A stretch of DNA of 50,076 nt. It comes from Sphingorhabdus sp. (GTDB lineage: Bacteria > Pseudomonadota > Alphaproteobacteria > Sphingomonadales > Sphingomonadaceae). Made by a program: the position numbers and the translations under genes. Every line of letters begins with the position of its first letter. Positions within the stretch are counted from its first letter, which is position 1. The notes under the pieces were generated by a model. The model searched no databases and had not been told where the DNA came from. It saw only the letters and a program-made list of their open reading frames with translations. The stretch lies in the NCBI GenBank assembly GCA_015478735.1, contig JADMKQ010000007.1, forward strand, positions 1 to 50,076. Reading direction: 5' to 3'. Below are positions 1-50,076 of the stretch, piece after piece.

Positions 1-630
1 AAGCACCGGAGCCTTCTTACCAGCATCAAAAGCGGGAGTTGCCAGAGTTTTCGTCTGTGTAGGCAGGTTTGGAACCTGCTTTGCATCCACCTTGGCATCG
101 GGCTGTTCTGAACCCCGCTTAGGTGAACCTACTATCATCGTGGCTTTGGTCTGCGTTTCGTCAACTGTATTGGCATATTGGCTTGCCAGAGGTTGCAGCG
201 CCGAAACTATCTGTGTGCTGTGCGCTGGAACGGGAACAGGAGATGGCGTAGCTTCAACCTCCACATTCCCGACGGCACCATTTTCAGTGGTTGTTTTTTG
301 TGCTGAAAGCGTCAGCCCGATGGATTTCGCGGGATTGACTTCGCCGAGAGGTGCAAGCGACACATCGTCACTACCGATCAGCTGGTTCAGAAACTGCTCG
401 ACATCGGGCTTGGCGCTGTGATCCTTCAGACCATCTTTCACGCCATCCTTCAACGCACCGCTTTTCAGTGCCGCAGCGGCATTGCCGGACGCGGGGCGCG
501 TCCGGTTTTCACCGGAAAGCAGAAGGGAGCTGAACTCGTTATTGGCGGTGCGTGTTTCCATATCCGCAGGCTTTGCAGAAAGCATGCCAATTATGGAGTG
601 GGAAGCCTCCGACAATATCTTACCAATCAT
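1..630 (-). CDS. fliK: FliK-like hook-length control protein, N-terminal part (partial)
   Basis: This minus-strand frame is open from an ATG at 630 to the window edge (210 codons), so it is missing from the ORF track. The start has a good ribosome site (AAGGAAGG, about 8 bases upstream) and overlaps the end of fliJ by 11 bases. The peptide begins MIGKILSEAS and is rich in Ala, Pro, Thr, Ser and Lys with low complexity, as in the secreted N-terminal half of FliK. FliK is exported and measures hook length, then switches export specificity through FlhB. The conserved C-terminal domain lies outside the window, so the name rests mainly on position after fliJ and on composition. Confidence 0.72.
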   Translation of the reverse strand, partial: MIGKILSEASHSIIGMLSAKPADMETRTANNEFSSLLLSGENRTRPASGNAAAALKSGALKDGVKDGLKDHSAKPDVEQFLNQLIGSDDVSLAPLGEVNPAKSIGLTLSAQKTTTENGAVGNVEVEATPSPVPVPAHSTQIVSALQPLASQYANTVDETQTKATMIVGSPKRGSEQPDAKVDAKQVPNLPTQTKTLATPAFDAGKKAPVL

Positions 631-1066
631 CGCGGCAATCCTTCCTTTTATTATTACCTATATTATACAATATGTTATGCCTGATATCCGTCTTGAATAT
701 TTCTGCTCGGCGAGCCTTTTTAAGACTGGAATGGAACAGCTTCTCGGTGCTTTCATAGGTCGTCCGGGCGGCAAGATTTTGCCGCTCTGCATGGGCAAAA
801 TCTTGCCGTGCCGTTTCTATCGATGCCTCTATCGACCGTTCCGCATCGACCAGCCTTCCTGAAAGCTCCATCCGGGCGGACAACATGTCAGCGTCCACCG
901 CCTCGACATTGCTCAAAGTCTCCGTGTGAAGCTTTTTGATCCGGCTTTTGTTATGCTCCAGAACCGCGCAGTGATTATGCGCCTTGGCCAGCGCGAGCTC
1001 CTTCAGCTTCTTTTGCGTGTCCCGCACCTTCAAAATGCGTTGCAGCCCTTTCACCTTGCGTTTCAT
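620..1066 (-). CDS. fliJ: FliJ, flagellar export chaperone/ATPase stalk
   Basis: A 148-residue protein predicted to be almost wholly helical and coiled coil, beginning MKRKVKGLQRILKVRD, with heptad-like charged repeats and many Lys, Arg, Glu and Ala. FliJ is a cytoplasmic component of the flagellar type III export apparatus that sits in the FliI hexamer and contacts FlhA. Its length matches the family. The start codon overlaps the fliI stop (ATGA), and its own stop overlaps fliK, so the three are translationally coupled. Two strong 16-bp palindromes lie inside the coding region (769-808), which is unusual for coding sequence. Confidence 0.85.
   Translation of the reverse strand: MKRKVKGLQRILKVRDTQKKLKELALAKAHNHCAVLEHNKSRIKKLHTETLSNVEAVDADMLSARMELSGRLVDAERSIEASIETARQDFAHAERQNLAARTTYESTEKLFHSSLKKARRAEIFKTDIRHNILYNIGNNKRKDCRDDW
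769..808. promoter_or_regulatory. Pair of CGGCAA-N4-TTGCCG palindromes inside fliJ
   Basis: Site 1 is CGGCAAGATTTTGCCG (769-784), a perfect 6-4-6 palindrome. Site 2 is GGGCAAAATCTTGCCG (793-808), with one arm mismatch. Starts are 24 bases apart. The surrounding 20 bases of site 1 (GCGGCAAGATTTTGCCGCTC) match 18 of 20 bases of a site upstream of flgB (15267-15286). They lie 146-170 bases upstream of the fliK start. A binding site for a flagellar activator (FlbD/ftr-like) is inferred. Codon-level chance cannot be excluded. Confidence 0.5.
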
Positions 1067-2421
1067 GTCTGAAACAGACCGAATAGATCGCTGATGCTTT
1101 GCCGGAAATTGATAAGCTCACGGGGCTTTTGGCGCAGGTAATTTACCATGACCGGCCACTGGGCCAAAGCCTCGTCAATGCTCGGATCGCTCCCCGCCTG
1201 GTAAGCACCCATCAAAACAAGATCGCGGTTTGACTCGTAAATCGACCAAAGCCGCCGGAAATGCGTCTGGGCAGCATGATGATCTTCATCAATAATATCG
1301 ACCGCGACGCGGCTGATCGATTTTCCGACATCAATAGCCGGGAAAATGCCCTGCTCGGCCAGAGAGCGCGACAATATGATATGCCCGTCGGCAATCGCGC
1401 GGGCATTATCGACCACCGGATCGTCAAGATCATCGCCATCCGCAAGCACAGTGTAAATGGCTGTGATCGAACCGCCGGTCTGACTGTCATTCCCTGCTCT
1501 TTCGATCAGGCGCGGAATCAGCGACAAGGCGGAGGGCGGATAGCCCTTCATTGTCGGTGGCTCTCCCGCTGCCAGTCCGATCTCGCGCTGGGCATGGGCG
1601 ACGCGGGTCAGGCTGTCGATCACCAGCACAACCGATTTTCCCTGCGAGCGGAAATATTCTGCAATGGCCGTTGCGCGGTGAGCGGCCTTTAACCGCGAAG
1701 AGGGCGAATGGTCCGCTGGGACAGCAACCGTTATCGTCGGCACGGCATCTTTCTTTGCGTTGCGGCGGTTGACGAAATCATTTACCTCTCGCCCGCGCTC
1801 ACCGATCAGGCCTACGACGACGACATCGGCGACCACGCCGTCGAGTATCTGGTTAATCAGCATGGATTTACCCACCCCGGAACCGGCGATGATCGCAACC
1901 CGCTGCCCCTGACCAAAGGTCAGCAATCCGTTGATTGCCCTGATGCCCATATCAATCGGCTTGGACACGCTGGCGCGGCGCATGACATTGCCTTCCAGTC
2001 CGGATAGCGGCACGGTGTCGGTCGTCAATATCGGGCCTTTGCCGTCAATCGGTTCCCCCATCGGGCCAATGATCCTGCCAAAAAGTGCGTCTCCGACAGC
2101 GGCTTCGTTCGATTTTGCATAAGGCAGCACCGGACTTCCGCTTCTTAGCGGCGCATCCTGCACCATCGGAATCATGAGTGTGCGTGAACCTTTGAAGCCC
2201 ACCACTTCGGCGGTGATCTCCCGCCCGTCGGTGGCAATCACCCGGCCGGAATAACCCAGAGGATAGGGAAAGCCAGTGACCTCCAGCATGCCATTATCAT
2301 GCGCGGAAAGTTTGCCGACATGGCGCGGCTCGTTACTGATATGTTCAATACGCGCCAAAAGACCCTGTATGCCTTTGCCGCTCACAGGGTCGGAGACGAA
2401 ACCATTTGTCGCTTCCGTCAT
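1063..2421 (-). CDS. fliI: FliI, flagellum-specific export ATPase
   Basis: A 452-residue F1-beta-like ATPase of normal FliI length. The Walker A motif AGSGVGKS is at about residues 179-186 and the Walker B strand VLVIDSLTR follows about 90 residues later. The family signature PPSALSLIPRLIERAG is also present. It hydrolyses ATP at the cytoplasmic face of the flagellar type III export gate and helps deliver substrate-chaperone complexes. The gene overlaps fliH upstream and fliJ downstream by ATGA junctions, so FliH-FliI-FliJ are coupled in stoichiometry. A virulence type III ATPase is unlikely given the purely flagellar neighbours. Confidence 0.96.
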   Translation of the reverse strand: MTEATNGFVSDPVSGKGIQGLLARIEHISNEPRHVGKLSAHDNGMLEVTGFPYPLGYSGRVIATDGREITAEVVGFKGSRTLMIPMVQDAPLRSGSPVLPYAKSNEAAVGDALFGRIIGPMGEPIDGKGPILTTDTVPLSGLEGNVMRRASVSKPIDMGIRAINGLLTFGQGQRVAIIAGSGVGKSMLINQILDGVVADVVVVGLIGERGREVNDFVNRRNAKKDAVPTITVAVPADHSPSSRLKAAHRATAIAEYFRSQGKSVVLVIDSLTRVAHAQREIGLAAGEPPTMKGYPPSALSLIPRLIERAGNDSQTGGSITAIYTVLADGDDLDDPVVDNARAIADGHIILSRSLAEQGIFPAIDVGKSISRVAVDIIDEDHHAAQTHFRRLWSIYESNRDLVLMGAYQAGSDPSIDEALAQWPVMVNYLRQKPRELINFRQSISDLFGLFQT

Positions 2422-3143
2422 GGCTGCTGCCCGGCATCATCGGGTTGCTCGCTGCTGAATTCGTCGATCAGGGCACGCAATTCTTCCAGCACGGTTTCGG
2501 ACCCTCTTTCGATCCAGCCGCCGGCGTGGCTTAGTTTCAGATTGCCGCGAAGCATGGACGGATCGGCGCGCAACGGGACTTTGCACAAATCCCGGTCGAT
2601 CAGTTTCAGATCATCGGGATGCAGGATCAGGCTCGCGCCCTTCTGGTCCTGATCAATCCTGTCGGCCAGTTGCACTGCCCAGGCCTGCAACAAGAGCGGA
2701 TCAGGCATAGCAAGTTCGGAACAGCGGCGGAAAAGCGATTCAATCGCATTGAGGATTAGCGAAAAGCTGCCCGTGGAATAAAGGTCGTTCACATGGCGTA
2801 TAGCATCGGCCAGCACCAACGCGGCCTGACCGTCAGCGGCTCTTTCTTCGGCCAATGCTGCTTGCCCGTCTTCCCAGCCTTTGCGATAAGCCACTTCAAA
2901 AATATCCGGCTCCAGATCGGGCGTTGGCATGGTGGGTTCAGGGGCAGCGGCAGGTTTATCAAAACTTTGGAACTGGTGCCCGGAATGTGAGCCTGCATCC
3001 GCCGACAGATTTCCGAACCATGCGGAAAACTCTTTCTGCTCCACCGGCATACGCCAGAGCGGTGCAACATCGGCATGGGCGCTATCGGCCCTCTCATCCG
3101 GGAACGTCTCGTGAAGATTTTGCTCGATATAGAGGTCAGACAT
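2418..3143 (-). CDS. fliH: FliH, regulator of the export ATPase
   Basis: A 241-residue protein from the ATG at 3143. The ORF track uses an in-frame GTG three codons earlier, but GGCGG sits 8 bases before the ATG. The N-terminal third is acidic and low in complexity. A middle segment around KGWEDGQAALAEERAADGQAAL is helical and resembles the FliH GxxxG-type dimer region. The C-terminus (DPSMLRGNLKLSHAGGWIERG) resembles the family. FliH binds FliI and docks it to the C-ring. The gene sits between fliG and fliI with short overlaps on both sides. Confidence 0.85.
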   Translation of the reverse strand: MSDLYIEQNLHETFPDERADSAHADVAPLWRMPVEQKEFSAWFGNLSADAGSHSGHQFQSFDKPAAAPEPTMPTPDLEPDIFEVAYRKGWEDGQAALAEERAADGQAALVLADAIRHVNDLYSTGSFSLILNAIESLFRRCSELAMPDPLLLQAWAVQLADRIDQDQKGASLILHPDDLKLIDRDLCKVPLRADPSMLRGNLKLSHAGGWIERGSETVLEELRALIDEFSSEQPDDAGQQP

Positions 3144-4188
3144 AATCGGCACCGCCAGTCGTCATGCTGATTTCGCCATTGTCGATCATTATCTTGGCAA
3201 TCTCGATAACGCCTCTTTGTGCGCTGATGACCGCTTCCATGGGCTGCGGCGGAGTTTCGTCCATTTCATCCTGTATAGTTTCGGCAGCGCGCTGAGACAT
3301 GGCAGCGAAGATTTTCGCTTTCAATGCGCTTGGTGCGCCGCGCAAGGCGGGAACCAGTATGGCATTATCAACCTTGCGGACGACGGTGCCGATATCTTTG
3401 CTCGACAGGTTCATCAGGTCGGCGAAGACGAACATTTCATCCTCGATCTGGCGGCCGATCTGCCGGTTGCGCTTGGCCAGTCCTTTGAGGACCATCTGGC
3501 TCATCTGCTTCGGCAGGTTGTTCACGATAGAGGCGCTCTCCATCACACCGCCAATTTCCATGGGCGGGATAATCTCTTCCGCTGACGGTCCGTTATCTTC
3601 GAGCAACGCATGGATCTGGGCCAGCGCGTGGGCGCTCACCGGTGCCAGGGTCGCGACCCGGTAAATCAGCTCTTCCTGCAATTCAGGCCGCACAAGCTGT
3701 AACATCTCTGCCGCCGCTTCCGGTGTCATAAAAGAAATCAGGACGGCAGCAATTTGCGGCGGTTCGTTTTGTACCAGCTCGGCAATATCCCTGGCCGAAA
3801 TCCATTTCAGCAAGCTCGCGATATTGCTTGGCCGTTTGGGCGCAAAGCGGTTCATCATATTTTCCGCTCGTGGGGTGCCAAGCGCTTGCCGGAAAACCCG
3901 CCCTACTTTCTCGTCGGACTTATAAGCCAAAGTCGTCTGGGTTTTGACCAACTGCAAAAAGCGGTTCAGCGACCCTTCAATTTGCACAGCATCGACATCG
4001 GCAACGCTGAACATCGCCTCGCCCAGCATTTCCGCTTCTTCTGGTTCAAGCCGTTCGAGTATTTTCGCGGCTTCTTCATCATCGAATAGCAGCATCAGGA
4101 TCGCGGCGGTTTGCTTGCCGGTCATCAATTCGAGTTGCTGGTCATTTTCGTTGACGTTCTTACCGTCTTTCATCGCCGCCTCAGCCAT
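3136..4188 (-). CDS. fliG: FliG, flagellar motor switch protein
   Basis: FliG is the C-ring protein that contacts the stator and generates torque. It binds FliF at its N-terminus and FliM in its middle domain. The sequence shows the N-terminal signature TGKQTAAILMLLFDDEEAAKIL, the middle-domain NEPPQIAAVLISFMTPEAAAEML (equivalent of the EHPQ motif region) and a helical C-terminal domain. I chose ATG 4188 over ATG 4194 because GGAGG abuts the upstream ATG but is 6 bases from this one. That gives 350 residues, the normal size. It overlaps fliF by 8 bases. Confidence 0.94.
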   Translation of the reverse strand: MAEAAMKDGKNVNENDQQLELMTGKQTAAILMLLFDDEEAAKILERLEPEEAEMLGEAMFSVADVDAVQIEGSLNRFLQLVKTQTTLAYKSDEKVGRVFRQALGTPRAENMMNRFAPKRPSNIASLLKWISARDIAELVQNEPPQIAAVLISFMTPEAAAEMLQLVRPELQEELIYRVATLAPVSAHALAQIHALLEDNGPSAEEIIPPMEIGGVMESASIVNNLPKQMSQMVLKGLAKRNRQIGRQIEDEMFVFADLMNLSSKDIGTVVRKVDNAILVPALRGAPSALKAKIFAAMSQRAAETIQDEMDETPPQPMEAVISAQRGVIEIAKIMIDNGEISMTTGGADYV

Positions 4189-5932
4189 TAGCATCCTCCA
4201 GCGTGTCCGCTTCTTTCAAAAGTTCTTTCACCACCAGCGCAGCATGGTCTGGATTCTGCCTGACAAAATTCTGGGTCAGCAAAGCTCGTTCCTGGTAACT
4301 GGGCGCTGCCTGGATCATGTCGATCGTGACAGGTGCTTCATCCAGCCGCGCCGGTGCAGCAGTGTCATCCTGCCCCTCGCCGTCCTGTGCGCCTTCACCA
4401 AGCAAGCCGCCATTGAGCGATTTCAGCTCTCCGCCGGTCATAAGACTGCCAGCCACCATATCGGTTTTCCGGCTCTTTTCAGCGTTCAGCCACTTTTTCA
4501 GTATCGGCCGGGCGATGACAAAGATGATGAGCAAGGCGACGACAAGCGCGGTCAGATTGCGGCTCACTATTCCGAACCAGGGGGTTTCATACCATGGTTC
4601 TTCGACAGCTTTTTCAGTCACCGGGCGAAATTGCCGTGCCGAAACCGCAATCTGGTCACCGCGTTCTGCGTTAAATCCAACCGAGCCCTTGATAAGATTT
4701 TCGATTTCCTGGATCTCTTTGGGTGACTTGGCGTTTTTCAACACTTTGTCATCAATCGCCACTGCAACCGACAGGCGCGAAACCTGCCCCGTTGCCTGGT
4801 TGATAACCGCTATTTCGCGGGCCAGTTCAAAATTGCGCTTATATTCTTCGCTGGTTTTTGTCGCGTCGGTCTGGACATTTCCTTGTTCTTCAAGCCCTTC
4901 GGCCTGATCCTCAAACTCCGCAGCAGCGGGTGGGCGGTTGGACAAAGCGCCCGGTATTCCGCCCGGTTGCGGACCACCTGCCGGTTCTTCTGAGCGCATA
5001 CCCTGTTCAGAGCGCAGGACCGAACCGTCGGTGGGATAGGTTTCGCTGGTCGCCTGTTTCTCGTCAAAGTTCACATCGGCGGTGACTTCGGCAACAAAAT
5101 TTCCGGCACCGACTATCGGCGTCAACAGGCTTGCCAGAGACTGGCGATAGCGGTCTTCTATAGCCGCTTTAATCTTTAACTGCGTGTCATTGATGCGCGC
5201 GCCATCGTCTTCGCGGCGCGAAAGCAGTCTGCCGTCCTGATCGACGACCGAAATATTCTCGGTGGAGAGGCCGGGCACAGAGCTTGCGACCAGGTTTAAT
5301 ATGGCCTGTGTTTGCTTCTCGTCCAGTTGGGTGGAGCCGGTCAGTTGTAAAATGACAGACGCTGCCGGTTCATTCCGTTCGCGCAGGAAAATGCTGGGCT
5401 GTTCAACGGCGAGATGCACTCTTGCAGACAAGACATTATCCAGCGCCTCGATTGAGCGCGCCAGATCCATTTCGCGTGAAAGCTTCAGTTTTTCCGATTC
5501 AACCGCACGGCTCGCGCCCATTGGCATGCTTGATATTATGCTGTCGCTGCTGGGGGCAGAACGCGGAAGCCCCTGCCCTGCCAGTTCGATCTTGGCGGTG
5601 TGGTAATCCGCTTCCGCGACCATCAGAGTGCCTGTCGAATGATCGACCTCATAAGGGATGTTCGCGCTTTGAAGCGCCTGCATCACTGCTGATTTATCAC
5701 CGTCGGGCAATCCGCGGAACAAGTCACGCTGGTCCGGTTCACGCAGGACCAGCCACGCGGACAGAGCCGCAATGACCACGGCGGAAAGAATGATCAGCGG
5801 CATTGCCCGCGCAATGGCGGGCTGCTGAGTGAAGGATTTGATCGAACCCAATATACCGCCTGCTCCGGGCGCATTTGCACCCGCCCCGGTGAGCGGCACG
5901 AGATTCTGGTTTATGGTTGCTTCCTGGGCCAT
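4181..5932 (-). CDS. fliF: FliF, MS-ring protein
   Basis: FliF forms the inner-membrane MS-ring on which the flagellum is built. The 583-residue product has a first membrane segment (MPLIILSAVVIAALSAWLVL, about residues 44-63), a large periplasmic ring-building region with the typical LVLREPDQRDLFRGLPDGD and LSREMDLARSIEAL motifs, and a second membrane segment (LTALVVALLIIFVIARPIL, about 455-475). An acidic C-terminal tail for FliG binding follows. A Pro/Gly-rich stretch (about 300-340) is the variable beta-collar region. It starts one base after the fliE stop. Confidence 0.96.
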   Translation of the reverse strand: MAQEATINQNLVPLTGAGANAPGAGGILGSIKSFTQQPAIARAMPLIILSAVVIAALSAWLVLREPDQRDLFRGLPDGDKSAVMQALQSANIPYEVDHSTGTLMVAEADYHTAKIELAGQGLPRSAPSSDSIISSMPMGASRAVESEKLKLSREMDLARSIEALDNVLSARVHLAVEQPSIFLRERNEPAASVILQLTGSTQLDEKQTQAILNLVASSVPGLSTENISVVDQDGRLLSRREDDGARINDTQLKIKAAIEDRYRQSLASLLTPIVGAGNFVAEVTADVNFDEKQATSETYPTDGSVLRSEQGMRSEEPAGGPQPGGIPGALSNRPPAAAEFEDQAEGLEEQGNVQTDATKTSEEYKRNFELAREIAVINQATGQVSRLSVAVAIDDKVLKNAKSPKEIQEIENLIKGSVGFNAERGDQIAVSARQFRPVTEKAVEEPWYETPWFGIVSRNLTALVVALLIIFVIARPILKKWLNAEKSRKTDMVAGSLMTGGELKSLNGGLLGEGAQDGEGQDDTAAPARLDEAPVTIDMIQAAPSYQERALLTQNFVRQNPDHAALVVKELLKEADTLEDANG

Positions 5933-5933
5933 A

Positions 5934-6326
5934 TTATACCGGCATGTTCATGATGTCCTTGTAGGCGGACAGAAGCTTGTTCCGTGCCTGCAAGGTGGAT
6001 TCAAAGCCGATCGAGGCTTTATGTTTGGACAGCATGACCGCCGCGACATCATTGGTTTCACCCATCTGATAGGCTGTCATATTGTCTTTCGCTGTGACCT
6101 GAAGCCTGTTCACTTCCTGAATGGCGTCGGTGAGCTGCGCGGCAAATGCCCCGCCGGGAGCGCCAGAACTTTCTACGCCACCTATGCCGGAAGTCTTGCC
6201 GGTTTGCGGCCCCTGACCAATGCCGGACAGATTTGCCGATTTGCTAGCAATATCCTGCAGCGCATTATTCTGGTTCAGGATCGCATTGCGCGCCGCCATC
6301 AGGCTGTTCATATTAACGGAAGACAT
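5934..6326 (-). CDS. fliE: FliE, MS-ring/rod junction protein
   Basis: FliE links the MS-ring to the proximal rod and is an early export substrate. The 130-residue protein ends with the conserved pattern DAIQEVNRLQVTAKDNMTAYQMGE..DVAAVMLSKHKASIGFESTLQARNKLLSAYKDIMNMPV, which is the diagnostic FliE C-terminus. AGGAGA lies 6-7 bases before the ATG. The gene follows the activator gene after a 14-base gap and precedes fliF by one base, so it is probably co-transcribed with both. Confidence 0.94.
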   Translation of the reverse strand: MSSVNMNSLMAARNAILNQNNALQDIASKSANLSGIGQGPQTGKTSGIGGVESSGAPGGAFAAQLTDAIQEVNRLQVTAKDNMTAYQMGETNDVAAVMLSKHKASIGFESTLQARNKLLSAYKDIMNMPV

Positions 6327-6340
6327 AATCTATCTCCTGC

Positions 6341-7549
6341 TCACGCCGCGAGCGCACGCATATCGGCCATCCGATAGCGTAACGTGCGTTCCGAAATGCC
6401 AAGTTCTTTGGCAGCTTCGCGGCGGTTGCCGTTGGTTTGTTCAAGGGTTTTGGTGATCGCGTCATATTCAACGCTCTTGGAAATGGACTGCAGGTCGCGT
6501 CCGCGCAGGAACCGTGCCGAGCTGCCAGGTTGAACCACATCCTGCTTCGGACCGGAGGACAGGCTTTCGCCAGAGAACATAAGGTCCCTGGCTTCGATAC
6601 GATCGCCATCACACATGACGAGAGCACGCTGGAGCACATTGGCAAGCTCGCGAACGTTACCTGGCCAGTGATGCGCTTTTAACCGCTCGATGCAGCATTG
6701 CGACAAAGAGACAAATTTATCCTGCCCTTTCTGGAAGTCCATCATCATGAAAGCGGAGATGGCGACAATATCGGCGGGGCGGGAAGCAAGTGGCTCCAGC
6801 TCAACCGGCATGACATTCAAACGCCAGTAAAGGTCTTCACGAAATGTGCCGGCTTTGACTTCTTCGGCAAAGTTGCGGTTGGCAGCGCAAATGATGCGAA
6901 CATCGATTTTTTCATGGCGCGTTGCACCGACGGGGAGGATTTCACCTTCTTGCAGCACGCGGAGCAGCTTTGACTGGCTCTCCAGAGGCATCTCGGTAAT
7001 CTCGTCGAGGAATATCGTGCCACCGTCCGCTTCCTTGAACAGGCCAATGGCGCTGGCATAGGCTCCGGTAAAGGCACCTTTCTTGTGACCGAACAGGATA
7101 GATTCAATCATCGTTTCGGTGATCGCCGCACAGTTTACGGTGACAAGCTGTTTATCAGCACGCGCGCTATTCTCGTGAATATAGCGCGCCACGCCTTCCT
7201 TGCCTGTGCCGGTCTGGCCGGTAATCATGACATTGGCGTCGCTACGCGCCACGCGGGCAGCATATTTATAAAGGGCTATGGACTTGGGGTCTGCAAAAGC
7301 AGGCCCCCTGCCCCCACGCATGGATTCGATGATGCACGACAGACCAAATAACTTGTCGGCCTCGCCAAATTCAATGCGCGGGGGTTGGCTGAGGGTAGCC
7401 GGAACAAAACGAAATGGCCCGTCGCGATAGATGACGACGGGGTCTTTTGGCGATGATGCTTCGGAGTGGAGGGGTTCAACACTCGCCAGCATATCAACAA
7501 ACTCTGGGAACCTAGAGACCAGGCTAGATTTTAATGTATTGTTGACCAT
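6341..7549 (-). CDS. flbD: Sigma-54-dependent flagellar transcription activator (FlbD/FleQ-like), no receiver domain
   Basis: A 402-residue bacterial enhancer-binding protein. Residues 1-75 match nothing I recognise and do not look like a response-regulator receiver domain. The AAA+ domain follows, with Walker A GQTGTGKE (111-118), the sigma-54 contact loop GAFTGA (158-163), Walker B GGTIFLDE (176-183) and the WPGNVREL motif. The C-terminus carries a Fis-type helix-turn-helix (NRREAAKELGISERTLRYRM). It heads the fliE-K operon behind its own sigma-54 promoter and three palindromes, so autoregulation or control by another activator is likely. The symbol is by analogy with Caulobacter; orthology is not proven. 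Confidence 0.85.
   Translation of the reverse strand: MVNNTLKSSLVSRFPEFVDMLASVEPLHSEASSPKDPVVIYRDGPFRFVPATLSQPPRIEFGEADKLFGLSCIIESMRGGRGPAFADPKSIALYKYAARVARSDANVMITGQTGTGKEGVARYIHENSARADKQLVTVNCAAITETMIESILFGHKKGAFTGAYASAIGLFKEADGGTIFLDEITEMPLESQSKLLRVLQEGEILPVGATRHEKIDVRIICAANRNFAEEVKAGTFREDLYWRLNVMPVELEPLASRPADIVAISAFMMMDFQKGQDKFVSLSQCCIERLKAHHWPGNVRELANVLQRALVMCDGDRIEARDLMFSGESLSSGPKQDVVQPGSSARFLRGRDLQSISKSVEYDAITKTLEQTNGNRREAAKELGISERTLRYRMADMRALAA
6504..6519 (-). promoter_or_regulatory. Weak candidate internal sigma-54 promoter before fliE
   Basis: On the minus strand the sequence reads CGGCACGGTTCCTGCG, keeping GG-N10-GC but deviating at the first base of the -24 box and in the -12 box (CTGC). 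It lies inside the activator gene, about 180 bases upstream of fliE. It may be chance in a GC-rich coding region. Confidence 0.25.
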
Positions 7550-7617
7550 CTTTTTCCCTCACGTTTCATTCGGAACACGGGATCGATACTCTGCGCTCCC
7601 ACGTCCGTCCGACACAT

Positions 7618-7633
7618 CGCAATCCGCATGCCA
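7618..7633 (-). promoter_or_regulatory. Sigma-54 promoter of the activator-fliEFGHIJK operon
   Basis: The minus strand reads TGGCATGCGGATTGCG, matching the sigma-54 pattern TGGCAYG-N4-TTGC with exact GG-N10-GC spacing. The expected transcript start is near 7607, giving a leader of about 58 bases to the ATG at 7549. Three palindromes at 7677-7743 would be centred about 78, 98 and 129 bases upstream of that start, the normal place for enhancer sites. Confidence 0.75.
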
Positions 7634-7676
7634 GTTTCGCAAACTGGCTGAAACGCGCCATATTTTAACGATGAGC

Positions 7677-7743
7677 TGTCGGTTTCCCGACAGGAATGTC
7701 GGAAACCGGACAGTCATTTTCGGTCCCTGTCGGAGAACCGACA
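7677..7743. promoter_or_regulatory. Three TGTCGG-N4-CCGACA-type palindromes (putative enhancer sites)
   Basis: Site 1 is TGTCGGTTTCCCGACA (7677-7692), perfect and extended to CTGTCGG..CCGACAG. Site 2 is TGTCGGAAACCGGACA (7697-7712), one arm mismatch. Site 3 is TGTCGGAGAACCGACA (7728-7743), perfect. Start-to-start spacings are 20 and 31 bases, close to two and three helical turns. The sites lie between the divergent activator and flagellin genes. A dimeric regulator is inferred, identity unknown. The arm sequence differs from that of the CGGCAA-type palindromes elsewhere in the locus. Confidence 0.7.
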
Positions 7744-7752
7744 TTTTTTTGA

Positions 7753-7778
7753 TTAATTATTTTCAGGCCCGCCGTTAA
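7753..7778 (+). promoter_or_regulatory. Candidate sigma-28 (FliA) promoter of flagellin
   Basis: GCCGTTAA at 7771-7778 matches the sigma-28 -10 consensus GCCGATAA at 7 of 8 bases. TTAATTAT, 10 bases upstream, matches the -35 consensus TAAAGTTT at 5 of 8. The fliA gene is present nearby. The leader to the flagellin ATG (7852) would be about 65 bases. No GG-N10-GC sigma-54 element was found on this strand. Confidence 0.5.
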
Positions 7779-7851
7779 CTCCAATGAGGCCGCTTCAAGG
7801 GACGAAGTGACCCACTACAAACGACCATGTATTTGTGAAAAGGATGTCACT

Positions 7852-8667
7852 ATGACTGTAATAGGAACTAACGTAACGGCCCTGCGTACCAGCTATGCTT
7901 CTAACCAGGCTGAAATGGGTCTTGCACGTTCGATCGAGCGCCTCTCGACCGGTAGCCGTATCAACTCCGCAGCGGATGATGCCGCCGGTAACGCCATCGC
8001 AACCCGTATGACCTCGGAAGTGCGCGGCCTGAACATGGCGATCCGCAATGCAAATGACGGTATTTCTCTCGCCCAGACCGCAGAAGGCGGCATGAACGAA
8101 ATCACAACCATGTTGCAGCGTATGCGTGAGCTGTCTGTTCAGTCTGCCAACGGCACGCTTTCCGACAGCGACCGGGAAAACCTTCAGACCGAAGTTACCG
8201 CTTTGATCGCCCAGGTTGGTGATGTTGCAACACGGACGACTTTCAACGAAGTGTCATTGCTTGACGGCACCAACGCGACAATCAACATCCAGACCGGCAG
8301 CAGCGCAAACCAGACCGTAGTCATTACACTGGAAGATGTCAGTGCCGCGACACTTGGCGTTGATGCGCTGGATATCAGCACCGAAGCTGGTGCAACAGCT
8401 GCGTTGACTGCTCTGGATACCGCTCTGGATACAGTGACCACGGGTCAGGCAAATCTGGGTGCATCACAGAACCGTTTGGAAGCCACGATCTCCAACCTGT
8501 CCGACCGCGTAGCCAACACCATGGAATCGCGTTCGCGCATCATGGATGTCGATTTCTCGGCTGAAACCACTGAACTGGCGAAAAACCAGATCCTGAGCCA
8601 GGCTTCTACCGCTATGCTCGCGCAGGCTAACCAGTCACAGCAATCGGTGTTGAGCCTGCTCCGCTAA
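7852..8667 (+). CDS. fliC: Flagellin (filament protein)
   Basis: The filament subunit, exported through the flagellum. I start it at ATG 7852 (AAAAGGA 6-7 bases upstream), not at the ORF-track GTG 7807, because [50 protein letters not shown] is the canonical flagellin N-terminus. The product has 271 residues. N- and C-terminal D0/D1 helices (ending [27 protein letters not shown]) flank a short central region rich in Thr and Ala, so the outer D2/D3 domains are absent, as is common in alphaproteobacteria. It is monocistronic, with a terminator right after it. Confidence 0.96.
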
Positions 8668-8690
8668 GACGGGTCATTACCGATATGAAG

Positions 8691-8724
8691 AGCCTCTTCC
8701 CGAAAGGGAGGAGGCTTTTTCTTT
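8691..8724 (+). terminator. Rho-independent terminator of flagellin
   Basis: AGCCTCTTCCC-GAAA-GGGAGGAGGCT forms an 11-bp stem with one wobble pair and a stable GNRA-type loop, followed by TTTTTCTTT. It ends the flagellin transcript and lies between flagellin and the convergent fliA gene. Confidence 0.9.
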
Positions 8725-8746
8725 GGTGAGGATGATGCGTAATAAA

Positions 8747-9469
8747 TTACTGGTTTGATCCCATCGCGGCCTGCAATTTTTCCAGAGCGCGTTTTTTGAT
8801 CTGGCAGATACGCACGGACGATACGTCCAGAACTGCCCCGATTTCATCAAGCTGCATTTCCTCGATAAAATAACAGTTGAGGACAAGCTGTTCCCGTTCG
8901 GTCAGCTTCTTCAGATTTTCCGCGAGCAGCCGGACCATCTCTTTCTTTTCCAGCGTTTCGTGCTGGTCATCCTCTTCATTGGTGAACCAGCTACTGGAAT
9001 CGCAATAGACTTCATCAAGTGAATCAACATGAACATCAATGGCGCGATCGGCATTTTTGCGAAACTCCGCCTGATCCATGCCCATAGCGTTCGCAAGCTC
9101 GACCTCGCTCGGTTCATAGCCGTTTTCCTGAGCCAGTTGTTCGCTAACCCGGCGCAGGTTTTTGTTCCACTCCACCGCGCTTCTGCGCAGGTTGCAGCTT
9201 GAGCGGAGATAGTCGATCATCGCTCCGCGGACGCGGACATATAAATAGGTGCTGAAGCTGTGCCCCTGGTCAATATATTTGGCGGCGGCCTCCACCATCG
9301 TCACAAGGCCGACCTGGATCAGATCCTCAAGCTCAACATGGTCGGGCGAGAATGCCTTAATCTGCCAGGCAATTCTGGTTACCAGACCCTGATGCTCCTT
9401 GACCATATTCGTCTCGTCGACCTGCATCGCACCATAAGCTTGAGAGACTCTGTTTTTCGTTTGTAACAT
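8747..9469 (-). CDS. fliA: FliA, sigma-28 factor for late flagellar genes
   Basis: A 240-residue sigma factor with region 2 (LVTRIAWQIKAFSPDHVELEDLIQVGLVTMVEAAAKY and FSTYLYVRVRGAMIDYLRS), region 3 and a C-terminal region 4 helix-turn-helix (LTEREQLVLNCYFIEEMQLDEIGAVLDVSSVRICQIKKRALEKL). The order and size fit FliA. It directs transcription of late genes such as flagellin and is held inactive by FlgM until the hook is complete. It is the last gene after flhA (18-base gap) in a sigma-54-driven operon, which places fliA below the early regulator. Confidence 0.93.
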   Translation of the reverse strand: MLQTKNRVSQAYGAMQVDETNMVKEHQGLVTRIAWQIKAFSPDHVELEDLIQVGLVTMVEAAAKYIDQGHSFSTYLYVRVRGAMIDYLRSSCNLRRSAVEWNKNLRRVSEQLAQENGYEPSEVELANAMGMDQAEFRKNADRAIDVHVDSLDEVYCDSSSWFTNEEDDQHETLEKKEMVRLLAENLKKLTEREQLVLNCYFIEEMQLDEIGAVLDVSSVRICQIKKRALEKLQAAMGSNQ

Positions 9470-9486
9470 TGGGCCATTCCACTCGA

Positions 9487-11598
9487 TTATAATGTCTGAT
9501 GCGCTTCGACACGCGCTGGCTCGGGCCGCGATTGCGGAACCCCGATTTTTGCCAATACTTCAATAGACTTGTCTTCCGGCAGTTCCTGATAGGAAAGCAC
9601 CGTCAGGTCCGGGAACCGGTTCTTCAGCAATGCGCCCAGCGGACGCCGGACAATGGGGGAAGTGATGAGCGCGATGTTGCGCGATTCCATCGGCAGGTTG
9701 CGCGCGGTTTCATCCACCGCTTCGACCAGCTGCTGCGCCAGTTGCGGCTCAATGGGATAATTGGCATCCTCCCCGATCTTAAGCGCCTTGACGAGCAGGC
9801 TTTCCAGATCGGCATCCAGCGTCACTACGGGTAGCGGAAGGTTGATCGGCACCATTGTCTGGATAATAAGGTTGCCGATTTTCTGACGGATCACGTCCAC
9901 AATCTGTTCGGTTTCGCTATGATGGTTGGAGGCTTCCAGCATCGCCAGACAGATTTTCTGGAAATCCTTGACCGGCACTTTCTCTCCCAGAAGCTCGCGG
10001 CAAATCGCGGTGATCGCAAATAGGGACAGCGGTTGCGGCGTGAGGCTATCGACCAGTTGCGGTGATGTTTCTTTCAGCATGTCGAGCAGTTTTTGCGTTT
10101 CGTCCATGCTGAACAACTGGGCCGCGTTCCGGCGGATCACATCATTGAGATGGGTCGCAACAACAGTAGGCGCATCGACAACCGTGTAGCCTTCGGCAAT
10201 CGCCTGTGATTTCTTGTCGGCACTGATCCAGATCGCATCCATGCCAAAGGTCGGGTCTTTACAGGGCCGCCCCTTGATAACCGCATCGACATGCCCGTCA
10301 TCGAGTGCCAGAAAATCATTGGGCCAGACAGTGTCTTCGCCCAATATCATGCCGCCCATCATGATCCGGTAGCTATTCGGCTCAAGCTCCAGATCATCCT
10401 TGATCCGCACCAATGGAACAACAAAGCCAAGCTCTTTGGAAATCTGACGTCGGATGCCGGTGATCCGTTTCATCAAAGGAGCGCCCTTGCGGTCCTCCAC
10501 CATCGACACCAGACCATAACCAATCTCGATACCAAGCCGCGCTTTTTCGGAAACGTCTTCCCAGTCAATCTGTTCGGGTAGCTTTTCGGGAACAGTCTCA
10601 GCCACTGTTTCCACCGGCTTCGGTTTGCGGATCAGATAGAAAGCCAGGCCGCCAGCGACCGCGGCTGCGGAAAGCACGACCATATGTGGCATACCCGGAA
10701 GTACGCCCAATATGGCAAGGATCACGGCTACCGGAACCCATGCAGCACCGGACCCGAATTGCGATGTAATCTGGTCGGGCAGGTTCTTGCTTGATGTCAC
10801 GCGAGTGACGATGGCCGCCGCTGCGATAGACAGGACCAGCGCCGGGATCTGGGCGACCAGCGCATCACCGATGGCAAGCATGGTATAAGTGCTCGCCGCT
10901 TCGGCAAGCGGAAGGCCATGCACCGCGCTGCCCAGAACGATACCGCCAATCACGTTGACGGCAAGGATCAGGATACCCGCGACCGCATCGCCTTTGACAA
11001 ATTTGGAAGCACCATCCATCGATCCGTAAAAATCGGCTTCGGTGGCGACTTCTGCGCGCCGTTCTTTGGCTTCTTCCGGCGCGATCAGACCGGCATTCAG
11101 GTCGGCATCAATCGCCATCTGCTTACCTGGCAAGGCATCCAGCGTGAAACGGGCGGACACTTCGGAAACCCGGCCCGCGCCCTTGGTAATGACGATCAGG
11201 TTGATAATCATCAAAATCGAGAAAACGAATATACCGACGATATAATTACCGCCAAGCAAAAGGCTGCCGAAGGCTTCGATAATCAAGCCAGCAGAAGCAC
11301 CGCCTTCATGCCCCTGTACCAGCACAACGCGCGTCGATGCGACGTTCAGGCCGAGCCGCAGCAATGTTGCGAACAGCAGCACCGTCGGGAAACTGGAAAA
11401 GTCGAGCGGCTTGTTAGCATTCAATGCCACCATCAGGATGGCCAGCGAGATCATGATGTTGGTGATGAAGCCAATATCCAGCATGATCGTCGGCAATGGC
11501 AAGACCATGAAGATGACGAGCAAAAGCGTCGCCATAGGAAGCAAACCCGATTTCAGGTTCTCAGCCATCCGGCCCATGGAAAAATAATCGCGGTTCAT
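9487..11598 (-). CDS. flhA: FlhA, flagellar export gate protein
   Basis: An inner-membrane protein of 703 residues, normal length. The N-terminal half has about eight hydrophobic segments, starting LLPMATLLLVIFMVLPLPTIMLDIGFITNIMISLAILMVAL, and includes the conserved cytoplasmic loop AGRVSEVSARFTLDALPGKQMAIDADLNAGLI. The C-terminal half is soluble and docks chaperone-substrate complexes. FlhA couples proton flow to export. The start lies 7 bases downstream of the transglycosylase stop, so the two are co-transcribed. A pair of palindromes lies about 200 bases upstream in that gene. Confidence 0.97.
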   Translation of the reverse strand: MNRDYFSMGRMAENLKSGLLPMATLLLVIFMVLPLPTIMLDIGFITNIMISLAILMVALNANKPLDFSSFPTVLLFATLLRLGLNVASTRVVLVQGHEGGASAGLIIEAFGSLLLGGNYIVGIFVFSILMIINLIVITKGAGRVSEVSARFTLDALPGKQMAIDADLNAGLIAPEEAKERRAEVATEADFYGSMDGASKFVKGDAVAGILILAVNVIGGIVLGSAVHGLPLAEAASTYTMLAIGDALVAQIPALVLSIAAAAIVTRVTSSKNLPDQITSQFGSGAAWVPVAVILAILGVLPGMPHMVVLSAAAVAGGLAFYLIRKPKPVETVAETVPEKLPEQIDWEDVSEKARLGIEIGYGLVSMVEDRKGAPLMKRITGIRRQISKELGFVVPLVRIKDDLELEPNSYRIMMGGMILGEDTVWPNDFLALDDGHVDAVIKGRPCKDPTFGMDAIWISADKKSQAIAEGYTVVDAPTVVATHLNDVIRRNAAQLFSMDETQKLLDMLKETSPQLVDSLTPQPLSLFAITAICRELLGEKVPVKDFQKICLAMLEASNHHSETEQIVDVIRQKIGNLIIQTMVPINLPLPVVTLDADLESLLVKALKIGEDANYPIEPQLAQQLVEAVDETARNLPMESRNIALITSPIVRRPLGALLKNRFPDLTVLSYQELPEDKSIEVLAKIGVPQSRPEPARVEAHQTL

Positions 11599-11604
11599 TA
11601 TAAG

Positions 11605-12492
11605 TTACATTCCCAGGCTGGCGAGCATCAGATAGGCGGCGCGTGCAGGCTCGCTAAATGGCTTCGATATGGAGGATTGATTTTGACTGGCGGAAGGGTC
11701 GCCGGTTTTGTCATTCAGATGCGCCTGCGCTATCCGCAGGTAATCGGCAGGTTGAACCATGCGCGGCGCACCAGCGCCCTGACCGGCATGTTGCGGCAAA
11801 ATATTTCCGCCAGATGGCAAGCCATTGCCGCCAACTATATTCACGGCATTGGCGAGCTTGCTTTCAAAACGGTCACGAATGGCCGCAAAACTTCGCGCAG
11901 CACCGCTGCGGTCATAGAATATATTGTGATTGGCGCGGGCTGCTTGCGGAAAGGATGATGCAGCAGATCCGCCGGGGTTGCTGTTCATATTATTGAGGAA
12001 CTTTGCCGCTCCAGAGGCCCCTAGAAAATGCGCCAGGTAGAGATCAACGGACTCCGGCTTGCGGCCGGTTTGCTGTTCCAGATACGCGCCATTGTCGCGG
12101 GCAAATTCACCAGCCATCGCGGCAGACAGCGCAGGGTCATTGCGAAGCCCCAATATGCTGGATTTCAGAGCTTTATCGGCAACATTAAAGTGCCCGTTGG
12201 GATTTCTGGAAATAGCATTTTGCGCCCAGCCAAGGCCGTATTGATCCCCCTTATCCTTGACCAGTCCAAGCCATGTCTGGTCGATAAACTGGTAAAGCCC
12301 GGTTGCCGAGGACGTGCCCGCCTTGGCATCCGCCCGCATCCCGCTTTCCAGCTGTGCCTGCGCGATCAGATATTGAAAATCAACGCCGGTCCGCTGCGCC
12401 GATTGCGCGATAATGGACGGCAGATCGCGGCGCCCGCCGGTATGAACCCGTGCCGGATCAGGACTGGAATTGGGAATGGACAGATTGGACAT
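11605..12492 (-). CDS. Flagellar-locus lytic transglycosylase (SLT domain)
   Basis: A 295-residue protein with an N-terminal soluble lytic transglycosylase domain. The catalytic-Glu region is AQLESGMRADAKAGTSSATGLYQFIDQTWL (residues about 45-75). A low-complexity Gly/Asn/Ser tail follows. It probably opens peptidoglycan for the rod, the role PleA has in Caulobacter and the FlgJ C-terminal domain has in enterics. I start at ATG 12492 (AGGAGA upstream) and not at the ORF-track TTG 12528, since the sigma-54 promoter at 12524-12539 would begin transcription near 12513. No signal peptide is evident, so export through the flagellar apparatus is possible. It heads the flhA-fliA operon. Confidence 0.82.
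   Translation of the reverse strand: MSNLSIPNSSPDPARVHTGGRRDLPSIIAQSAQRTGVDFQYLIAQAQLESGMRADAKAGTSSATGLYQFIDQTWLGLVKDKGDQYGLGWAQNAISRNPNGHFNVADKALKSSILGLRNDPALSAAMAGEFARDNGAYLEQQTGRKPESVDLYLAHFLGASGAAKFLNNMNSNPGGSAASSFPQAARANHNIFYDRSGAARSFAAIRDRFESKLANAVNIVGGNGLPSGGNILPQHAGQGAGAPRMVQPADYLRIAQAHLNDKTGDPSASQNQSSISKPFSEPARAAYLMLASLGM
11794..11830. promoter_or_regulatory. Pair of CGGCAA-N4-TTGCCG-like palindromes inside the transglycosylase gene
   Basis: Site 1 is CGGCAAAATATTTCCG (11794-11809) and site 2 is TGGCAAGCCATTGCCG (11815-11830). Each has one arm base differing from the ideal. They start 21 bases apart, the same offset as the pair upstream of flgB. They lie about 700 bases downstream of the operon promoter and about 200 bases upstream of flhA. 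I found no sigma-54 promoter between them and flhA. Confidence 0.45.
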
Positions 12493-12523
12493 GGTGATAT
12501 CAGAGTCTCCTGTTGAGAGGAGA

Positions 12524-12539
12524 AGCAATAGTCATGCCA
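12524..12539 (-). promoter_or_regulatory. Sigma-54 promoter of the transglycosylase-flhA-fliA operon
   Basis: The minus strand reads TGGCATGACTATTGCT, a near-consensus -24/-12 element with GG-N10-GC. The predicted start near 12513 gives a leader of about 20 bases to ATG 12492, enough to include AGGAGA. Confidence 0.75.
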
Positions 12540-12640
12540 AGTAATTACAGGGGAAAGCGGACCTGTTTGCTCATAGCCCGTCACTCGCGCATGGACAGGA
12601 ATCCATCGACGGCGATGCCAATATTTTTCGAAAGATGAAG

Positions 12641-12668
12641 CTGGATTCCCGCTATCGCGGGAATGACG
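12641..12668. repeat. REP-like intergenic palindrome, copy 1
   Basis: CTGGATTCCCGC-TATC-GCGGGAATGACGG, with perfect 8-bp arms ATTCCCGC/GCGGGAAT. It is the reverse orientation of a related copy at 26083-26110. This sequence type is a widespread dispersed intergenic repeat in proteobacteria. It sits between flgN and the promoter of the transglycosylase operon and may also end the flgN transcript. Confidence 0.75.
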
Positions 12669-12700
12669 GGGGATTTGGAATAAGAGCTGTGACCAGAGGC

Positions 12701-13012
12701 CTAGCGTCCGCGTGCAGATACGGAATATGTGGCTGTCTGGCTTCCGCTAAATCCGGCCAATATTTGCAGCCGCGTAGCGCTATGGTCACGCAAGAAGCGC
12801 AGGCGATAGATTGCGGCTTGCATCAGTTCGTCCGCTTCGCTGAGCAGCGGTTTCAGGTCATGGTCAATATCCCCGGCCTCAATCGTACCGAGCCTGGTGG
12901 CCGCTTCGCTTAAACCTGTGCTGGCCCGGAAAATAGCGTCGCTATCATGGCCTTCCAGGGCAGAAAACAGCATATCTTGTGCGTTACGGAATGATTCCAC
13001 TATTGCTTTCAT
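12701..13012 (-). CDS. flgN: FlgN-like chaperone
   Basis: A 103-residue helical protein (MKAIVESFRNAQDMLFSALEGHDSDAIFRASTGLSEAATRL) starting within the flgM stop codon (ATGA). FlgN-type chaperones bind the hook-junction proteins FlgK and FlgL in the cytoplasm and guide them to the export gate. The call rests on size, helical character and the flgA-flgM-flgN order typical of many bacteria. Sequence similarity is too weak to see by eye. Another secretion chaperone is possible. Confidence 0.6.
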   Translation of the reverse strand: MKAIVESFRNAQDMLFSALEGHDSDAIFRASTGLSEAATRLGTIEAGDIDHDLKPLLSEADELMQAAIYRLRFLRDHSATRLQILAGFSGSQTATYSVSARGR

Positions 13013-13308
13013 TTATCAGATTCCGTTCCGAACACACCCATATCGAGCATCTTTTTCGCCAGTGCGGCGGTGTCCACATCATATATTCCGGCCGCGATTT
13101 TCTGGCGCACTTCGGCTACTTTATGTGAGTCAAAAGGCGGGGTTTTAGCGGCGAGCAAGGAAGCCGTGGTCATTATTGCAGGCTCCGCTTTCGCATTTTC
13201 TGTATTCTGGTTTGCAACCGGACCGCCGACTTTTCTGGCTGTGCCTTCTTGAACCGACGGGCGATCCAGCCGCGTATTGATGGCCGAGTAGCTTTCAACA
13301 GGTTTCAT
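13009..13308 (-). CDS. flgM: FlgM, anti-sigma-28 factor
   Basis: A 99-residue protein with a disordered N-terminal half and the conserved C-terminal sigma-28-binding helices: PFDSHKVAEVRQKIAAGIYDVDTAALAKKMLDMGVF. The pattern V..VR..I..G.Y.VD...LA..ML is diagnostic. FlgM binds FliA in the cytoplasm and is exported once the hook is finished, which releases late transcription. AAGGAG lies 8 bases before the ATG. It is coupled to flgN by ATGA. The 124-base gap to flgA shows no clear promoter, so both may follow the flgA promoter. Confidence 0.9.
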   Translation of the reverse strand: MKPVESYSAINTRLDRPSVQEGTARKVGGPVANQNTENAKAEPAIMTTASLLAAKTPPFDSHKVAEVRQKIAAGIYDVDTAALAKKMLDMGVFGTESDK

Positions 13309-13432
13309 TTCAATGGCTCCTTCACACTTTCAGCCTTCAGTGTTTGTGCTTCTACACTGGCACCGATAATATTCTCGTTCCTAACGATTTACGGCGCGTT
13401 GTGAAAAAATTAATATCTCTTTGAAAAAATAA

Positions 13433-13930
13433 TTACTGGACCAGTTCAACTTCGCCGGAACCGGACACGCGGGCCATTAATTCCTTGGATTCACGGCTGG
13501 AACGGACGGGGATATAATCGCCTATCCGTCCGTTTTTCTGGGCCACCACACCATAGCTTATGGAAAAGCTAGGCCGCCGGACGACAAGTGTCAGGGGCTG
13601 GTTTCGTAAAACTACAAACTCGCCAGAGCGGTCTGCACTGGAAGAATGTCCGGTCGGTCCGCGCCGCACCGGAACAAATATCCGCCAGCCCAGATGCGGG
13701 CAGCTCACCATCACGGCGCTGTTATTAGTAGCCGAAAGCTGCACCTCACCGGGACAGCGCTTCAATCGCAATTTCGTGTCGATCGGTGCCAGCGCCCCGC
13801 CCGCATCACCGATATTTGCATTGAGATGCGTCGCAACCTGCCGATCAAGAGCGGTGCTGTCCTCGAAAGGGGAAGCCGCACCTGTTGCAAGAAGGGCGAA
13901 TATCGGAAGAGTAAGGCGTTTATATAACAT
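13433..13930 (-). CDS. flgA: FlgA, P-ring assembly chaperone
   Basis: A periplasmic chaperone that helps FlgI assemble into the P-ring. I start at ATG 13930, 18 codons inside the ORF-track frame. The reasons are that MLYKRLTLPIFALLATGAASP is a clear Sec signal peptide, AGGA lies upstream, and the sigma-54 promoter at 13990-14005 predicts transcription from about 13979. The 165-residue product shows the FlgA/SAF-like C-terminal half: GEFVVLRNQPLTLVVRRPSFSISYGVVAQKNGRIGDYIPVRSSRESKELMARVSGSGEVEL. It is shorter than FlgA of enterics. Confidence 0.88.
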   Translation of the reverse strand: MLYKRLTLPIFALLATGAASPFEDSTALDRQVATHLNANIGDAGGALAPIDTKLRLKRCPGEVQLSATNNSAVMVSCPHLGWRIFVPVRRGPTGHSSSADRSGEFVVLRNQPLTLVVRRPSFSISYGVVAQKNGRIGDYIPVRSSRESKELMARVSGSGEVELVQ

Positions 13931-13989
13931 GTCAGGTTCCTGTGCGTTCTGTCCGGAAAGAATTGCCCGGATAAACTTAGCCAAAACAA

Positions 13990-14005
13990 AGCAGGTTTCG
14001 TGCCA
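13990..14005 (-). promoter_or_regulatory. Sigma-54 promoter of flgA
   Basis: The minus strand reads TGGCACGAAACCTGCT, a full -24 box (TGGCACG) and a near -12 box (CTGC) with GG-N10-GC spacing. It lies between the MotB-like gene and flgA and decides the flgA start. Confidence 0.75.
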
Positions 14006-14024
14006 GTTTACTGCTCACAGTTTT

Positions 14025-14513
14025 TCATTCACTCGAAGCATCGCTTTTCGCTGGCAGGAAGGTCAGCGTTATATTCAGCTTCTCATCGGCTTTAGTAACC
14101 AGTTTTTCGGGGATTTTGAGGATAATCATCTCCCCGTCCTGCCCTGCCTTTTCAAAGGCATCAGCAATAGCGGCAGAACGCGCCGCTACTTTTTCCCATT
14201 GCCGTAGTCTTTGACCGCCCGGTATTTGATCTACTGCGGGCACATATATGGTCAGCAACTGCTTTTCCCGGATGTTCGGAATTCCGGCAATTTCCTCCCG
14301 CGCATGTTCGCTCAGCATCGCGCTGTTATCATCGAAAAAATCAGTGATCTTATATTCAAACACGGCATGGATGCGCTGCTGGGGCGCGGTTTGTTCTGCC
14401 AGTTTTTTGCGGGCATCGGGACCTGCCATATTCACAAAATGAGCATAGGCAAAGACGCTAAGCAGCATCAATGCCAGGTCCAGAAAGGATAAGGTAGTCC
14501 GCCCCGCGATCAT
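14025..14513 (-). CDS. Divergent MotB/ExbD-like stator protein
   Basis: A 162-residue protein with one N-terminal membrane segment, TLSFLDLALMLLSVFAYAHFV, in which Asp12 sits where MotB and ExbD carry their ion-binding Asp. The C-terminal region (HAVFEYKITDFFDDNSAMLSEHAREEI..LTIYVPAVDQIP..RSAAIADAFEKAG) looks like a shrunken OmpA-type domain, but the peptidoglycan-binding signature is degraded. It follows the MotA-like gene by 3 bases, so the two form a pair. A canonical motA-motB pair also exists at the other end of the locus. Whether it powers the motor, assists it or acts elsewhere is unknown. Confidence 0.65.
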   Translation of the reverse strand: MIAGRTTLSFLDLALMLLSVFAYAHFVNMAGPDARKKLAEQTAPQQRIHAVFEYKITDFFDDNSAMLSEHAREEIAGIPNIREKQLLTIYVPAVDQIPGGQRLRQWEKVAARSAAIADAFEKAGQDGEMIILKIPEKLVTKADEKLNITLTFLPAKSDASSE

Positions 14514-14516
14514 TTA

Positions 14517-15230
14517 TCAATGCGCCGCCCGCAGCGGTTTTGCCGGAGAGAAATGAACCGGGGTCAGGATGACAAGTTCGCGCTTTGCTATCGCGATCAA
14601 ATGCTCTGCAACAGCCGCGCGATAGGCGTTCAATATCTCCGCCCGCGCTTTTAGCCGCATGTGAATGGGGAAAGCGATGATGTGCGAAATGAACATGCCA
14701 TAGAGGCTGGTGAGCAAGGTAAAGCTCATCGCCGGACCCATTTTCAGCGGGTCGATGCCGGTCGCAAATAGCTGGATCAGGCCGATAATCGTACCGATCA
14801 AGCCGATGGCCGGCGCAATTTCAGAAGCCGCATTCCAATAGCTTTCCGCCATGTCCTGCTTCTTTTTGGCTATATGACACTGCATTCGTGCCCATTCCTC
14901 GAAAGTCTTGGCGTCCTTGGCATTTACCAGTTCGCCGATCATGCGGGTGATGAAATGATCTTCGCTATGCAACCGCTCCAGCCCGATAAACCCCTGTTCT
15001 CGCAGCACAAAATCGATACGACGGCACATGAAAGTTGCATTTTCCCCGCTTTCGGAAAACGGCTCCCTTCCGCAACGGGGCAGCGCTGCAAAAGCCAGTG
15101 CGAGAGAGGATTTGCCGCTTTGAACCCACGCCAGGATCAGCACGCAGCCAAGCACTAGTCCGAATATCACAGGATCAAATAGCTGCCCGAACTTGCCGAG
15201 CGTATCACTATTGCCGAACATCATATCCAC
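14517..15230 (-). CDS. MotA/TolQ/ExbB-family proton channel protein (second stator-like pair)
   Basis: A 237-residue inner-membrane protein with hydrophobic segments at about 20-36, 139-156 (APAIGLIGTIIGLIQLFA) and 167-189 (MSFTLLTSLYGMFISHIIAFPI), plus a weak one near 42-52. The last two match the MotA/TolQ channel signature. The start is GTG 15230 with GGAGGG 7 bases upstream. It is smaller than canonical MotA in this window (310 residues) and only distantly similar. It is paired with the MotB-like gene downstream. Location between flgA and flgB suggests a flagellar role. Confidence 0.72.
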   Translation of the reverse strand: MDMMFGNSDTLGKFGQLFDPVIFGLVLGCVLILAWVQSGKSSLALAFAALPRCGREPFSESGENATFMCRRIDFVLREQGFIGLERLHSEDHFITRMIGELVNAKDAKTFEEWARMQCHIAKKKQDMAESYWNAASEIAPAIGLIGTIIGLIQLFATGIDPLKMGPAMSFTLLTSLYGMFISHIIAFPIHMRLKARAEILNAYRAAVAEHLIAIAKRELVILTPVHFSPAKPLRAAH

Positions 15231-15266
15231 CGGCTTACCCTCCCCACGCTCGCAAGTCGGGCAAAA

Positions 15267-15304
15267 GCGGCAAGATTCTTCCGCTCACCGGCAAAAACTT
15301 GCCG
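15267..15304. promoter_or_regulatory. Pair of CGGCAA-N4-TTGCCG-type palindromes upstream of flgB (enhancer candidates)
   Basis: Site 1 (15268-15283) is CGGCAAGATTCTTCCG, imperfect. Site 2 (15289-15304) is CGGCAAAAACTTGCCG, a perfect 6-4-6 palindrome. Centres are 21 bases apart, about two helical turns. They lie about 119 and 140 bases upstream of the start predicted from the sigma-54 promoter at 15390, as expected of enhancers. They resemble, from memory, the ftr elements bound by Caulobacter FlbD. Confidence 0.7.
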
Positions 15305-15389
15305 CTCCAGACCATCTGCGAACAGGTTATTAATTTCCTTGGCCATGAAATCCCCAAAAACTGCCATTTCTCACTGCCCGTTAAGAAAC

Positions 15390-15405
15390 TGGCACGTCGT
15401 TTGCG
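15390..15405 (+). promoter_or_regulatory. Sigma-54 promoter of the flgB-motB operon
   Basis: TGGCACGTCGTTTGCG matches the sigma-54 consensus at essentially every conserved base, with GG-N10-GC spacing. The predicted start is near 15416, about 92 bases before the flgB ATG. No other strong promoter was seen until the end of motB. Confidence 0.88.
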
Positions 15406-15507
15406 TTGAACTGCTCGAGATTGGCTATCCCGGAACTTCCCGGACTTAGCGTTTCTCAATCAATGTGACGGTCGCGAGGCCGCAATATTAAGACAGGATT
15501 TCGTTCG

Positions 15508-15861
15508 ATGCCGAGTTTGGATCAGATTTTTGCGTTAAACGGCGGAGCGCTACAGTTGCGCTCCCAGCGTTTAAACATGCTGGCTTCTAATATCGCGAAT
15601 GCGTCTACGCCCGGTTACAAGGCGAAGGACCTCGATTTCGATCGCGCGATGCAACAGGCGCAGAGCGGCGGATCGCTGAGCAAAGCAATGAGCGACCACA
15701 CAGGTTTCCGCGTTCCGCTGCAACCCTCGCTCGATGGCAATACTGTCGAGCTGTCCGTCGAACAGACCCTGTTTGCCGAAAACGCCATTCAATATCGGAC
15801 CACCCTCTCCTTTCTTCAGGGCCAGGTGTCCACGATCCAACGCGCCTTGAAAGGGGAATAG
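15508..15861 (+). CDS. flgB: FlgB, proximal rod protein
   Basis: A 117-residue rod subunit, slightly short for the family (about 130). The rod/hook signature QRLNMLASNIANASTPGYKAKDLDF is at residues about 22-46, and the C-terminal helix (NAIQYRTTLSFLQGQVSTIQRALKGE) completes the D0 coiled coil. It is exported and assembled just above FliE. It is the first gene of the long rightward operon driven by the sigma-54 promoter at 15390. flgC begins 2 bases after its stop. Confidence 0.95.
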   Translation: MPSLDQIFALNGGALQLRSQRLNMLASNIANASTPGYKAKDLDFDRAMQQAQSGGSLSKAMSDHTGFRVPLQPSLDGNTVELSVEQTLFAENAIQYRTTLSFLQGQVSTIQRALKGE

Positions 15862-15863
15862 AG

Positions 15864-16259
15864 ATGAGCGGTATGAATGTATTTGATGTTGCCGGCAGAG
15901 CCATGTCCGCGCAGATGGTGCGGCTGAATGCAACGGCATCGAACCTGGCCAATGCCCGCACGGATTATGCATCGAGAGACGAAGCCTACCGCGCCGTGCG
16001 CCCGGTTTTTCGCTCTGTCATGGAAGACAATCTGGCGACCGTCGATGTCGAGCGTATCGTCCAGACCGATCTTGAACCGCAACGGCGTCACGACCCGTCA
16101 AACCCGATTGCCGATGAAGAAGGCTATGTCTGGGAAGCTGCGGTCGATGAGACAGCCGAGATGATCGACATGCTCGAAACTGCTCGAAACTACCAGAATA
16201 ACGTTCAGGTCATGCAGACCGCAAAATCACTCATCCTAGAAACGGTAAGGAACCAGTAA
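15864..16259 (+). CDS. flgC: FlgC, proximal rod protein
   Basis: A 131-residue rod subunit. N-terminal MNVFDVAGRAMSAQMVRLNATASNLANART is the rod signature, the middle holds DPSNPIADEEGYVW (the FlgC DP.NP...G.V pattern) and the C-terminus ends EMIDMLETARNYQNNVQVMQTAKSLILETVRNQ, typical of FlgC. It works with FlgB and FlgF in the proximal rod. The stop overlaps the flgD start by one base (TAATG). Confidence 0.95.
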   Translation: MSGMNVFDVAGRAMSAQMVRLNATASNLANARTDYASRDEAYRAVRPVFRSVMEDNLATVDVERIVQTDLEPQRRHDPSNPIADEEGYVWEAAVDETAEMIDMLETARNYQNNVQVMQTAKSLILETVRNQ

Positions 16260-16927
16260 TGGATATTAATCCACAGGTTTATGAATTTAAAAGATCAGCT
16301 ACCTCCGACCTGTCTTTCTCTCAGCCCGCCGGTGCAGTCGGCGATAGCAATATGGACCAGGATTCCTTTTTGCGGCTGATGACAACACAGCTTAAGTTTC
16401 AGGATCCGTTTGACCCGATGGACAATCAGGCGATGGTCGCACAGCTTGCCCAGTTTTCAAGCGTTGCGGGCATTTCCGAGATGAACAAGTCACTGTCTGA
16501 AATTGCTTCCATGCTGGGCAACAACCGTTTGTCCGATGCAAAGGAATGGATCGGACAGTCGCTTCTGGTTCCCGGTAACTATGCGGTTGCGAACAAGAGC
16601 GGCGAATATACCGGCGAGTTCGAACTGGACCAGCCGAGCGAAAATATCTCAATCGACCTGCTCAACGAAGCGGGTGAAATCGTTATGTTTGCCGAACTTG
16701 GCCCACAGAAAACAGGGCCAGTCCAGTTTAATTTCGAAAGCAAGAATGCCGCAGGCGAACCGCAGGATCTTGGCCGGTTGAAAGTCCGGGTAAACGGCGG
16801 GGCGGTGTCCAATCTCGCCACATGGGTTCCGGTCGCATCCGTCAAAACATCCGAGGGCAACGGTCCGCCCATTCTCGTAACCCCGATTGGCAATGTCATG
16901 CCATCGGAAGCACTGCGCATCGGATAA
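16259..16927 (+). CDS. flgD: FlgD, hook cap/scaffold protein
   Basis: A 222-residue protein. The conserved N-terminal motif QDSFLRLMTTQLKFQDPFDPMDNQAMVAQLAQFSSVAGISEMN (about residues 31-75) is diagnostic of FlgD. The rest has the FLN-like/tudor beta-domains of the family. It caps the growing hook, guides FlgE polymerisation and is discarded. A 39-base gap separates it from flgE. Confidence 0.94.
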   Translation: MDINPQVYEFKRSATSDLSFSQPAGAVGDSNMDQDSFLRLMTTQLKFQDPFDPMDNQAMVAQLAQFSSVAGISEMNKSLSEIASMLGNNRLSDAKEWIGQSLLVPGNYAVANKSGEYTGEFELDQPSENISIDLLNEAGEIVMFAELGPQKTGPVQFNFESKNAAGEPQDLGRLKVRVNGGAVSNLATWVPVASVKTSEGNGPPILVTPIGNVMPSEALRIG

Positions 16928-16966
16928 GCGCAGCAATATTCCCAGATTTCAAACAGGAGAAGAATA

Positions 16967-17797
16967 ATGTCTTTCTTTACATCCCTAACCGGCCTGAAAG
17001 CGGCACAGACCGACTTGAATGTCATTTCAAACAACGTCGCCAATACAAGCTCGATCGGCTTCAAAAAAAGCCAGGCGATCTTTGGTGACCTCTTCGCGGC
17101 TGCACCGACCCAGACGACCAAGACCGTCGCCGGTCAAGGTGTCCGGCTGAGCGGTATCACGCAGCAATTTACGCAAGGCACGTTGAAGCCGACCGAAAAG
17201 ACCCTTGATCTGGCGATTGCCGGTGATGGATTTTTCGCAGTCCGCAGCCAGCCGCCACAAGAAAGCCTGACCTTTACCCGTAACGGCGCGTTTATAGTCA
17301 ATGTTGACCATGAAGTCATCGACACAACCGGGTCCAAGGCACAACTTTTGCCCGTCGATGCCGATGGTATCGCTACCTCGACCAATGTTGCCGACATGTA
17401 TGACTTTATCATGCCGGAAAATGATCCGGGCGATCCAAGCGCTTTGCTTGCGAATATTTCTATCAATGGTGAAGGCGTCGTCACCGCCAGCTTTACCAAC
17501 GGCAACCAGATCAAACTCGGTGCTTTGGCTCTGGCCAGCTTTACCGCGATCGAAGGACTTCGCCCGAACGGCGATGCCCATTGGCAGGCAACCGGTGATT
17601 CCGGTCCGCCGCAGATCAATCAGGCCGCAAATGGTCCTTTGGGACAGGTGCGTTCCGGCGCTCTGGAACTGGCCAACGTGGATATTACCGAGGAGCTGGT
17701 TTCGCTTATCTCCGCACAGCGTAATTTCCAGGCCAATGCCCAGGCTATCGAGACTGCCAATACCCTTAGCCAGACGATGATCAACCTGAAGGTCTAA
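16967..17797 (+). CDS. flgE: FlgE, short hook protein
   Basis: The hook subunit. N-terminal MSFFTSLTGLKAAQTDLNVISNNVANTSSIGFKKSQAIFGDLF and C-terminal LELANVDITEELVSLISAQRNFQANAQAIETANTLSQTMINLKV are canonical hook D0/D1 ends. The protein is only 276 residues, while FlgE is usually about 400 or more, so the central outer domain is reduced. The AGGAGA ribosome site precedes the start. Its position between flgD and flgF agrees with FlgE; a FlgF-like rod protein is the alternative, but flgF follows. Confidence 0.85.
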   Translation: MSFFTSLTGLKAAQTDLNVISNNVANTSSIGFKKSQAIFGDLFAAAPTQTTKTVAGQGVRLSGITQQFTQGTLKPTEKTLDLAIAGDGFFAVRSQPPQESLTFTRNGAFIVNVDHEVIDTTGSKAQLLPVDADGIATSTNVADMYDFIMPENDPGDPSALLANISINGEGVVTASFTNGNQIKLGALALASFTAIEGLRPNGDAHWQATGDSGPPQINQAANGPLGQVRSGALELANVDITEELVSLISAQRNFQANAQAIETANTLSQTMINLKV

Positions 17798-17831
17798 ACC
17801 CCTGACGGATAGAATAATCTAGGAAAGTCTA

Positions 17832-18575
17832 ATGGATAAACTTGCATATACCAGCGTCAACGCGATGAAATCGTTGATGAACCGGCAAACCGCTATCGCC
17901 AATAATATGGCGAACGCAAATACGGTTGGTTTCAAGGCCGATATGGTGTCGGCCCATGCCAAATATCTGACCGGTCCCGGCCATGACAGCCGGGCGATGG
18001 CGGTCGAGCGGGATATGCAAGCCAATATGAACGCCGGTGTGATTACACAAACCGGCCGTCCTCTGGACGTTGCACTGGAGGGCGATGCCATGATCGCTGT
18101 TCAGGCAGCCGACGGAGCAGAAGCATATTCCCGGCGCGGTGATTTAAAAATCGCGGCGTCGGGAGCCATGCTCACCGGGGATGGCTTTCCGGTGATGGGA
18201 GCGAATGGCCCTATCACCATGCCACCCGCGGAACGGGTGGATATCGGCGCAGACGGGACCATCTTTTTTGTTCCCAAAGGCGGTGATCCCAATCTGCCGC
18301 AGGAACTGGACCAGATCAAACTGGTCAGCATGACCGGCAGTGCCATTTCCAAGGGAGCCGACACATTATTTCGTGCCGCCGATGACGGTGTCCTGCCGGT
18401 AGATGAAAATGCCCGGCTGGTATCCGGCGCGCTGGAAGAATCCAACGTCAACATGACCACCGCTCTGGTGGATATGATCGAAACAAGCCGTGCCTGGGAA
18501 ACCCAGGCCAAATTGCTGCGGACAGCCCAGGAGCTGGATGAAAGCAGCGCCGCGGTCATGAACATACCGCAATGA
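17832..18575 (+). CDS. flgF: FlgF, proximal rod protein
   Basis: A 247-residue rod subunit of normal length, with N-terminal DKLAYTSVNAMKSLMNRQTAIANNMANANTVGFKADMV and the C-terminal EESNVNMTTALVDMIETSRAWETQAKLLRTAQELDESSAAVMNI. The central GRPLDVALEGDAMIAVQ segment matches the FlgF/FlgG body (G.pLDvAi.G.gff.v). AGGAAAG lies 7-8 bases before the start. It forms the proximal rod under FlgG. Confidence 0.94.
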   Translation: MDKLAYTSVNAMKSLMNRQTAIANNMANANTVGFKADMVSAHAKYLTGPGHDSRAMAVERDMQANMNAGVITQTGRPLDVALEGDAMIAVQAADGAEAYSRRGDLKIAASGAMLTGDGFPVMGANGPITMPPAERVDIGADGTIFFVPKGGDPNLPQELDQIKLVSMTGSAISKGADTLFRAADDGVLPVDENARLVSGALEESNVNMTTALVDMIETSRAWETQAKLLRTAQELDESSAAVMNIPQ

Positions 18576-18612
18576 TGATTGAATGCGTTAACCGCACGAA
18601 GGAGACGATAAG

Positions 18613-19401
18613 ATGAGCAATGCAGCCCTACAAGTCGCGCGCACCGGACTGGACGCGCAGAATACGAAAATGCGGGTTATCGCTAACAACCTGGCGAACG
18701 TAAACACGACCGCCTTCAAACGCGACCGTGCGGATTTTGAAACACTTGCCTATCAGAATATCGTCACCCCCGGCGCACCTTCTGACGCACAGAACCGCTT
18801 TGCCAGCGGCCTGCAACTCGGCTCTGGCGTAAAACTCTCCGGGATTGGAAAAATCGACACTCAGGGCACATTGCAGAATAGCGAAAATGCACTTGATATG
18901 GCGATTGAAGGCGCCGGCTTTTTTCAGGTGGAAATGCCCGACGGCACCATCGGTTACACCCGTGCCGGTAATTTCAACATGACCGCAGAGGGCAACCTTG
19001 TCACCAGCGATGGCCTCCCCCTCATCCCCGGTATTCAGGTTCCGCAAGATGCTACTTCGCTGACCATCGGTAATAACGGTGTGGTGTCAGCGACGCTGGC
19101 GGGTCAGAACGAGCCCAGTGAACTGGGCCGTATCGAGCTTGCAAGCTTCACCAACCCGGCCGGACTTCTTTCGGTCGGCAACAATATCCTGACCGAAACC
19201 GCAGCCAGCGGCATGCCCTTGGTAGGCGAAGCGGGCGCGGAAGGGCGGGGCCAGATCCGCCAGGGAGCGCTCGAAGGCTCCAACGTCAATATTGTCGAAG
19301 AACTGGTCAACATGATCGAGACGCAGCGCGCCTATGAGGTCAATTCAAAGATGATCTCCGCCACGGATGAAATGCTGCAATTCGTGAATCAGCAAATCTG
19401 A
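18613..19401 (+). CDS. flgG: FlgG, distal rod protein
   Basis: The main distal-rod subunit, 262 residues, exactly the usual size. Signatures: MSNAALQVARTGLDAQNTKMRVIANNLANVNTTAFKRDRADF at the N-terminus, ALDMAIEGAGFFQVEMPDGTIGYTRAGNF in the middle and GALEGSNVNIVEELVNMIETQRAYEVNSKMISATDEMLQFVNQQI at the C-terminus. All are strongly conserved. GGAGA precedes the start. It spans the peptidoglycan layer that the P- and L-rings surround. Confidence 0.97.
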   Translation: MSNAALQVARTGLDAQNTKMRVIANNLANVNTTAFKRDRADFETLAYQNIVTPGAPSDAQNRFASGLQLGSGVKLSGIGKIDTQGTLQNSENALDMAIEGAGFFQVEMPDGTIGYTRAGNFNMTAEGNLVTSDGLPLIPGIQVPQDATSLTIGNNGVVSATLAGQNEPSELGRIELASFTNPAGLLSVGNNILTETAASGMPLVGEAGAEGRGQIRQGALEGSNVNIVEELVNMIETQRAYEVNSKMISATDEMLQFVNQQI

Positions 19402-19434
19402 TGAACTTTATTTTGAGCGAGAGACTTTAGCATC

Positions 19435-20121
19435 ATGCACATATCACTCCTTTCCAAAATGCCCCTGTCGGTTCTGGCCGCGCCCTTCATGCTTGTGGGC
19501 TGCATGGGCTCTGGCGGCAGCGCACCGGAACATGGCTTTGCCCCTGTGGTGGCGCCTGCCCTTCCCGATGCTGCTCCTGCCCAAGCAAACGGCGCGATAT
19601 TTCAGGCGGCTTCCGGTTACGCAGCTCTGACCAGCGGGATGCGCGCCAGTCAAAAGGGTGATATCATTACGATCCTGCTGGTAGAAAATACCAAAGCCGC
19701 CAAAACCAACAGCGCTTCCAAGGATCGCGGCGGTGGGTTCTCTCTGTCACCACCTACAACCGGGCCTTTCTCGCTATTTTCGCCCAGCGATATAGCAGCC
19801 GGCGGATCGCAGAATTTCAGCGGTAGCGGGAAAGCTGCCCAGTCCAATTCCCTGCAAGGGCGGATCAGCGTGACAGTGGTCGAAAGCTATGCCAACGGCA
19901 CCATGCTGGTGCGCGGGCAGAAGCTGACATCGCTGAACCGCGGCGACGAACATACACAATTTAGCGGCCTCATCCGCGCGATTGACGTTTCATCCGAGAA
20001 CACAATCCCGTCCAACAAGGTCGCCGATGCCCGCATCATTTACGGCGGCACGGGCGAAATCGCTACGGCCAGCAAGCAAGGTTGGCTGCAAAATTTCTTC
20101 TCTATCCTTTCACCCTTTTAG
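19435..20121 (+). CDS. flgH: FlgH, L-ring lipoprotein
   Basis: A 228-residue outer-membrane lipoprotein with a signal sequence and lipobox (FMLVGC, Cys23). The body carries the FlgH motifs KGDIITILLVENTKA, GRISVTVVESYANGTMLVRGQKL and VADARIIYGGTGEIATASKQGWLQNFFSILSPF. It forms the L-ring bushing in the outer membrane. It follows flgG by 33 bases and precedes flgI. Confidence 0.96.
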   Translation: MHISLLSKMPLSVLAAPFMLVGCMGSGGSAPEHGFAPVVAPALPDAAPAQANGAIFQAASGYAALTSGMRASQKGDIITILLVENTKAAKTNSASKDRGGGFSLSPPTTGPFSLFSPSDIAAGGSQNFSGSGKAAQSNSLQGRISVTVVESYANGTMLVRGQKLTSLNRGDEHTQFSGLIRAIDVSSENTIPSNKVADARIIYGGTGEIATASKQGWLQNFFSILSPF

Positions 20122-20142
20122 TCCCCGGACAGGCGAGACAAT

Positions 20143-21267
20143 ATGACCCTATTCCCGAAAACAGCCCGCTTCATTCAGCTCCTGGCCGCTCTGGCAATGA
20201 GCTTTACGCTGGCTATGCAGCCGGCCCAGGCTGAACGGATCAAGGATATCGGGCAGTTTGCCGGACTGCGTACCAACCAGTTGGTGGGCTATGGGATCGT
20301 GGTCGGTCTTGCAGGAACCGGTGATGACAGCCTGGAATATGCAACCTTGGGCGTGAGGGGCATGACCAGCCGCTTTGGCCTGCCGCTGCCTCCCGGCATC
20401 AATCCGGCGACCAAAAATGCAGCGGCCGTCATGGTTACTGCCGAAATGCCAGCCTTCGCCAAACCCGGCCAGCGGCTGGATGTTACTGTCTCTGCATTGG
20501 GTAAAGCAAAATCACTGCGCGGCGGCACGCTGATTTTAATGCCTTTATATGGCGCTGACCAACAGATTTACGCGATGGCACAGGGCAACCTTGCTGTAGG
20601 CGGTCTTGGTATATCGTCCGCGGACGGGTCGAGATTGACGGTCAATATTCCTTCTGTCGGGCGGATTTCCGGCGGTGCTTCTATTGAGCGAACGGTCGCT
20701 ACTGGATTTGAAAGCGAGCCTTTTCTCAGCTTTAACCTGACCGAAGCCGATCTTACCACATCCTTGCGCGTTGCAGACGCAATCAACGAAGCTGTCGGCC
20801 GCGAAATCGCCATTGCAAGCGATGCCGTCACCGTTCGTATAGCCGCCCCTCCCGGCACGCAGGAACGTGTCATGCTGATGGGCAGGATCGAAAATCTGGC
20901 AGTAAAACCTGCCGATGCCCCTGCGCGGATCATCGTCAATGCCCGCACTGGTACAGTCGTCATCAACGGCGCTGTCCGGCTTGGTCCGGCAGCGGTCAGT
21001 CACGGCAAATTAACTGTCCGGGTAGAAGAAAATCCGATGGTGGTTCAGCCCGCTCCGTTTAGCCGCGGTCGCACCGAAACAGAGCAGAATAGCGACATCT
21101 CGGTCGAGGACAATGGCGCACCCGCATTTGAAATCGGCACCCGCGCTTCTTTGTCGGAAATTGTCGAGACTATTAATTCCATCGGTGTTTCACCGTCTGA
21201 TCTAACAGCGATCCTCGAAGGATTGAAACAGGCAGGCGCCCTGAAAGCGGAGTTGATAATCATATGA
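20143..21267 (+). CDS. flgI: FlgI, P-ring protein
   Basis: A periplasmic P-ring subunit of 374 residues. A Sec signal peptide (LLAALAMSFTLAMQPAQA) is followed by ERIKDIGQFAGLRTNQLVGYGIVVGLAGTGDD, the invariant FlgI opening. NAKTGTVVINGAVRLGPAAVSHGKL-like sequence and a C-terminal SLSEIVETINSIGVSPSDLTAILEGLKQAGALKAELIII complete the family pattern. FlgI assembly depends on FlgA, encoded upstream on the other strand. The stop overlaps the next gene (ATGA). Confidence 0.97.
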   Translation: MTLFPKTARFIQLLAALAMSFTLAMQPAQAERIKDIGQFAGLRTNQLVGYGIVVGLAGTGDDSLEYATLGVRGMTSRFGLPLPPGINPATKNAAAVMVTAEMPAFAKPGQRLDVTVSALGKAKSLRGGTLILMPLYGADQQIYAMAQGNLAVGGLGISSADGSRLTVNIPSVGRISGGASIERTVATGFESEPFLSFNLTEADLTTSLRVADAINEAVGREIAIASDAVTVRIAAPPGTQERVMLMGRIENLAVKPADAPARIIVNARTGTVVINGAVRLGPAAVSHGKLTVRVEENPMVVQPAPFSRGRTETEQNSDISVEDNGAPAFEIGTRASLSEIVETINSIGVSPSDLTAILEGLKQAGALKAELIII

Positions 21268-21614
21268 CTTTCATTAATCCTAACGGGAATCCGGTAGCCG
21301 CACCGCCAAACCAGGCCTCAGCGAAAGCGGATGCAAAGGCCCAAGTCAAAGCGATGGCCGCGGATTTTGAAGCCATATTCGTCCGCCAGATGCTTAGCTC
21401 TATGCGGACAGCTTCCCTGGGCGAAGGTATTTTCGACGGCCAGGGCATGGAAGAGTTCCGCGATATGCAGGATGCCCAGCTTGCCAAAAGCATGGGCGAA
21501 AAGGGTGTGTTCGGGGTTGCCGACATGTTGAGCCGTCATCTGGATAAAACCGGAGTGACCGGCAACAAAGCCAGTCAATATGCTTCCGCAAGATATGGTG
21601 AGGAGGCACAATAA
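21264..21614 (+). CDS. flgJ: FlgJ-type rod-binding protein (single domain)
   Basis: A 116-residue protein equal to the N-terminal rod-binding domain of FlgJ: AMAADFEAIFVRQMLSSMRTASLGEGIFDGQGMEEFRDMQDAQLAKSMGEKGVFGVADML. The C-terminal muramidase domain of enteric FlgJ is absent. The separate transglycosylase at 11605-12492 probably supplies that activity. It overlaps flgI by 4 bases and flgK by 1 base. It caps and nucleates the rod. Confidence 0.93.
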   Translation: MTFINPNGNPVAAPPNQASAKADAKAQVKAMAADFEAIFVRQMLSSMRTASLGEGIFDGQGMEEFRDMQDAQLAKSMGEKGVFGVADMLSRHLDKTGVTGNKASQYASARYGEEAQ

Positions 21615-22945
21615 TGTCTGACATGCTGAACATCGGCCGCTCCGCTTTGCTGGTAAATAGCCGGGCGCTGGAAGTGGTCGGCTCTAACATCGCCAATGCC
21701 GAAAACCCCGATTATGTGCGCCGCTCGCTCAATATCGGGGATACAACGATTCATAGCAGCACCAATCCGCTCTATACCAATTTTACCGGCTCCGGCGGCG
21801 TGGCGATAAAAGGCATTACCCGCGCCAGCGACCAGTTCCTGGAATCCGCCACACGTCAGACCGGCGCTGACCGGGTGCGAAGCGAAATCATGGTTCAATG
21901 GCTGGAACAGGGCGAAATCGCGCTTGCCAATAACAAGTCCGATATCGGTAGCCAGTTGACCAAGCTTTTCGGTAGCGCAGAGCAACTGTCCGCGGTGCCA
22001 TTTGAACCTGCGCTCAGAGGCCAGTTCCTGGCTGATATTGAAGACTCGGTTGCACGTTTCAACCAGACGGCGGCCAATCTGTCGGCAACGCTGAACCTGA
22101 TGGACGGCGCCGCGGCACAAGAGGCTACAGGCCTTAACAGCGCCTTGGCCGAACTGGCCGCGATCAACCAGAAACTACGCCCCACCCAAGAGGGCACATC
22201 GCAGCAAATAGCCCTGCTGGACCAGCGCGATGCAGCACTGGCCGTTGTTACCGAAAAGCTGGACGTCCAGCTTGATTTCGGGGCCAATGGCATGGTCGAT
22301 ATTACACGCAGCGGCACTAGCCTGGTGGATTTCAACACATCCAGCCCTGTGACTTTTGTCGCCAATGCGGGCGGCGCTTTTGACCTGGAAGTGGGCGGAG
22401 CGATCCAGCCACCACCTACCGGCGGAACATTGGGCGGGCTGCACCGCGCGCAATCGAAAATAGCTGGCATGTCCACCGATCTTGATGCTCTTGCGGTGCA
22501 GTTTGCCGCTGAACTAAACGGCTGGCAGGCCAATGGCCGGACCGATGGTGGAGCGCCCGGCGCTGCGGTCGTATCGCATGGAGGCACAGCGGCCAGCCTG
22601 ACGATTACAGGGCTGGCGGGTGATGATCTCGCTCTGGCATCATCCTCCGGCGTTGCTAATGGCAATATACTGGCCTTTGTAGACCTCAGAACCGCAGGCG
22701 GGACTGAGCAGAAATATGAAGGGATGATCGTCAGCCAGGCGCAAAACCTATTGTCCGCTCGCAGCGAAAGCGACGCGGCCATTGCGTTTGACCGGGCCAC
22801 GCGGGAAGCACGCAACCGGGTATCATCCGTCGATCTCGACCGCGAAGCCGCCGATCTTATCCGTTTGCAACAAGCCTATGAAGCCTCCGCCCGTATCATT
22901 CAGGTCGCGCGGGAGACTATTCAATCCGTTCTGGCCATTTTTTAG
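21614..22945 (+). CDS. flgK: FlgK, hook-filament junction protein 1
   Basis: A 443-residue protein with N-terminal DMLNIGRSALLVNSRALEVVGSNIANAENPDYVRRSLNI (hook-family signature), the FlgK-specific ATRQTGADRVRSEIM and LTKLFGSAEQLSAVPFEPALRGQFLADIEDSVARFNQTAANL motifs, and C-terminal SVDLDREAADLIRLQQAYEASARIIQVARETIQSVLAIF. It is somewhat shorter than enteric FlgK (about 547), reflecting a reduced outer domain, in line with the short FlgE and flagellin. The start overlaps the flgJ stop. Confidence 0.95.
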   Translation: MSDMLNIGRSALLVNSRALEVVGSNIANAENPDYVRRSLNIGDTTIHSSTNPLYTNFTGSGGVAIKGITRASDQFLESATRQTGADRVRSEIMVQWLEQGEIALANNKSDIGSQLTKLFGSAEQLSAVPFEPALRGQFLADIEDSVARFNQTAANLSATLNLMDGAAAQEATGLNSALAELAAINQKLRPTQEGTSQQIALLDQRDAALAVVTEKLDVQLDFGANGMVDITRSGTSLVDFNTSSPVTFVANAGGAFDLEVGGAIQPPPTGGTLGGLHRAQSKIAGMSTDLDALAVQFAAELNGWQANGRTDGGAPGAAVVSHGGTAASLTITGLAGDDLALASSSGVANGNILAFVDLRTAGGTEQKYEGMIVSQAQNLLSARSESDAAIAFDRATREARNRVSSVDLDREAADLIRLQQAYEASARIIQVARETIQSVLAIF

Positions 22946-22994
22946 CGCCGTTTTTTAATCGGGCGCCAGACCAGGCGCGCCCAAGGGGGAAATA

Positions 22995-23843
22995 ATGCAA
23001 TCGATCAACCGAACAAGACCGCCGGATGCGATACAAAAACAGACCGAGCTATCGAGATTGATTGCCCGGACGGAGGAATCTGTTGCGACAGGGAAAAAAT
23101 TTAACCGTCCGTCAGAAGCACCCTCGGCCTGGCTGGAAATCTCCACCATTAGCAAACAAGCCACTATCGAGGATGGCTGGGCCAGCAATATCGGCCGCGC
23201 GCGCATATTATCGCAACAAGCAGAGTCCACCATCGACACCTTGTCAAACGGCGCTGCGCGTGTCCGCGAGCTGATGATCCTTGCCAATTCCGAAACCCTG
23301 GCACAGCGCGATCGCGACATTATCGCGCTGGAGTTGGAGAGTTTTCGCGACCAGTTCAATAAATTGAGCCTGTCGCAAGACAATTATGGCGGATATCTGT
23401 TCCATCCCGGCGATCCGATCCAGATGCGGATCGACGCTGACGTAATGGTCACCCCTGCCCCGACCCGGCAAGAAGTGTTCGGTGACATTGACCTTGGCGG
23501 CGGCGTGACCGGGGATCTCGATGTCATCATGGCCGATATGATTGATGCAGTCCGCACCGGAAATGCAGCAGACCGATCTGACCAGTTAGGTAATGCCAAG
23601 TCCATAAGCGACCATTTCGCCACCGTGATCGGGCGTCAGGGTGTGCAAGCTAACCGGCTGGATGAGCAGGAATTGCGGCTCCAGGAATCAAAACTTCATA
23701 TAACAGAGCGGCTAACAGCTCTTGAAGGTACGGACGTGACCGAAGCGATAGCCCAGTTCAAATCCCTGTTGGTGAACCTGGAGGCGGCGCAGCAGCTTTA
23801 TGCCCAGACGGGCCGCACCTCTTTAATCAAGCTGATCGGTTAA
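22995..23843 (+). CDS. flgL: FlgL, hook-filament junction protein 2
   Basis: A 282-residue flagellin-related protein. The N-terminus has the motif QTELSRLIARTEESVATGKKFNRPSEAPSAWLEISTI, then LSQQAESTIDTLSNGAARVRELMILANSETLAQRDRDIIALELESFRDQF, matching FlgL. The C-terminus (VTEAIAQFKSLLVNLEAAQQLYAQTGRTSLIKLIG) completes D0. It adapts the hook to the filament together with FlgK, both FlgN clients. A 49-base gap separates it from flgK. Confidence 0.94.
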   Translation: MQSINRTRPPDAIQKQTELSRLIARTEESVATGKKFNRPSEAPSAWLEISTISKQATIEDGWASNIGRARILSQQAESTIDTLSNGAARVRELMILANSETLAQRDRDIIALELESFRDQFNKLSLSQDNYGGYLFHPGDPIQMRIDADVMVTPAPTRQEVFGDIDLGGGVTGDLDVIMADMIDAVRTGNAADRSDQLGNAKSISDHFATVIGRQGVQANRLDEQELRLQESKLHITERLTALEGTDVTEAIAQFKSLLVNLEAAQQLYAQTGRTSLIKLIG

Positions 23844-23897
23844 TCCTGATAGCCGCCTCACGCTCTTAATATCAAGGACCCCCGCCCGTTAACCAAT

Positions 23898-24830
23898 ATG
23901 ATGACCATTTCCTCGCTGGCCGAGGATCTGTCAGATGGAAACGGGCCTGTAAATTGGAATGAGTATATGTTCGCTGGAATTGGTATTGTTGTTCTGCTGG
24001 TCATGGTTTTCGGGATTTTCGCGCTATCTGGCGGTGATCTCGGCGTCGTTCTTCATGCCCTTCCTATCGAGATGGGAATTATCGGCGGCGCGGCTGTCGG
24101 CGCGCTGATTATCGGTAATAACGGCGCGCAGCTAAAAGCTCTGCTCGGAGCAGTGGGCAAGGTTTTCAAAGGCCCGACGTACCACAAACAGGACTTCATG
24201 GACTGCATCTTGCTGGTGTCCCAGTTGAACAAGATCCTGAAAAGCGACGGTCCGGTTGCGCTGGAACCGCATATCGAAGATCCTAAAGCATCCCCGATTT
24301 TCAGTGCTTATCCCAATTTGCTGAAAGACGAAGCCCTGATCCACCTGATCGCTGACAGTTTGCGGCTTGTTGTCGTTTCATCGGGCACATTGGACCCCTA
24401 TGCGGTCGAAGATGTCATGGACCAGTCTATCAAGACCCATCATCATGAAGCCATTGCCCCTGCCAACAACCTTCAAACCCTGGCCGATGCGTTGCCTGCT
24501 CTGGGCATCGTTGCCGCAGTTTTGGGCGTCGTCAAAACTATGGGTGCTATTGATCAGCCGCCTGTAATCCTGGGCGCCATGATTGGCTCTGCACTGGTCG
24601 GGACATTCCTGGGCGTATTATTAGCATATGGCTTTGTCGGCCCGATGGCCGGCCGCGCACGTGCTTTGATCGAAAGCGATGCGACCATTTATCATGTCGC
24701 AAAACAACTCATCATCGCCAATCTTCATGGCCACCCGCAACCGCTGATAATCGAAGCTGCCCGGACCAGTGTGCCGCATGCGAACCAGCCAAGTTTCTCC
24801 GATGTATTTGACGCGGTAAGAGGACGCTGA
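23898..24830 (+). CDS. motA: MotA, flagellar stator channel
   Basis: A 310-residue inner-membrane stator subunit. Hydrophobic segments lie at about 25-45, 57-75, 202-222 and 227-250. The conserved MotA stretch LADALPALGIVAAVLGVVKTMG and the cytoplasmic loop with charged residues are present. It forms the torque-generating ion channel with MotB, encoded 2 bases downstream. It follows flgL by 54 bases, so the stator is made with the hook and rod genes under sigma-54 control, unless an undetected promoter lies in that gap. Confidence 0.95.
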   Translation: MMTISSLAEDLSDGNGPVNWNEYMFAGIGIVVLLVMVFGIFALSGGDLGVVLHALPIEMGIIGGAAVGALIIGNNGAQLKALLGAVGKVFKGPTYHKQDFMDCILLVSQLNKILKSDGPVALEPHIEDPKASPIFSAYPNLLKDEALIHLIADSLRLVVVSSGTLDPYAVEDVMDQSIKTHHHEAIAPANNLQTLADALPALGIVAAVLGVVKTMGAIDQPPVILGAMIGSALVGTFLGVLLAYGFVGPMAGRARALIESDATIYHVAKQLIIANLHGHPQPLIIEAARTSVPHANQPSFSDVFDAVRGR

Positions 24831-24832
24831 CC

Positions 24833-25699
24833 ATGGCCAAGAAAAAAGCGCCGGAACCGGTTCGGCCGATCATCGTAAGGCGGATCATTGCCAATAGCCA
24901 TGAAACCCATCACGGCGGGGCATGGAAGGTCGCCTATGCCGACTTTGTTACCGCGATGATGGCGTTTTTCCTGCTGATGTGGCTACTTGGCGCGACGGAC
25001 GAGAAACAGCGCAAGGGCATAGCCGACTATTTCGCGCCCACTATCGCCCAGGTGAAGCGTGACAGCGCTGGCGGCACAAAAATGTTTGGCGGTTCATCAG
25101 TCACCGATCCGGACAAATATCCTCACAAGGCAACCCAGATCGGGAATCAGGCCGTAGCCATCACGCCGAAGAATAATCCGCTGCGAGAGAAAAAGAAAAA
25201 TATCGACCGCCGCCGCGATTCCATTCCCAAGTCATTGACCGCCGAGGAATTTGAAAAGCGCGTCAAGCAAGAGCTGATGAAGAATCCCCAAACGGCAAAA
25301 TTGCTGTCCAATGTCCGCTTTACCGACACCAAGGAAGGTTTGCGGATCGACATTATCGACGAAGCGGATTTCAGCATGTTTGCGCTTGCGACCAACAATC
25401 TTCAATCCCGCGCAATCGAGTTGATCGCTCAGGTCGCCAAAATCATTGACACGGTGGATAATGAACTGATTATCCGGGGCCATACGGACAGCCTGCCCTA
25501 TGCCAGCGGGCAGAATATGAATAACTGGCTGCTATCCTCCGCCCGCGCCGAAGCAACAAGGCAAGAGCTTGTCAGGCAAGGTGTCGGACTGAACCGCATG
25601 GCGAGGATCGAAGGCGTCGCGGATACAGAGCCATATAACCCGGCCGAACCGATGGATGACCGGAACAGGCGTATCTCGATCACGATGAAGACCGAGTAG
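24833..25699 (+). CDS. motB: MotB, flagellar stator anchor
   Basis: A 288-residue stator subunit with a short cytoplasmic N-terminus, one membrane segment containing the ion-binding Asp (GAWKVAYADFVTAMMAFFLLMWLLG), a plug/linker rich in Lys, and a C-terminal OmpA-like peptidoglycan-binding domain (IRGHTDSLPY...NWLLSSARAEATRQELVRQGV...ADTEPYNP..DDRNRRISITMK). It anchors MotA to the wall. It is the last gene of the flgB operon; no clear terminator hairpin follows within 100 bases. Confidence 0.96.
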   Translation: MAKKKAPEPVRPIIVRRIIANSHETHHGGAWKVAYADFVTAMMAFFLLMWLLGATDEKQRKGIADYFAPTIAQVKRDSAGGTKMFGGSSVTDPDKYPHKATQIGNQAVAITPKNNPLREKKKNIDRRRDSIPKSLTAEEFEKRVKQELMKNPQTAKLLSNVRFTDTKEGLRIDIIDEADFSMFALATNNLQSRAIELIAQVAKIIDTVDNELIIRGHTDSLPYASGQNMNNWLLSSARAEATRQELVRQGVGLNRMARIEGVADTEPYNPAEPMDDRNRRISITMKTE

Positions 25700-26000
25700 A
25701 TGTAGAGGTAATGATGGGCTGGAAAGCCTGTCGCCTTGGCAAATAACACACTGCCTTAAGCTATCAAGGGCTTCCCAAGCACACGCAAAGCAATGCGAGG
25801 TCTTGATCACCCCATCCAATTTATAACCATTATGGACTTAATAGGTGCCGATGGACCCAAGTTGGGCTGAAAACCGGTTGATATTTTTTCATCCGATTCG
25901 GATACAAGCGCTGAAGGTTTAACCTTTCGATCAAGGTCATTTATCAACCCCCGCAGGTTGAGACTTTGGTGAACGTAGCGCACCTGGTATGCGTTATATA

Positions 26001-26032
26001 TTGGGTAGAGTGGCTCACCCCGCTCTACCCAA
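26001..26032. repeat. 10-bp perfect inverted repeat (hairpin)
   Basis: TTGGGTAGAG at 26001-26010 and CTCTACCCAA at 26023-26032 are exact inverted repeats around a 12-base loop. No T-run follows on either strand, so a classic terminator is unlikely. A dispersed-repeat end is a possibility. Confidence 0.6.
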
Positions 26033-26082
26033 GCGTGTTTCTGGGCCAAGCAATAGCGCTAGGAACGCCAAAGGCGAACTCC

Positions 26083-26110
26083 CGTCATTCCCGCGCAGGC
26101 GGAAATCCAG
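26083..26110. repeat. REP-like intergenic palindrome, copy 2
   Basis: CGTCATTCCCGCGCAGGCGGAAATCCAG is the same element as at 12641-12668 in opposite orientation, with one mismatch in the stem (GGAAAT in place of GGGAAT). It is the common GTCATTCCCGC..GCGGGAATCCAG intergenic repeat type. Confidence 0.75.
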
Positions 26111-26186
26111 CTTTATTTGAAATACAGTTGCCCGCCGAAGCTCGCGAATAATGGTCTATTCTAATCCAAGGGATGTAACGCCCAAA

Positions 26187-27278
26187 TCACAGATTACTGG
26201 AATATTTCAGCACACTGTTACGCCCTTTGGACTTCGCTTCGTAAAGCGCCAGATCAGCTTTCCGCAGGATTGAGCGCTTTGTGTCCGACTTCAGACATTT
26301 GGCTACACCGGCGGAAAAAGTAACTTTCCCAAGCGGGCGACCGGATTCCAGATCAATCAGTTGACGACGGGATAAGTTTTCCCGGCATTTATCCACTTTT
26401 TTGACGACTTTGTTAATGTCGCTATCTTCAAAAATTATCGCAAATTCTTCGCCGCCATAGCGGGACGTGTGGCATTTGCTGTTCGACATGGATGACAGCT
26501 CATCAGCGATCAGCCTTAATACCCGGTCTCCACAATCGTGGCCAAATTCGTCATTTATCGCCTTGAAGTGATCAATGTCGATAAAGACCAGAACCAGTGC
26601 CCGCTCATCGCCAATGAGTTTTTCCAACACCTCATCCAGCGTCCGTTCAAATTTCCGCCGGTTCGGCAGCTTGGTCAGCTGATCAAAATCGGCATCATTT
26701 CTGGCTTGCTCCAATTCGGCATGCAAAATTTCGAGCTTCTTGTTGGTCGCAGAGATTTGCGCACGGTTTTCCCTGGTCGTTTCAATCATCAGCTCCGATA
26801 GGCTCAGCAGTTTCTGAACGGTCGCATCCAAGTCAAGATCGCCTGTGCGCGCCCGGATATGACCGGCCTGTTCGATTAGACTGTCTTCCCATTCCAGCGT
26901 TGCTTTTTCGCCATGATCGATCGATTTCGTAGTCGTGCGAATGTGGGCAATCGCTTCGGTTAAAATCTTGTCGATTTGCATGCCGATGTCGGAGCGCAGA
27001 TATTTGTCATGCAGTTCCCGCGCCGCCACATTATCAAGCCGGCCGGCGCAGGACAGGCCGCGTATCTCGCTTTTCAGGGCAGCCTTACCGCCGCAAATAT
27101 ATTCCCATGCCAATTCAAGATTGGCCGAAGACAATATAAGTCCGTGCTGCCGGATGAAACCGGCAATATCGAAAAGCGGCGAACGCTCACCATCTGTTTT
27201 GATACAAACCGGGCACGCATCATCGCCATTTTTGTCGCTGAAATAAGTTTCCAGTATATTTTTGATATCGAGTTTCAC
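26187..27278 (-). CDS. GGDEF-domain diguanylate cyclase without I-site
   Basis: A 363-residue cytoplasmic protein. The C-terminal GGDEF domain begins at DADFDQLTKLPNRRKFERTLDEVL and carries VLVFIDIDHFKAINDEFGHDCGDRVL and the active-site motif RYGGEEF (about residue 275), so it should make cyclic di-GMP. The residues before it (NSKC) do not form the RxxD inhibitory site. The N-terminal 150 residues are of unknown type and include a CPVC pair (Cys22, Cys25). A coiled coil (about 160-200) joins the parts. The start is GTG with GAGGAT upstream. It lies next to motAB, so a motility/sessility role is plausible. Confidence 0.88.
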   Translation of the reverse strand: MKLDIKNILETYFSDKNGDDACPVCIKTDGERSPLFDIAGFIRQHGLILSSANLELAWEYICGGKAALKSEIRGLSCAGRLDNVAARELHDKYLRSDIGMQIDKILTEAIAHIRTTTKSIDHGEKATLEWEDSLIEQAGHIRARTGDLDLDATVQKLLSLSELMIETTRENRAQISATNKKLEILHAELEQARNDADFDQLTKLPNRRKFERTLDEVLEKLIGDERALVLVFIDIDHFKAINDEFGHDCGDRVLRLIADELSSMSNSKCHTSRYGGEEFAIIFEDSDINKVVKKVDKCRENLSRRQLIDLESGRPLGKVTFSAGVAKCLKSDTKRSILRKADLALYEAKSKGRNSVLKYSSNL

Positions 27279-27653
27279 TTCATATCCTCAATCTGGCGCA
27301 ATATGTCAGATGCGTCATCCGGTTAGGGATTGTCCTCGTCCCGCAATGGTTAACGGCAGATCAGGGAAGCGATTAAGTGCCTGTCCCCAGCATTCTTCGA
27401 GGGTGCAAGTATTTGCTCAAATCACAAAACAGTTCGGCGCCAAGACAAGTAAGTCATCCAAGCCTGATACTTATGATATAATATTTTACATTTGGCAGTC
27501 TGTATTATTGTTGAAGGCTGAACTATCCTCAATTATGCGGCTTCAACTATGCGAGTAGTCCCCCGATAAAAGCAAGTTTCTGTTTCAGATTTTCGTTTGC
27601 AACCGCGGCATAGGCCAAAAGCCAGTCATGCTGCCGAGAAAAGGCATTAGATA
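27279..27653. other. Intergenic region upstream of the GGDEF gene
   Basis: This 375-base stretch should contain the promoter of the leftward GGDEF gene and of the small ORF at 27654. It is AT-rich around 27470-27540. I see no tRNA, no repeat and no convincing promoter motif. The 98-codon plus-strand ORF in it (27262-27558) has no recognisable features. Confidence 0.5.
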
Positions 27654-27842
27654 ATGATGTGTGAGGTGCAAGAAACGAACAGGGATTCCAGTATTCCCGC
27701 GCTGATAGCGAAGCTTGAAATGATTTTATTGCTATTGGATCAAAGTGGTCACCGGATCTCCGCGATCAAGGTGGAAGAAGCTATTTGCGCTCTAAAAGAT
27801 GACCAGCAAAAATTGGCGACCAAAGTCAGCCCTATATACTAA
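27654..27842 (+). CDS. Small hypothetical protein (62 aa)
   Basis: MMCEVQETNRDSSIPALIAKLEMILLLLDQSGHRISAIKVEEAICALKDD is acidic and amphipathic, with a central motif (LLLDQSGHRISAIKVEEAICAL) of the kind seen in short conserved sphingomonad proteins of unknown function. I recall that type but cannot name it. AAAAGG lies about 11 bases before the double ATG. A hairpin at 27863-27890 directly follows the stop, which supports a real transcription unit. No function is proposed. Confidence 0.5.
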   Translation: MMCEVQETNRDSSIPALIAKLEMILLLLDQSGHRISAIKVEEAICALKDDQQKLATKVSPIY

Positions 27843-27862
27843 CACCTTAATCGGGATCAGAA

Positions 27863-27890
27863 AAAGCCGTATATCTAGTCAGACGGCTTT
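27863..27890 (+). terminator. Hairpin after the small ORF
   Basis: AAAGCCGT (27863-27870) and ACGGCTTT (27883-27890) form an 8-bp stem with a 12-base loop. The T-run is short (TTT), so termination would be weak. It sits 21 bases after the stop codon. Confidence 0.5.
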
Positions 27891-27958
27891 GGCTGTCCGG
27901 ATTTGTTGACCTTCCGCGGTAATCATCCCCATAATGGGCGGCCGGTTAAACAATTTGG

Positions 27959-28007
27959 GAGGGCGGTTTCTGTTGGTTGGTCCTTGCAGAAACTGCCCTC
28001 TTTATTT
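27959..28007. terminator. Strong hairpin between the small ORF and dnaJ
   Basis: GAGGGCGGTTTCTG (27959-27972) pairs with CAGAAACTGCCCTC (27987-28000), a 14-bp stem with one wobble, followed on the plus strand by TTTATTTT. It can stop rightward transcription and lies 30 bases past the dnaJ stop, so it may serve both directions. Confidence 0.75.
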
Positions 28008-28029
28008 TCCCATCTTATTCTTCTGAAAC

Positions 28030-29178
28030 CTAATCGGCCAGGCCGCCAAAGGCTTCCTTGATTTTCGAGAAAAAGCCCGTGCTGTTCGGACATTCGTCGC
28101 CGGTTTCGGTTTCCTGAAACTCGCGCAGCAATTCTTTTTGCCGGGACGATAGCTTGGTGGGGGTTTCGACTTCGATCTGCACGACCATGTCACCATTCCC
28201 CCGCCCGCGCAAAACCGGCATACCAGCACCGCGTTGACGGATTTGTTTGCCGGACTGGATACCGGCGGGAATACGGATTTCATGCTTTGCGCCATCAAGG
28301 CCGGGAATGACAATCTCTCCGCCCAGCGCAGCAGTCGTAAAGCTGATCGGCGCGCGCGTGAACAGGGTCGTCCCTTCACGTTCGAACAGATCATGGCGTG
28401 ACAGGTGGATGAAAATATAAAGATCGCCGGGGGGAGCGCCATAAGCGCCCGCCTCTCCTTTGCCGGACAAGCGGATGCGTGTGCCGGTGTCGACGCCAGC
28501 CGGTATTTCGATTTCGAGCGTTTGGGGCCGGTCAACCCGCCCTTCCCCGCGGCAGACATGGCACGGGCTTTCGATCACTTCGCCGCGTCCCTGACAGCTT
28601 GTGCAGGTGCGCTCGACTACAAAAAATCCTTGCTGTGTCCGGACTTTGCCGTGACCGTGACAGGTAGGGCAGGTCTTTACACCAGTGCCCGCTTCTGCGC
28701 CGGAACCGTCACATTCCTCGCAGCCAACGGAGACATCAATTTCAATTTCGGTTTGCTTGCCATGGAACGCATCTTCCAGCGAGATTTCCATGTCATAGCG
28801 CAGGTCAGCACCCCGCGCAGGGCCACGATGTTGTTGCTGGCCGCCAAATCCGCCAGCGCCGCCGCCAAAAATCGTTTCGAATATATCGCCAATATCATTA
28901 AAGGCCGCGCCGCCAAATCCACCGCGCCCGGCATTATTGCCGCCACCATTGGTAAAGGCCGCATGGCCATATTGATCATAGGCCGCCCGTTTTTGCGGGT
29001 CTTTCAAGACATCATAGGCTTCGTTGATATTCTTGAACTTCGCTTCCGCATCCGCGTTGCCGGGGTTTTTGTCCGGATGGTATTTCATCGCCAGTTTGCG
29101 ATAGGATGATTTCAGCGTTGCGCCATCGCAGCCGCGTTCAACCTGAAGCTCTTGATAATAGTCCATTTCGGTTGCCAT
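28030..29178 (-). CDS. dnaJ: DnaJ, Hsp40 co-chaperone
   Basis: A 382-residue full-length type I DnaJ. Residues 1-70 are the J-domain with the HPD tripeptide (KYHPDKNPGN) that stimulates DnaK ATPase. A Gly/Phe-rich linker (GGGNNAGRGGFGGAAFND) follows. Four CxxCxGxG zinc-binding repeats come next (CEECDGSG, CPTCHGHG, CTSCQGRG, CHVCRGEG), then the substrate-binding C-terminal domains. It lies 125 bases downstream of dnaK on the same strand and is probably transcribed with it. Confidence 0.98.
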   Translation of the reverse strand: MATEMDYYQELQVERGCDGATLKSSYRKLAMKYHPDKNPGNADAEAKFKNINEAYDVLKDPQKRAAYDQYGHAAFTNGGGNNAGRGGFGGAAFNDIGDIFETIFGGGAGGFGGQQQHRGPARGADLRYDMEISLEDAFHGKQTEIEIDVSVGCEECDGSGAEAGTGVKTCPTCHGHGKVRTQQGFFVVERTCTSCQGRGEVIESPCHVCRGEGRVDRPQTLEIEIPAGVDTGTRIRLSGKGEAGAYGAPPGDLYIFIHLSRHDLFEREGTTLFTRAPISFTTAALGGEIVIPGLDGAKHEIRIPAGIQSGKQIRQRGAGMPVLRGRGNGDMVVQIEVETPTKLSSRQKELLREFQETETGDECPNSTGFFSKIKEAFGGLAD

Positions 29179-29303
29179 TAATTACTACCCAGCCCTGTCC
29201 GAAAGCCAAAAATCCAAAATAAAACAGGTTACCGGGCCTGCCGCATATCCCTTTGACAGAACATGATTTCCGACAGGCCCCGCAACCTTAATCATTGTTG
29301 CCG

Positions 29304-31244
29304 TTACTCAGCGGCTTTTTCTTTGGAGTCCGTGTCGTCGCTGTCATCGACTTCGGAAAATTCCGCGTCGACCACATCGTCATCTGCACTCGCGGCGGCA
29401 TCGGCTGCCGCTGCATCCGCAGCATCACCGCCCGCGGCCTGTTCGGCTTCGTAGATTTTTTGACCCATTTGCATAGAAACCTGAGCCAGAGCTTCGGACT
29501 TGGTTTTCATAGCTTCCGGATCGCCGCCTTCAATCGCTTCCTTGGTTTCCGCGATTGCTGCTTCAATCTGACCTTTCAGATCGGCGTCAATCTTGTCACC
29601 ATGCTCGGACAATTGCTTCTCGGTCGTGTGAACCAGACTTTCGGCGTTGTTTTTGGCTTCAGCCTCTGCACGACGCTTCTTGTCTTCTTCGGCAAATTTC
29701 TCGGCATCCTGAACCATCTGGTCGATATCGCTATCGGACAGTCCACCAGAAGCCTGGATCTTGATCTGCTGTTCCTTGCCGGTGCCTTTGTCCTTGGCCG
29801 ACACGTTGACGATACCGTTCGCGTCAATGTCAAACGTCACGTCAATCTGCGGAACACCGCGCGGTGCTGGCGGAATACCGACCAGATCAAACTGGCCTAG
29901 CATCTTGTTATCCGCTGCCATTTCACGCTCGCCCTGGAACACGCGGATCGTCACAGCGCCCTGATTGTCATCGGCGGTTGAATAGACCTGCGATTTCTTT
30001 GTCGGGATCGTCGTGTTGCGGTCGATCATGCGGGTAAAGACACCGCCAAGCGTTTCGATACCGAGTGACAATGGCGTCACGTCGAGCAGCAATACGTCTT
30101 TGACATCACCCTGCAAAACACCAGCCTGAATAGCCGCGCCCATGGCAACGACTTCGTCAGGGTTCACACCGACATGCGGTTCTTTACCAAAAAATTCCTG
30201 AACGGTTTCACGAACCTTTGGCATGCGGGTCATGCCGCCAACCATGACGACTTCGCCAATTTCCGATGCGTTGATGCCAGCATCTTTCAGCGCCTTTTTG
30301 CAAGGCTCCAGCGTACGGCGGATCAGATCACCGACAAGCTTTTCAAGATCGGAGCGCGTGATGGTTTTCACCAAGTGCTTCGGGCCATTTTGGTCAGCGG
30401 TAATGAACGGCAGGTTGACTTCCGTGGTTTGTGCCGAAGACAATTCGATCTTCGCTTTTTCCGCGGCTTCTTTCAAACGTTGCAGCGCCAGCTTGTCCTT
30501 GGTGAGGTCAATGCTTTCCGCTTTTTTGAAATCTTCGGCCAGATATTCAACAATCTTCGCGTCAAAGTCTTCACCGCCAAGGAACGTGTCGCCGTTGGTC
30601 GATTTCACTTCGAAAACGCCGTCGCCAATTTCCAGGATGGAAATATCGAACGTACCACCACCAAGGTCATAAACAGCGATGATGTTACCTTCGCTTTTTT
30701 CAAGCCCGTAAGCCAGAGCCGCAGCCGTCGGTTCGTTGATGATACGCAGAACTTCCAGACCGGCAATCTTACCGGCATCTTTGGTTGCCTGACGCTGGGC
30801 ATCGTTAAAATAGGCCGGAACCGTGATAACTGCCTGCTGCACTGTTTCGCCAAGATAGCTTTCGGCCGTTTCTTTCATCTTTTGCAGCGTGAAAGCCGAA
30901 ATCTGTGCAGGTGAATATTCTTCACCGCCAGCTTTCACCCATGCGTCACCGTTGGAACCTTTGACGATGTTATAAGGCACCAGTTCCATATCTTTTTTCG
31001 TCATCGGATCATCGAACCGGCGACCGATGAGACGCTTTACGGCAAAAATGGTGTTTTCCGGATTGGTAACAGCCTGACGTTTGGCTGGCTGACCGATCAA
31101 ACGCTCACCATCTTTGGCAAAAGCGACAACCGACGGAGTTGTCCGTGCGCCTTCTGAATTTTCAATTACCTTCGGCTTTCCGCCGTCCATAACCGCAACG
31201 CAGCTGTTGGTGGTGCCCAGATCAATACCGATTACTTTAGCCAT
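29304..31244 (-). CDS. dnaK: DnaK, Hsp70 chaperone
   Basis: A 646-residue Hsp70. The ATPase domain begins [22 protein letters not shown] and carries the second phosphate loop [14 protein letters not shown] and the adenosine motif [13 protein letters not shown]. The peptide-binding domain starts around [20 protein letters not shown]. The C-terminus ends with an Asp-rich tail ([14 protein letters not shown]). It works with DnaJ and GrpE, both in this window. A heat-shock promoter lies 93-120 bases upstream. Confidence 0.99.
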
Positions 31245-31336
31245 TTTTCCCTCAATTCACTTTCAAATATTTTCTAAAACTAGCAAAATAGCCGCCCGGC
31301 CCTTTTAGTTTGGCACCGTTACAGCTTCGAGAAGGG

Positions 31337-31364
31337 ATATAGGTGGCATTTTCTTTGGCACAAG
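31337..31364 (-). promoter_or_regulatory. Sigma-32 (RpoH) heat-shock promoter of dnaK-dnaJ
   Basis: On the minus strand CTTG (31364-31361), 17 bases, then CCTATAT (31343-31337) match the alphaproteobacterial RpoH pattern CTTG-N17-CYTATNT (recalled from memory). The predicted start near 31330 leaves a leader of about 85 bases before the dnaK ATG at 31244. No CIRCE element was found here, so HrcA control of dnaK is unlikely. Confidence 0.7.
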
Positions 31365-31444
31365 ACTTGGCAGCGCCATGTCGAGCCTGTAGAACCAAAA
31401 AAACGCTTTTCCAGTCCGTAAGATCAGGAGTTTCGGGGGCCGCC

Positions 31445-31921
31445 ATGACAAAATTATTTTCCATATTCTCTGCTACAATCGCTGCACTTTTCCTGACTGC
31501 ATGTGGTCAGGGCGATGTGCTTTTGGTCGAGAAAGCGGTGGTTAACCTCTCACCTGTAGATGGCAATCCGTCCGCCGGTTATTTTACCGTTCGTGGCGGT
31601 CCGGAAGATGTGACATTGGTGGCTGTCACAGCCGATGACTCGATGCGCCTTGAAATGCATGAAACCGTTGAAGAAGACGGCGTATCTAAAATGCAGGCCG
31701 TGGAAAAAGTAGCTATCCCGGCTGGTGGAACCGTAAAATTTGAACCCGGCGGAAAGCATCTGATGATCTGGGGCGTTGGCAACAGCTCTATCCAGCGCGG
31801 CACGTTGCGGATGATCTTCATCTTTTCGAATGACGACCGGATACAGTTCGATGCCGTTATAAATAAAGTCGGCGGTGCCAAAACGGATGACGCGGCAGAC
31901 GCAGACGCCCAAGATGGGTAA
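31445..31921 (+). CDS. Periplasmic copper chaperone, PCu(A)C family, lipoprotein
   Basis: I start at ATG 31445, 34 codons into the ORF-track frame, because MTKLFSIFSATIAALFLTAC is a lipoprotein signal (lipobox LTAC, Cys20). The 158-residue product carries the complete copper(I) motif H-x10-M-x21-H-x-M: MHETVEEDGVSKM then 21 residues then HLM. PCu(A)C proteins deliver Cu(I) to cytochrome oxidase CuA sites, usually beside a Sco gene; none is present here. An acidic Asp/Ala tail follows the domain. It is divergent from dnaK. Confidence 0.88.
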   Translation: MTKLFSIFSATIAALFLTACGQGDVLLVEKAVVNLSPVDGNPSAGYFTVRGGPEDVTLVAVTADDSMRLEMHETVEEDGVSKMQAVEKVAIPAGGTVKFEPGGKHLMIWGVGNSSIQRGTLRMIFIFSNDDRIQFDAVINKVGGAKTDDAADADAQDG

Positions 31922-31978
31922 GCCCATAACGCTGAATAATTGGCAAATCTGCAAGAAACCGGAACAGGCGAGTTGGGA

Positions 31979-32473
31979 ATGCGCGGAACAGCTCGCTCTT
32001 TAACTGATGCAGAAAAAGCCATGTGCCGCTCCGTTTTCGGTGATGCCGTCGACTATCAAAACGTGCGAATATTCAACCGCAAATGGTGGCCCTTTCACCC
32101 GCGCCGCGTCACCATGGCCCCCGACGGCAATATATGGTTTCACCCCCACAGCGGATTGTTCCGCGATGATTATGGCGATGCGGACATAAATTTGCAGGGA
32201 CTGTTCATCCATGAAATGGTGCATGTCTGGCAGCATCAGAGCGGCGTTTTTCTGCCCCTCGCCCGGCATCCGTTCTGCCGCTATGATTATAAGCTGGTTC
32301 CCGGTAAACTCTTTGCGGACTATGGCATTGAGCAACAGGCAGAGATTGTCCGGCACGACTTTCTATTAAAGCACGGCGCAAAGTTGAAAAACGGATTTCA
32401 ACCCGCCCAGTTTACCGGACTGGTGCCTTTTTCCCCGCTTGGTGATTATACGCCGGATAACCGGTTGGCTTGA
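31979..32473 (+). CDS. HEXXH-motif protein (putative metal-binding, 'vgr-related' type)
   Basis: A 164-residue protein with FIHEMVHVWQHQ, an HExxH motif typical of zinc metalloproteases, at about residue 80. A second conserved patch is VRIFNRKWWPFHPRRVTMAPDGNIWFHP. No signal peptide or membrane segment is visible. I prefer ATG 31979 (GGAACAGGCGAG upstream) to TTG 31940. Similar sphingomonad proteins are often labelled vgr-related, but no type VI secretion gene is nearby. It follows the copper chaperone by 57 bases. Peptidase activity is unproven. Confidence 0.65.
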   Translation: MRGTARSLTDAEKAMCRSVFGDAVDYQNVRIFNRKWWPFHPRRVTMAPDGNIWFHPHSGLFRDDYGDADINLQGLFIHEMVHVWQHQSGVFLPLARHPFCRYDYKLVPGKLFADYGIEQQAEIVRHDFLLKHGAKLKNGFQPAQFTGLVPFSPLGDYTPDNRLA

Positions 32474-32489
32474 AAAAGAAGATTTGCGA

Positions 32490-33887
32490 CTAACGGGTCT
32501 GGGGCAGCAATCCCAGTTTTTCGCGCATCGTCCACCGCGACAACATCAACAGTGCGACAATGGCTAGTCCGGTTGCTAGTCCGGTCCACACGCCAATGCC
32601 TTCCCAGCCCCGCCAGAAGGCAAGACCTGCACCAACGCCAATGCCGATAAACCAATAGCCCATCAGCGCGAAAACCATCGGCACGGTTGTGTCGTGCAAT
32701 CCGCGCAGCATCCCTGCTGCGACAACTTGCGCGCCATCGGCAATCTGGAATATCGCGGCGATTGCCAGAAAGCTGACTGCCAGAGCCGCGACTTCTTCGC
32801 TGCCTGGTGCCTCCGCATCAATGAAAATCGAAATCAGCACTTCGGGGGCCAGCACCAGCACGACCGCCATCGCCGCCATGAAAGATGTGCCCAAAATGAA
32901 GCTGACCCAACCCGCGCGCTTGATGCCGGCATGGTCGCGCCGTCCATATTGTATGCCAACGCGAACCGTTGCTGCCTGCGCGATACCCATTGGCACCATG
33001 AAAGTCAGCGATGCCAGTTGCAGTGCAATCGCATGAGCCGCCACGGATTCTGCATTGATAAGCCCCATCAGCAAAGCCGCTATTCCAAAGACAGAGCCTT
33101 CCAGTCCCATGGTCACGGCAATAGGCAGGCCAAGCTTCCAAATCATGCGGTAACGCGGCCAATCGCTATAGGAAAAGCGCCCGAACAGGTGATAACGGCG
33201 AAAACGCTTGTGCAACAGAACGACCAGAACCATACCGCCGAACATCAGCACATTGGTCATAACGCTGCCAATGCCTGCGCCAATCACGCCGAAAGCGGGC
33301 ACGCCGAATTTCCCGAAGATCAAAGCATAATTGAACAGGAAATTGGCCAACACCCCGACCACACTGATGACCAGCGCCCAGATCGGCTCTTCAAGCGCAG
33401 ACACAAAATTGCGTAAGATGATGAAGCATAAAAATGGCAGGATCGACCACATATAGGCCGAAATATATAGACCGGCATTGCGCGCCAGATCAGCTTCCTG
33501 GCCGAATGCCAGCAACAGGCTTTCCGTGTTCCACAGCAATAGCCAGAACGGGATGATAACGGTGATCGCTGCCCATATCGCCTGACGGAAAGTCCGGCGA
33601 ACATCGCGCACACTATGGCCCATGCGGCCAATCTCGCTGGCCATCAAAGGCGCGGATGCGGTTATCAGCCCCATGCAGAAAATAGCGCAGCTCATCGCAA
33701 GGTTAAACCCAAGCGTAGCCGCCGCCAGCTCGCGCGGGCCAAGCCAGCCGATCATCATCACATCGGTCGCACCGATCAGCGCCATGGTGAGGTTGGACAG
33801 GATCAACGGCCACGCAAGACGCATCGTCGCGCCGGCTTCAAGGCGCCACGGGTTTGGTGTTGTAACGAGGTGCGCTGCGCTAACCAT
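32490..33887 (-). CDS. MATE-family multidrug/cation antiporter
   Basis: A 465-residue inner-membrane protein with about 12 hydrophobic segments and the two-fold MATE repeat: N-terminal LAWPLILSNLTMALIGATDVMMIGWLGPRELAAATLG and a matching second half beginning WKLGLPIAVTMGLEGSVFGIAALLMGLINAESVAAHAIALQLASL. These proteins export drugs or metabolites in exchange for Na+ or H+. I begin at ATG 33887 and not at the ORF-track TTG 33914; ribosome-site evidence is weak for both. The substrate cannot be told from sequence. Confidence 0.9.
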   Translation of the reverse strand: MVSAAHLVTTPNPWRLEAGATMRLAWPLILSNLTMALIGATDVMMIGWLGPRELAAATLGFNLAMSCAIFCMGLITASAPLMASEIGRMGHSVRDVRRTFRQAIWAAITVIIPFWLLLWNTESLLLAFGQEADLARNAGLYISAYMWSILPFLCFIILRNFVSALEEPIWALVISVVGVLANFLFNYALIFGKFGVPAFGVIGAGIGSVMTNVLMFGGMVLVVLLHKRFRRYHLFGRFSYSDWPRYRMIWKLGLPIAVTMGLEGSVFGIAALLMGLINAESVAAHAIALQLASLTFMVPMGIAQAATVRVGIQYGRRDHAGIKRAGWVSFILGTSFMAAMAVVLVLAPEVLISIFIDAEAPGSEEVAALAVSFLAIAAIFQIADGAQVVAAGMLRGLHDTTVPMVFALMGYWFIGIGVGAGLAFWRGWEGIGVWTGLATGLAIVALLMLSRWTMREKLGLLPQTR

Positions 33888-33979
33888 AGCGCCCGTTAGC
33901 CGAGCCTGAAGCAACGCGCTAGTGAAAGCTGGTTATTACCTGTTGAAACGTGTTTTTCTGTATACCGTCTTCAAGACAG

Positions 33980-34015
33980 CCAACTCCCTCTCCCATTTAA
34001 GGGAGAGGGAGTTGG
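33980..34015. terminator. 15-bp perfect hairpin between MATE and lipoprotein genes
   Basis: CCAACTCCCTCTCCC (33980-33994), loop ATTTAA, GGGAGAGGGAGTTGG (34001-34015). The stem is perfect. No T-run follows, so it is either a terminator of an unusual sort or a dispersed repeat; 'CTCCCTCTCCC..GGGAGAGGGAG' hairpins recur between genes in many proteobacteria. It lies just downstream of the leftward lipoprotein gene. Confidence 0.6.
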
Positions 34016-34037
34016 CCTTAGAAAATCAGGCGTTCAA

Positions 34038-34346
34038 TTAACGCGGATAGCCCGGCAAACCGCGGCAATCTTCATCCAGACGGCCTCTGTCATCATAGCC
34101 GTCACAGCGGTCATCCTTGTCCACGAAATAGCCCGCGGCTGCACCAGCCGCTGCGCCAATAGCAGCACCCGTCAGGGCATCATCGCCGTCACCGGTAACC
34201 GCGCCAATAACACCGCCTGCGGCAGCACCGGCCGCTGCGCCCTCGGCAGCATAATTGCTCGCACAGGCAGTCAGGGACACAGCCGAAAGGGCTGTAACCG
34301 ACAGGATTGAAATCTTTTTCGCTAATGTGTGTCCGATGGGTCGCAT
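34038..34346 (-). CDS. Glycine-zipper lipoprotein
   Basis: A 102-residue small lipoprotein: signal ending SAVSLTAC, then a glycine-zipper repeat (AAEGAAAGAAAGGVIGAVTGDGDDALTGAAIGAAAGAAAGYFVD) and an acidic Asp/Arg tail. Glycine-zipper 2TM-type lipoproteins insert in or under the outer membrane and are linked to envelope integrity; function here is unproven. I start at ATG 34346, since AGGAGA directly abuts the upstream ATG 34352 but is 6 bases from this one. Confidence 0.82.
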   Translation of the reverse strand: MRPIGHTLAKKISILSVTALSAVSLTACASNYAAEGAAAGAAAGGVIGAVTGDGDDALTGAAIGAAAGAAAGYFVDKDDRCDGYDDRGRLDEDCRGLPGYPR

Positions 34347-34622
34347 AACCATTCTCCTGAAATTAACCTGCCCCCGCTCAAGCCATTATAACGCACCAGA
34401 CCCGATCTGGTTCATGAACAAACAGAATTTATCAGATGAACGGCGCCCCTGCTGCGATGACTGATATTATGCAGAATAAGCTGATTCCACCAAAAGCGGC
34501 TCTTTAGCTTGCCGGACCTTTCGCTTTAATATTGAACGATCAAATCAAACCCCCGTCAAAATTGATCCTTGCGGCGCGCCGCTTTGCTCTGCCAATAGGC
34601 GTTCAGGAAAAAGGGGACCAGA

Positions 34623-35978
34623 ATGATATCGACAATCGGACTCATCGGCGGACTGGCGCTGCTCATTTATATGACCGTGAAGGGTGTGAATATCCTGATC
34701 GCCGGGCCGGTTGCCGCCGCGATTGTGGCCGCGACCAGCGGGCTGGCTTGGTTGCCGCCGCTCGCTGCAGAAGGTGCCCCCGATTTCGCCACCGCCTATC
34801 TGGACGGATTTGTAGGCTTTTTCAAAAGCTGGTTTTTCATGTTCCTGCTTGGCGCGATATTCGGTGAAATCATGGGCGCTTCGGGCGCAGCGGCCAGCGT
34901 CGCTCACTGGATTGTCGAGAAAATCGGTATCAAGCATGCGGTGCTTGCCGTGGTCGCAGCCTGTGCGGTTCTGACCTATGGCGGGGTAAGCGTGTTTATC
35001 GTGGCATTCTCTGTCTATTCGCTGGCAGTCCACTTGTTCCGTGAAGCCAATTTGCCGCGCCGTTTCATTCCTGCAGCTCTGGCTTTCGGGTCTGTGACCT
35101 TCACCATGACATCGGCGGGTAGCCCGGAAATCCAGAACCTTATCCCGATGGAGTTTCTTGGAACCACGGCCTATGCCGGTTGGGAGGCCAGTCTTTTTGT
35201 TGCAATTATCATGGCCGTTTCCGGTCATTTCTGGCTGAACTGGATGGTCAAGCGCGCCGTCGCCAACGGGGAAACATTTGTTGGCCGCGAAACCGATGAC
35301 GACAATCAGGACTATGGCCGCCTGCCAGCCCCGATACTATGTTTGCTGCCTCTGGTTACCGTGCTCGGAATCTTCCTGATTTTCCAATATCCGCAGGCGA
35401 TGGGGCCGCTCTCAGCCATTCTTCCCGGTGAATCGCTCGAACAATGGGCGCTTGTAGCTGCCCTGGGTTCCGGAGCCATTGTCGCGCTGGTTGTGGGTTA
35501 TCGGAAGCTGAAAACCATGCCAGAAGCCTTTTCCCGCGGGGCAACCAGCGCGGTGGTGGCCATTACCAATACCTGCGCCGTAGTCGGATTTGGCGCGGTT
35601 GCCCAGCTTTCCCCCGCTTTTCAGGCAGCTTTGGAAATGGTCCAGAACCTGCCCGGTAGTCCGCTCATCGGCGCGGCCATCGCTGTCACCGTTATTGCTG
35701 GCCTGACCGGATCGGCATCGGGCGGACAAACCATCGCCCTGCCCCTGCTCGCACCGCATTATCTTGATATAGGCGCACAGCCGGACGAGCTGCACCGCGT
35801 CGTCGCCATATCTTCTGGCGCGCTCGATAGCTTGCCGCATAATGGCTATGTCGTCACCACCATCCGCGCCGTCTGCGGAGAGACCCATAAGGACGCTTAT
35901 GGTGCCGTCGGCGCGCTGACCGTTATCATACCAACCCTAGGCACTATATTAGTGCTAGGGTTGTTCATGATTTTTTAG
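34623..35978 (+). CDS. GntP-family permease (gluconate/organic acid:H+ symporter)
   Basis: A 451-residue integral membrane protein with about 12 hydrophobic segments. The family signatures are LLIYMTVKGVNILIAGPVAAAIVAATSGL, LGAIFGEIMGASGAAASVA and the C-terminal LTGSASGGQTIALPLLAPHYL with SGALDSLPHNGYVVTTIRAVCGETHKDAY. Members import gluconate and related hydroxy acids; the substrate here is unknown and no catabolic gene is adjacent. GGGGA precedes the start. The last codons overlap a terminator hairpin. Confidence 0.88.
   Translation: MISTIGLIGGLALLIYMTVKGVNILIAGPVAAAIVAATSGLAWLPPLAAEGAPDFATAYLDGFVGFFKSWFFMFLLGAIFGEIMGASGAAASVAHWIVEKIGIKHAVLAVVAACAVLTYGGVSVFIVAFSVYSLAVHLFREANLPRRFIPAALAFGSVTFTMTSAGSPEIQNLIPMEFLGTTAYAGWEASLFVAIIMAVSGHFWLNWMVKRAVANGETFVGRETDDDNQDYGRLPAPILCLLPLVTVLGIFLIFQYPQAMGPLSAILPGESLEQWALVAALGSGAIVALVVGYRKLKTMPEAFSRGATSAVVAITNTCAVVGFGAVAQLSPAFQAALEMVQNLPGSPLIGAAIAVTVIAGLTGSASGGQTIALPLLAPHYLDIGAQPDELHRVVAISSGALDSLPHNGYVVTTIRAVCGETHKDAYGAVGALTVIIPTLGTILVLGLFMIF
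35932..35976 (+). terminator. Terminator hairpin overlapping the end of the GntP gene
   Basis: CAACCCTAGGCACTA and TAGTGCTAGGGTTG form a stem of 14 pairs with one bulged G and a 3-base loop (35932-35963), followed by TTCATGA and TTTTTT (35971-35976). The stem and T-run lie inside the last 15 codons and the stop codon (TAG at 35976-35978). Confidence 0.8.
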
Positions 35979-35990
35979 GATTATGGAGCG

Positions 35991-36596
35991 TTAGTCCGGC
36001 TTTTTAGCCACGCCAACCAGCGCCGGGCGCAATAGCCGGTCTTTGATCACATAACCGGCCTGCATTTCCTGAACAACTGTGCCGGGTTCTTCCGCATCGG
36101 TTGGCACTTCGATCATGGCCTGGTGGTGGTTCGGATCAAGCGGCAAGCCCATAGCAGGAACGCGTTTGATACCGTTTTTTTCGAACACCGTTTCCAGTTC
36201 GCGACCCGTGGCTTCGATACCGCCGATCAGGCCTTGCCACTTTTCTTCATTCTTGATCTCTGTCGGAATGGCAGCCAGCGCCCGTTGCAGATTGTCCGAT
36301 ACGCTCAGCATATCGCGCGCAAATCCGGTCGCGGCATAGGCTCTTGCATCCTGCGCATCTTTCTCAAGTCGGCGGCGGACGTTCTGGGTTTCGGCCTGGG
36401 CATAAAGCACTTGCTGCTTTGCTTCGGCCAATTCGTTTTCAAGGGCTGCGATGCGCTCGTCCTGGGAAGCTTCTCCAGAAGCAGCATCATTGTCCCGTCC
36501 ACCATCTTTAAATGCGTCCGGCACACCTTCCAGCTCCGCTGCTGCGGCTTCGTCCAGCTTGTCATTCTTATTGGTATGGGGCTTTGTATCACTCAT
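35991..36596 (-). CDS. grpE: GrpE, nucleotide exchange factor for DnaK
   Basis: A 201-residue protein: acidic N-terminus, long coiled coil (ERIAALENELAEAKQQVLYAQAETQNVRRRLEKDA, about residues 48-85), and the C-terminal beta head GTVVQEMQAGYVIKDRLLRPALVGVAKKP, the GrpE signature. It releases ADP from DnaK. It starts 20 bases after the hrcA stop, so hrcA-grpE form an operon, while dnaKJ lies 5 kb away. Confidence 0.96.
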   Translation of the reverse strand: MSDTKPHTNKNDKLDEAAAAELEGVPDAFKDGGRDNDAASGEASQDERIAALENELAEAKQQVLYAQAETQNVRRRLEKDAQDARAYAATGFARDMLSVSDNLQRALAAIPTEIKNEEKWQGLIGGIEATGRELETVFEKNGIKRVPAMGLPLDPNHHQAMIEVPTDAEEPGTVVQEMQAGYVIKDRLLRPALVGVAKKPD

Positions 36597-36616
36597 TATT
36601 CTTCACTCGTTTTTCA

Positions 36617-37663
36617 TTATTTGATCAATAGTTTAGATATAGTCTGTGCTGTGAAATCTACCATGGGTACGACTCGAGCATAATTCAAGCGGGTTGGCCC
36701 TATCACACCAACCACACCGACTACCTTTCCATCGCCATCTTTATAAGGAGCCGCTATCACAGATGAGCCGGAAAGGGAGAATAATTTATTCTCCGCTCCG
36801 ATAAAGATTTTCGCCGCATCGGCATCTCTGGCATTATCCAGCAAGCGCGCAATTTCCTGCTTGCCTTCCAGTTCGTCAAGCAACTGCCTTATCCTGTCAA
36901 TGTCGGCAAGCGCGCTATCTTCCAGCAGATTTGCCTGACCGCGCACGATGAGCACCGGCCGTGCGGCGTTATCCTTTGACCAGATAGCAAGGCCGCGCTG
37001 CACCAGATCTTCAGACGCCTTGTCAATCGCCATCCGCCCTGCCTGAACATCCCCGTCAAGCCGCGATAACGCATCGGCCAGCGTCATTCCGCCAAATTGG
37101 GCGGTAAGATAGTTCCCGGCTTCAATCAGCGCGGATTCCGATATACCGAAAGGTAGCTCCAGCACCCGGTTTTCAACAGCGCCATCTTGCCCGACAAGGA
37201 TCGCTAGCCCCTGTCCTTCTGACAGTTTCACAAAACTGAACTGTTTCAGCAAAGGCTCACGCTTAGGCACCATCACCAGCCCGGCACAAGCCGAGAGTCC
37301 GGACAATATGGCCGTGGTTGCGGACAGTGCTTCTTCTATAGGGCCTTGGTCCCTGATCTGCGATTCAATCGCCTCACGCTCTTTTTTCGATGGCTGAGCC
37401 GTTTGCATCATACCATCGACAAACAATCGCAATCCTCGCTCCGTAGGAATCCTGCCCGCACTGGTATGCGGGGCAGCGAGCAAACCGAATTCTTCAAGAT
37501 CCTGCATGACATTGCGGATAGAGGCAGGCGAAAGCTCCAGCCCCGGCGCTTTTGAAATGGTCCGCGATCCGACAGGCGCGCCATTGTCGAGATAGGATTC
37601 CACCACGATCCGGAAAATATCCTGCGCTCGGGTTGTCATTTCGGTGATCGCTGTGGTTGTCAT
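36617..37663 (-). CDS. hrcA: HrcA, heat-inducible transcription repressor
   Basis: A repressor that binds CIRCE elements of groESL in many bacteria. I start at ATG 37663 (348 residues, normal size); the 493-codon ORF track frame runs 145 codons further through the divergent rph gene and is not real. The N-terminal winged helix is TRAQDIFRIVVESYLDNGAPVGSRTISKAPGLELSPASIRNVMQDLEEFGLLAAPHTSAGRIPTERGLRLFVDGMM. The rest is the GAF-like HrcA core with FSVVKLSEGQ-like segments. No CIRCE sequence was found in this window. Confidence 0.96.
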   Translation of the reverse strand: MTTTAITEMTTRAQDIFRIVVESYLDNGAPVGSRTISKAPGLELSPASIRNVMQDLEEFGLLAAPHTSAGRIPTERGLRLFVDGMMQTAQPSKKEREAIESQIRDQGPIEEALSATTAILSGLSACAGLVMVPKREPLLKQFSFVKLSEGQGLAILVGQDGAVENRVLELPFGISESALIEAGNYLTAQFGGMTLADALSRLDGDVQAGRMAIDKASEDLVQRGLAIWSKDNAARPVLIVRGQANLLEDSALADIDRIRQLLDELEGKQEIARLLDNARDADAAKIFIGAENKLFSLSGSSVIAAPYKDGDGKVVGVVGVIGPTRLNYARVVPMVDFTAQTISKLLIK

Positions 37664-37760
37664 GATAGCTAGATAGGCACACTTCTCATTTGATTCCAGC
37701 CTTGCAGAATTAACTGCCTGTTCTAAGACGTAGCGCAAGCCATCCACAGGAGAATCACTT

Positions 37761-38474
37761 ATGCGCCCATCAGGACGTGCGCCAGACGAAATGCGTGCCA
37801 TTACTATTGAAACCGGATTTACAAAGCATGCAGAAGGGTCTTGCCTGATAAGCTTTGGTGACACACGCGTATTATGCACGGCCAGCATTGAAGAACGCAT
37901 TCCGCCATGGCTGCGCGGCAAGGGCGAAGGCTGGGTTACCGGCGAATATTCAATGCTGCCCCGCGCCACCCACACCCGCGGTTCACGCGAAGCCGCGCGC
38001 GGCAAGCAATCCGGCAGAACGCAGGAAATCCAGCGTTTAATTGGTCGTTCTTTGCGCTCCGTCGTTGATCTGAAAAAGCTTGGCGAGCACCAGATCACAC
38101 TGGACTGTGACGTGCTTCAGGCCGATGGCGGTACACGGACAGCGTCGATCAGTGGCGCATGGGTTGCGCTGCGTCTGGCGGTCAATTCTATGTTGGATCA
38201 AAAACTGATCAGCGAAGACCCGATAGAGCAGAAAATTGCAGCGGTTAGTTGCGGTATTTTTGACGGCACGCCGGTGCTCGATCTCGATTATGATGAAGAC
38301 AGCAACGCCGGTGCCGACGCGAATTTCGTATTGACCAGTGACGGCAACATTGCAGAAGCGCAGGCAACAGCCGAAGGTCAGACATTTGATGATGAAGGCC
38401 TGATGCGTCTGATGCGGCTTGCCAAAATCGGTTGCGCCCAGATTTTTGAGGCGCAGGAAAAGGCAGTTTCGTAA
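37761..38474 (+). CDS. rph: RNase PH
   Basis: A 237-residue phosphate-dependent 3'-5' exoribonuclease that trims tRNA 3' ends. Signatures: [89 protein letters not shown] (substrate and phosphate binding) and [23 protein letters not shown]-like sequence. Full length. Divergent from hrcA with a 97-base gap; AGGAGA precedes the ATG. rdgB follows by 9 bases. Confidence 0.97.
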
Positions 38475-38483
38475 GCAGAAAAA

Positions 38484-39116
38484 ATGACCCAGCACCGCAA
38501 ACTCTCTCCCGGCAAGCTTGTCATTGCCAGCCATAACCAGGGCAAGGTGCGCGAAATCCGCGCCTTGCTCGCTCCTTTTGGTATCGAGCCTGTTTCAGCC
38601 GGAGAACTGGGCCTGCCCGAACCGGAAGAAACCGGAACAAGCTTTGCGGAAAATGCGCTGCTCAAAGCACATGCCAGTGCGCAAGGCGCCGATTGCGTGG
38701 CTCTGGCGGATGATAGCGGGCTGTGCGTGACTGCTCTGAACGGTGCGCCGGGGGTCTATACTGCCGACTGGGCAGAGGCGGACATATTCGAAGGCGGGCC
38801 GGGCCGTGACTGGTATATGGCCATGGGCAAGGTTGAAGGAAAGCTGGCGGAGCTGGGACCGGATACTGACCGCAGCGCCCATTTTATTTGCACACTCGCA
38901 CTCGCATGGCCCGATGGCCATACGGAAGTATTTGAGGGACGCGCCAATGGCAATCTGGTATGGCCGCCGCGTGGCACATTGGGCTTTGGCTATGATCCGG
39001 TGTTTCAGCCGGAAGGATTTGAGCAAACTTTCGCGGAACTGGACCCACAGCACAAGCACGAGATGAGCCACCGCGCCGATGCGTTCAACAAACTGGTAAA
39101 AGCCTGTTTTGATTAA
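38484..39116 (+). CDS. rdgB: RdgB/HAM1 XTP/dITP diphosphatase
   Basis: A 210-residue housecleaning enzyme that hydrolyses dITP and XTP. The nucleotide-binding start [25 protein letters not shown], the motif [18 protein letters not shown], the active-site stretch [27 protein letters not shown] and the C-terminal [38 protein letters not shown] are all conserved. It sits between rph and hemW, an order common in alphaproteobacteria. Confidence 0.97.
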
Positions 39117-39131
39117 ACCGGACCGTTCATA

Positions 39132-40325
39132 ATGACGCTTCACGCCCCCTCCTCTACAATATCCGCAAAGACTGCGGATGGGCAAGGGCTTGCGCTTTAT
39201 ATCCATTGGCCCTTTTGCATATCCAAATGTCCCTATTGTGACTTTAACAGTCATGTGCGCGAACAGATTGACCATGATGCGTGGCAAGCGGCGCTTCTGG
39301 CAGACATGCGGTATGAGCATCAGGTCTCTCAAAACAGGCGGATAAGCTCGATATTTTTTGGCGGCGGAACACCCTCGCTCATGCCGCCCCGGCTTGTCGC
39401 CAAATTGATAGAGGAAGCCGATGCCCTGTGGGGCCTGGAAGAAAGATGCGAGATCACTCTGGAAGCGAACCCGTCTTCGGTTGAGGCGAGCCGGTTTTCC
39501 GATCTGGCAAGCGCTGGGGTGAACCGTGTTTCATTGGGATTGCAGTCTCTTGATGATCAGACTTTGGATTTTCTGGGCCGGGCGCATGATGTGACAGAAG
39601 GCCTTGCCGCCCTGGACACAGCACAGAAAAACTTTGGCCGCGTCAGCTTTGATCTGATCTATGCCCGCCCCGGCCAATCCCTTGTTGACTGGCAGACGGA
39701 ACTGGGAACTGCGCTGGGCTTTGGCACAACGCACCTATCGCTCTATCAACTGACCATTGAGCCGGGTACACGCTTTGAAACATTGGTGCGCACGGGCGCT
39801 TTGGTTCCTGCCGATGACGATCATTGCGCCGACCTGTTCGAACTGACGCAGCAACTCACCTGCGCCGCCGGTTTGCCCGCGTATGAGATCAGCAATCACG
39901 CCAGGCCCGGTCAGGAAAGTCGCCATAATCTCAGCTATTGGCGCTATGACGATTATATCGGCATTGGCCCCGGCGCGCATGGCAGACGGCTGAACAGCGC
40001 AACCGAGCGGCACAAAAAGCCGGAGAATTTTCTCTCCGCTGTCGAACGCAACGGCAACGGGTTGAAAATCGAGCAAGCCCTGTCCCCGCAAACACGGGCG
40101 ATGGAAGCATTGATGATGGGACTGCGGTTGGCGGAGGGCGTTGATCTTGCGGTTCTGGAGAATAAAACCGGACTGACGTCCACGGACATTATCGATATGC
40201 ACGAGGTTGAAAAACTGTCCAGTGCAGGGTTTATGGAGGCTAGTGCCGCCCGGCTGATGGTTACTATGAAAGGCATGCCGCTGCTCGATGCGATATTGCC
40301 CAAGATAATATCCGACAACCTCTGA
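39132..40325 (+). CDS. hemW: HemW, radical SAM heme chaperone (HemN-like)
   Basis: A 397-residue radical SAM protein. The iron-sulfur motif CxxxCxxC is present as CISKCPYC (Cys29, 33, 36). Also visible are FFGGGTPSLMPP and LEANPSS (SAM-binding) and NRVSLGLQSLDDQTLDFLGRAH. It is shorter than coproporphyrinogen dehydrogenase HemN (about 450) and lacks its N-terminal part, as expected of HemW, which handles heme for respiratory enzymes. It follows rdgB by 15 bases. Confidence 0.93.
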   Translation: MTLHAPSSTISAKTADGQGLALYIHWPFCISKCPYCDFNSHVREQIDHDAWQAALLADMRYEHQVSQNRRISSIFFGGGTPSLMPPRLVAKLIEEADALWGLEERCEITLEANPSSVEASRFSDLASAGVNRVSLGLQSLDDQTLDFLGRAHDVTEGLAALDTAQKNFGRVSFDLIYARPGQSLVDWQTELGTALGFGTTHLSLYQLTIEPGTRFETLVRTGALVPADDDHCADLFELTQQLTCAAGLPAYEISNHARPGQESRHNLSYWRYDDYIGIGPGAHGRRLNSATERHKKPENFLSAVERNGNGLKIEQALSPQTRAMEALMMGLRLAEGVDLAVLENKTGLTSTDIIDMHEVEKLSSAGFMEASAARLMVTMKGMPLLDAILPKIISDNL

Positions 40326-40373
40326 CCATCAGATATTTGGACTTTATCCACAGGCGCTGCTAGATTCTGTGTG

Positions 40374-41279
40374 ATGGAAAGCACCACTGCGCTCATTCAG
40401 GATTTTTCCCGCCATTTGCGCGAAGGACGGCGGCGTTCGCAGCATACGGTGCGGGCCTATATCACCACGGCAGAGCGGTTTTGTGCATTCTTGACGGAGC
40501 ATTTAGGCGGCACTGTCGATAGCGCGCAAATTAAAGCTCTTACGCAAGCCGACATCCGGTCTTATCTCGCCTTTCGCCGCGCGGATGATCTGTCCAATAA
40601 CAGCGCGGCACGGGAATTGTCCGCGATCCGTGCCTTTCTGAAATTTATCAGCGCAGATGACAGCCAGATACCGAAAATCAAGGGACCGAAAGTCACTCGC
40701 GGTGTTCCTCGTCCTGCTGCACCGGACGACATAATCGCGATGGCAAAGGATATATCCCAAGGTGCCAGCGAAGACTGGATTGGCGCGCGCGACTGGGCGG
40801 TTTTAATGCTTCTTTACGGCTCTGGTCTGCGGATCAGCGAAGCGCTGGATCTGACCGCCGATGCGCTGCCCCTGTCTGATACCCTCCGCATAACCGGCAA
40901 GCGCGGCAAGACGCGGATCGTGCCCCTGCTTGCCGAGGTGCGTGAAGCGATTGAGCATTATATCGATCTCTGTCCGCATGTAATGGTGCCGGGAGAATCG
41001 ATATTCCGGGGCAAGCGTGGTGGCCCGTTATCGCCCAACCTGATCAGGCGGGTGGTGCAACAGGCACGAACTAACCTTGGCCTTTCGGACAAGACCACAC
41101 CCCATGCCCTGCGCCACAGCTTTGCCACCCACTTGCTCGCTGGCGGTGCGGATTTGCGCAGTCTTCAGGAATTGCTCGGCCACGCGAGTTTGAGCAGCAC
41201 GCAAGTCTATACAGCCGTCGATGCCGCGCACCTGCTGGATGTTTACCAGAACGCCCATCCGCGCGCGTCAAACTCTTAA
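40374..41279 (+). CDS. xerC: Tyrosine recombinase XerC/XerD
   Basis: A 301-residue chromosome dimer resolution recombinase. The N-terminal SAM-like domain (TTALIQDFSRHLREGRRRSQHTVRAYITTAERFCAFL) binds the core site. The catalytic residues are seen in GSGLRISEAL (Arg), KRGKTRIVPL (Lys), HALRHSFATHLL (His/Arg) and LLGHASLSSTQVYTAVD (His, Tyr). I take ATG 40374 over the preceding GTG. C versus D cannot be settled by eye. The gene ends convergently with the DedA gene, sharing 4 bases. Confidence 0.9.
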   Translation: MESTTALIQDFSRHLREGRRRSQHTVRAYITTAERFCAFLTEHLGGTVDSAQIKALTQADIRSYLAFRRADDLSNNSAARELSAIRAFLKFISADDSQIPKIKGPKVTRGVPRPAAPDDIIAMAKDISQGASEDWIGARDWAVLMLLYGSGLRISEALDLTADALPLSDTLRITGKRGKTRIVPLLAEVREAIEHYIDLCPHVMVPGESIFRGKRGGPLSPNLIRRVVQQARTNLGLSDKTTPHALRHSFATHLLAGGADLRSLQELLGHASLSSTQVYTAVDAAHLLDVYQNAHPRASNS

Positions 41280-41887
41280 TCTTGCTCTTCTTCCTTCGGT
41301 CGCCAGAAAATCACGCGCCAGATATAGATGACGATGGCTATCACGATAACGCCCAGCGACACCGGCCCGACATATTTTTCGATCTCGTCTACATTCTGTT
41401 GCAGTTGATAGCCGGCAAAGACCAGCGCGCTATTCCATACGGATGCACCGGCCAGGGTCGCCAATATGAAACGCTTGTGCGACATCCCGAACAGTCCTGC
41501 CGGAACCGAAATAAGGGTGCGAATATTGGGTACGCAGCGCGCAAAAAAGACGACCCATTCGCCATGATTGTCGAATATCTCGTCAATCCGGTTCACGCTC
41601 TTCACGTCAAGCGTCAGCCAGCGGCCGTGCTTTCGAACAAAGTTGCGAACGTCCTCCTCATCCCATCGGCGCCCGATCATGAACCAGAAATAATTACCGG
41701 CAAGGGAACCGAGCGAACCAACTAGCACCAGAAGCGGCGCAGAAAATCTGCCCTCCCCGACGCTCACACCGCTCAATCCCATGATCAGCTCGGAAGGTAT
41801 CGGAGGAAAGATATTCTCTACAGCCATGAGCAAAGCTATCGCCAGATAGCCACCTTGCTCGATAAAATCAGGAATCCAGTCACTCAT
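41276..41887 (-). CDS. DedA-family membrane protein
   Basis: A 203-residue inner-membrane protein with the DedA/SNARE-associated pattern: AIALLMAVENIFPPIPSELIMGLSGV near the N-terminus, then FGSLAGNYFWFMIGR-type sequence, VVFFARCVPNIRTLISVPAGLFGMSHKRFILATLAGASVWNSALVFAGY and a final membrane helix. DedA proteins translocate lipid carriers such as undecaprenyl phosphate across the membrane; the exact substrate is unknown. I start at ATG 41887 and not at TTG 41896. Confidence 0.9.
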   Translation of the reverse strand: MSDWIPDFIEQGGYLAIALLMAVENIFPPIPSELIMGLSGVSVGEGRFSAPLLVLVGSLGSLAGNYFWFMIGRRWDEEDVRNFVRKHGRWLTLDVKSVNRIDEIFDNHGEWVVFFARCVPNIRTLISVPAGLFGMSHKRFILATLAGASVWNSALVFAGYQLQQNVDEIEKYVGPVSLGVIVIAIVIYIWRVIFWRPKEEEQD

Positions 41888-41931
41888 GGGGAACAAACCA
41901 TTTACTTGTGATCGGGTTCACATATTTATTT

Positions 41932-42888
41932 TTATGCAAGCTTTCTGACCCGCTCTTCTATCGCGTCCCAGATCATGCCTGATGTATCGGTGCCGTTAAA
42001 CTTGTCGATCGCCACAATGCCGGTTGGCGATGTCACGTTGATTTCGGTCAGCCATTTCCCGCCGATTACATCAATGCCCACGAAAAGCAGGCCCAGCCGT
42101 TTAAGGTCTGGCCCCATCGCCGCGCAGATTTCCTCTTCGCGCTCGGTCAGCACCGCCGCTTCGGCATAGCCGCCTTGCGCCAGGTTGGAACGGAACTCCC
42201 CTTTCCCCGGCTTGCGGTTGATCGCACCGGCAACCACTCCGTCAACCAACACGATGCGCTTGTCACCGTCCTGCACTTCGGGAAGGAACGGCTGGATCAT
42301 GTGCGGCTCTGGCCATGTCTGGTTAAATAGCTCGATTAAGGCGCTCAAATTGCTGCCATCTTCGGAGACAAGGAAAATAGCCTTGCCGCCATTGCCGTGC
42401 AGCGGCTTCACCACAATCGCGCCATGCTCTGCCTGAAAGTCACGGATTTCATCAATGTTCCGTGTAACCAAAGTCGGCGGCATGAATTGCGCGTAATCCA
42501 GCACATAGACTTTCTCTGGAGCGTTGCGAACCGATGCCGGATTGTTGACGACCAAAGTTTCGTGCTCGATACGTTCAAGCAAATGCGTCGCGGTGATATA
42601 ACCGACATCGAACGGCGGGTCCTGACGCATGAGAACAACATCAATATCGCTGCCCAGATCGATCCGGACCAGCTCGCCAAATTCAAAATGATCCCCCTCG
42701 ACCTGCTGCACTTCGACCGGATGAGCAAGGGTGATGAGGCGGCCACCAACATACGTGAGGTCTTTTACATCATAATGATAAAGCCGGTGCCCGCGCTTCT
42801 GCGCCGCAATCATCAAGGCAAAACTGCTGTCCCCTGCGATCTTCACAGTTTCCATCGGGTCCATTTGCACGGCGATTCTCAAACTCAT
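41932..42888 (-). CDS. gshB: Glutathione synthetase
   Basis: A 318-residue ATP-grasp enzyme of normal length that joins gamma-glutamylcysteine and glycine. Visible signatures are LRIAVQMDPMETVKIAGDSSFALM at the N-terminus, DPPFDVGYITATHLLE, GAIVVKPLHGNGGKAIFLV (ATP-grasp glycine loop) and LLFVGIDVIGGKWLTEINVTSPTGI at the metal site. It is on the same strand as yraN and rsmI but 79 bases downstream of yraN. Confidence 0.97.
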   Translation of the reverse strand: MSLRIAVQMDPMETVKIAGDSSFALMIAAQKRGHRLYHYDVKDLTYVGGRLITLAHPVEVQQVEGDHFEFGELVRIDLGSDIDVVLMRQDPPFDVGYITATHLLERIEHETLVVNNPASVRNAPEKVYVLDYAQFMPPTLVTRNIDEIRDFQAEHGAIVVKPLHGNGGKAIFLVSEDGSNLSALIELFNQTWPEPHMIQPFLPEVQDGDKRIVLVDGVVAGAINRKPGKGEFRSNLAQGGYAEAAVLTEREEEICAAMGPDLKRLGLLFVGIDVIGGKWLTEINVTSPTGIVAIDKFNGTDTSGMIWDAIEERVRKLA

Positions 42889-42967
42889 AACCTATCATCC
42901 CTTGAATATGGCGGTCACATACCCGTTAGTGTTTCCACGCCAGGAGCTAACGGATTGATTGGCAGGG

Positions 42968-43321
42968 TTAAAACCCGTGCCAGACATTGGTTAAATGGGT
43001 CGGCAAGCGGCGCGGTGCAACCAAAATCACATCGATCCGGGCATCTTCCCCATTCTTGCAATATTCCGGATAGAGGATTTCCACCGCCGCCGCGACCCGT
43101 TTCAGCCGGTGCTGATCTATAGCCAGTTCCAGATCCTCTATCTTCGTTCGTGCTTTTACCTCTACAAAAGCAACCAGTCCGCCCCGTTTCGCGATCAAAT
43201 CCACCTCGCCTCGCGGAGTGCGGACACGTTGGGCCAAAATGCTCCAGCCATGCAAACGAAGCCAACCCGCAGCAATACTTTCTGCGCGCCTGCCCTGTTG
43301 TTCAGCACGCGCTCGCTTCAT
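42968..43321 (-). CDS. yraN: YraN/UPF0102 family nuclease-like protein
   Basis: A 117-residue protein with the family pattern QQGRRAESIAAGWLRLHGWSILAQRVRTPRGEVDLIAKRGGLVAFVEVKARTK, including the GEVDLI..VFVEVK core of the restriction-endonuclease fold. Function is not established; a Holliday-junction or DNA-end role has been suggested. The start overlaps the rsmI stop by one base (TAATG), and the two genes are widely linked. Confidence 0.92.
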   Translation of the reverse strand: MKRARAEQQGRRAESIAAGWLRLHGWSILAQRVRTPRGEVDLIAKRGGLVAFVEVKARTKIEDLELAIDQHRLKRVAAAVEILYPEYCKNGEDARIDVILVAPRRLPTHLTNVWHGF

Positions 43322-44163
43322 TAGTGGCCTTCCGTTTTCCAGCGGTTTGCCAGCTCGTAGAGCGCCTTCCTGTCGGCACCATATATGCGCGAAACCTCCC
43401 CGGCAGCTTTGGCCGCCGGAAGCCGCTGCAACGCTTCGCGAAGCGCTTCCTCTATATCTGTCTCACTTGTCGGTTCTGCTGCACCGGGCGGGCCAACCAC
43501 GACGACAATCTCCCCCTTCGGCTTTTCATCGGCATAGCGGTCGGCCAGCTCTTTCAGGCTGCCGGTGACCGTTTCTTCAAATTTCTTGGTGATCTCGCGG
43601 ATCACGGCCGCAGGACGATCTCCCAACTGGTCCAGCGCGTCCGCCAGCATCGCGCCTAGACGGGAACCATTTTCATAGAAAATCAGCGTTGCCTTGATCG
43701 GCTTCAACTCGGCCAAAGCCTCTCCCCGCGCTTTGCTTTTGCTCGGCAAGAACCCTTCGAACAAAAACCGGTCGCTGGGCAATCCGGATAAGGTCATCGC
43801 GGCAATGACAGCGCTTGGACCCGGCACGGTTGTGACATAAGCCCCCTGTGCCCGTGCGTCCCGAACCAGCTTGTAACCGGGGTCAGAGATGAGCGGTGTC
43901 CCCGCGTCGCTGACCAGTGCGACAATTTTGCATCTTAATGACGCTAAAATCTCTTGCCGTTCCTGCTCCCCCTTATGGTCATTATAGACGACCATCTTGC
44001 CCTTTTTACCGATATGATTCAGAAGCTTGCCGGTAACTCTTGAATCTTCCACTAAAATAATATCCGCAATGCCAAGGATTTCTATGGCCCGGCGGGATAA
44101 ATCTCCGAGGTTGCCGATTGGCGTAGCCACGATATACAGACCATGTTCAATGGGAGCAGACAT
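43321..44163 (-). CDS. rsmI: RsmI, 16S rRNA C1402 2'-O-methyltransferase
   Basis: A 280-residue SAM-dependent tetrapyrrole-methylase-fold enzyme that methylates C1402 of 16S rRNA. Signatures: LYIVATPIGNLGDLSRRAIEIL, VALVSDAGTPLISDPGYKLVR, PGPSAVIAAMTLSGLPSDRFLFEGFLPSK and IFYENGSRLGAMLADALDQLGDRPAAVIREITKKFEE. I use ATG 44163 (MSAP); ATG 44175 four codons earlier is equally possible, as neither has a strong ribosome site. It is divergent from the LppC-like gene, whose start is 1 base away. Confidence 0.95.
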   Translation of the reverse strand: MSAPIEHGLYIVATPIGNLGDLSRRAIEILGIADIILVEDSRVTGKLLNHIGKKGKMVVYNDHKGEQERQEILASLRCKIVALVSDAGTPLISDPGYKLVRDARAQGAYVTTVPGPSAVIAAMTLSGLPSDRFLFEGFLPSKSKARGEALAELKPIKATLIFYENGSRLGAMLADALDQLGDRPAAVIREITKKFEETVTGSLKELADRYADEKPKGEIVVVVGPPGAAEPTSETDIEEALREALQRLPAAKAAGEVSRIYGADRKALYELANRWKTEGH

Positions 44164-44164
44164 A

Positions 44165-45406
44165 ATGAATGCCATGACAGATAAATCGCATGTAGGACAG
44201 GATGAAAAATCATTCCTTCAGGCAAGTTTTGCACCCCCGCAAAACGCCGCAGCAAATGGCCGCCGTAGCTTGTTGAAATATGCCGGCCTCGCTTCCGTCA
44301 TATTTCTGGCGGGTTGCGGAACAATCATGCCGCGCGGAACAGAGCCGCCGCCTGCGCCAACACCTGCGCCGCCGCCGGTAACAGGTGACCTGCCCAGCGA
44401 TGAAAATCATCACCGGATTGCCTTGCTGGTCCCCCTGTCCGGTAAAAATGCCGGAATCGGCCAGTCTCTGGCTAATGCTACCACGATGGCGCTGCTCGAT
44501 ACCAAGGCCCAGAACATCCGTATGACCAGCTATGATACTTCCAAAGGTATTACTGCGGCTGCAACCAAAGCGATTGCGGATGGCAATAAGCTTATCATCG
44601 GCCCCCTGCTCAGCGACAATGTCGTTGCGACAGCGAATATCGCCCGGCCAGCCGGTGTGCCGATCCTTAGCTTTTCCAACGACGCCGGTGTTGCCGGAAA
44701 TAATGTCTTTCTGCTCGGCCATATCCCCGCCCAATCAATCGAACGTGTAGTCACCTATGCCAAATCAAAAGGCATGAAGCGTTTTGCGGCTCTGGTGCCC
44801 AATGGCGTTTATGGTCAGCGCGCATCCTCTACCTTACTGAGTTCGGTAAAGGATGGCGGTGGTACTGTTGTTTCGATTCAGACATTCAACCGCGATTCCG
44901 CATCCGTCGAAGCGGCTACGAAGAAACTTTCCCAAAACGGTGACTTTGACGCTGTGTTGCTGGCAGATAATGGCACGATGGCGATCCAGGCCGCACCTTA
45001 TATCCGCCAAAATGCCAGCGATACTGCCAAGATATTGGGAACTGACCTCTGGAACACCAGCAGCGAACTTGCCGGAGCACCGGCCTTGCGCGGTGCATGG
45101 TTTGCCAGTGTTTCAGACGGCCTATACGGGCAATATGCCACCAAATATCGCGCTCGTTATGGCCGTGCGCCTTTCCGGCTTTCCAGCCTGGGATATGATT
45201 CGGTTCTGCTGACCGTCAAAGTGGCGCAAAACTGGAAAGTGGGCACAGCGTTTCCGATCAATCAACTAACTGATCCCGGCGGATTTATCGGCCTGGACGG
45301 CGTATTCCGTTTCCGCCGCGACGGCATCTCTGAACGGGCGCTGGAAGTGCAGGAAATCAAGAATGGCAGCTTTAGCGTTATAGACCCTGCGCCCAAGGGT
45401 TTCTAA
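44165..45406 (+). CDS. LppC/LpoA-like penicillin-binding protein activator lipoprotein
   Basis: A 413-residue envelope lipoprotein with a type I periplasmic-binding-protein fold (HRIALLVPLSGKNAGIGQSLANATTMALLD; later GVPILSFSNDAGVAGNNVFLLG). The start ATG 44165 has GGGAG upstream; the ORF-track start at 44027 lies inside rsmI. Residues 33-51, RRSLLKYAGLASVIFLAGC, combine a twin-arginine-like pair with a lipobox (Cys51) after an unusually long 32-residue n-region. A Pro-rich linker follows. LpoA-type proteins stimulate PBP1A; that function is inferred. It is divergent from rsmI, a common gene pair. Confidence 0.82.
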   Translation: MNAMTDKSHVGQDEKSFLQASFAPPQNAAANGRRSLLKYAGLASVIFLAGCGTIMPRGTEPPPAPTPAPPPVTGDLPSDENHHRIALLVPLSGKNAGIGQSLANATTMALLDTKAQNIRMTSYDTSKGITAAATKAIADGNKLIIGPLLSDNVVATANIARPAGVPILSFSNDAGVAGNNVFLLGHIPAQSIERVVTYAKSKGMKRFAALVPNGVYGQRASSTLLSSVKDGGGTVVSIQTFNRDSASVEAATKKLSQNGDFDAVLLADNGTMAIQAAPYIRQNASDTAKILGTDLWNTSSELAGAPALRGAWFASVSDGLYGQYATKYRARYGRAPFRLSSLGYDSVLLTVKVAQNWKVGTAFPINQLTDPGGFIGLDGVFRFRRDGISERALEVQEIKNGSFSVIDPAPKGF

Positions 45407-45422
45407 CGGTTTGAACTTCATC

Positions 45423-45459
45423 GTCATCCCGGCTTTGACTCGATTTCAGCCGGGATGAC
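45423..45459. repeat. 12-bp perfect inverted repeat between the LppC-like gene and tal
   Basis: GTCATCCCGGCT (45423-45434) and AGCCGGGATGAC (45448-45459) form a perfect stem with a 13-base loop. It resembles the GTCATTCCCGC repeat type and lies between two convergent genes, so it may end both transcripts, although no long T-run is present. Confidence 0.7.
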
Positions 45460-45485
45460 CATGAATATAAATTGGCGATTATAGA

Positions 45486-46139
45486 TTAGCCGATCTGTTG
45501 GCCGGTATCTTTCCAGTCGGCCAAAAAGCCTTCAATGCCTTTGTCGGTCAGAACATGCTTGAACAGTCCGCGAATAACATTTGGCGGCATGGTAGCCACA
45601 TCAGCGCCGATACGAGCGGATTCCAGAACGTGGATCGGGTGGCGGATGGAAGCGACCAGAATTTCCGTATCGTAGGCATAATTGTCGTAAATCAGACGAA
45701 TATCATCAATCAGCTTCATTCCGTCAAAGCCATTATCGTCATGGCGACCGACAAAGGGTGATATGAAACTTGCGCCCGCTTTGGCGGCCAATAATGCCTG
45801 GTTGGCAGAAAAACAAAGTGTCACGTTGACCATCGTGCCTTCGCTGGTCAGCGCCTTGCAGGTTTTCAGGCCATCAATGGTGAGCGGCACTTTGATGCAG
45901 ACGTTATCCGCGATTTTGCGAAGCACTTCTGCTTCTTTCATCATTGTTTCATGGTCCAGCGCAACCACTTCCGCGGAAACAGGGCCATCGGTCAGACCGC
46001 AGATTTCTTTGGTCACTTCCATAATATCCCGGCCAGATTTTTTAATCAGTGACGGGTTGGTGGTGACGCCATCAACCATTCCGGTTGCGGCCAGATCAGC
46101 GATTTCGGCGGTGTCAGCGGTATCAACAAAAAATTTCAT
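45486..46139 (-). CDS. tal: Transaldolase, small TalC/Fsa-like type
   Basis: A 217-residue class of transaldolase (about 215-220 residues, distinct from the 316-residue TalB). [36 protein letters not shown] opens it, the Schiff-base Lys lies in [20 protein letters not shown] and [21 protein letters not shown] follows. It transfers a dihydroxyacetone unit in the non-oxidative pentose phosphate pathway; fructose-6-phosphate aldolase activity cannot be excluded by eye. GGAGTAG precedes the start. No partner genes are adjacent. Confidence 0.93.
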
Positions 46140-46281
46140 GGGGTTTCTACTCCGGATGCAGGTGCGTTAAATATGCTTATGGCCCGCTTACCGGTTTTTA
46201 TGGCCGGGCGAAACAGAGCATATCGAATAAATGTGCATAAAGCTGTGGATAGCTTGCGGGTTGTCCGGTGGATAAAACTGG

Positions 46282-46965
46282 TCAGCTCAAGCCAAAGACA
46301 CTGATTAAGAGCGGATCGCCCGTGGCGGACGGGTTGGCCCGGATTCTGGCTTCCTGCGCGCCGATGGAGCGGTAAATGGCCTCGCTGGTCTTGATCGTAA
46401 CGTCCTCGCTGATGTCGGCAAAATCTATATCGCTGATCTGTGACAGGGCCAGGTTGATGATTTCGTTATCGAACAAATTCAATCCCTTGCTGATCCCCGG
46501 CAACATATGCGTGACCAATGACGAGCCAAGCTCGCGCTGCAAAAGATTGGTGGCGGCGCGGTCCCCGCCTTTGATGATCGCCGCCGCATCGGCAATGCTC
46601 ATATTTCTTATGGTTTCCGCAACAATCGGCGCGGCCAATTCCGCCCCTGTTTCAGCAGCGCGGTTCACTTGTTTGAGCAAACGCTTCTGAATCGCCTCCG
46701 AGCGCAGCAGAGCCGTCGCAATATTCGTCACACGCGCACCGCCCAACCTGTCTGGAACCGCTATACGCGCTATCTGGCTGTCAAAAAACCCGTTGGCCTG
46801 CATCAATTCGGCAAAGGCATTTTGCGACGAAATAGTCAGCAGCCGCCTGACCGCTTCTGTCAAGCTAAGCTGCGGCAGGCTGGTACAGCCCGGTAATACA
46901 AATATAGCAGTTGCGACTCCAATGACTCCATTCGACAGAAAATTCCGGCGATCAATATTCTGCAT
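46282..46965 (-). CDS. DUF4197 family lipoprotein with twin-arginine-type signal
   Basis: A 227-residue protein. I start at ATG 46965 (AGGATA just upstream), 35 codons inside the ORF-track frame, which otherwise runs into priA. The N-terminus, DRRNFLSNGVIGVATAIFVLPGC, has an RRxFL Tat motif (Arg6, Arg7) and a lipobox Cys27. The rest is the helical DUF4197 body (LTEAVRRLLTISSQNAFAELMQANGFF, RIAVPDRL, RVTNIATALLRSEAIQKRL). Function of the family is unknown. It is divergent from priA. Confidence 0.85.
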   Translation of the reverse strand: MQNIDRRNFLSNGVIGVATAIFVLPGCTSLPQLSLTEAVRRLLTISSQNAFAELMQANGFFDSQIARIAVPDRLGGARVTNIATALLRSEAIQKRLLKQVNRAAETGAELAAPIVAETIRNMSIADAAAIIKGGDRAATNLLQRELGSSLVTHMLPGISKGLNLFDNEIINLALSQISDIDFADISEDVTIKTSEAIYRSIGAQEARIRANPSATGDPLLISVFGLS

Positions 46966-47054
46966 TATCCTGTTCCCAAGACCTGAAAAGCCAACTTCGA
47001 ATAGTTTGCATAGCAGTTGATGACGCAATCCCAAACCATGCTTATACGGGCGAT

Positions 47055-49232
47055 ATGAATCGTGCCACAAATCGAGTGAGAGTGCTATTACTCAATGCAG
47101 CCTTGGGGCCGCTCGATTACCGCGTGCCCGAAGGAATGAATGCAGAACTGGGTTCAATAGTAATGGCACCGCTGGGACCGCGCAAAGTCCCCGGCGTCAT
47201 TTGGGAAGCAGAAAGCTTCCCTGTGGATGAAATTGATCCCAAAAAACTCCGCAAATTACTGGAAGTACGCGACGTCCCACCACTTTCCGCACCGTTAAGA
47301 CGTTTGATAGAATGGACAGCCCATTATTATTTTGCTTCCCCCGCATCCGTCCTGCGTATGGTCCTTTCGAGCGGCGCGGCCTTTGCCGATAACCGTCCGA
47401 TCGTCGAGTATCAGTTAAATGGCAATATCCCGGACCGGATGACTCCTCAAAGGGAACAGGCGCTTGAGAAGCTTGCAGGCATCCAAGGCACGATTAGCGA
47501 ATTAGCAAATAAGGCCGATGTATCTATCGCTGTCATTAGAGGGCTAGAGAAAGCCGGAGCTCTGGATCGAAGTGAAGTTCCTTTGTTCGCGGATGCCGAT
47601 CATCCTGATCCCGACTTCGCAAAGGTTGATTTGAGCGAAGATCAAATACGGATCAGCCATGAATTAATTGGCGCCGTTCAGACTGCTTTATTCCAGCCCT
47701 ATTTATTGGATGGCGTGACGGGATCGGGTAAGACCGAGGTTTATTTTGAAGCGGTGGCAGAAGCGCTTCGTCAAAATAAACAGACATTGGTACTGCTCCC
47801 CGAAATAGCTTTGACAGAACCGTTTCTGGACCGTTTCAAGGCGCGGTTTGGCACTGAACCGGTGGCATGGCATAGCGGGCTTAAGCAATCGGATCGCAAG
47901 AAAAACTGGCGCGCACTGGCTGATGGCGATGCAAAAGTGGTCGTTGGGGCGCGTTCGGCTTTGTTTTTGCCCTATAAAAATCTTGGTTTGATCATTGTTG
48001 ATGAAGCGCATGAAGTGAGTTTCAAGCAGGAAGATGGTGTGCGCTATCATGCACGCGATGTTGCGGTGATGCGGGCATTGCATGAGAAAATACCAGTAAT
48101 TCTCGCTTCTGCGACGCCAGCGATTGAAAGTCTGCATCAGGTTGAACAAGGCAATTATAAGCTGCTCGAATTACCCGCTCGCTTTGGTGCTGCAACTTTG
48201 CCAACGATCGAAGCGCTCGACCTGACGCAGGATATTCCGGCGCGAGGGTCGTGGCTTGCGCCGACGTTGATTAATGCACTGGAGGAGAATCTGGATAAGG
48301 GGGAGCAATCATTGCTTTTCCTGAATCGGCGGGGTTTTGCCCCGCTTACTTTGTGCCGGACGTGCGGCCACCGGATCAATTGCCCTAACTGTACTGCATG
48401 GATGGTCGAACATCGTCTGACAAAACGTCTCGCCTGTCATCATTGCGGGCATGTCATGCCGCAGCCGGATAAATGTCCCGAATGCGGTGACGAGGATTCG
48501 CTTGTGGCTTGCGGGCCGGGGGTTGAGCGGATTTGTGATGAAGTCAAAATGCTTTTTCCCCAGGCGCGAACTGCTATTGTCACTTCAGATACGATCTGGT
48601 CGCCTGCCAAAGCGGGTGAGTTTGTGGAGCAGATGGAGTCAGGAATCATAGATATCGTAATTGGCACGCAGCTGGTTACCAAGGGCTATCACTTTCCCAA
48701 CCTGACTCTGGTGGGTGTTGTCGATGCCGATATTGGCCTGGAAGGCGGGGATTTGCGGGCAGCAGAGCGGAGTTTCCAACAAATTGCCCAGGTCGCTGGC
48801 CGGGCCGGGAGAGCCGAGAAGCCGGGCCATGTTTATGTGCAAACCCGCATGCCGGAAGCGCCGGTAATTCAAGCACTTATCAAGGGCGACCGTGACGGTT
48901 TTTATGCTGCCGAGACTGAAGCCCGCCGCGCGGCAGCTGCTCCGCCATTCTCAAGGCTTGCCGCGATTATCATATCGTCGGAGGATAATTCGGAAGCGAT
49001 GGAAACGGCCCGCCTGATCGGGCAGACCGCGCCAAAGGTTGAGGGCTTTGCGGTATATGGCCCTGCCCCCGCCCCTCTTGCCATGCTGCGCGGCCGCTAT
49101 CGCCACCGCTTGCTGATTCATGCGCACCGGTCAGTTGATTTACAGGATATTACGCGCGCCTGGCTGGAAAAGCTGGAATGGCCAAGAGCCGTGCGTGTCG
49201 GCGTCGATGTCGATCCCTACAGCTTTGTCTGA
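47055..49232 (+). CDS. priA: PriA, primosomal helicase
   Basis: A 725-residue replication-restart helicase. The N-terminal DNA-binding domain (VRVLLLNAALGPLDYRVPEGM) is followed by the helicase core with Walker A GVTGSGKTEVY (about residues 219-229), the Walker B box IIVDEAHE and SATPAIESLH. The zinc-binding region CRTCGHRINCPNC...CHHCGHVMPQPDKCPECG (about 435-478) and the GTQLVTKGYHFPNLTLVGVVDAD motif V follow. It reloads DnaB at stalled forks. Divergent from the DUF4197 gene with a gap of 89 bases. Confidence 0.98.
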   Translation: MNRATNRVRVLLLNAALGPLDYRVPEGMNAELGSIVMAPLGPRKVPGVIWEAESFPVDEIDPKKLRKLLEVRDVPPLSAPLRRLIEWTAHYYFASPASVLRMVLSSGAAFADNRPIVEYQLNGNIPDRMTPQREQALEKLAGIQGTISELANKADVSIAVIRGLEKAGALDRSEVPLFADADHPDPDFAKVDLSEDQIRISHELIGAVQTALFQPYLLDGVTGSGKTEVYFEAVAEALRQNKQTLVLLPEIALTEPFLDRFKARFGTEPVAWHSGLKQSDRKKNWRALADGDAKVVVGARSALFLPYKNLGLIIVDEAHEVSFKQEDGVRYHARDVAVMRALHEKIPVILASATPAIESLHQVEQGNYKLLELPARFGAATLPTIEALDLTQDIPARGSWLAPTLINALEENLDKGEQSLLFLNRRGFAPLTLCRTCGHRINCPNCTAWMVEHRLTKRLACHHCGHVMPQPDKCPECGDEDSLVACGPGVERICDEVKMLFPQARTAIVTSDTIWSPAKAGEFVEQMESGIIDIVIGTQLVTKGYHFPNLTLVGVVDADIGLEGGDLRAAERSFQQIAQVAGRAGRAEKPGHVYVQTRMPEAPVIQALIKGDRDGFYAAETEARRAAAAPPFSRLAAIIISSEDNSEAMETARLIGQTAPKVEGFAVYGPAPAPLAMLRGRYRHRLLIHAHRSVDLQDITRAWLEKLEWPRAVRVGVDVDPYSFV

Positions 49233-49347
49233 TCGATGAAAAACAGAGGCCCATGCGCTCCACGCTTGATAGTGAGTGGAATCTAATGGTAGCTCTCCCC
49301 CGAGGCTTCGTATCTTGTGCGAAGCGTGTAATATTGAAGGCTCACGA

Positions 49348-50076
49348 ATGAACCGCATCCTTGCTATTCTTGTTCTCGCCGCCACCGCCCTTTTAGCAGG
49401 TCCGGCACAGGCAGATCCGGCCGATATTTCCGCCGCCAGCCGTTCGGTTGTCCGCGTGGTTCTGGCCGCGACAGATGGCGATCAGGTCGCTTTTGTCGGC
49501 CATGGCAGCGGTTTTGCGGTTGCGCCTGACAAGATTGTAACCAACGCCCATGTCGTTGAAATCGCGCGGCAGGAAAAAACGGTTGTTATTGGCATTGTGC
49601 CCTCTCAAGGCTCAACCAGCTATGGCGGACGGATCATTGCTTATTCGCCGGGCAATGATCTGGCGCTGATCCAGATCGAGGATGGCGGGCGATTGCCGCC
49701 CATGACGGTTTTCAGCGGGCCGATAGAAGATGGCGCGGAAGTTCTGGCAGTTGGCTATCCCGGCTCTGTTGACCGCGCGCAGGGACTTAACCTTGACGAT
49801 CTCATCACCCCGATGTCACCTGTGAAAACACGCGGCTCTGTATCGGGCGGGCGCTCCACTAAACAGTTTGATACGATATTGCACACCGCGCCCATTGCCA
49901 CCGGAAATAGCGGCGGTCCGCTAATCGACAATTGCGGCCGGATATTGGGTGCGAACAGCTTTGGGTCCATTTCGGATGGCAATGATGCAGAGTTCGGCTT
50001 TGCTGTATCCAGCCGCGAGATACTGTCTTTCCTTCGCAAAGCAGGGGTCAAACCATCATTAACCGCCACCCCTTGC
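49348..50076 (+). CDS. Trypsin-like serine protease with signal peptide (partial at right edge)
   Basis: A secreted, DegP-like chymotrypsin-fold protease; 243 codons are visible and the frame continues past the window. A Sec signal peptide (MNRILAILVLAATALLAGPAQA) comes first. The catalytic triad is visible as TNAHVV (His), NDLALIQIE (Asp) and GNSGGPLI (Ser). No PDZ domain is seen in the visible part. The ORF is absent from the track because it has no stop here. Its substrate is unknown. It follows priA by 115 bases. Confidence 0.9.
   Translation, partial: MNRILAILVLAATALLAGPAQADPADISAASRSVVRVVLAATDGDQVAFVGHGSGFAVAPDKIVTNAHVVEIARQEKTVVIGIVPSQGSTSYGGRIIAYSPGNDLALIQIEDGGRLPPMTVFSGPIEDGAEVLAVGYPGSVDRAQGLNLDDLITPMSPVKTRGSVSGGRSTKQFDTILHTAPIATGNSGGPLIDNCGRILGANSFGSISDGNDAEFGFAVSSREILSFLRKAGVKPSLTATPC

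Follow-up and report, generated by a model that had tools for sequence, protein, structure and literature searches.

A compact gene pair of flagellar-stator descent between flgB and flgA in Sphingomonadaceae, probably an accessory stator

The window, i.e. the whole stretch of DNA analysed here, comprises 50,076 nucleotides of the Sphingorhabdus sp. contig JADMKQ010000007.1 and carries a flagellar locus. Two genes on its minus strand, named here XA and XB, are placed between flgA and flgB (Table 1). Their lengths and their position, apart from the canonical motAB, were as given in the original prediction, which had been made from the sequence alone. The canonical motAB forms the end of the flg run. 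Its MotA was assigned to TIGR03818 (330.8 bits, cut-off 303.8), and its MotB matched both MotB_plug and OmpA.

Table 1 Features of the XA-XB locus and of the canonical stator genes in the window.
Feature	Position	Strand	Description
XA	14517-15230	-	237-aa ring subunit, PomA/MotA-like; lacks the first TM helix and has three
XB	14025-14513	-	short MotB/PomB-like axis subunit; 162 aa
XB parts			TM helix carrying Asp12, then a plug-like helix (32-42) and a compact OmpA-like domain (45-156)
flgA	13433-13984	-	Pfam ChapFlgA; directly downstream of XB; site-defining neighbour
flgB	15508-15861	+	divergent from XA; site-defining neighbour
canonical motA-motB	23898-25699	+	main stator of the same locus; for comparison, not part of the pair
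sigma-54 promoter	15390-15404	+	TGGCAC-N5-TTGC, exact; reads toward flgB; spacer shared with XA
palindrome	15289-15304		CGGCAA-N4-TTGCCG; probably the enhancer at which the flagellar sigma-54 activator binds

XA matched the Pfam family MotA_ExbB (60.3 bits, cut-off 22.9), and the same search gave no match to MotA_N. Its alignment starts at about residue 23 of PomA, indicating that TM1 of MotA/PomA is absent and that three TM helices remain. The open frame has only 255 codons between stops and leaves no space for a TM1 missed upstream of the gene. Against the PDB, the XA profile hit PomA (E 7.7e-47, 162.9 bits, aligned to PomA residues 23-231), followed by other MotA proteins, and reached only 20 bits with the TolQ structure. 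XA stayed below the cut-offs of the equivalog families for PomA (NF006527, 93.2 bits, cut-off 341), MotA1 (TIGR03818, 20.9 bits, cut-off 303.8) and TolQ (TIGR02796, 14.5 bits, cut-off 221), and its neighbours were flagellar genes, not tol or exb. Clear placement among TolQ/TolR or ExbB/ExbD with transport neighbours, the finding that the original prediction named as evidence against itself, was thus not obtained at any locus.

The AlphaFold (AF2) model of XA had a pLDDT of 89.5. PomA was its best fold match (Z 17.9 over 209 residues), compared with Z values of ~12 for ExbB and ~11 for TolQ. Overall the model contains two long helices. Four short cytoplasmic helices (residues 40-48, 61-79, 82-86 and 92-102) lie between the equivalent of TM2 and the long helix 107-157, which is predicted to be continuous, i.e. 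TM3 is unbroken.

In PomA, P151, G154-G161, T158 and T186 have roles in ion binding and gating, and R88, K89, E96 and D114 are the charges that contact FliG (PMC10374538). Among the 55 XAs aligned, the equivalents of P151, T158 and G189 were invariant, those of G154 and G157 were found in 54, and the T186 position held Thr or Ser in all 55. In the window these ion-path residues include P140 and T147, both (nearly) invariant in the family. The FliG-facing positions varied more: Arg or Lys occupied the R88 position in 16/55 and the K89 position in 17/55, with an acid in 52/55 at E96 and 24/55 at D114. A basic residue somewhere in the equivalents of 88-90 was present in 52/55. The window XA has kept the R88 and E96 equivalents, with Glu in place of K89 and Asn in place of D114. 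In canonical MotA from the same genomes, R/K90 and E98 were kept in 20/20. From this pattern, the ion engine is under strong constraint, and the rotor face of XA is looser but not gone. The PomA-type Thr residues (T147, T175) are only suggestive of Na+ specificity, because TolQ and ExbB, which use protons, carry Thr at the same position.

XB alone had no match in Pfam or NCBIfam, so that its nature had to be shown from its relatives. Among 29 family members, 14 matched MotB_plug and 17 matched OmpA. In the PDB, the XB profile hit PomB (E 2.6e-11), and the alignment took in the TM segment as well as the OmpA part. The intramembrane Asp that had been noticed in the window sequence proved to be real: Asp12 is invariant in the 29 XB sequences, which are only 12-29% identical to that of the window, and the sole other invariant columns are the start Met and Leu13.

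The AlphaFold model of XB (pLDDT 80) showed a TM helix (5-29), a plug-like helix (32-42) and an OmpA-like fold (45-156). The latter matched the OmpA-like domains of YiaD, MotB and OmpA at Z ~12 over 112 residues. It is shortened and has no GHTD motif, and the beta-alpha-beta-alpha-beta-beta fold is predicted to be kept. The helix-2 Arg (R112) was invariant in the alignment of 30 relatives, in which the Asp of GHTD could be placed only roughly. The equivalent Arg (R286) of Acinetobacter baumannii OmpA binds peptidoglycan. In one sister clade (clade 3; L068-L075, L086 and L087) the OmpA part was no longer recognizable. The original prediction of a degraded OmpA domain that may not anchor in the usual way therefore needs to be narrowed. 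Shortening and loss of GHTD were found, and clade 3 is truly degenerate; most clades retain the fold as well as the helix-2 Arg, and the domain of the window XB is, according to the model, compact and not lost. The missing linker is the clearer departure from MotB/PomB: from the pore Asp to the OmpA core there are ~48 residues in XB (family median 47), 143 in the window MotB and 183 in Vibrio-type PomB.

By profile and fold, the closest systems were PomA/PomB, the Na+ stator of Vibrio, and MotC/MotD, the second stator beside MotAB in Pseudomonas (PMC11633141). XA shares with PomA the largely kept equivalents of the pore Pro, Thr158, Thr185/186 and GxxGxxxG, together with a TGI4-type head, and it occurs beside MotAB as MotCD does in Pseudomonas. 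The pair differs from PomAB/MotCD in that XA has no TM1, its FliG-contact charges drift and it scores far below the equivalog cut-offs, whereas XB has 162 instead of ~250-330 aa, almost no linker and a compact OmpA part. With the canonical MotAB of the window it has in common the A-then-B operon logic, the flagellar locus and the pore Asp in B. However, the window MotA is of the E. coli type and has MotA_N, and the window MotB has the long span before a full peptidoglycan-binding domain. TolQ/TolR and ExbB/ExbD resemble the pair in their three-TM A subunit, short B subunit and overall proportions, but XA-XB is nearer to flagellar stators in sequence and fold, has kept the torque head, carries an OmpA-type periplasmic domain in XB and stands in a flagellar context. 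ZorA/ZorB of the Zorya anti-phage system is likewise a repurposed MotAB-derived ion channel. Unlike ZorA, XA has no long cytoplasmic tail, and there were no Zorya neighbours. A PADLOC search gave no XA match and, as the only XB match, a weak and unconvincing one (16.5 bits) to the OmpA part of a single relative.

A tree built without the long TolQ/ExbB branches split XA from PomA and from polar PomA-like proteins (support 97/98). When two very long TolQ/ExbB branches rooted the tree, XA became paraphyletic, but a single XA clade was not rejected (AU p 0.086); a position of XA as sister to the whole set of flagellar stators, or ancestral to them, was set aside. Flagellar ion transporters have been defined by a torque-generating interface of at least four helices, a four-TM A subunit, an unbroken TM3, a plug with a long linker and an OmpA peptidoglycan-binding domain (PMC12505986). 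XA is predicted to have the interface of at least four helices and the unbroken TM3, and it does not have the four-helix (square) transmembrane domain. XB has the ion-binding Asp of MotB/PomB in its single TM helix and, in the window, the OmpA-homologous domain by fold; its linker is short behind the predicted plug-like helix. Because the four-TM A subunit and the long linker are missing, we did not file the pair as PomAB, MotAB or a flagellar ion transporter. Profiles and predicted fold place the ancestry of XA-XB among flagellar stators, in the PomA/PomB (MotC/MotD) branch and not in TolQR/ExbBD; the pair has undergone two reductions, one at TM1 in the A subunit and one in the linker of the B subunit. 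The original reading as a second MotA/MotB-like stator pair is thereby supported in descent and in flagellar context. Its remark that no named system has this shape agrees with our search of the open PMC literature, which largely does not cover subscription papers: no published description of such a pair in sphingomonads was found.

XA relatives were searched in 246 genomes of the order, and the family was counted on 219 Sphingomonadaceae genomes. Full-length relatives (20-36% identity in the 246-genome search) were found within the window's own family, where the profile scored 177-267 bits for XA in ~100 of the 219 genomes. Another two hits, with 120-139 bits, resemble ordinary PomA-like proteins; for one of them (L188) this was confirmed. 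Across 289 genomes of the alphaproteobacterial class, nothing outside Sphingomonadaceae exceeded 172 bits, and the hits below this value had frames long enough for four-TM PomA-like proteins. FlgI was present in 149/219 family genomes and in every genome with a true XA (Fisher p 5e-25, the genomes not being independent). The survey of co-occurrence with flgA and flgB that the original prediction had proposed gave a uniform result: in 62/62 other loci (29 from the genome search; 33 named, belonging to Sphingobium, Sphingomonas and MAGs) the pair was located between divergent flgB and flgA. XB followed XA, usually with a 4-base ATGA start/stop overlap. Occurrence in ~100 genomes, at the same site and with the usual overlap, is more than chance. 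The pair is a two-gene module fixed beside flgA, with its ion-path residues kept, and it occurs only with flagella. Other Sphingomonadales families had a 253-aa PomA-like gene in a different flagellar cluster, between fliG/fliH and flrC (L076-L084); no adjacent PomB gene was seen at the two loci inspected (L076 and L079).

Canonical motB co-occurred in all XA genomes except one. In the exception (G263/L191), the XA of which might be taken for an only stator, the flagellar locus is truncated beside transposase-like sequence, and XA persists without MotB_plug because flgKL-motAB was lost from the damaged locus. A tree built from five flagellar proteins was used to read gain and loss. Several clades have the pair; a basal group and one nested group (L173, L174, L176, L179 and L190) do not. 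In the nested group no gene separates the divergent flgA and flgB, and motAB is kept. This distribution makes the pair an old one in the family that was lost on one or more occasions, and a flagellar locus can be kept without it. Its absence from nested relatives with the same flagellar locus shows that it is accessory. At L180:8342-9127, one genome has a decayed XA that lacks the pore Thr and is not accompanied by a recognizable XB. In another genome without the pair, the flgB-flgA spacer holds LPP20-type and FlgT_N genes (L183:9279-10738). Proteins of both types are parts of the H/T ring in other bacteria. FlgT is no general replacement of the pair, since FlgT_N was found in only 4/219 family genomes, none of them with the pair.

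The sigma-54 promoter toward flgB was detected in 27/29 XA loci (0.78 expected from shuffles), and the ftr-like palindrome CGGCAA-N4-TTGCCG in 23/29 XA-flgB spacers (0.02 expected). Within a single Sphingomonas clade, six loci also had sigma-54 sites facing XA. A sigma-28-like site preceded XA in 8/10 clade-3 loci, and the same pattern was found before motA in 8/22 and before fliC in the window. Since the pattern had been derived from the clade-3 loci themselves, it is the motA hits that give independent support. The conserved promoters and putative enhancer suggest that the pair is wired into flagellar gene control and, in clade 3, into the late, motor-gene class.

From sequence and models, the pair probably works like a stator. 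We propose that XA-XB is a compact accessory ion-driven stator of the Sphingomonadaceae flagellum, added to the MotAB motor, and give this reading a probability of roughly 0.58. By homology, the unit would consist of two XB enclosed by five XA in the inner membrane, and ions passing the Asp of XB would drive rotation of the XA ring around XB. The four-helix cytoplasmic head of the ring may work beside the rotor, and XA-XB could add or tune torque next to MotAB units, perhaps at certain loads or in certain ionic conditions. With the linker almost absent, the OmpA-like domain of XB would sit close to the membrane, so that anchoring is probably not via a long linker of the MotB type; the unit would be held by another periplasmic part of the motor or by a stretched XB that reaches peptidoglycan, which is possible. 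Several observations argue against this reading. The equivalent of PomA R88 is Arg/Lys in only 16/55 and that of D114 acidic in 24/55, whereas R/K90 and E98 are kept in 20/20 MotA proteins of the same genomes; both TM1 and the linker of the B subunit, which are regarded as marks of flagellar stators, are absent; clade 3 has an unrecognizable OmpA part; and nested relatives without the pair keep the flagellar locus with motAB.

Between the auxiliary stator, stator regulator and energiser that had been offered side by side, the sequence evidence leans to the auxiliary stator. Another reading is that the pair is a rotary ion motor of flagellar-stator origin that lost TM1 and the linker to the cell wall and was turned to a task other than driving FliG, e.g., powering assembly in the periplasm or acting on the MotAB motor as a clutch; this is unlikely, though it deserves to be kept in mind. 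One specific form of this, an energiser of another flagellar or envelope step, would be a TolQR-like motor made from stator parts, with XB working near the P-ring (flgA/flgI) or the cell wall. The compact TolQR-like proportions (three-TM A, 162-aa B), the position next to flgA, the sigma-54/enhancer spacer shared with the early gene flgB and a conserved pore alongside non-conserved PomA-type rotor-face charges are in its favour. Yet the four-helix torque head and the unbroken TM3 are kept, unlike in TolQ/ExbB, the closest relatives without the pair retain the P-ring gene set, and the clade-3 promoter is of the late sigma-28-like type, which makes such an energiser rather improbable. We are slightly more doubtful of a regulator, in which XA-XB units would take up stator positions, or mix with MotA/MotB, and give less than full torque, serving as a brake, a clutch or a means to control occupancy. 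Eroded rotor-face charges on a retained fold, and canonical motB beside the pair in all XA genomes but one, would fit this role; however, the invariant ion path argues for active ion use, and mixed rings are unlikely between a PomA-type XA and an E. coli-type main MotA.

Two further explanations have little in their favour. An ExbBD/TolQR transporter energiser that merely happens to be located in the flagellar locus would agree with the three-TM A, the short B and the moderate fold similarity (Z ~12), but XA scores 163 bits with PomA and 20 bits with TolQ, stays far below the TolQ cut-off (14.5 vs 221), has flagellar neighbours at every locus and shares its genome with other MotA_ExbB genes (e.g., one of 128.4 bits on another contig); we consider it highly improbable. 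Still harder to credit is a functionless, decaying duplicate. XB changes very fast, L180 has a degenerate XA without recognizable XB, and some lineages have lost the pair, but the intact frames, the ATGA overlap, pore residues that are invariant at 12-36% identity and retention in ~100 genomes speak against decay.

The accessory stator proposed here bears on a stator classification that treats the four-TM A subunit, the long B linker and the torque head as travelling together (PMC12505986). With head and pore kept and TM1 and linker dropped throughout much of one family, the pair is a natural test of which stator parts are needed, and of whether a stator can be converted, in place, to another use. 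The pair is present in available Sphingobium and Sphingomonas strains, and close relatives naturally lack it.

The genome of the window (2.67 Mb, 243 contigs) gave five MotA_ExbB matches: XA, the window MotA, two TolQ/ExbB-like proteins on other contigs and one MotA on a small contig. A second flgK-flgL-motA-motB run was found on contig C18 (L088, 7544 bases), with a MotA 75% identical to that of the window; it belongs either to a second flagellar system or to a contaminating strain in the assembly. At positions 11605-12528 of the window, between flhA and flgN, there is a transglycosylase (SLT) gene, found in the same place in most loci, which is perhaps the muramidase part of a split FlgJ.
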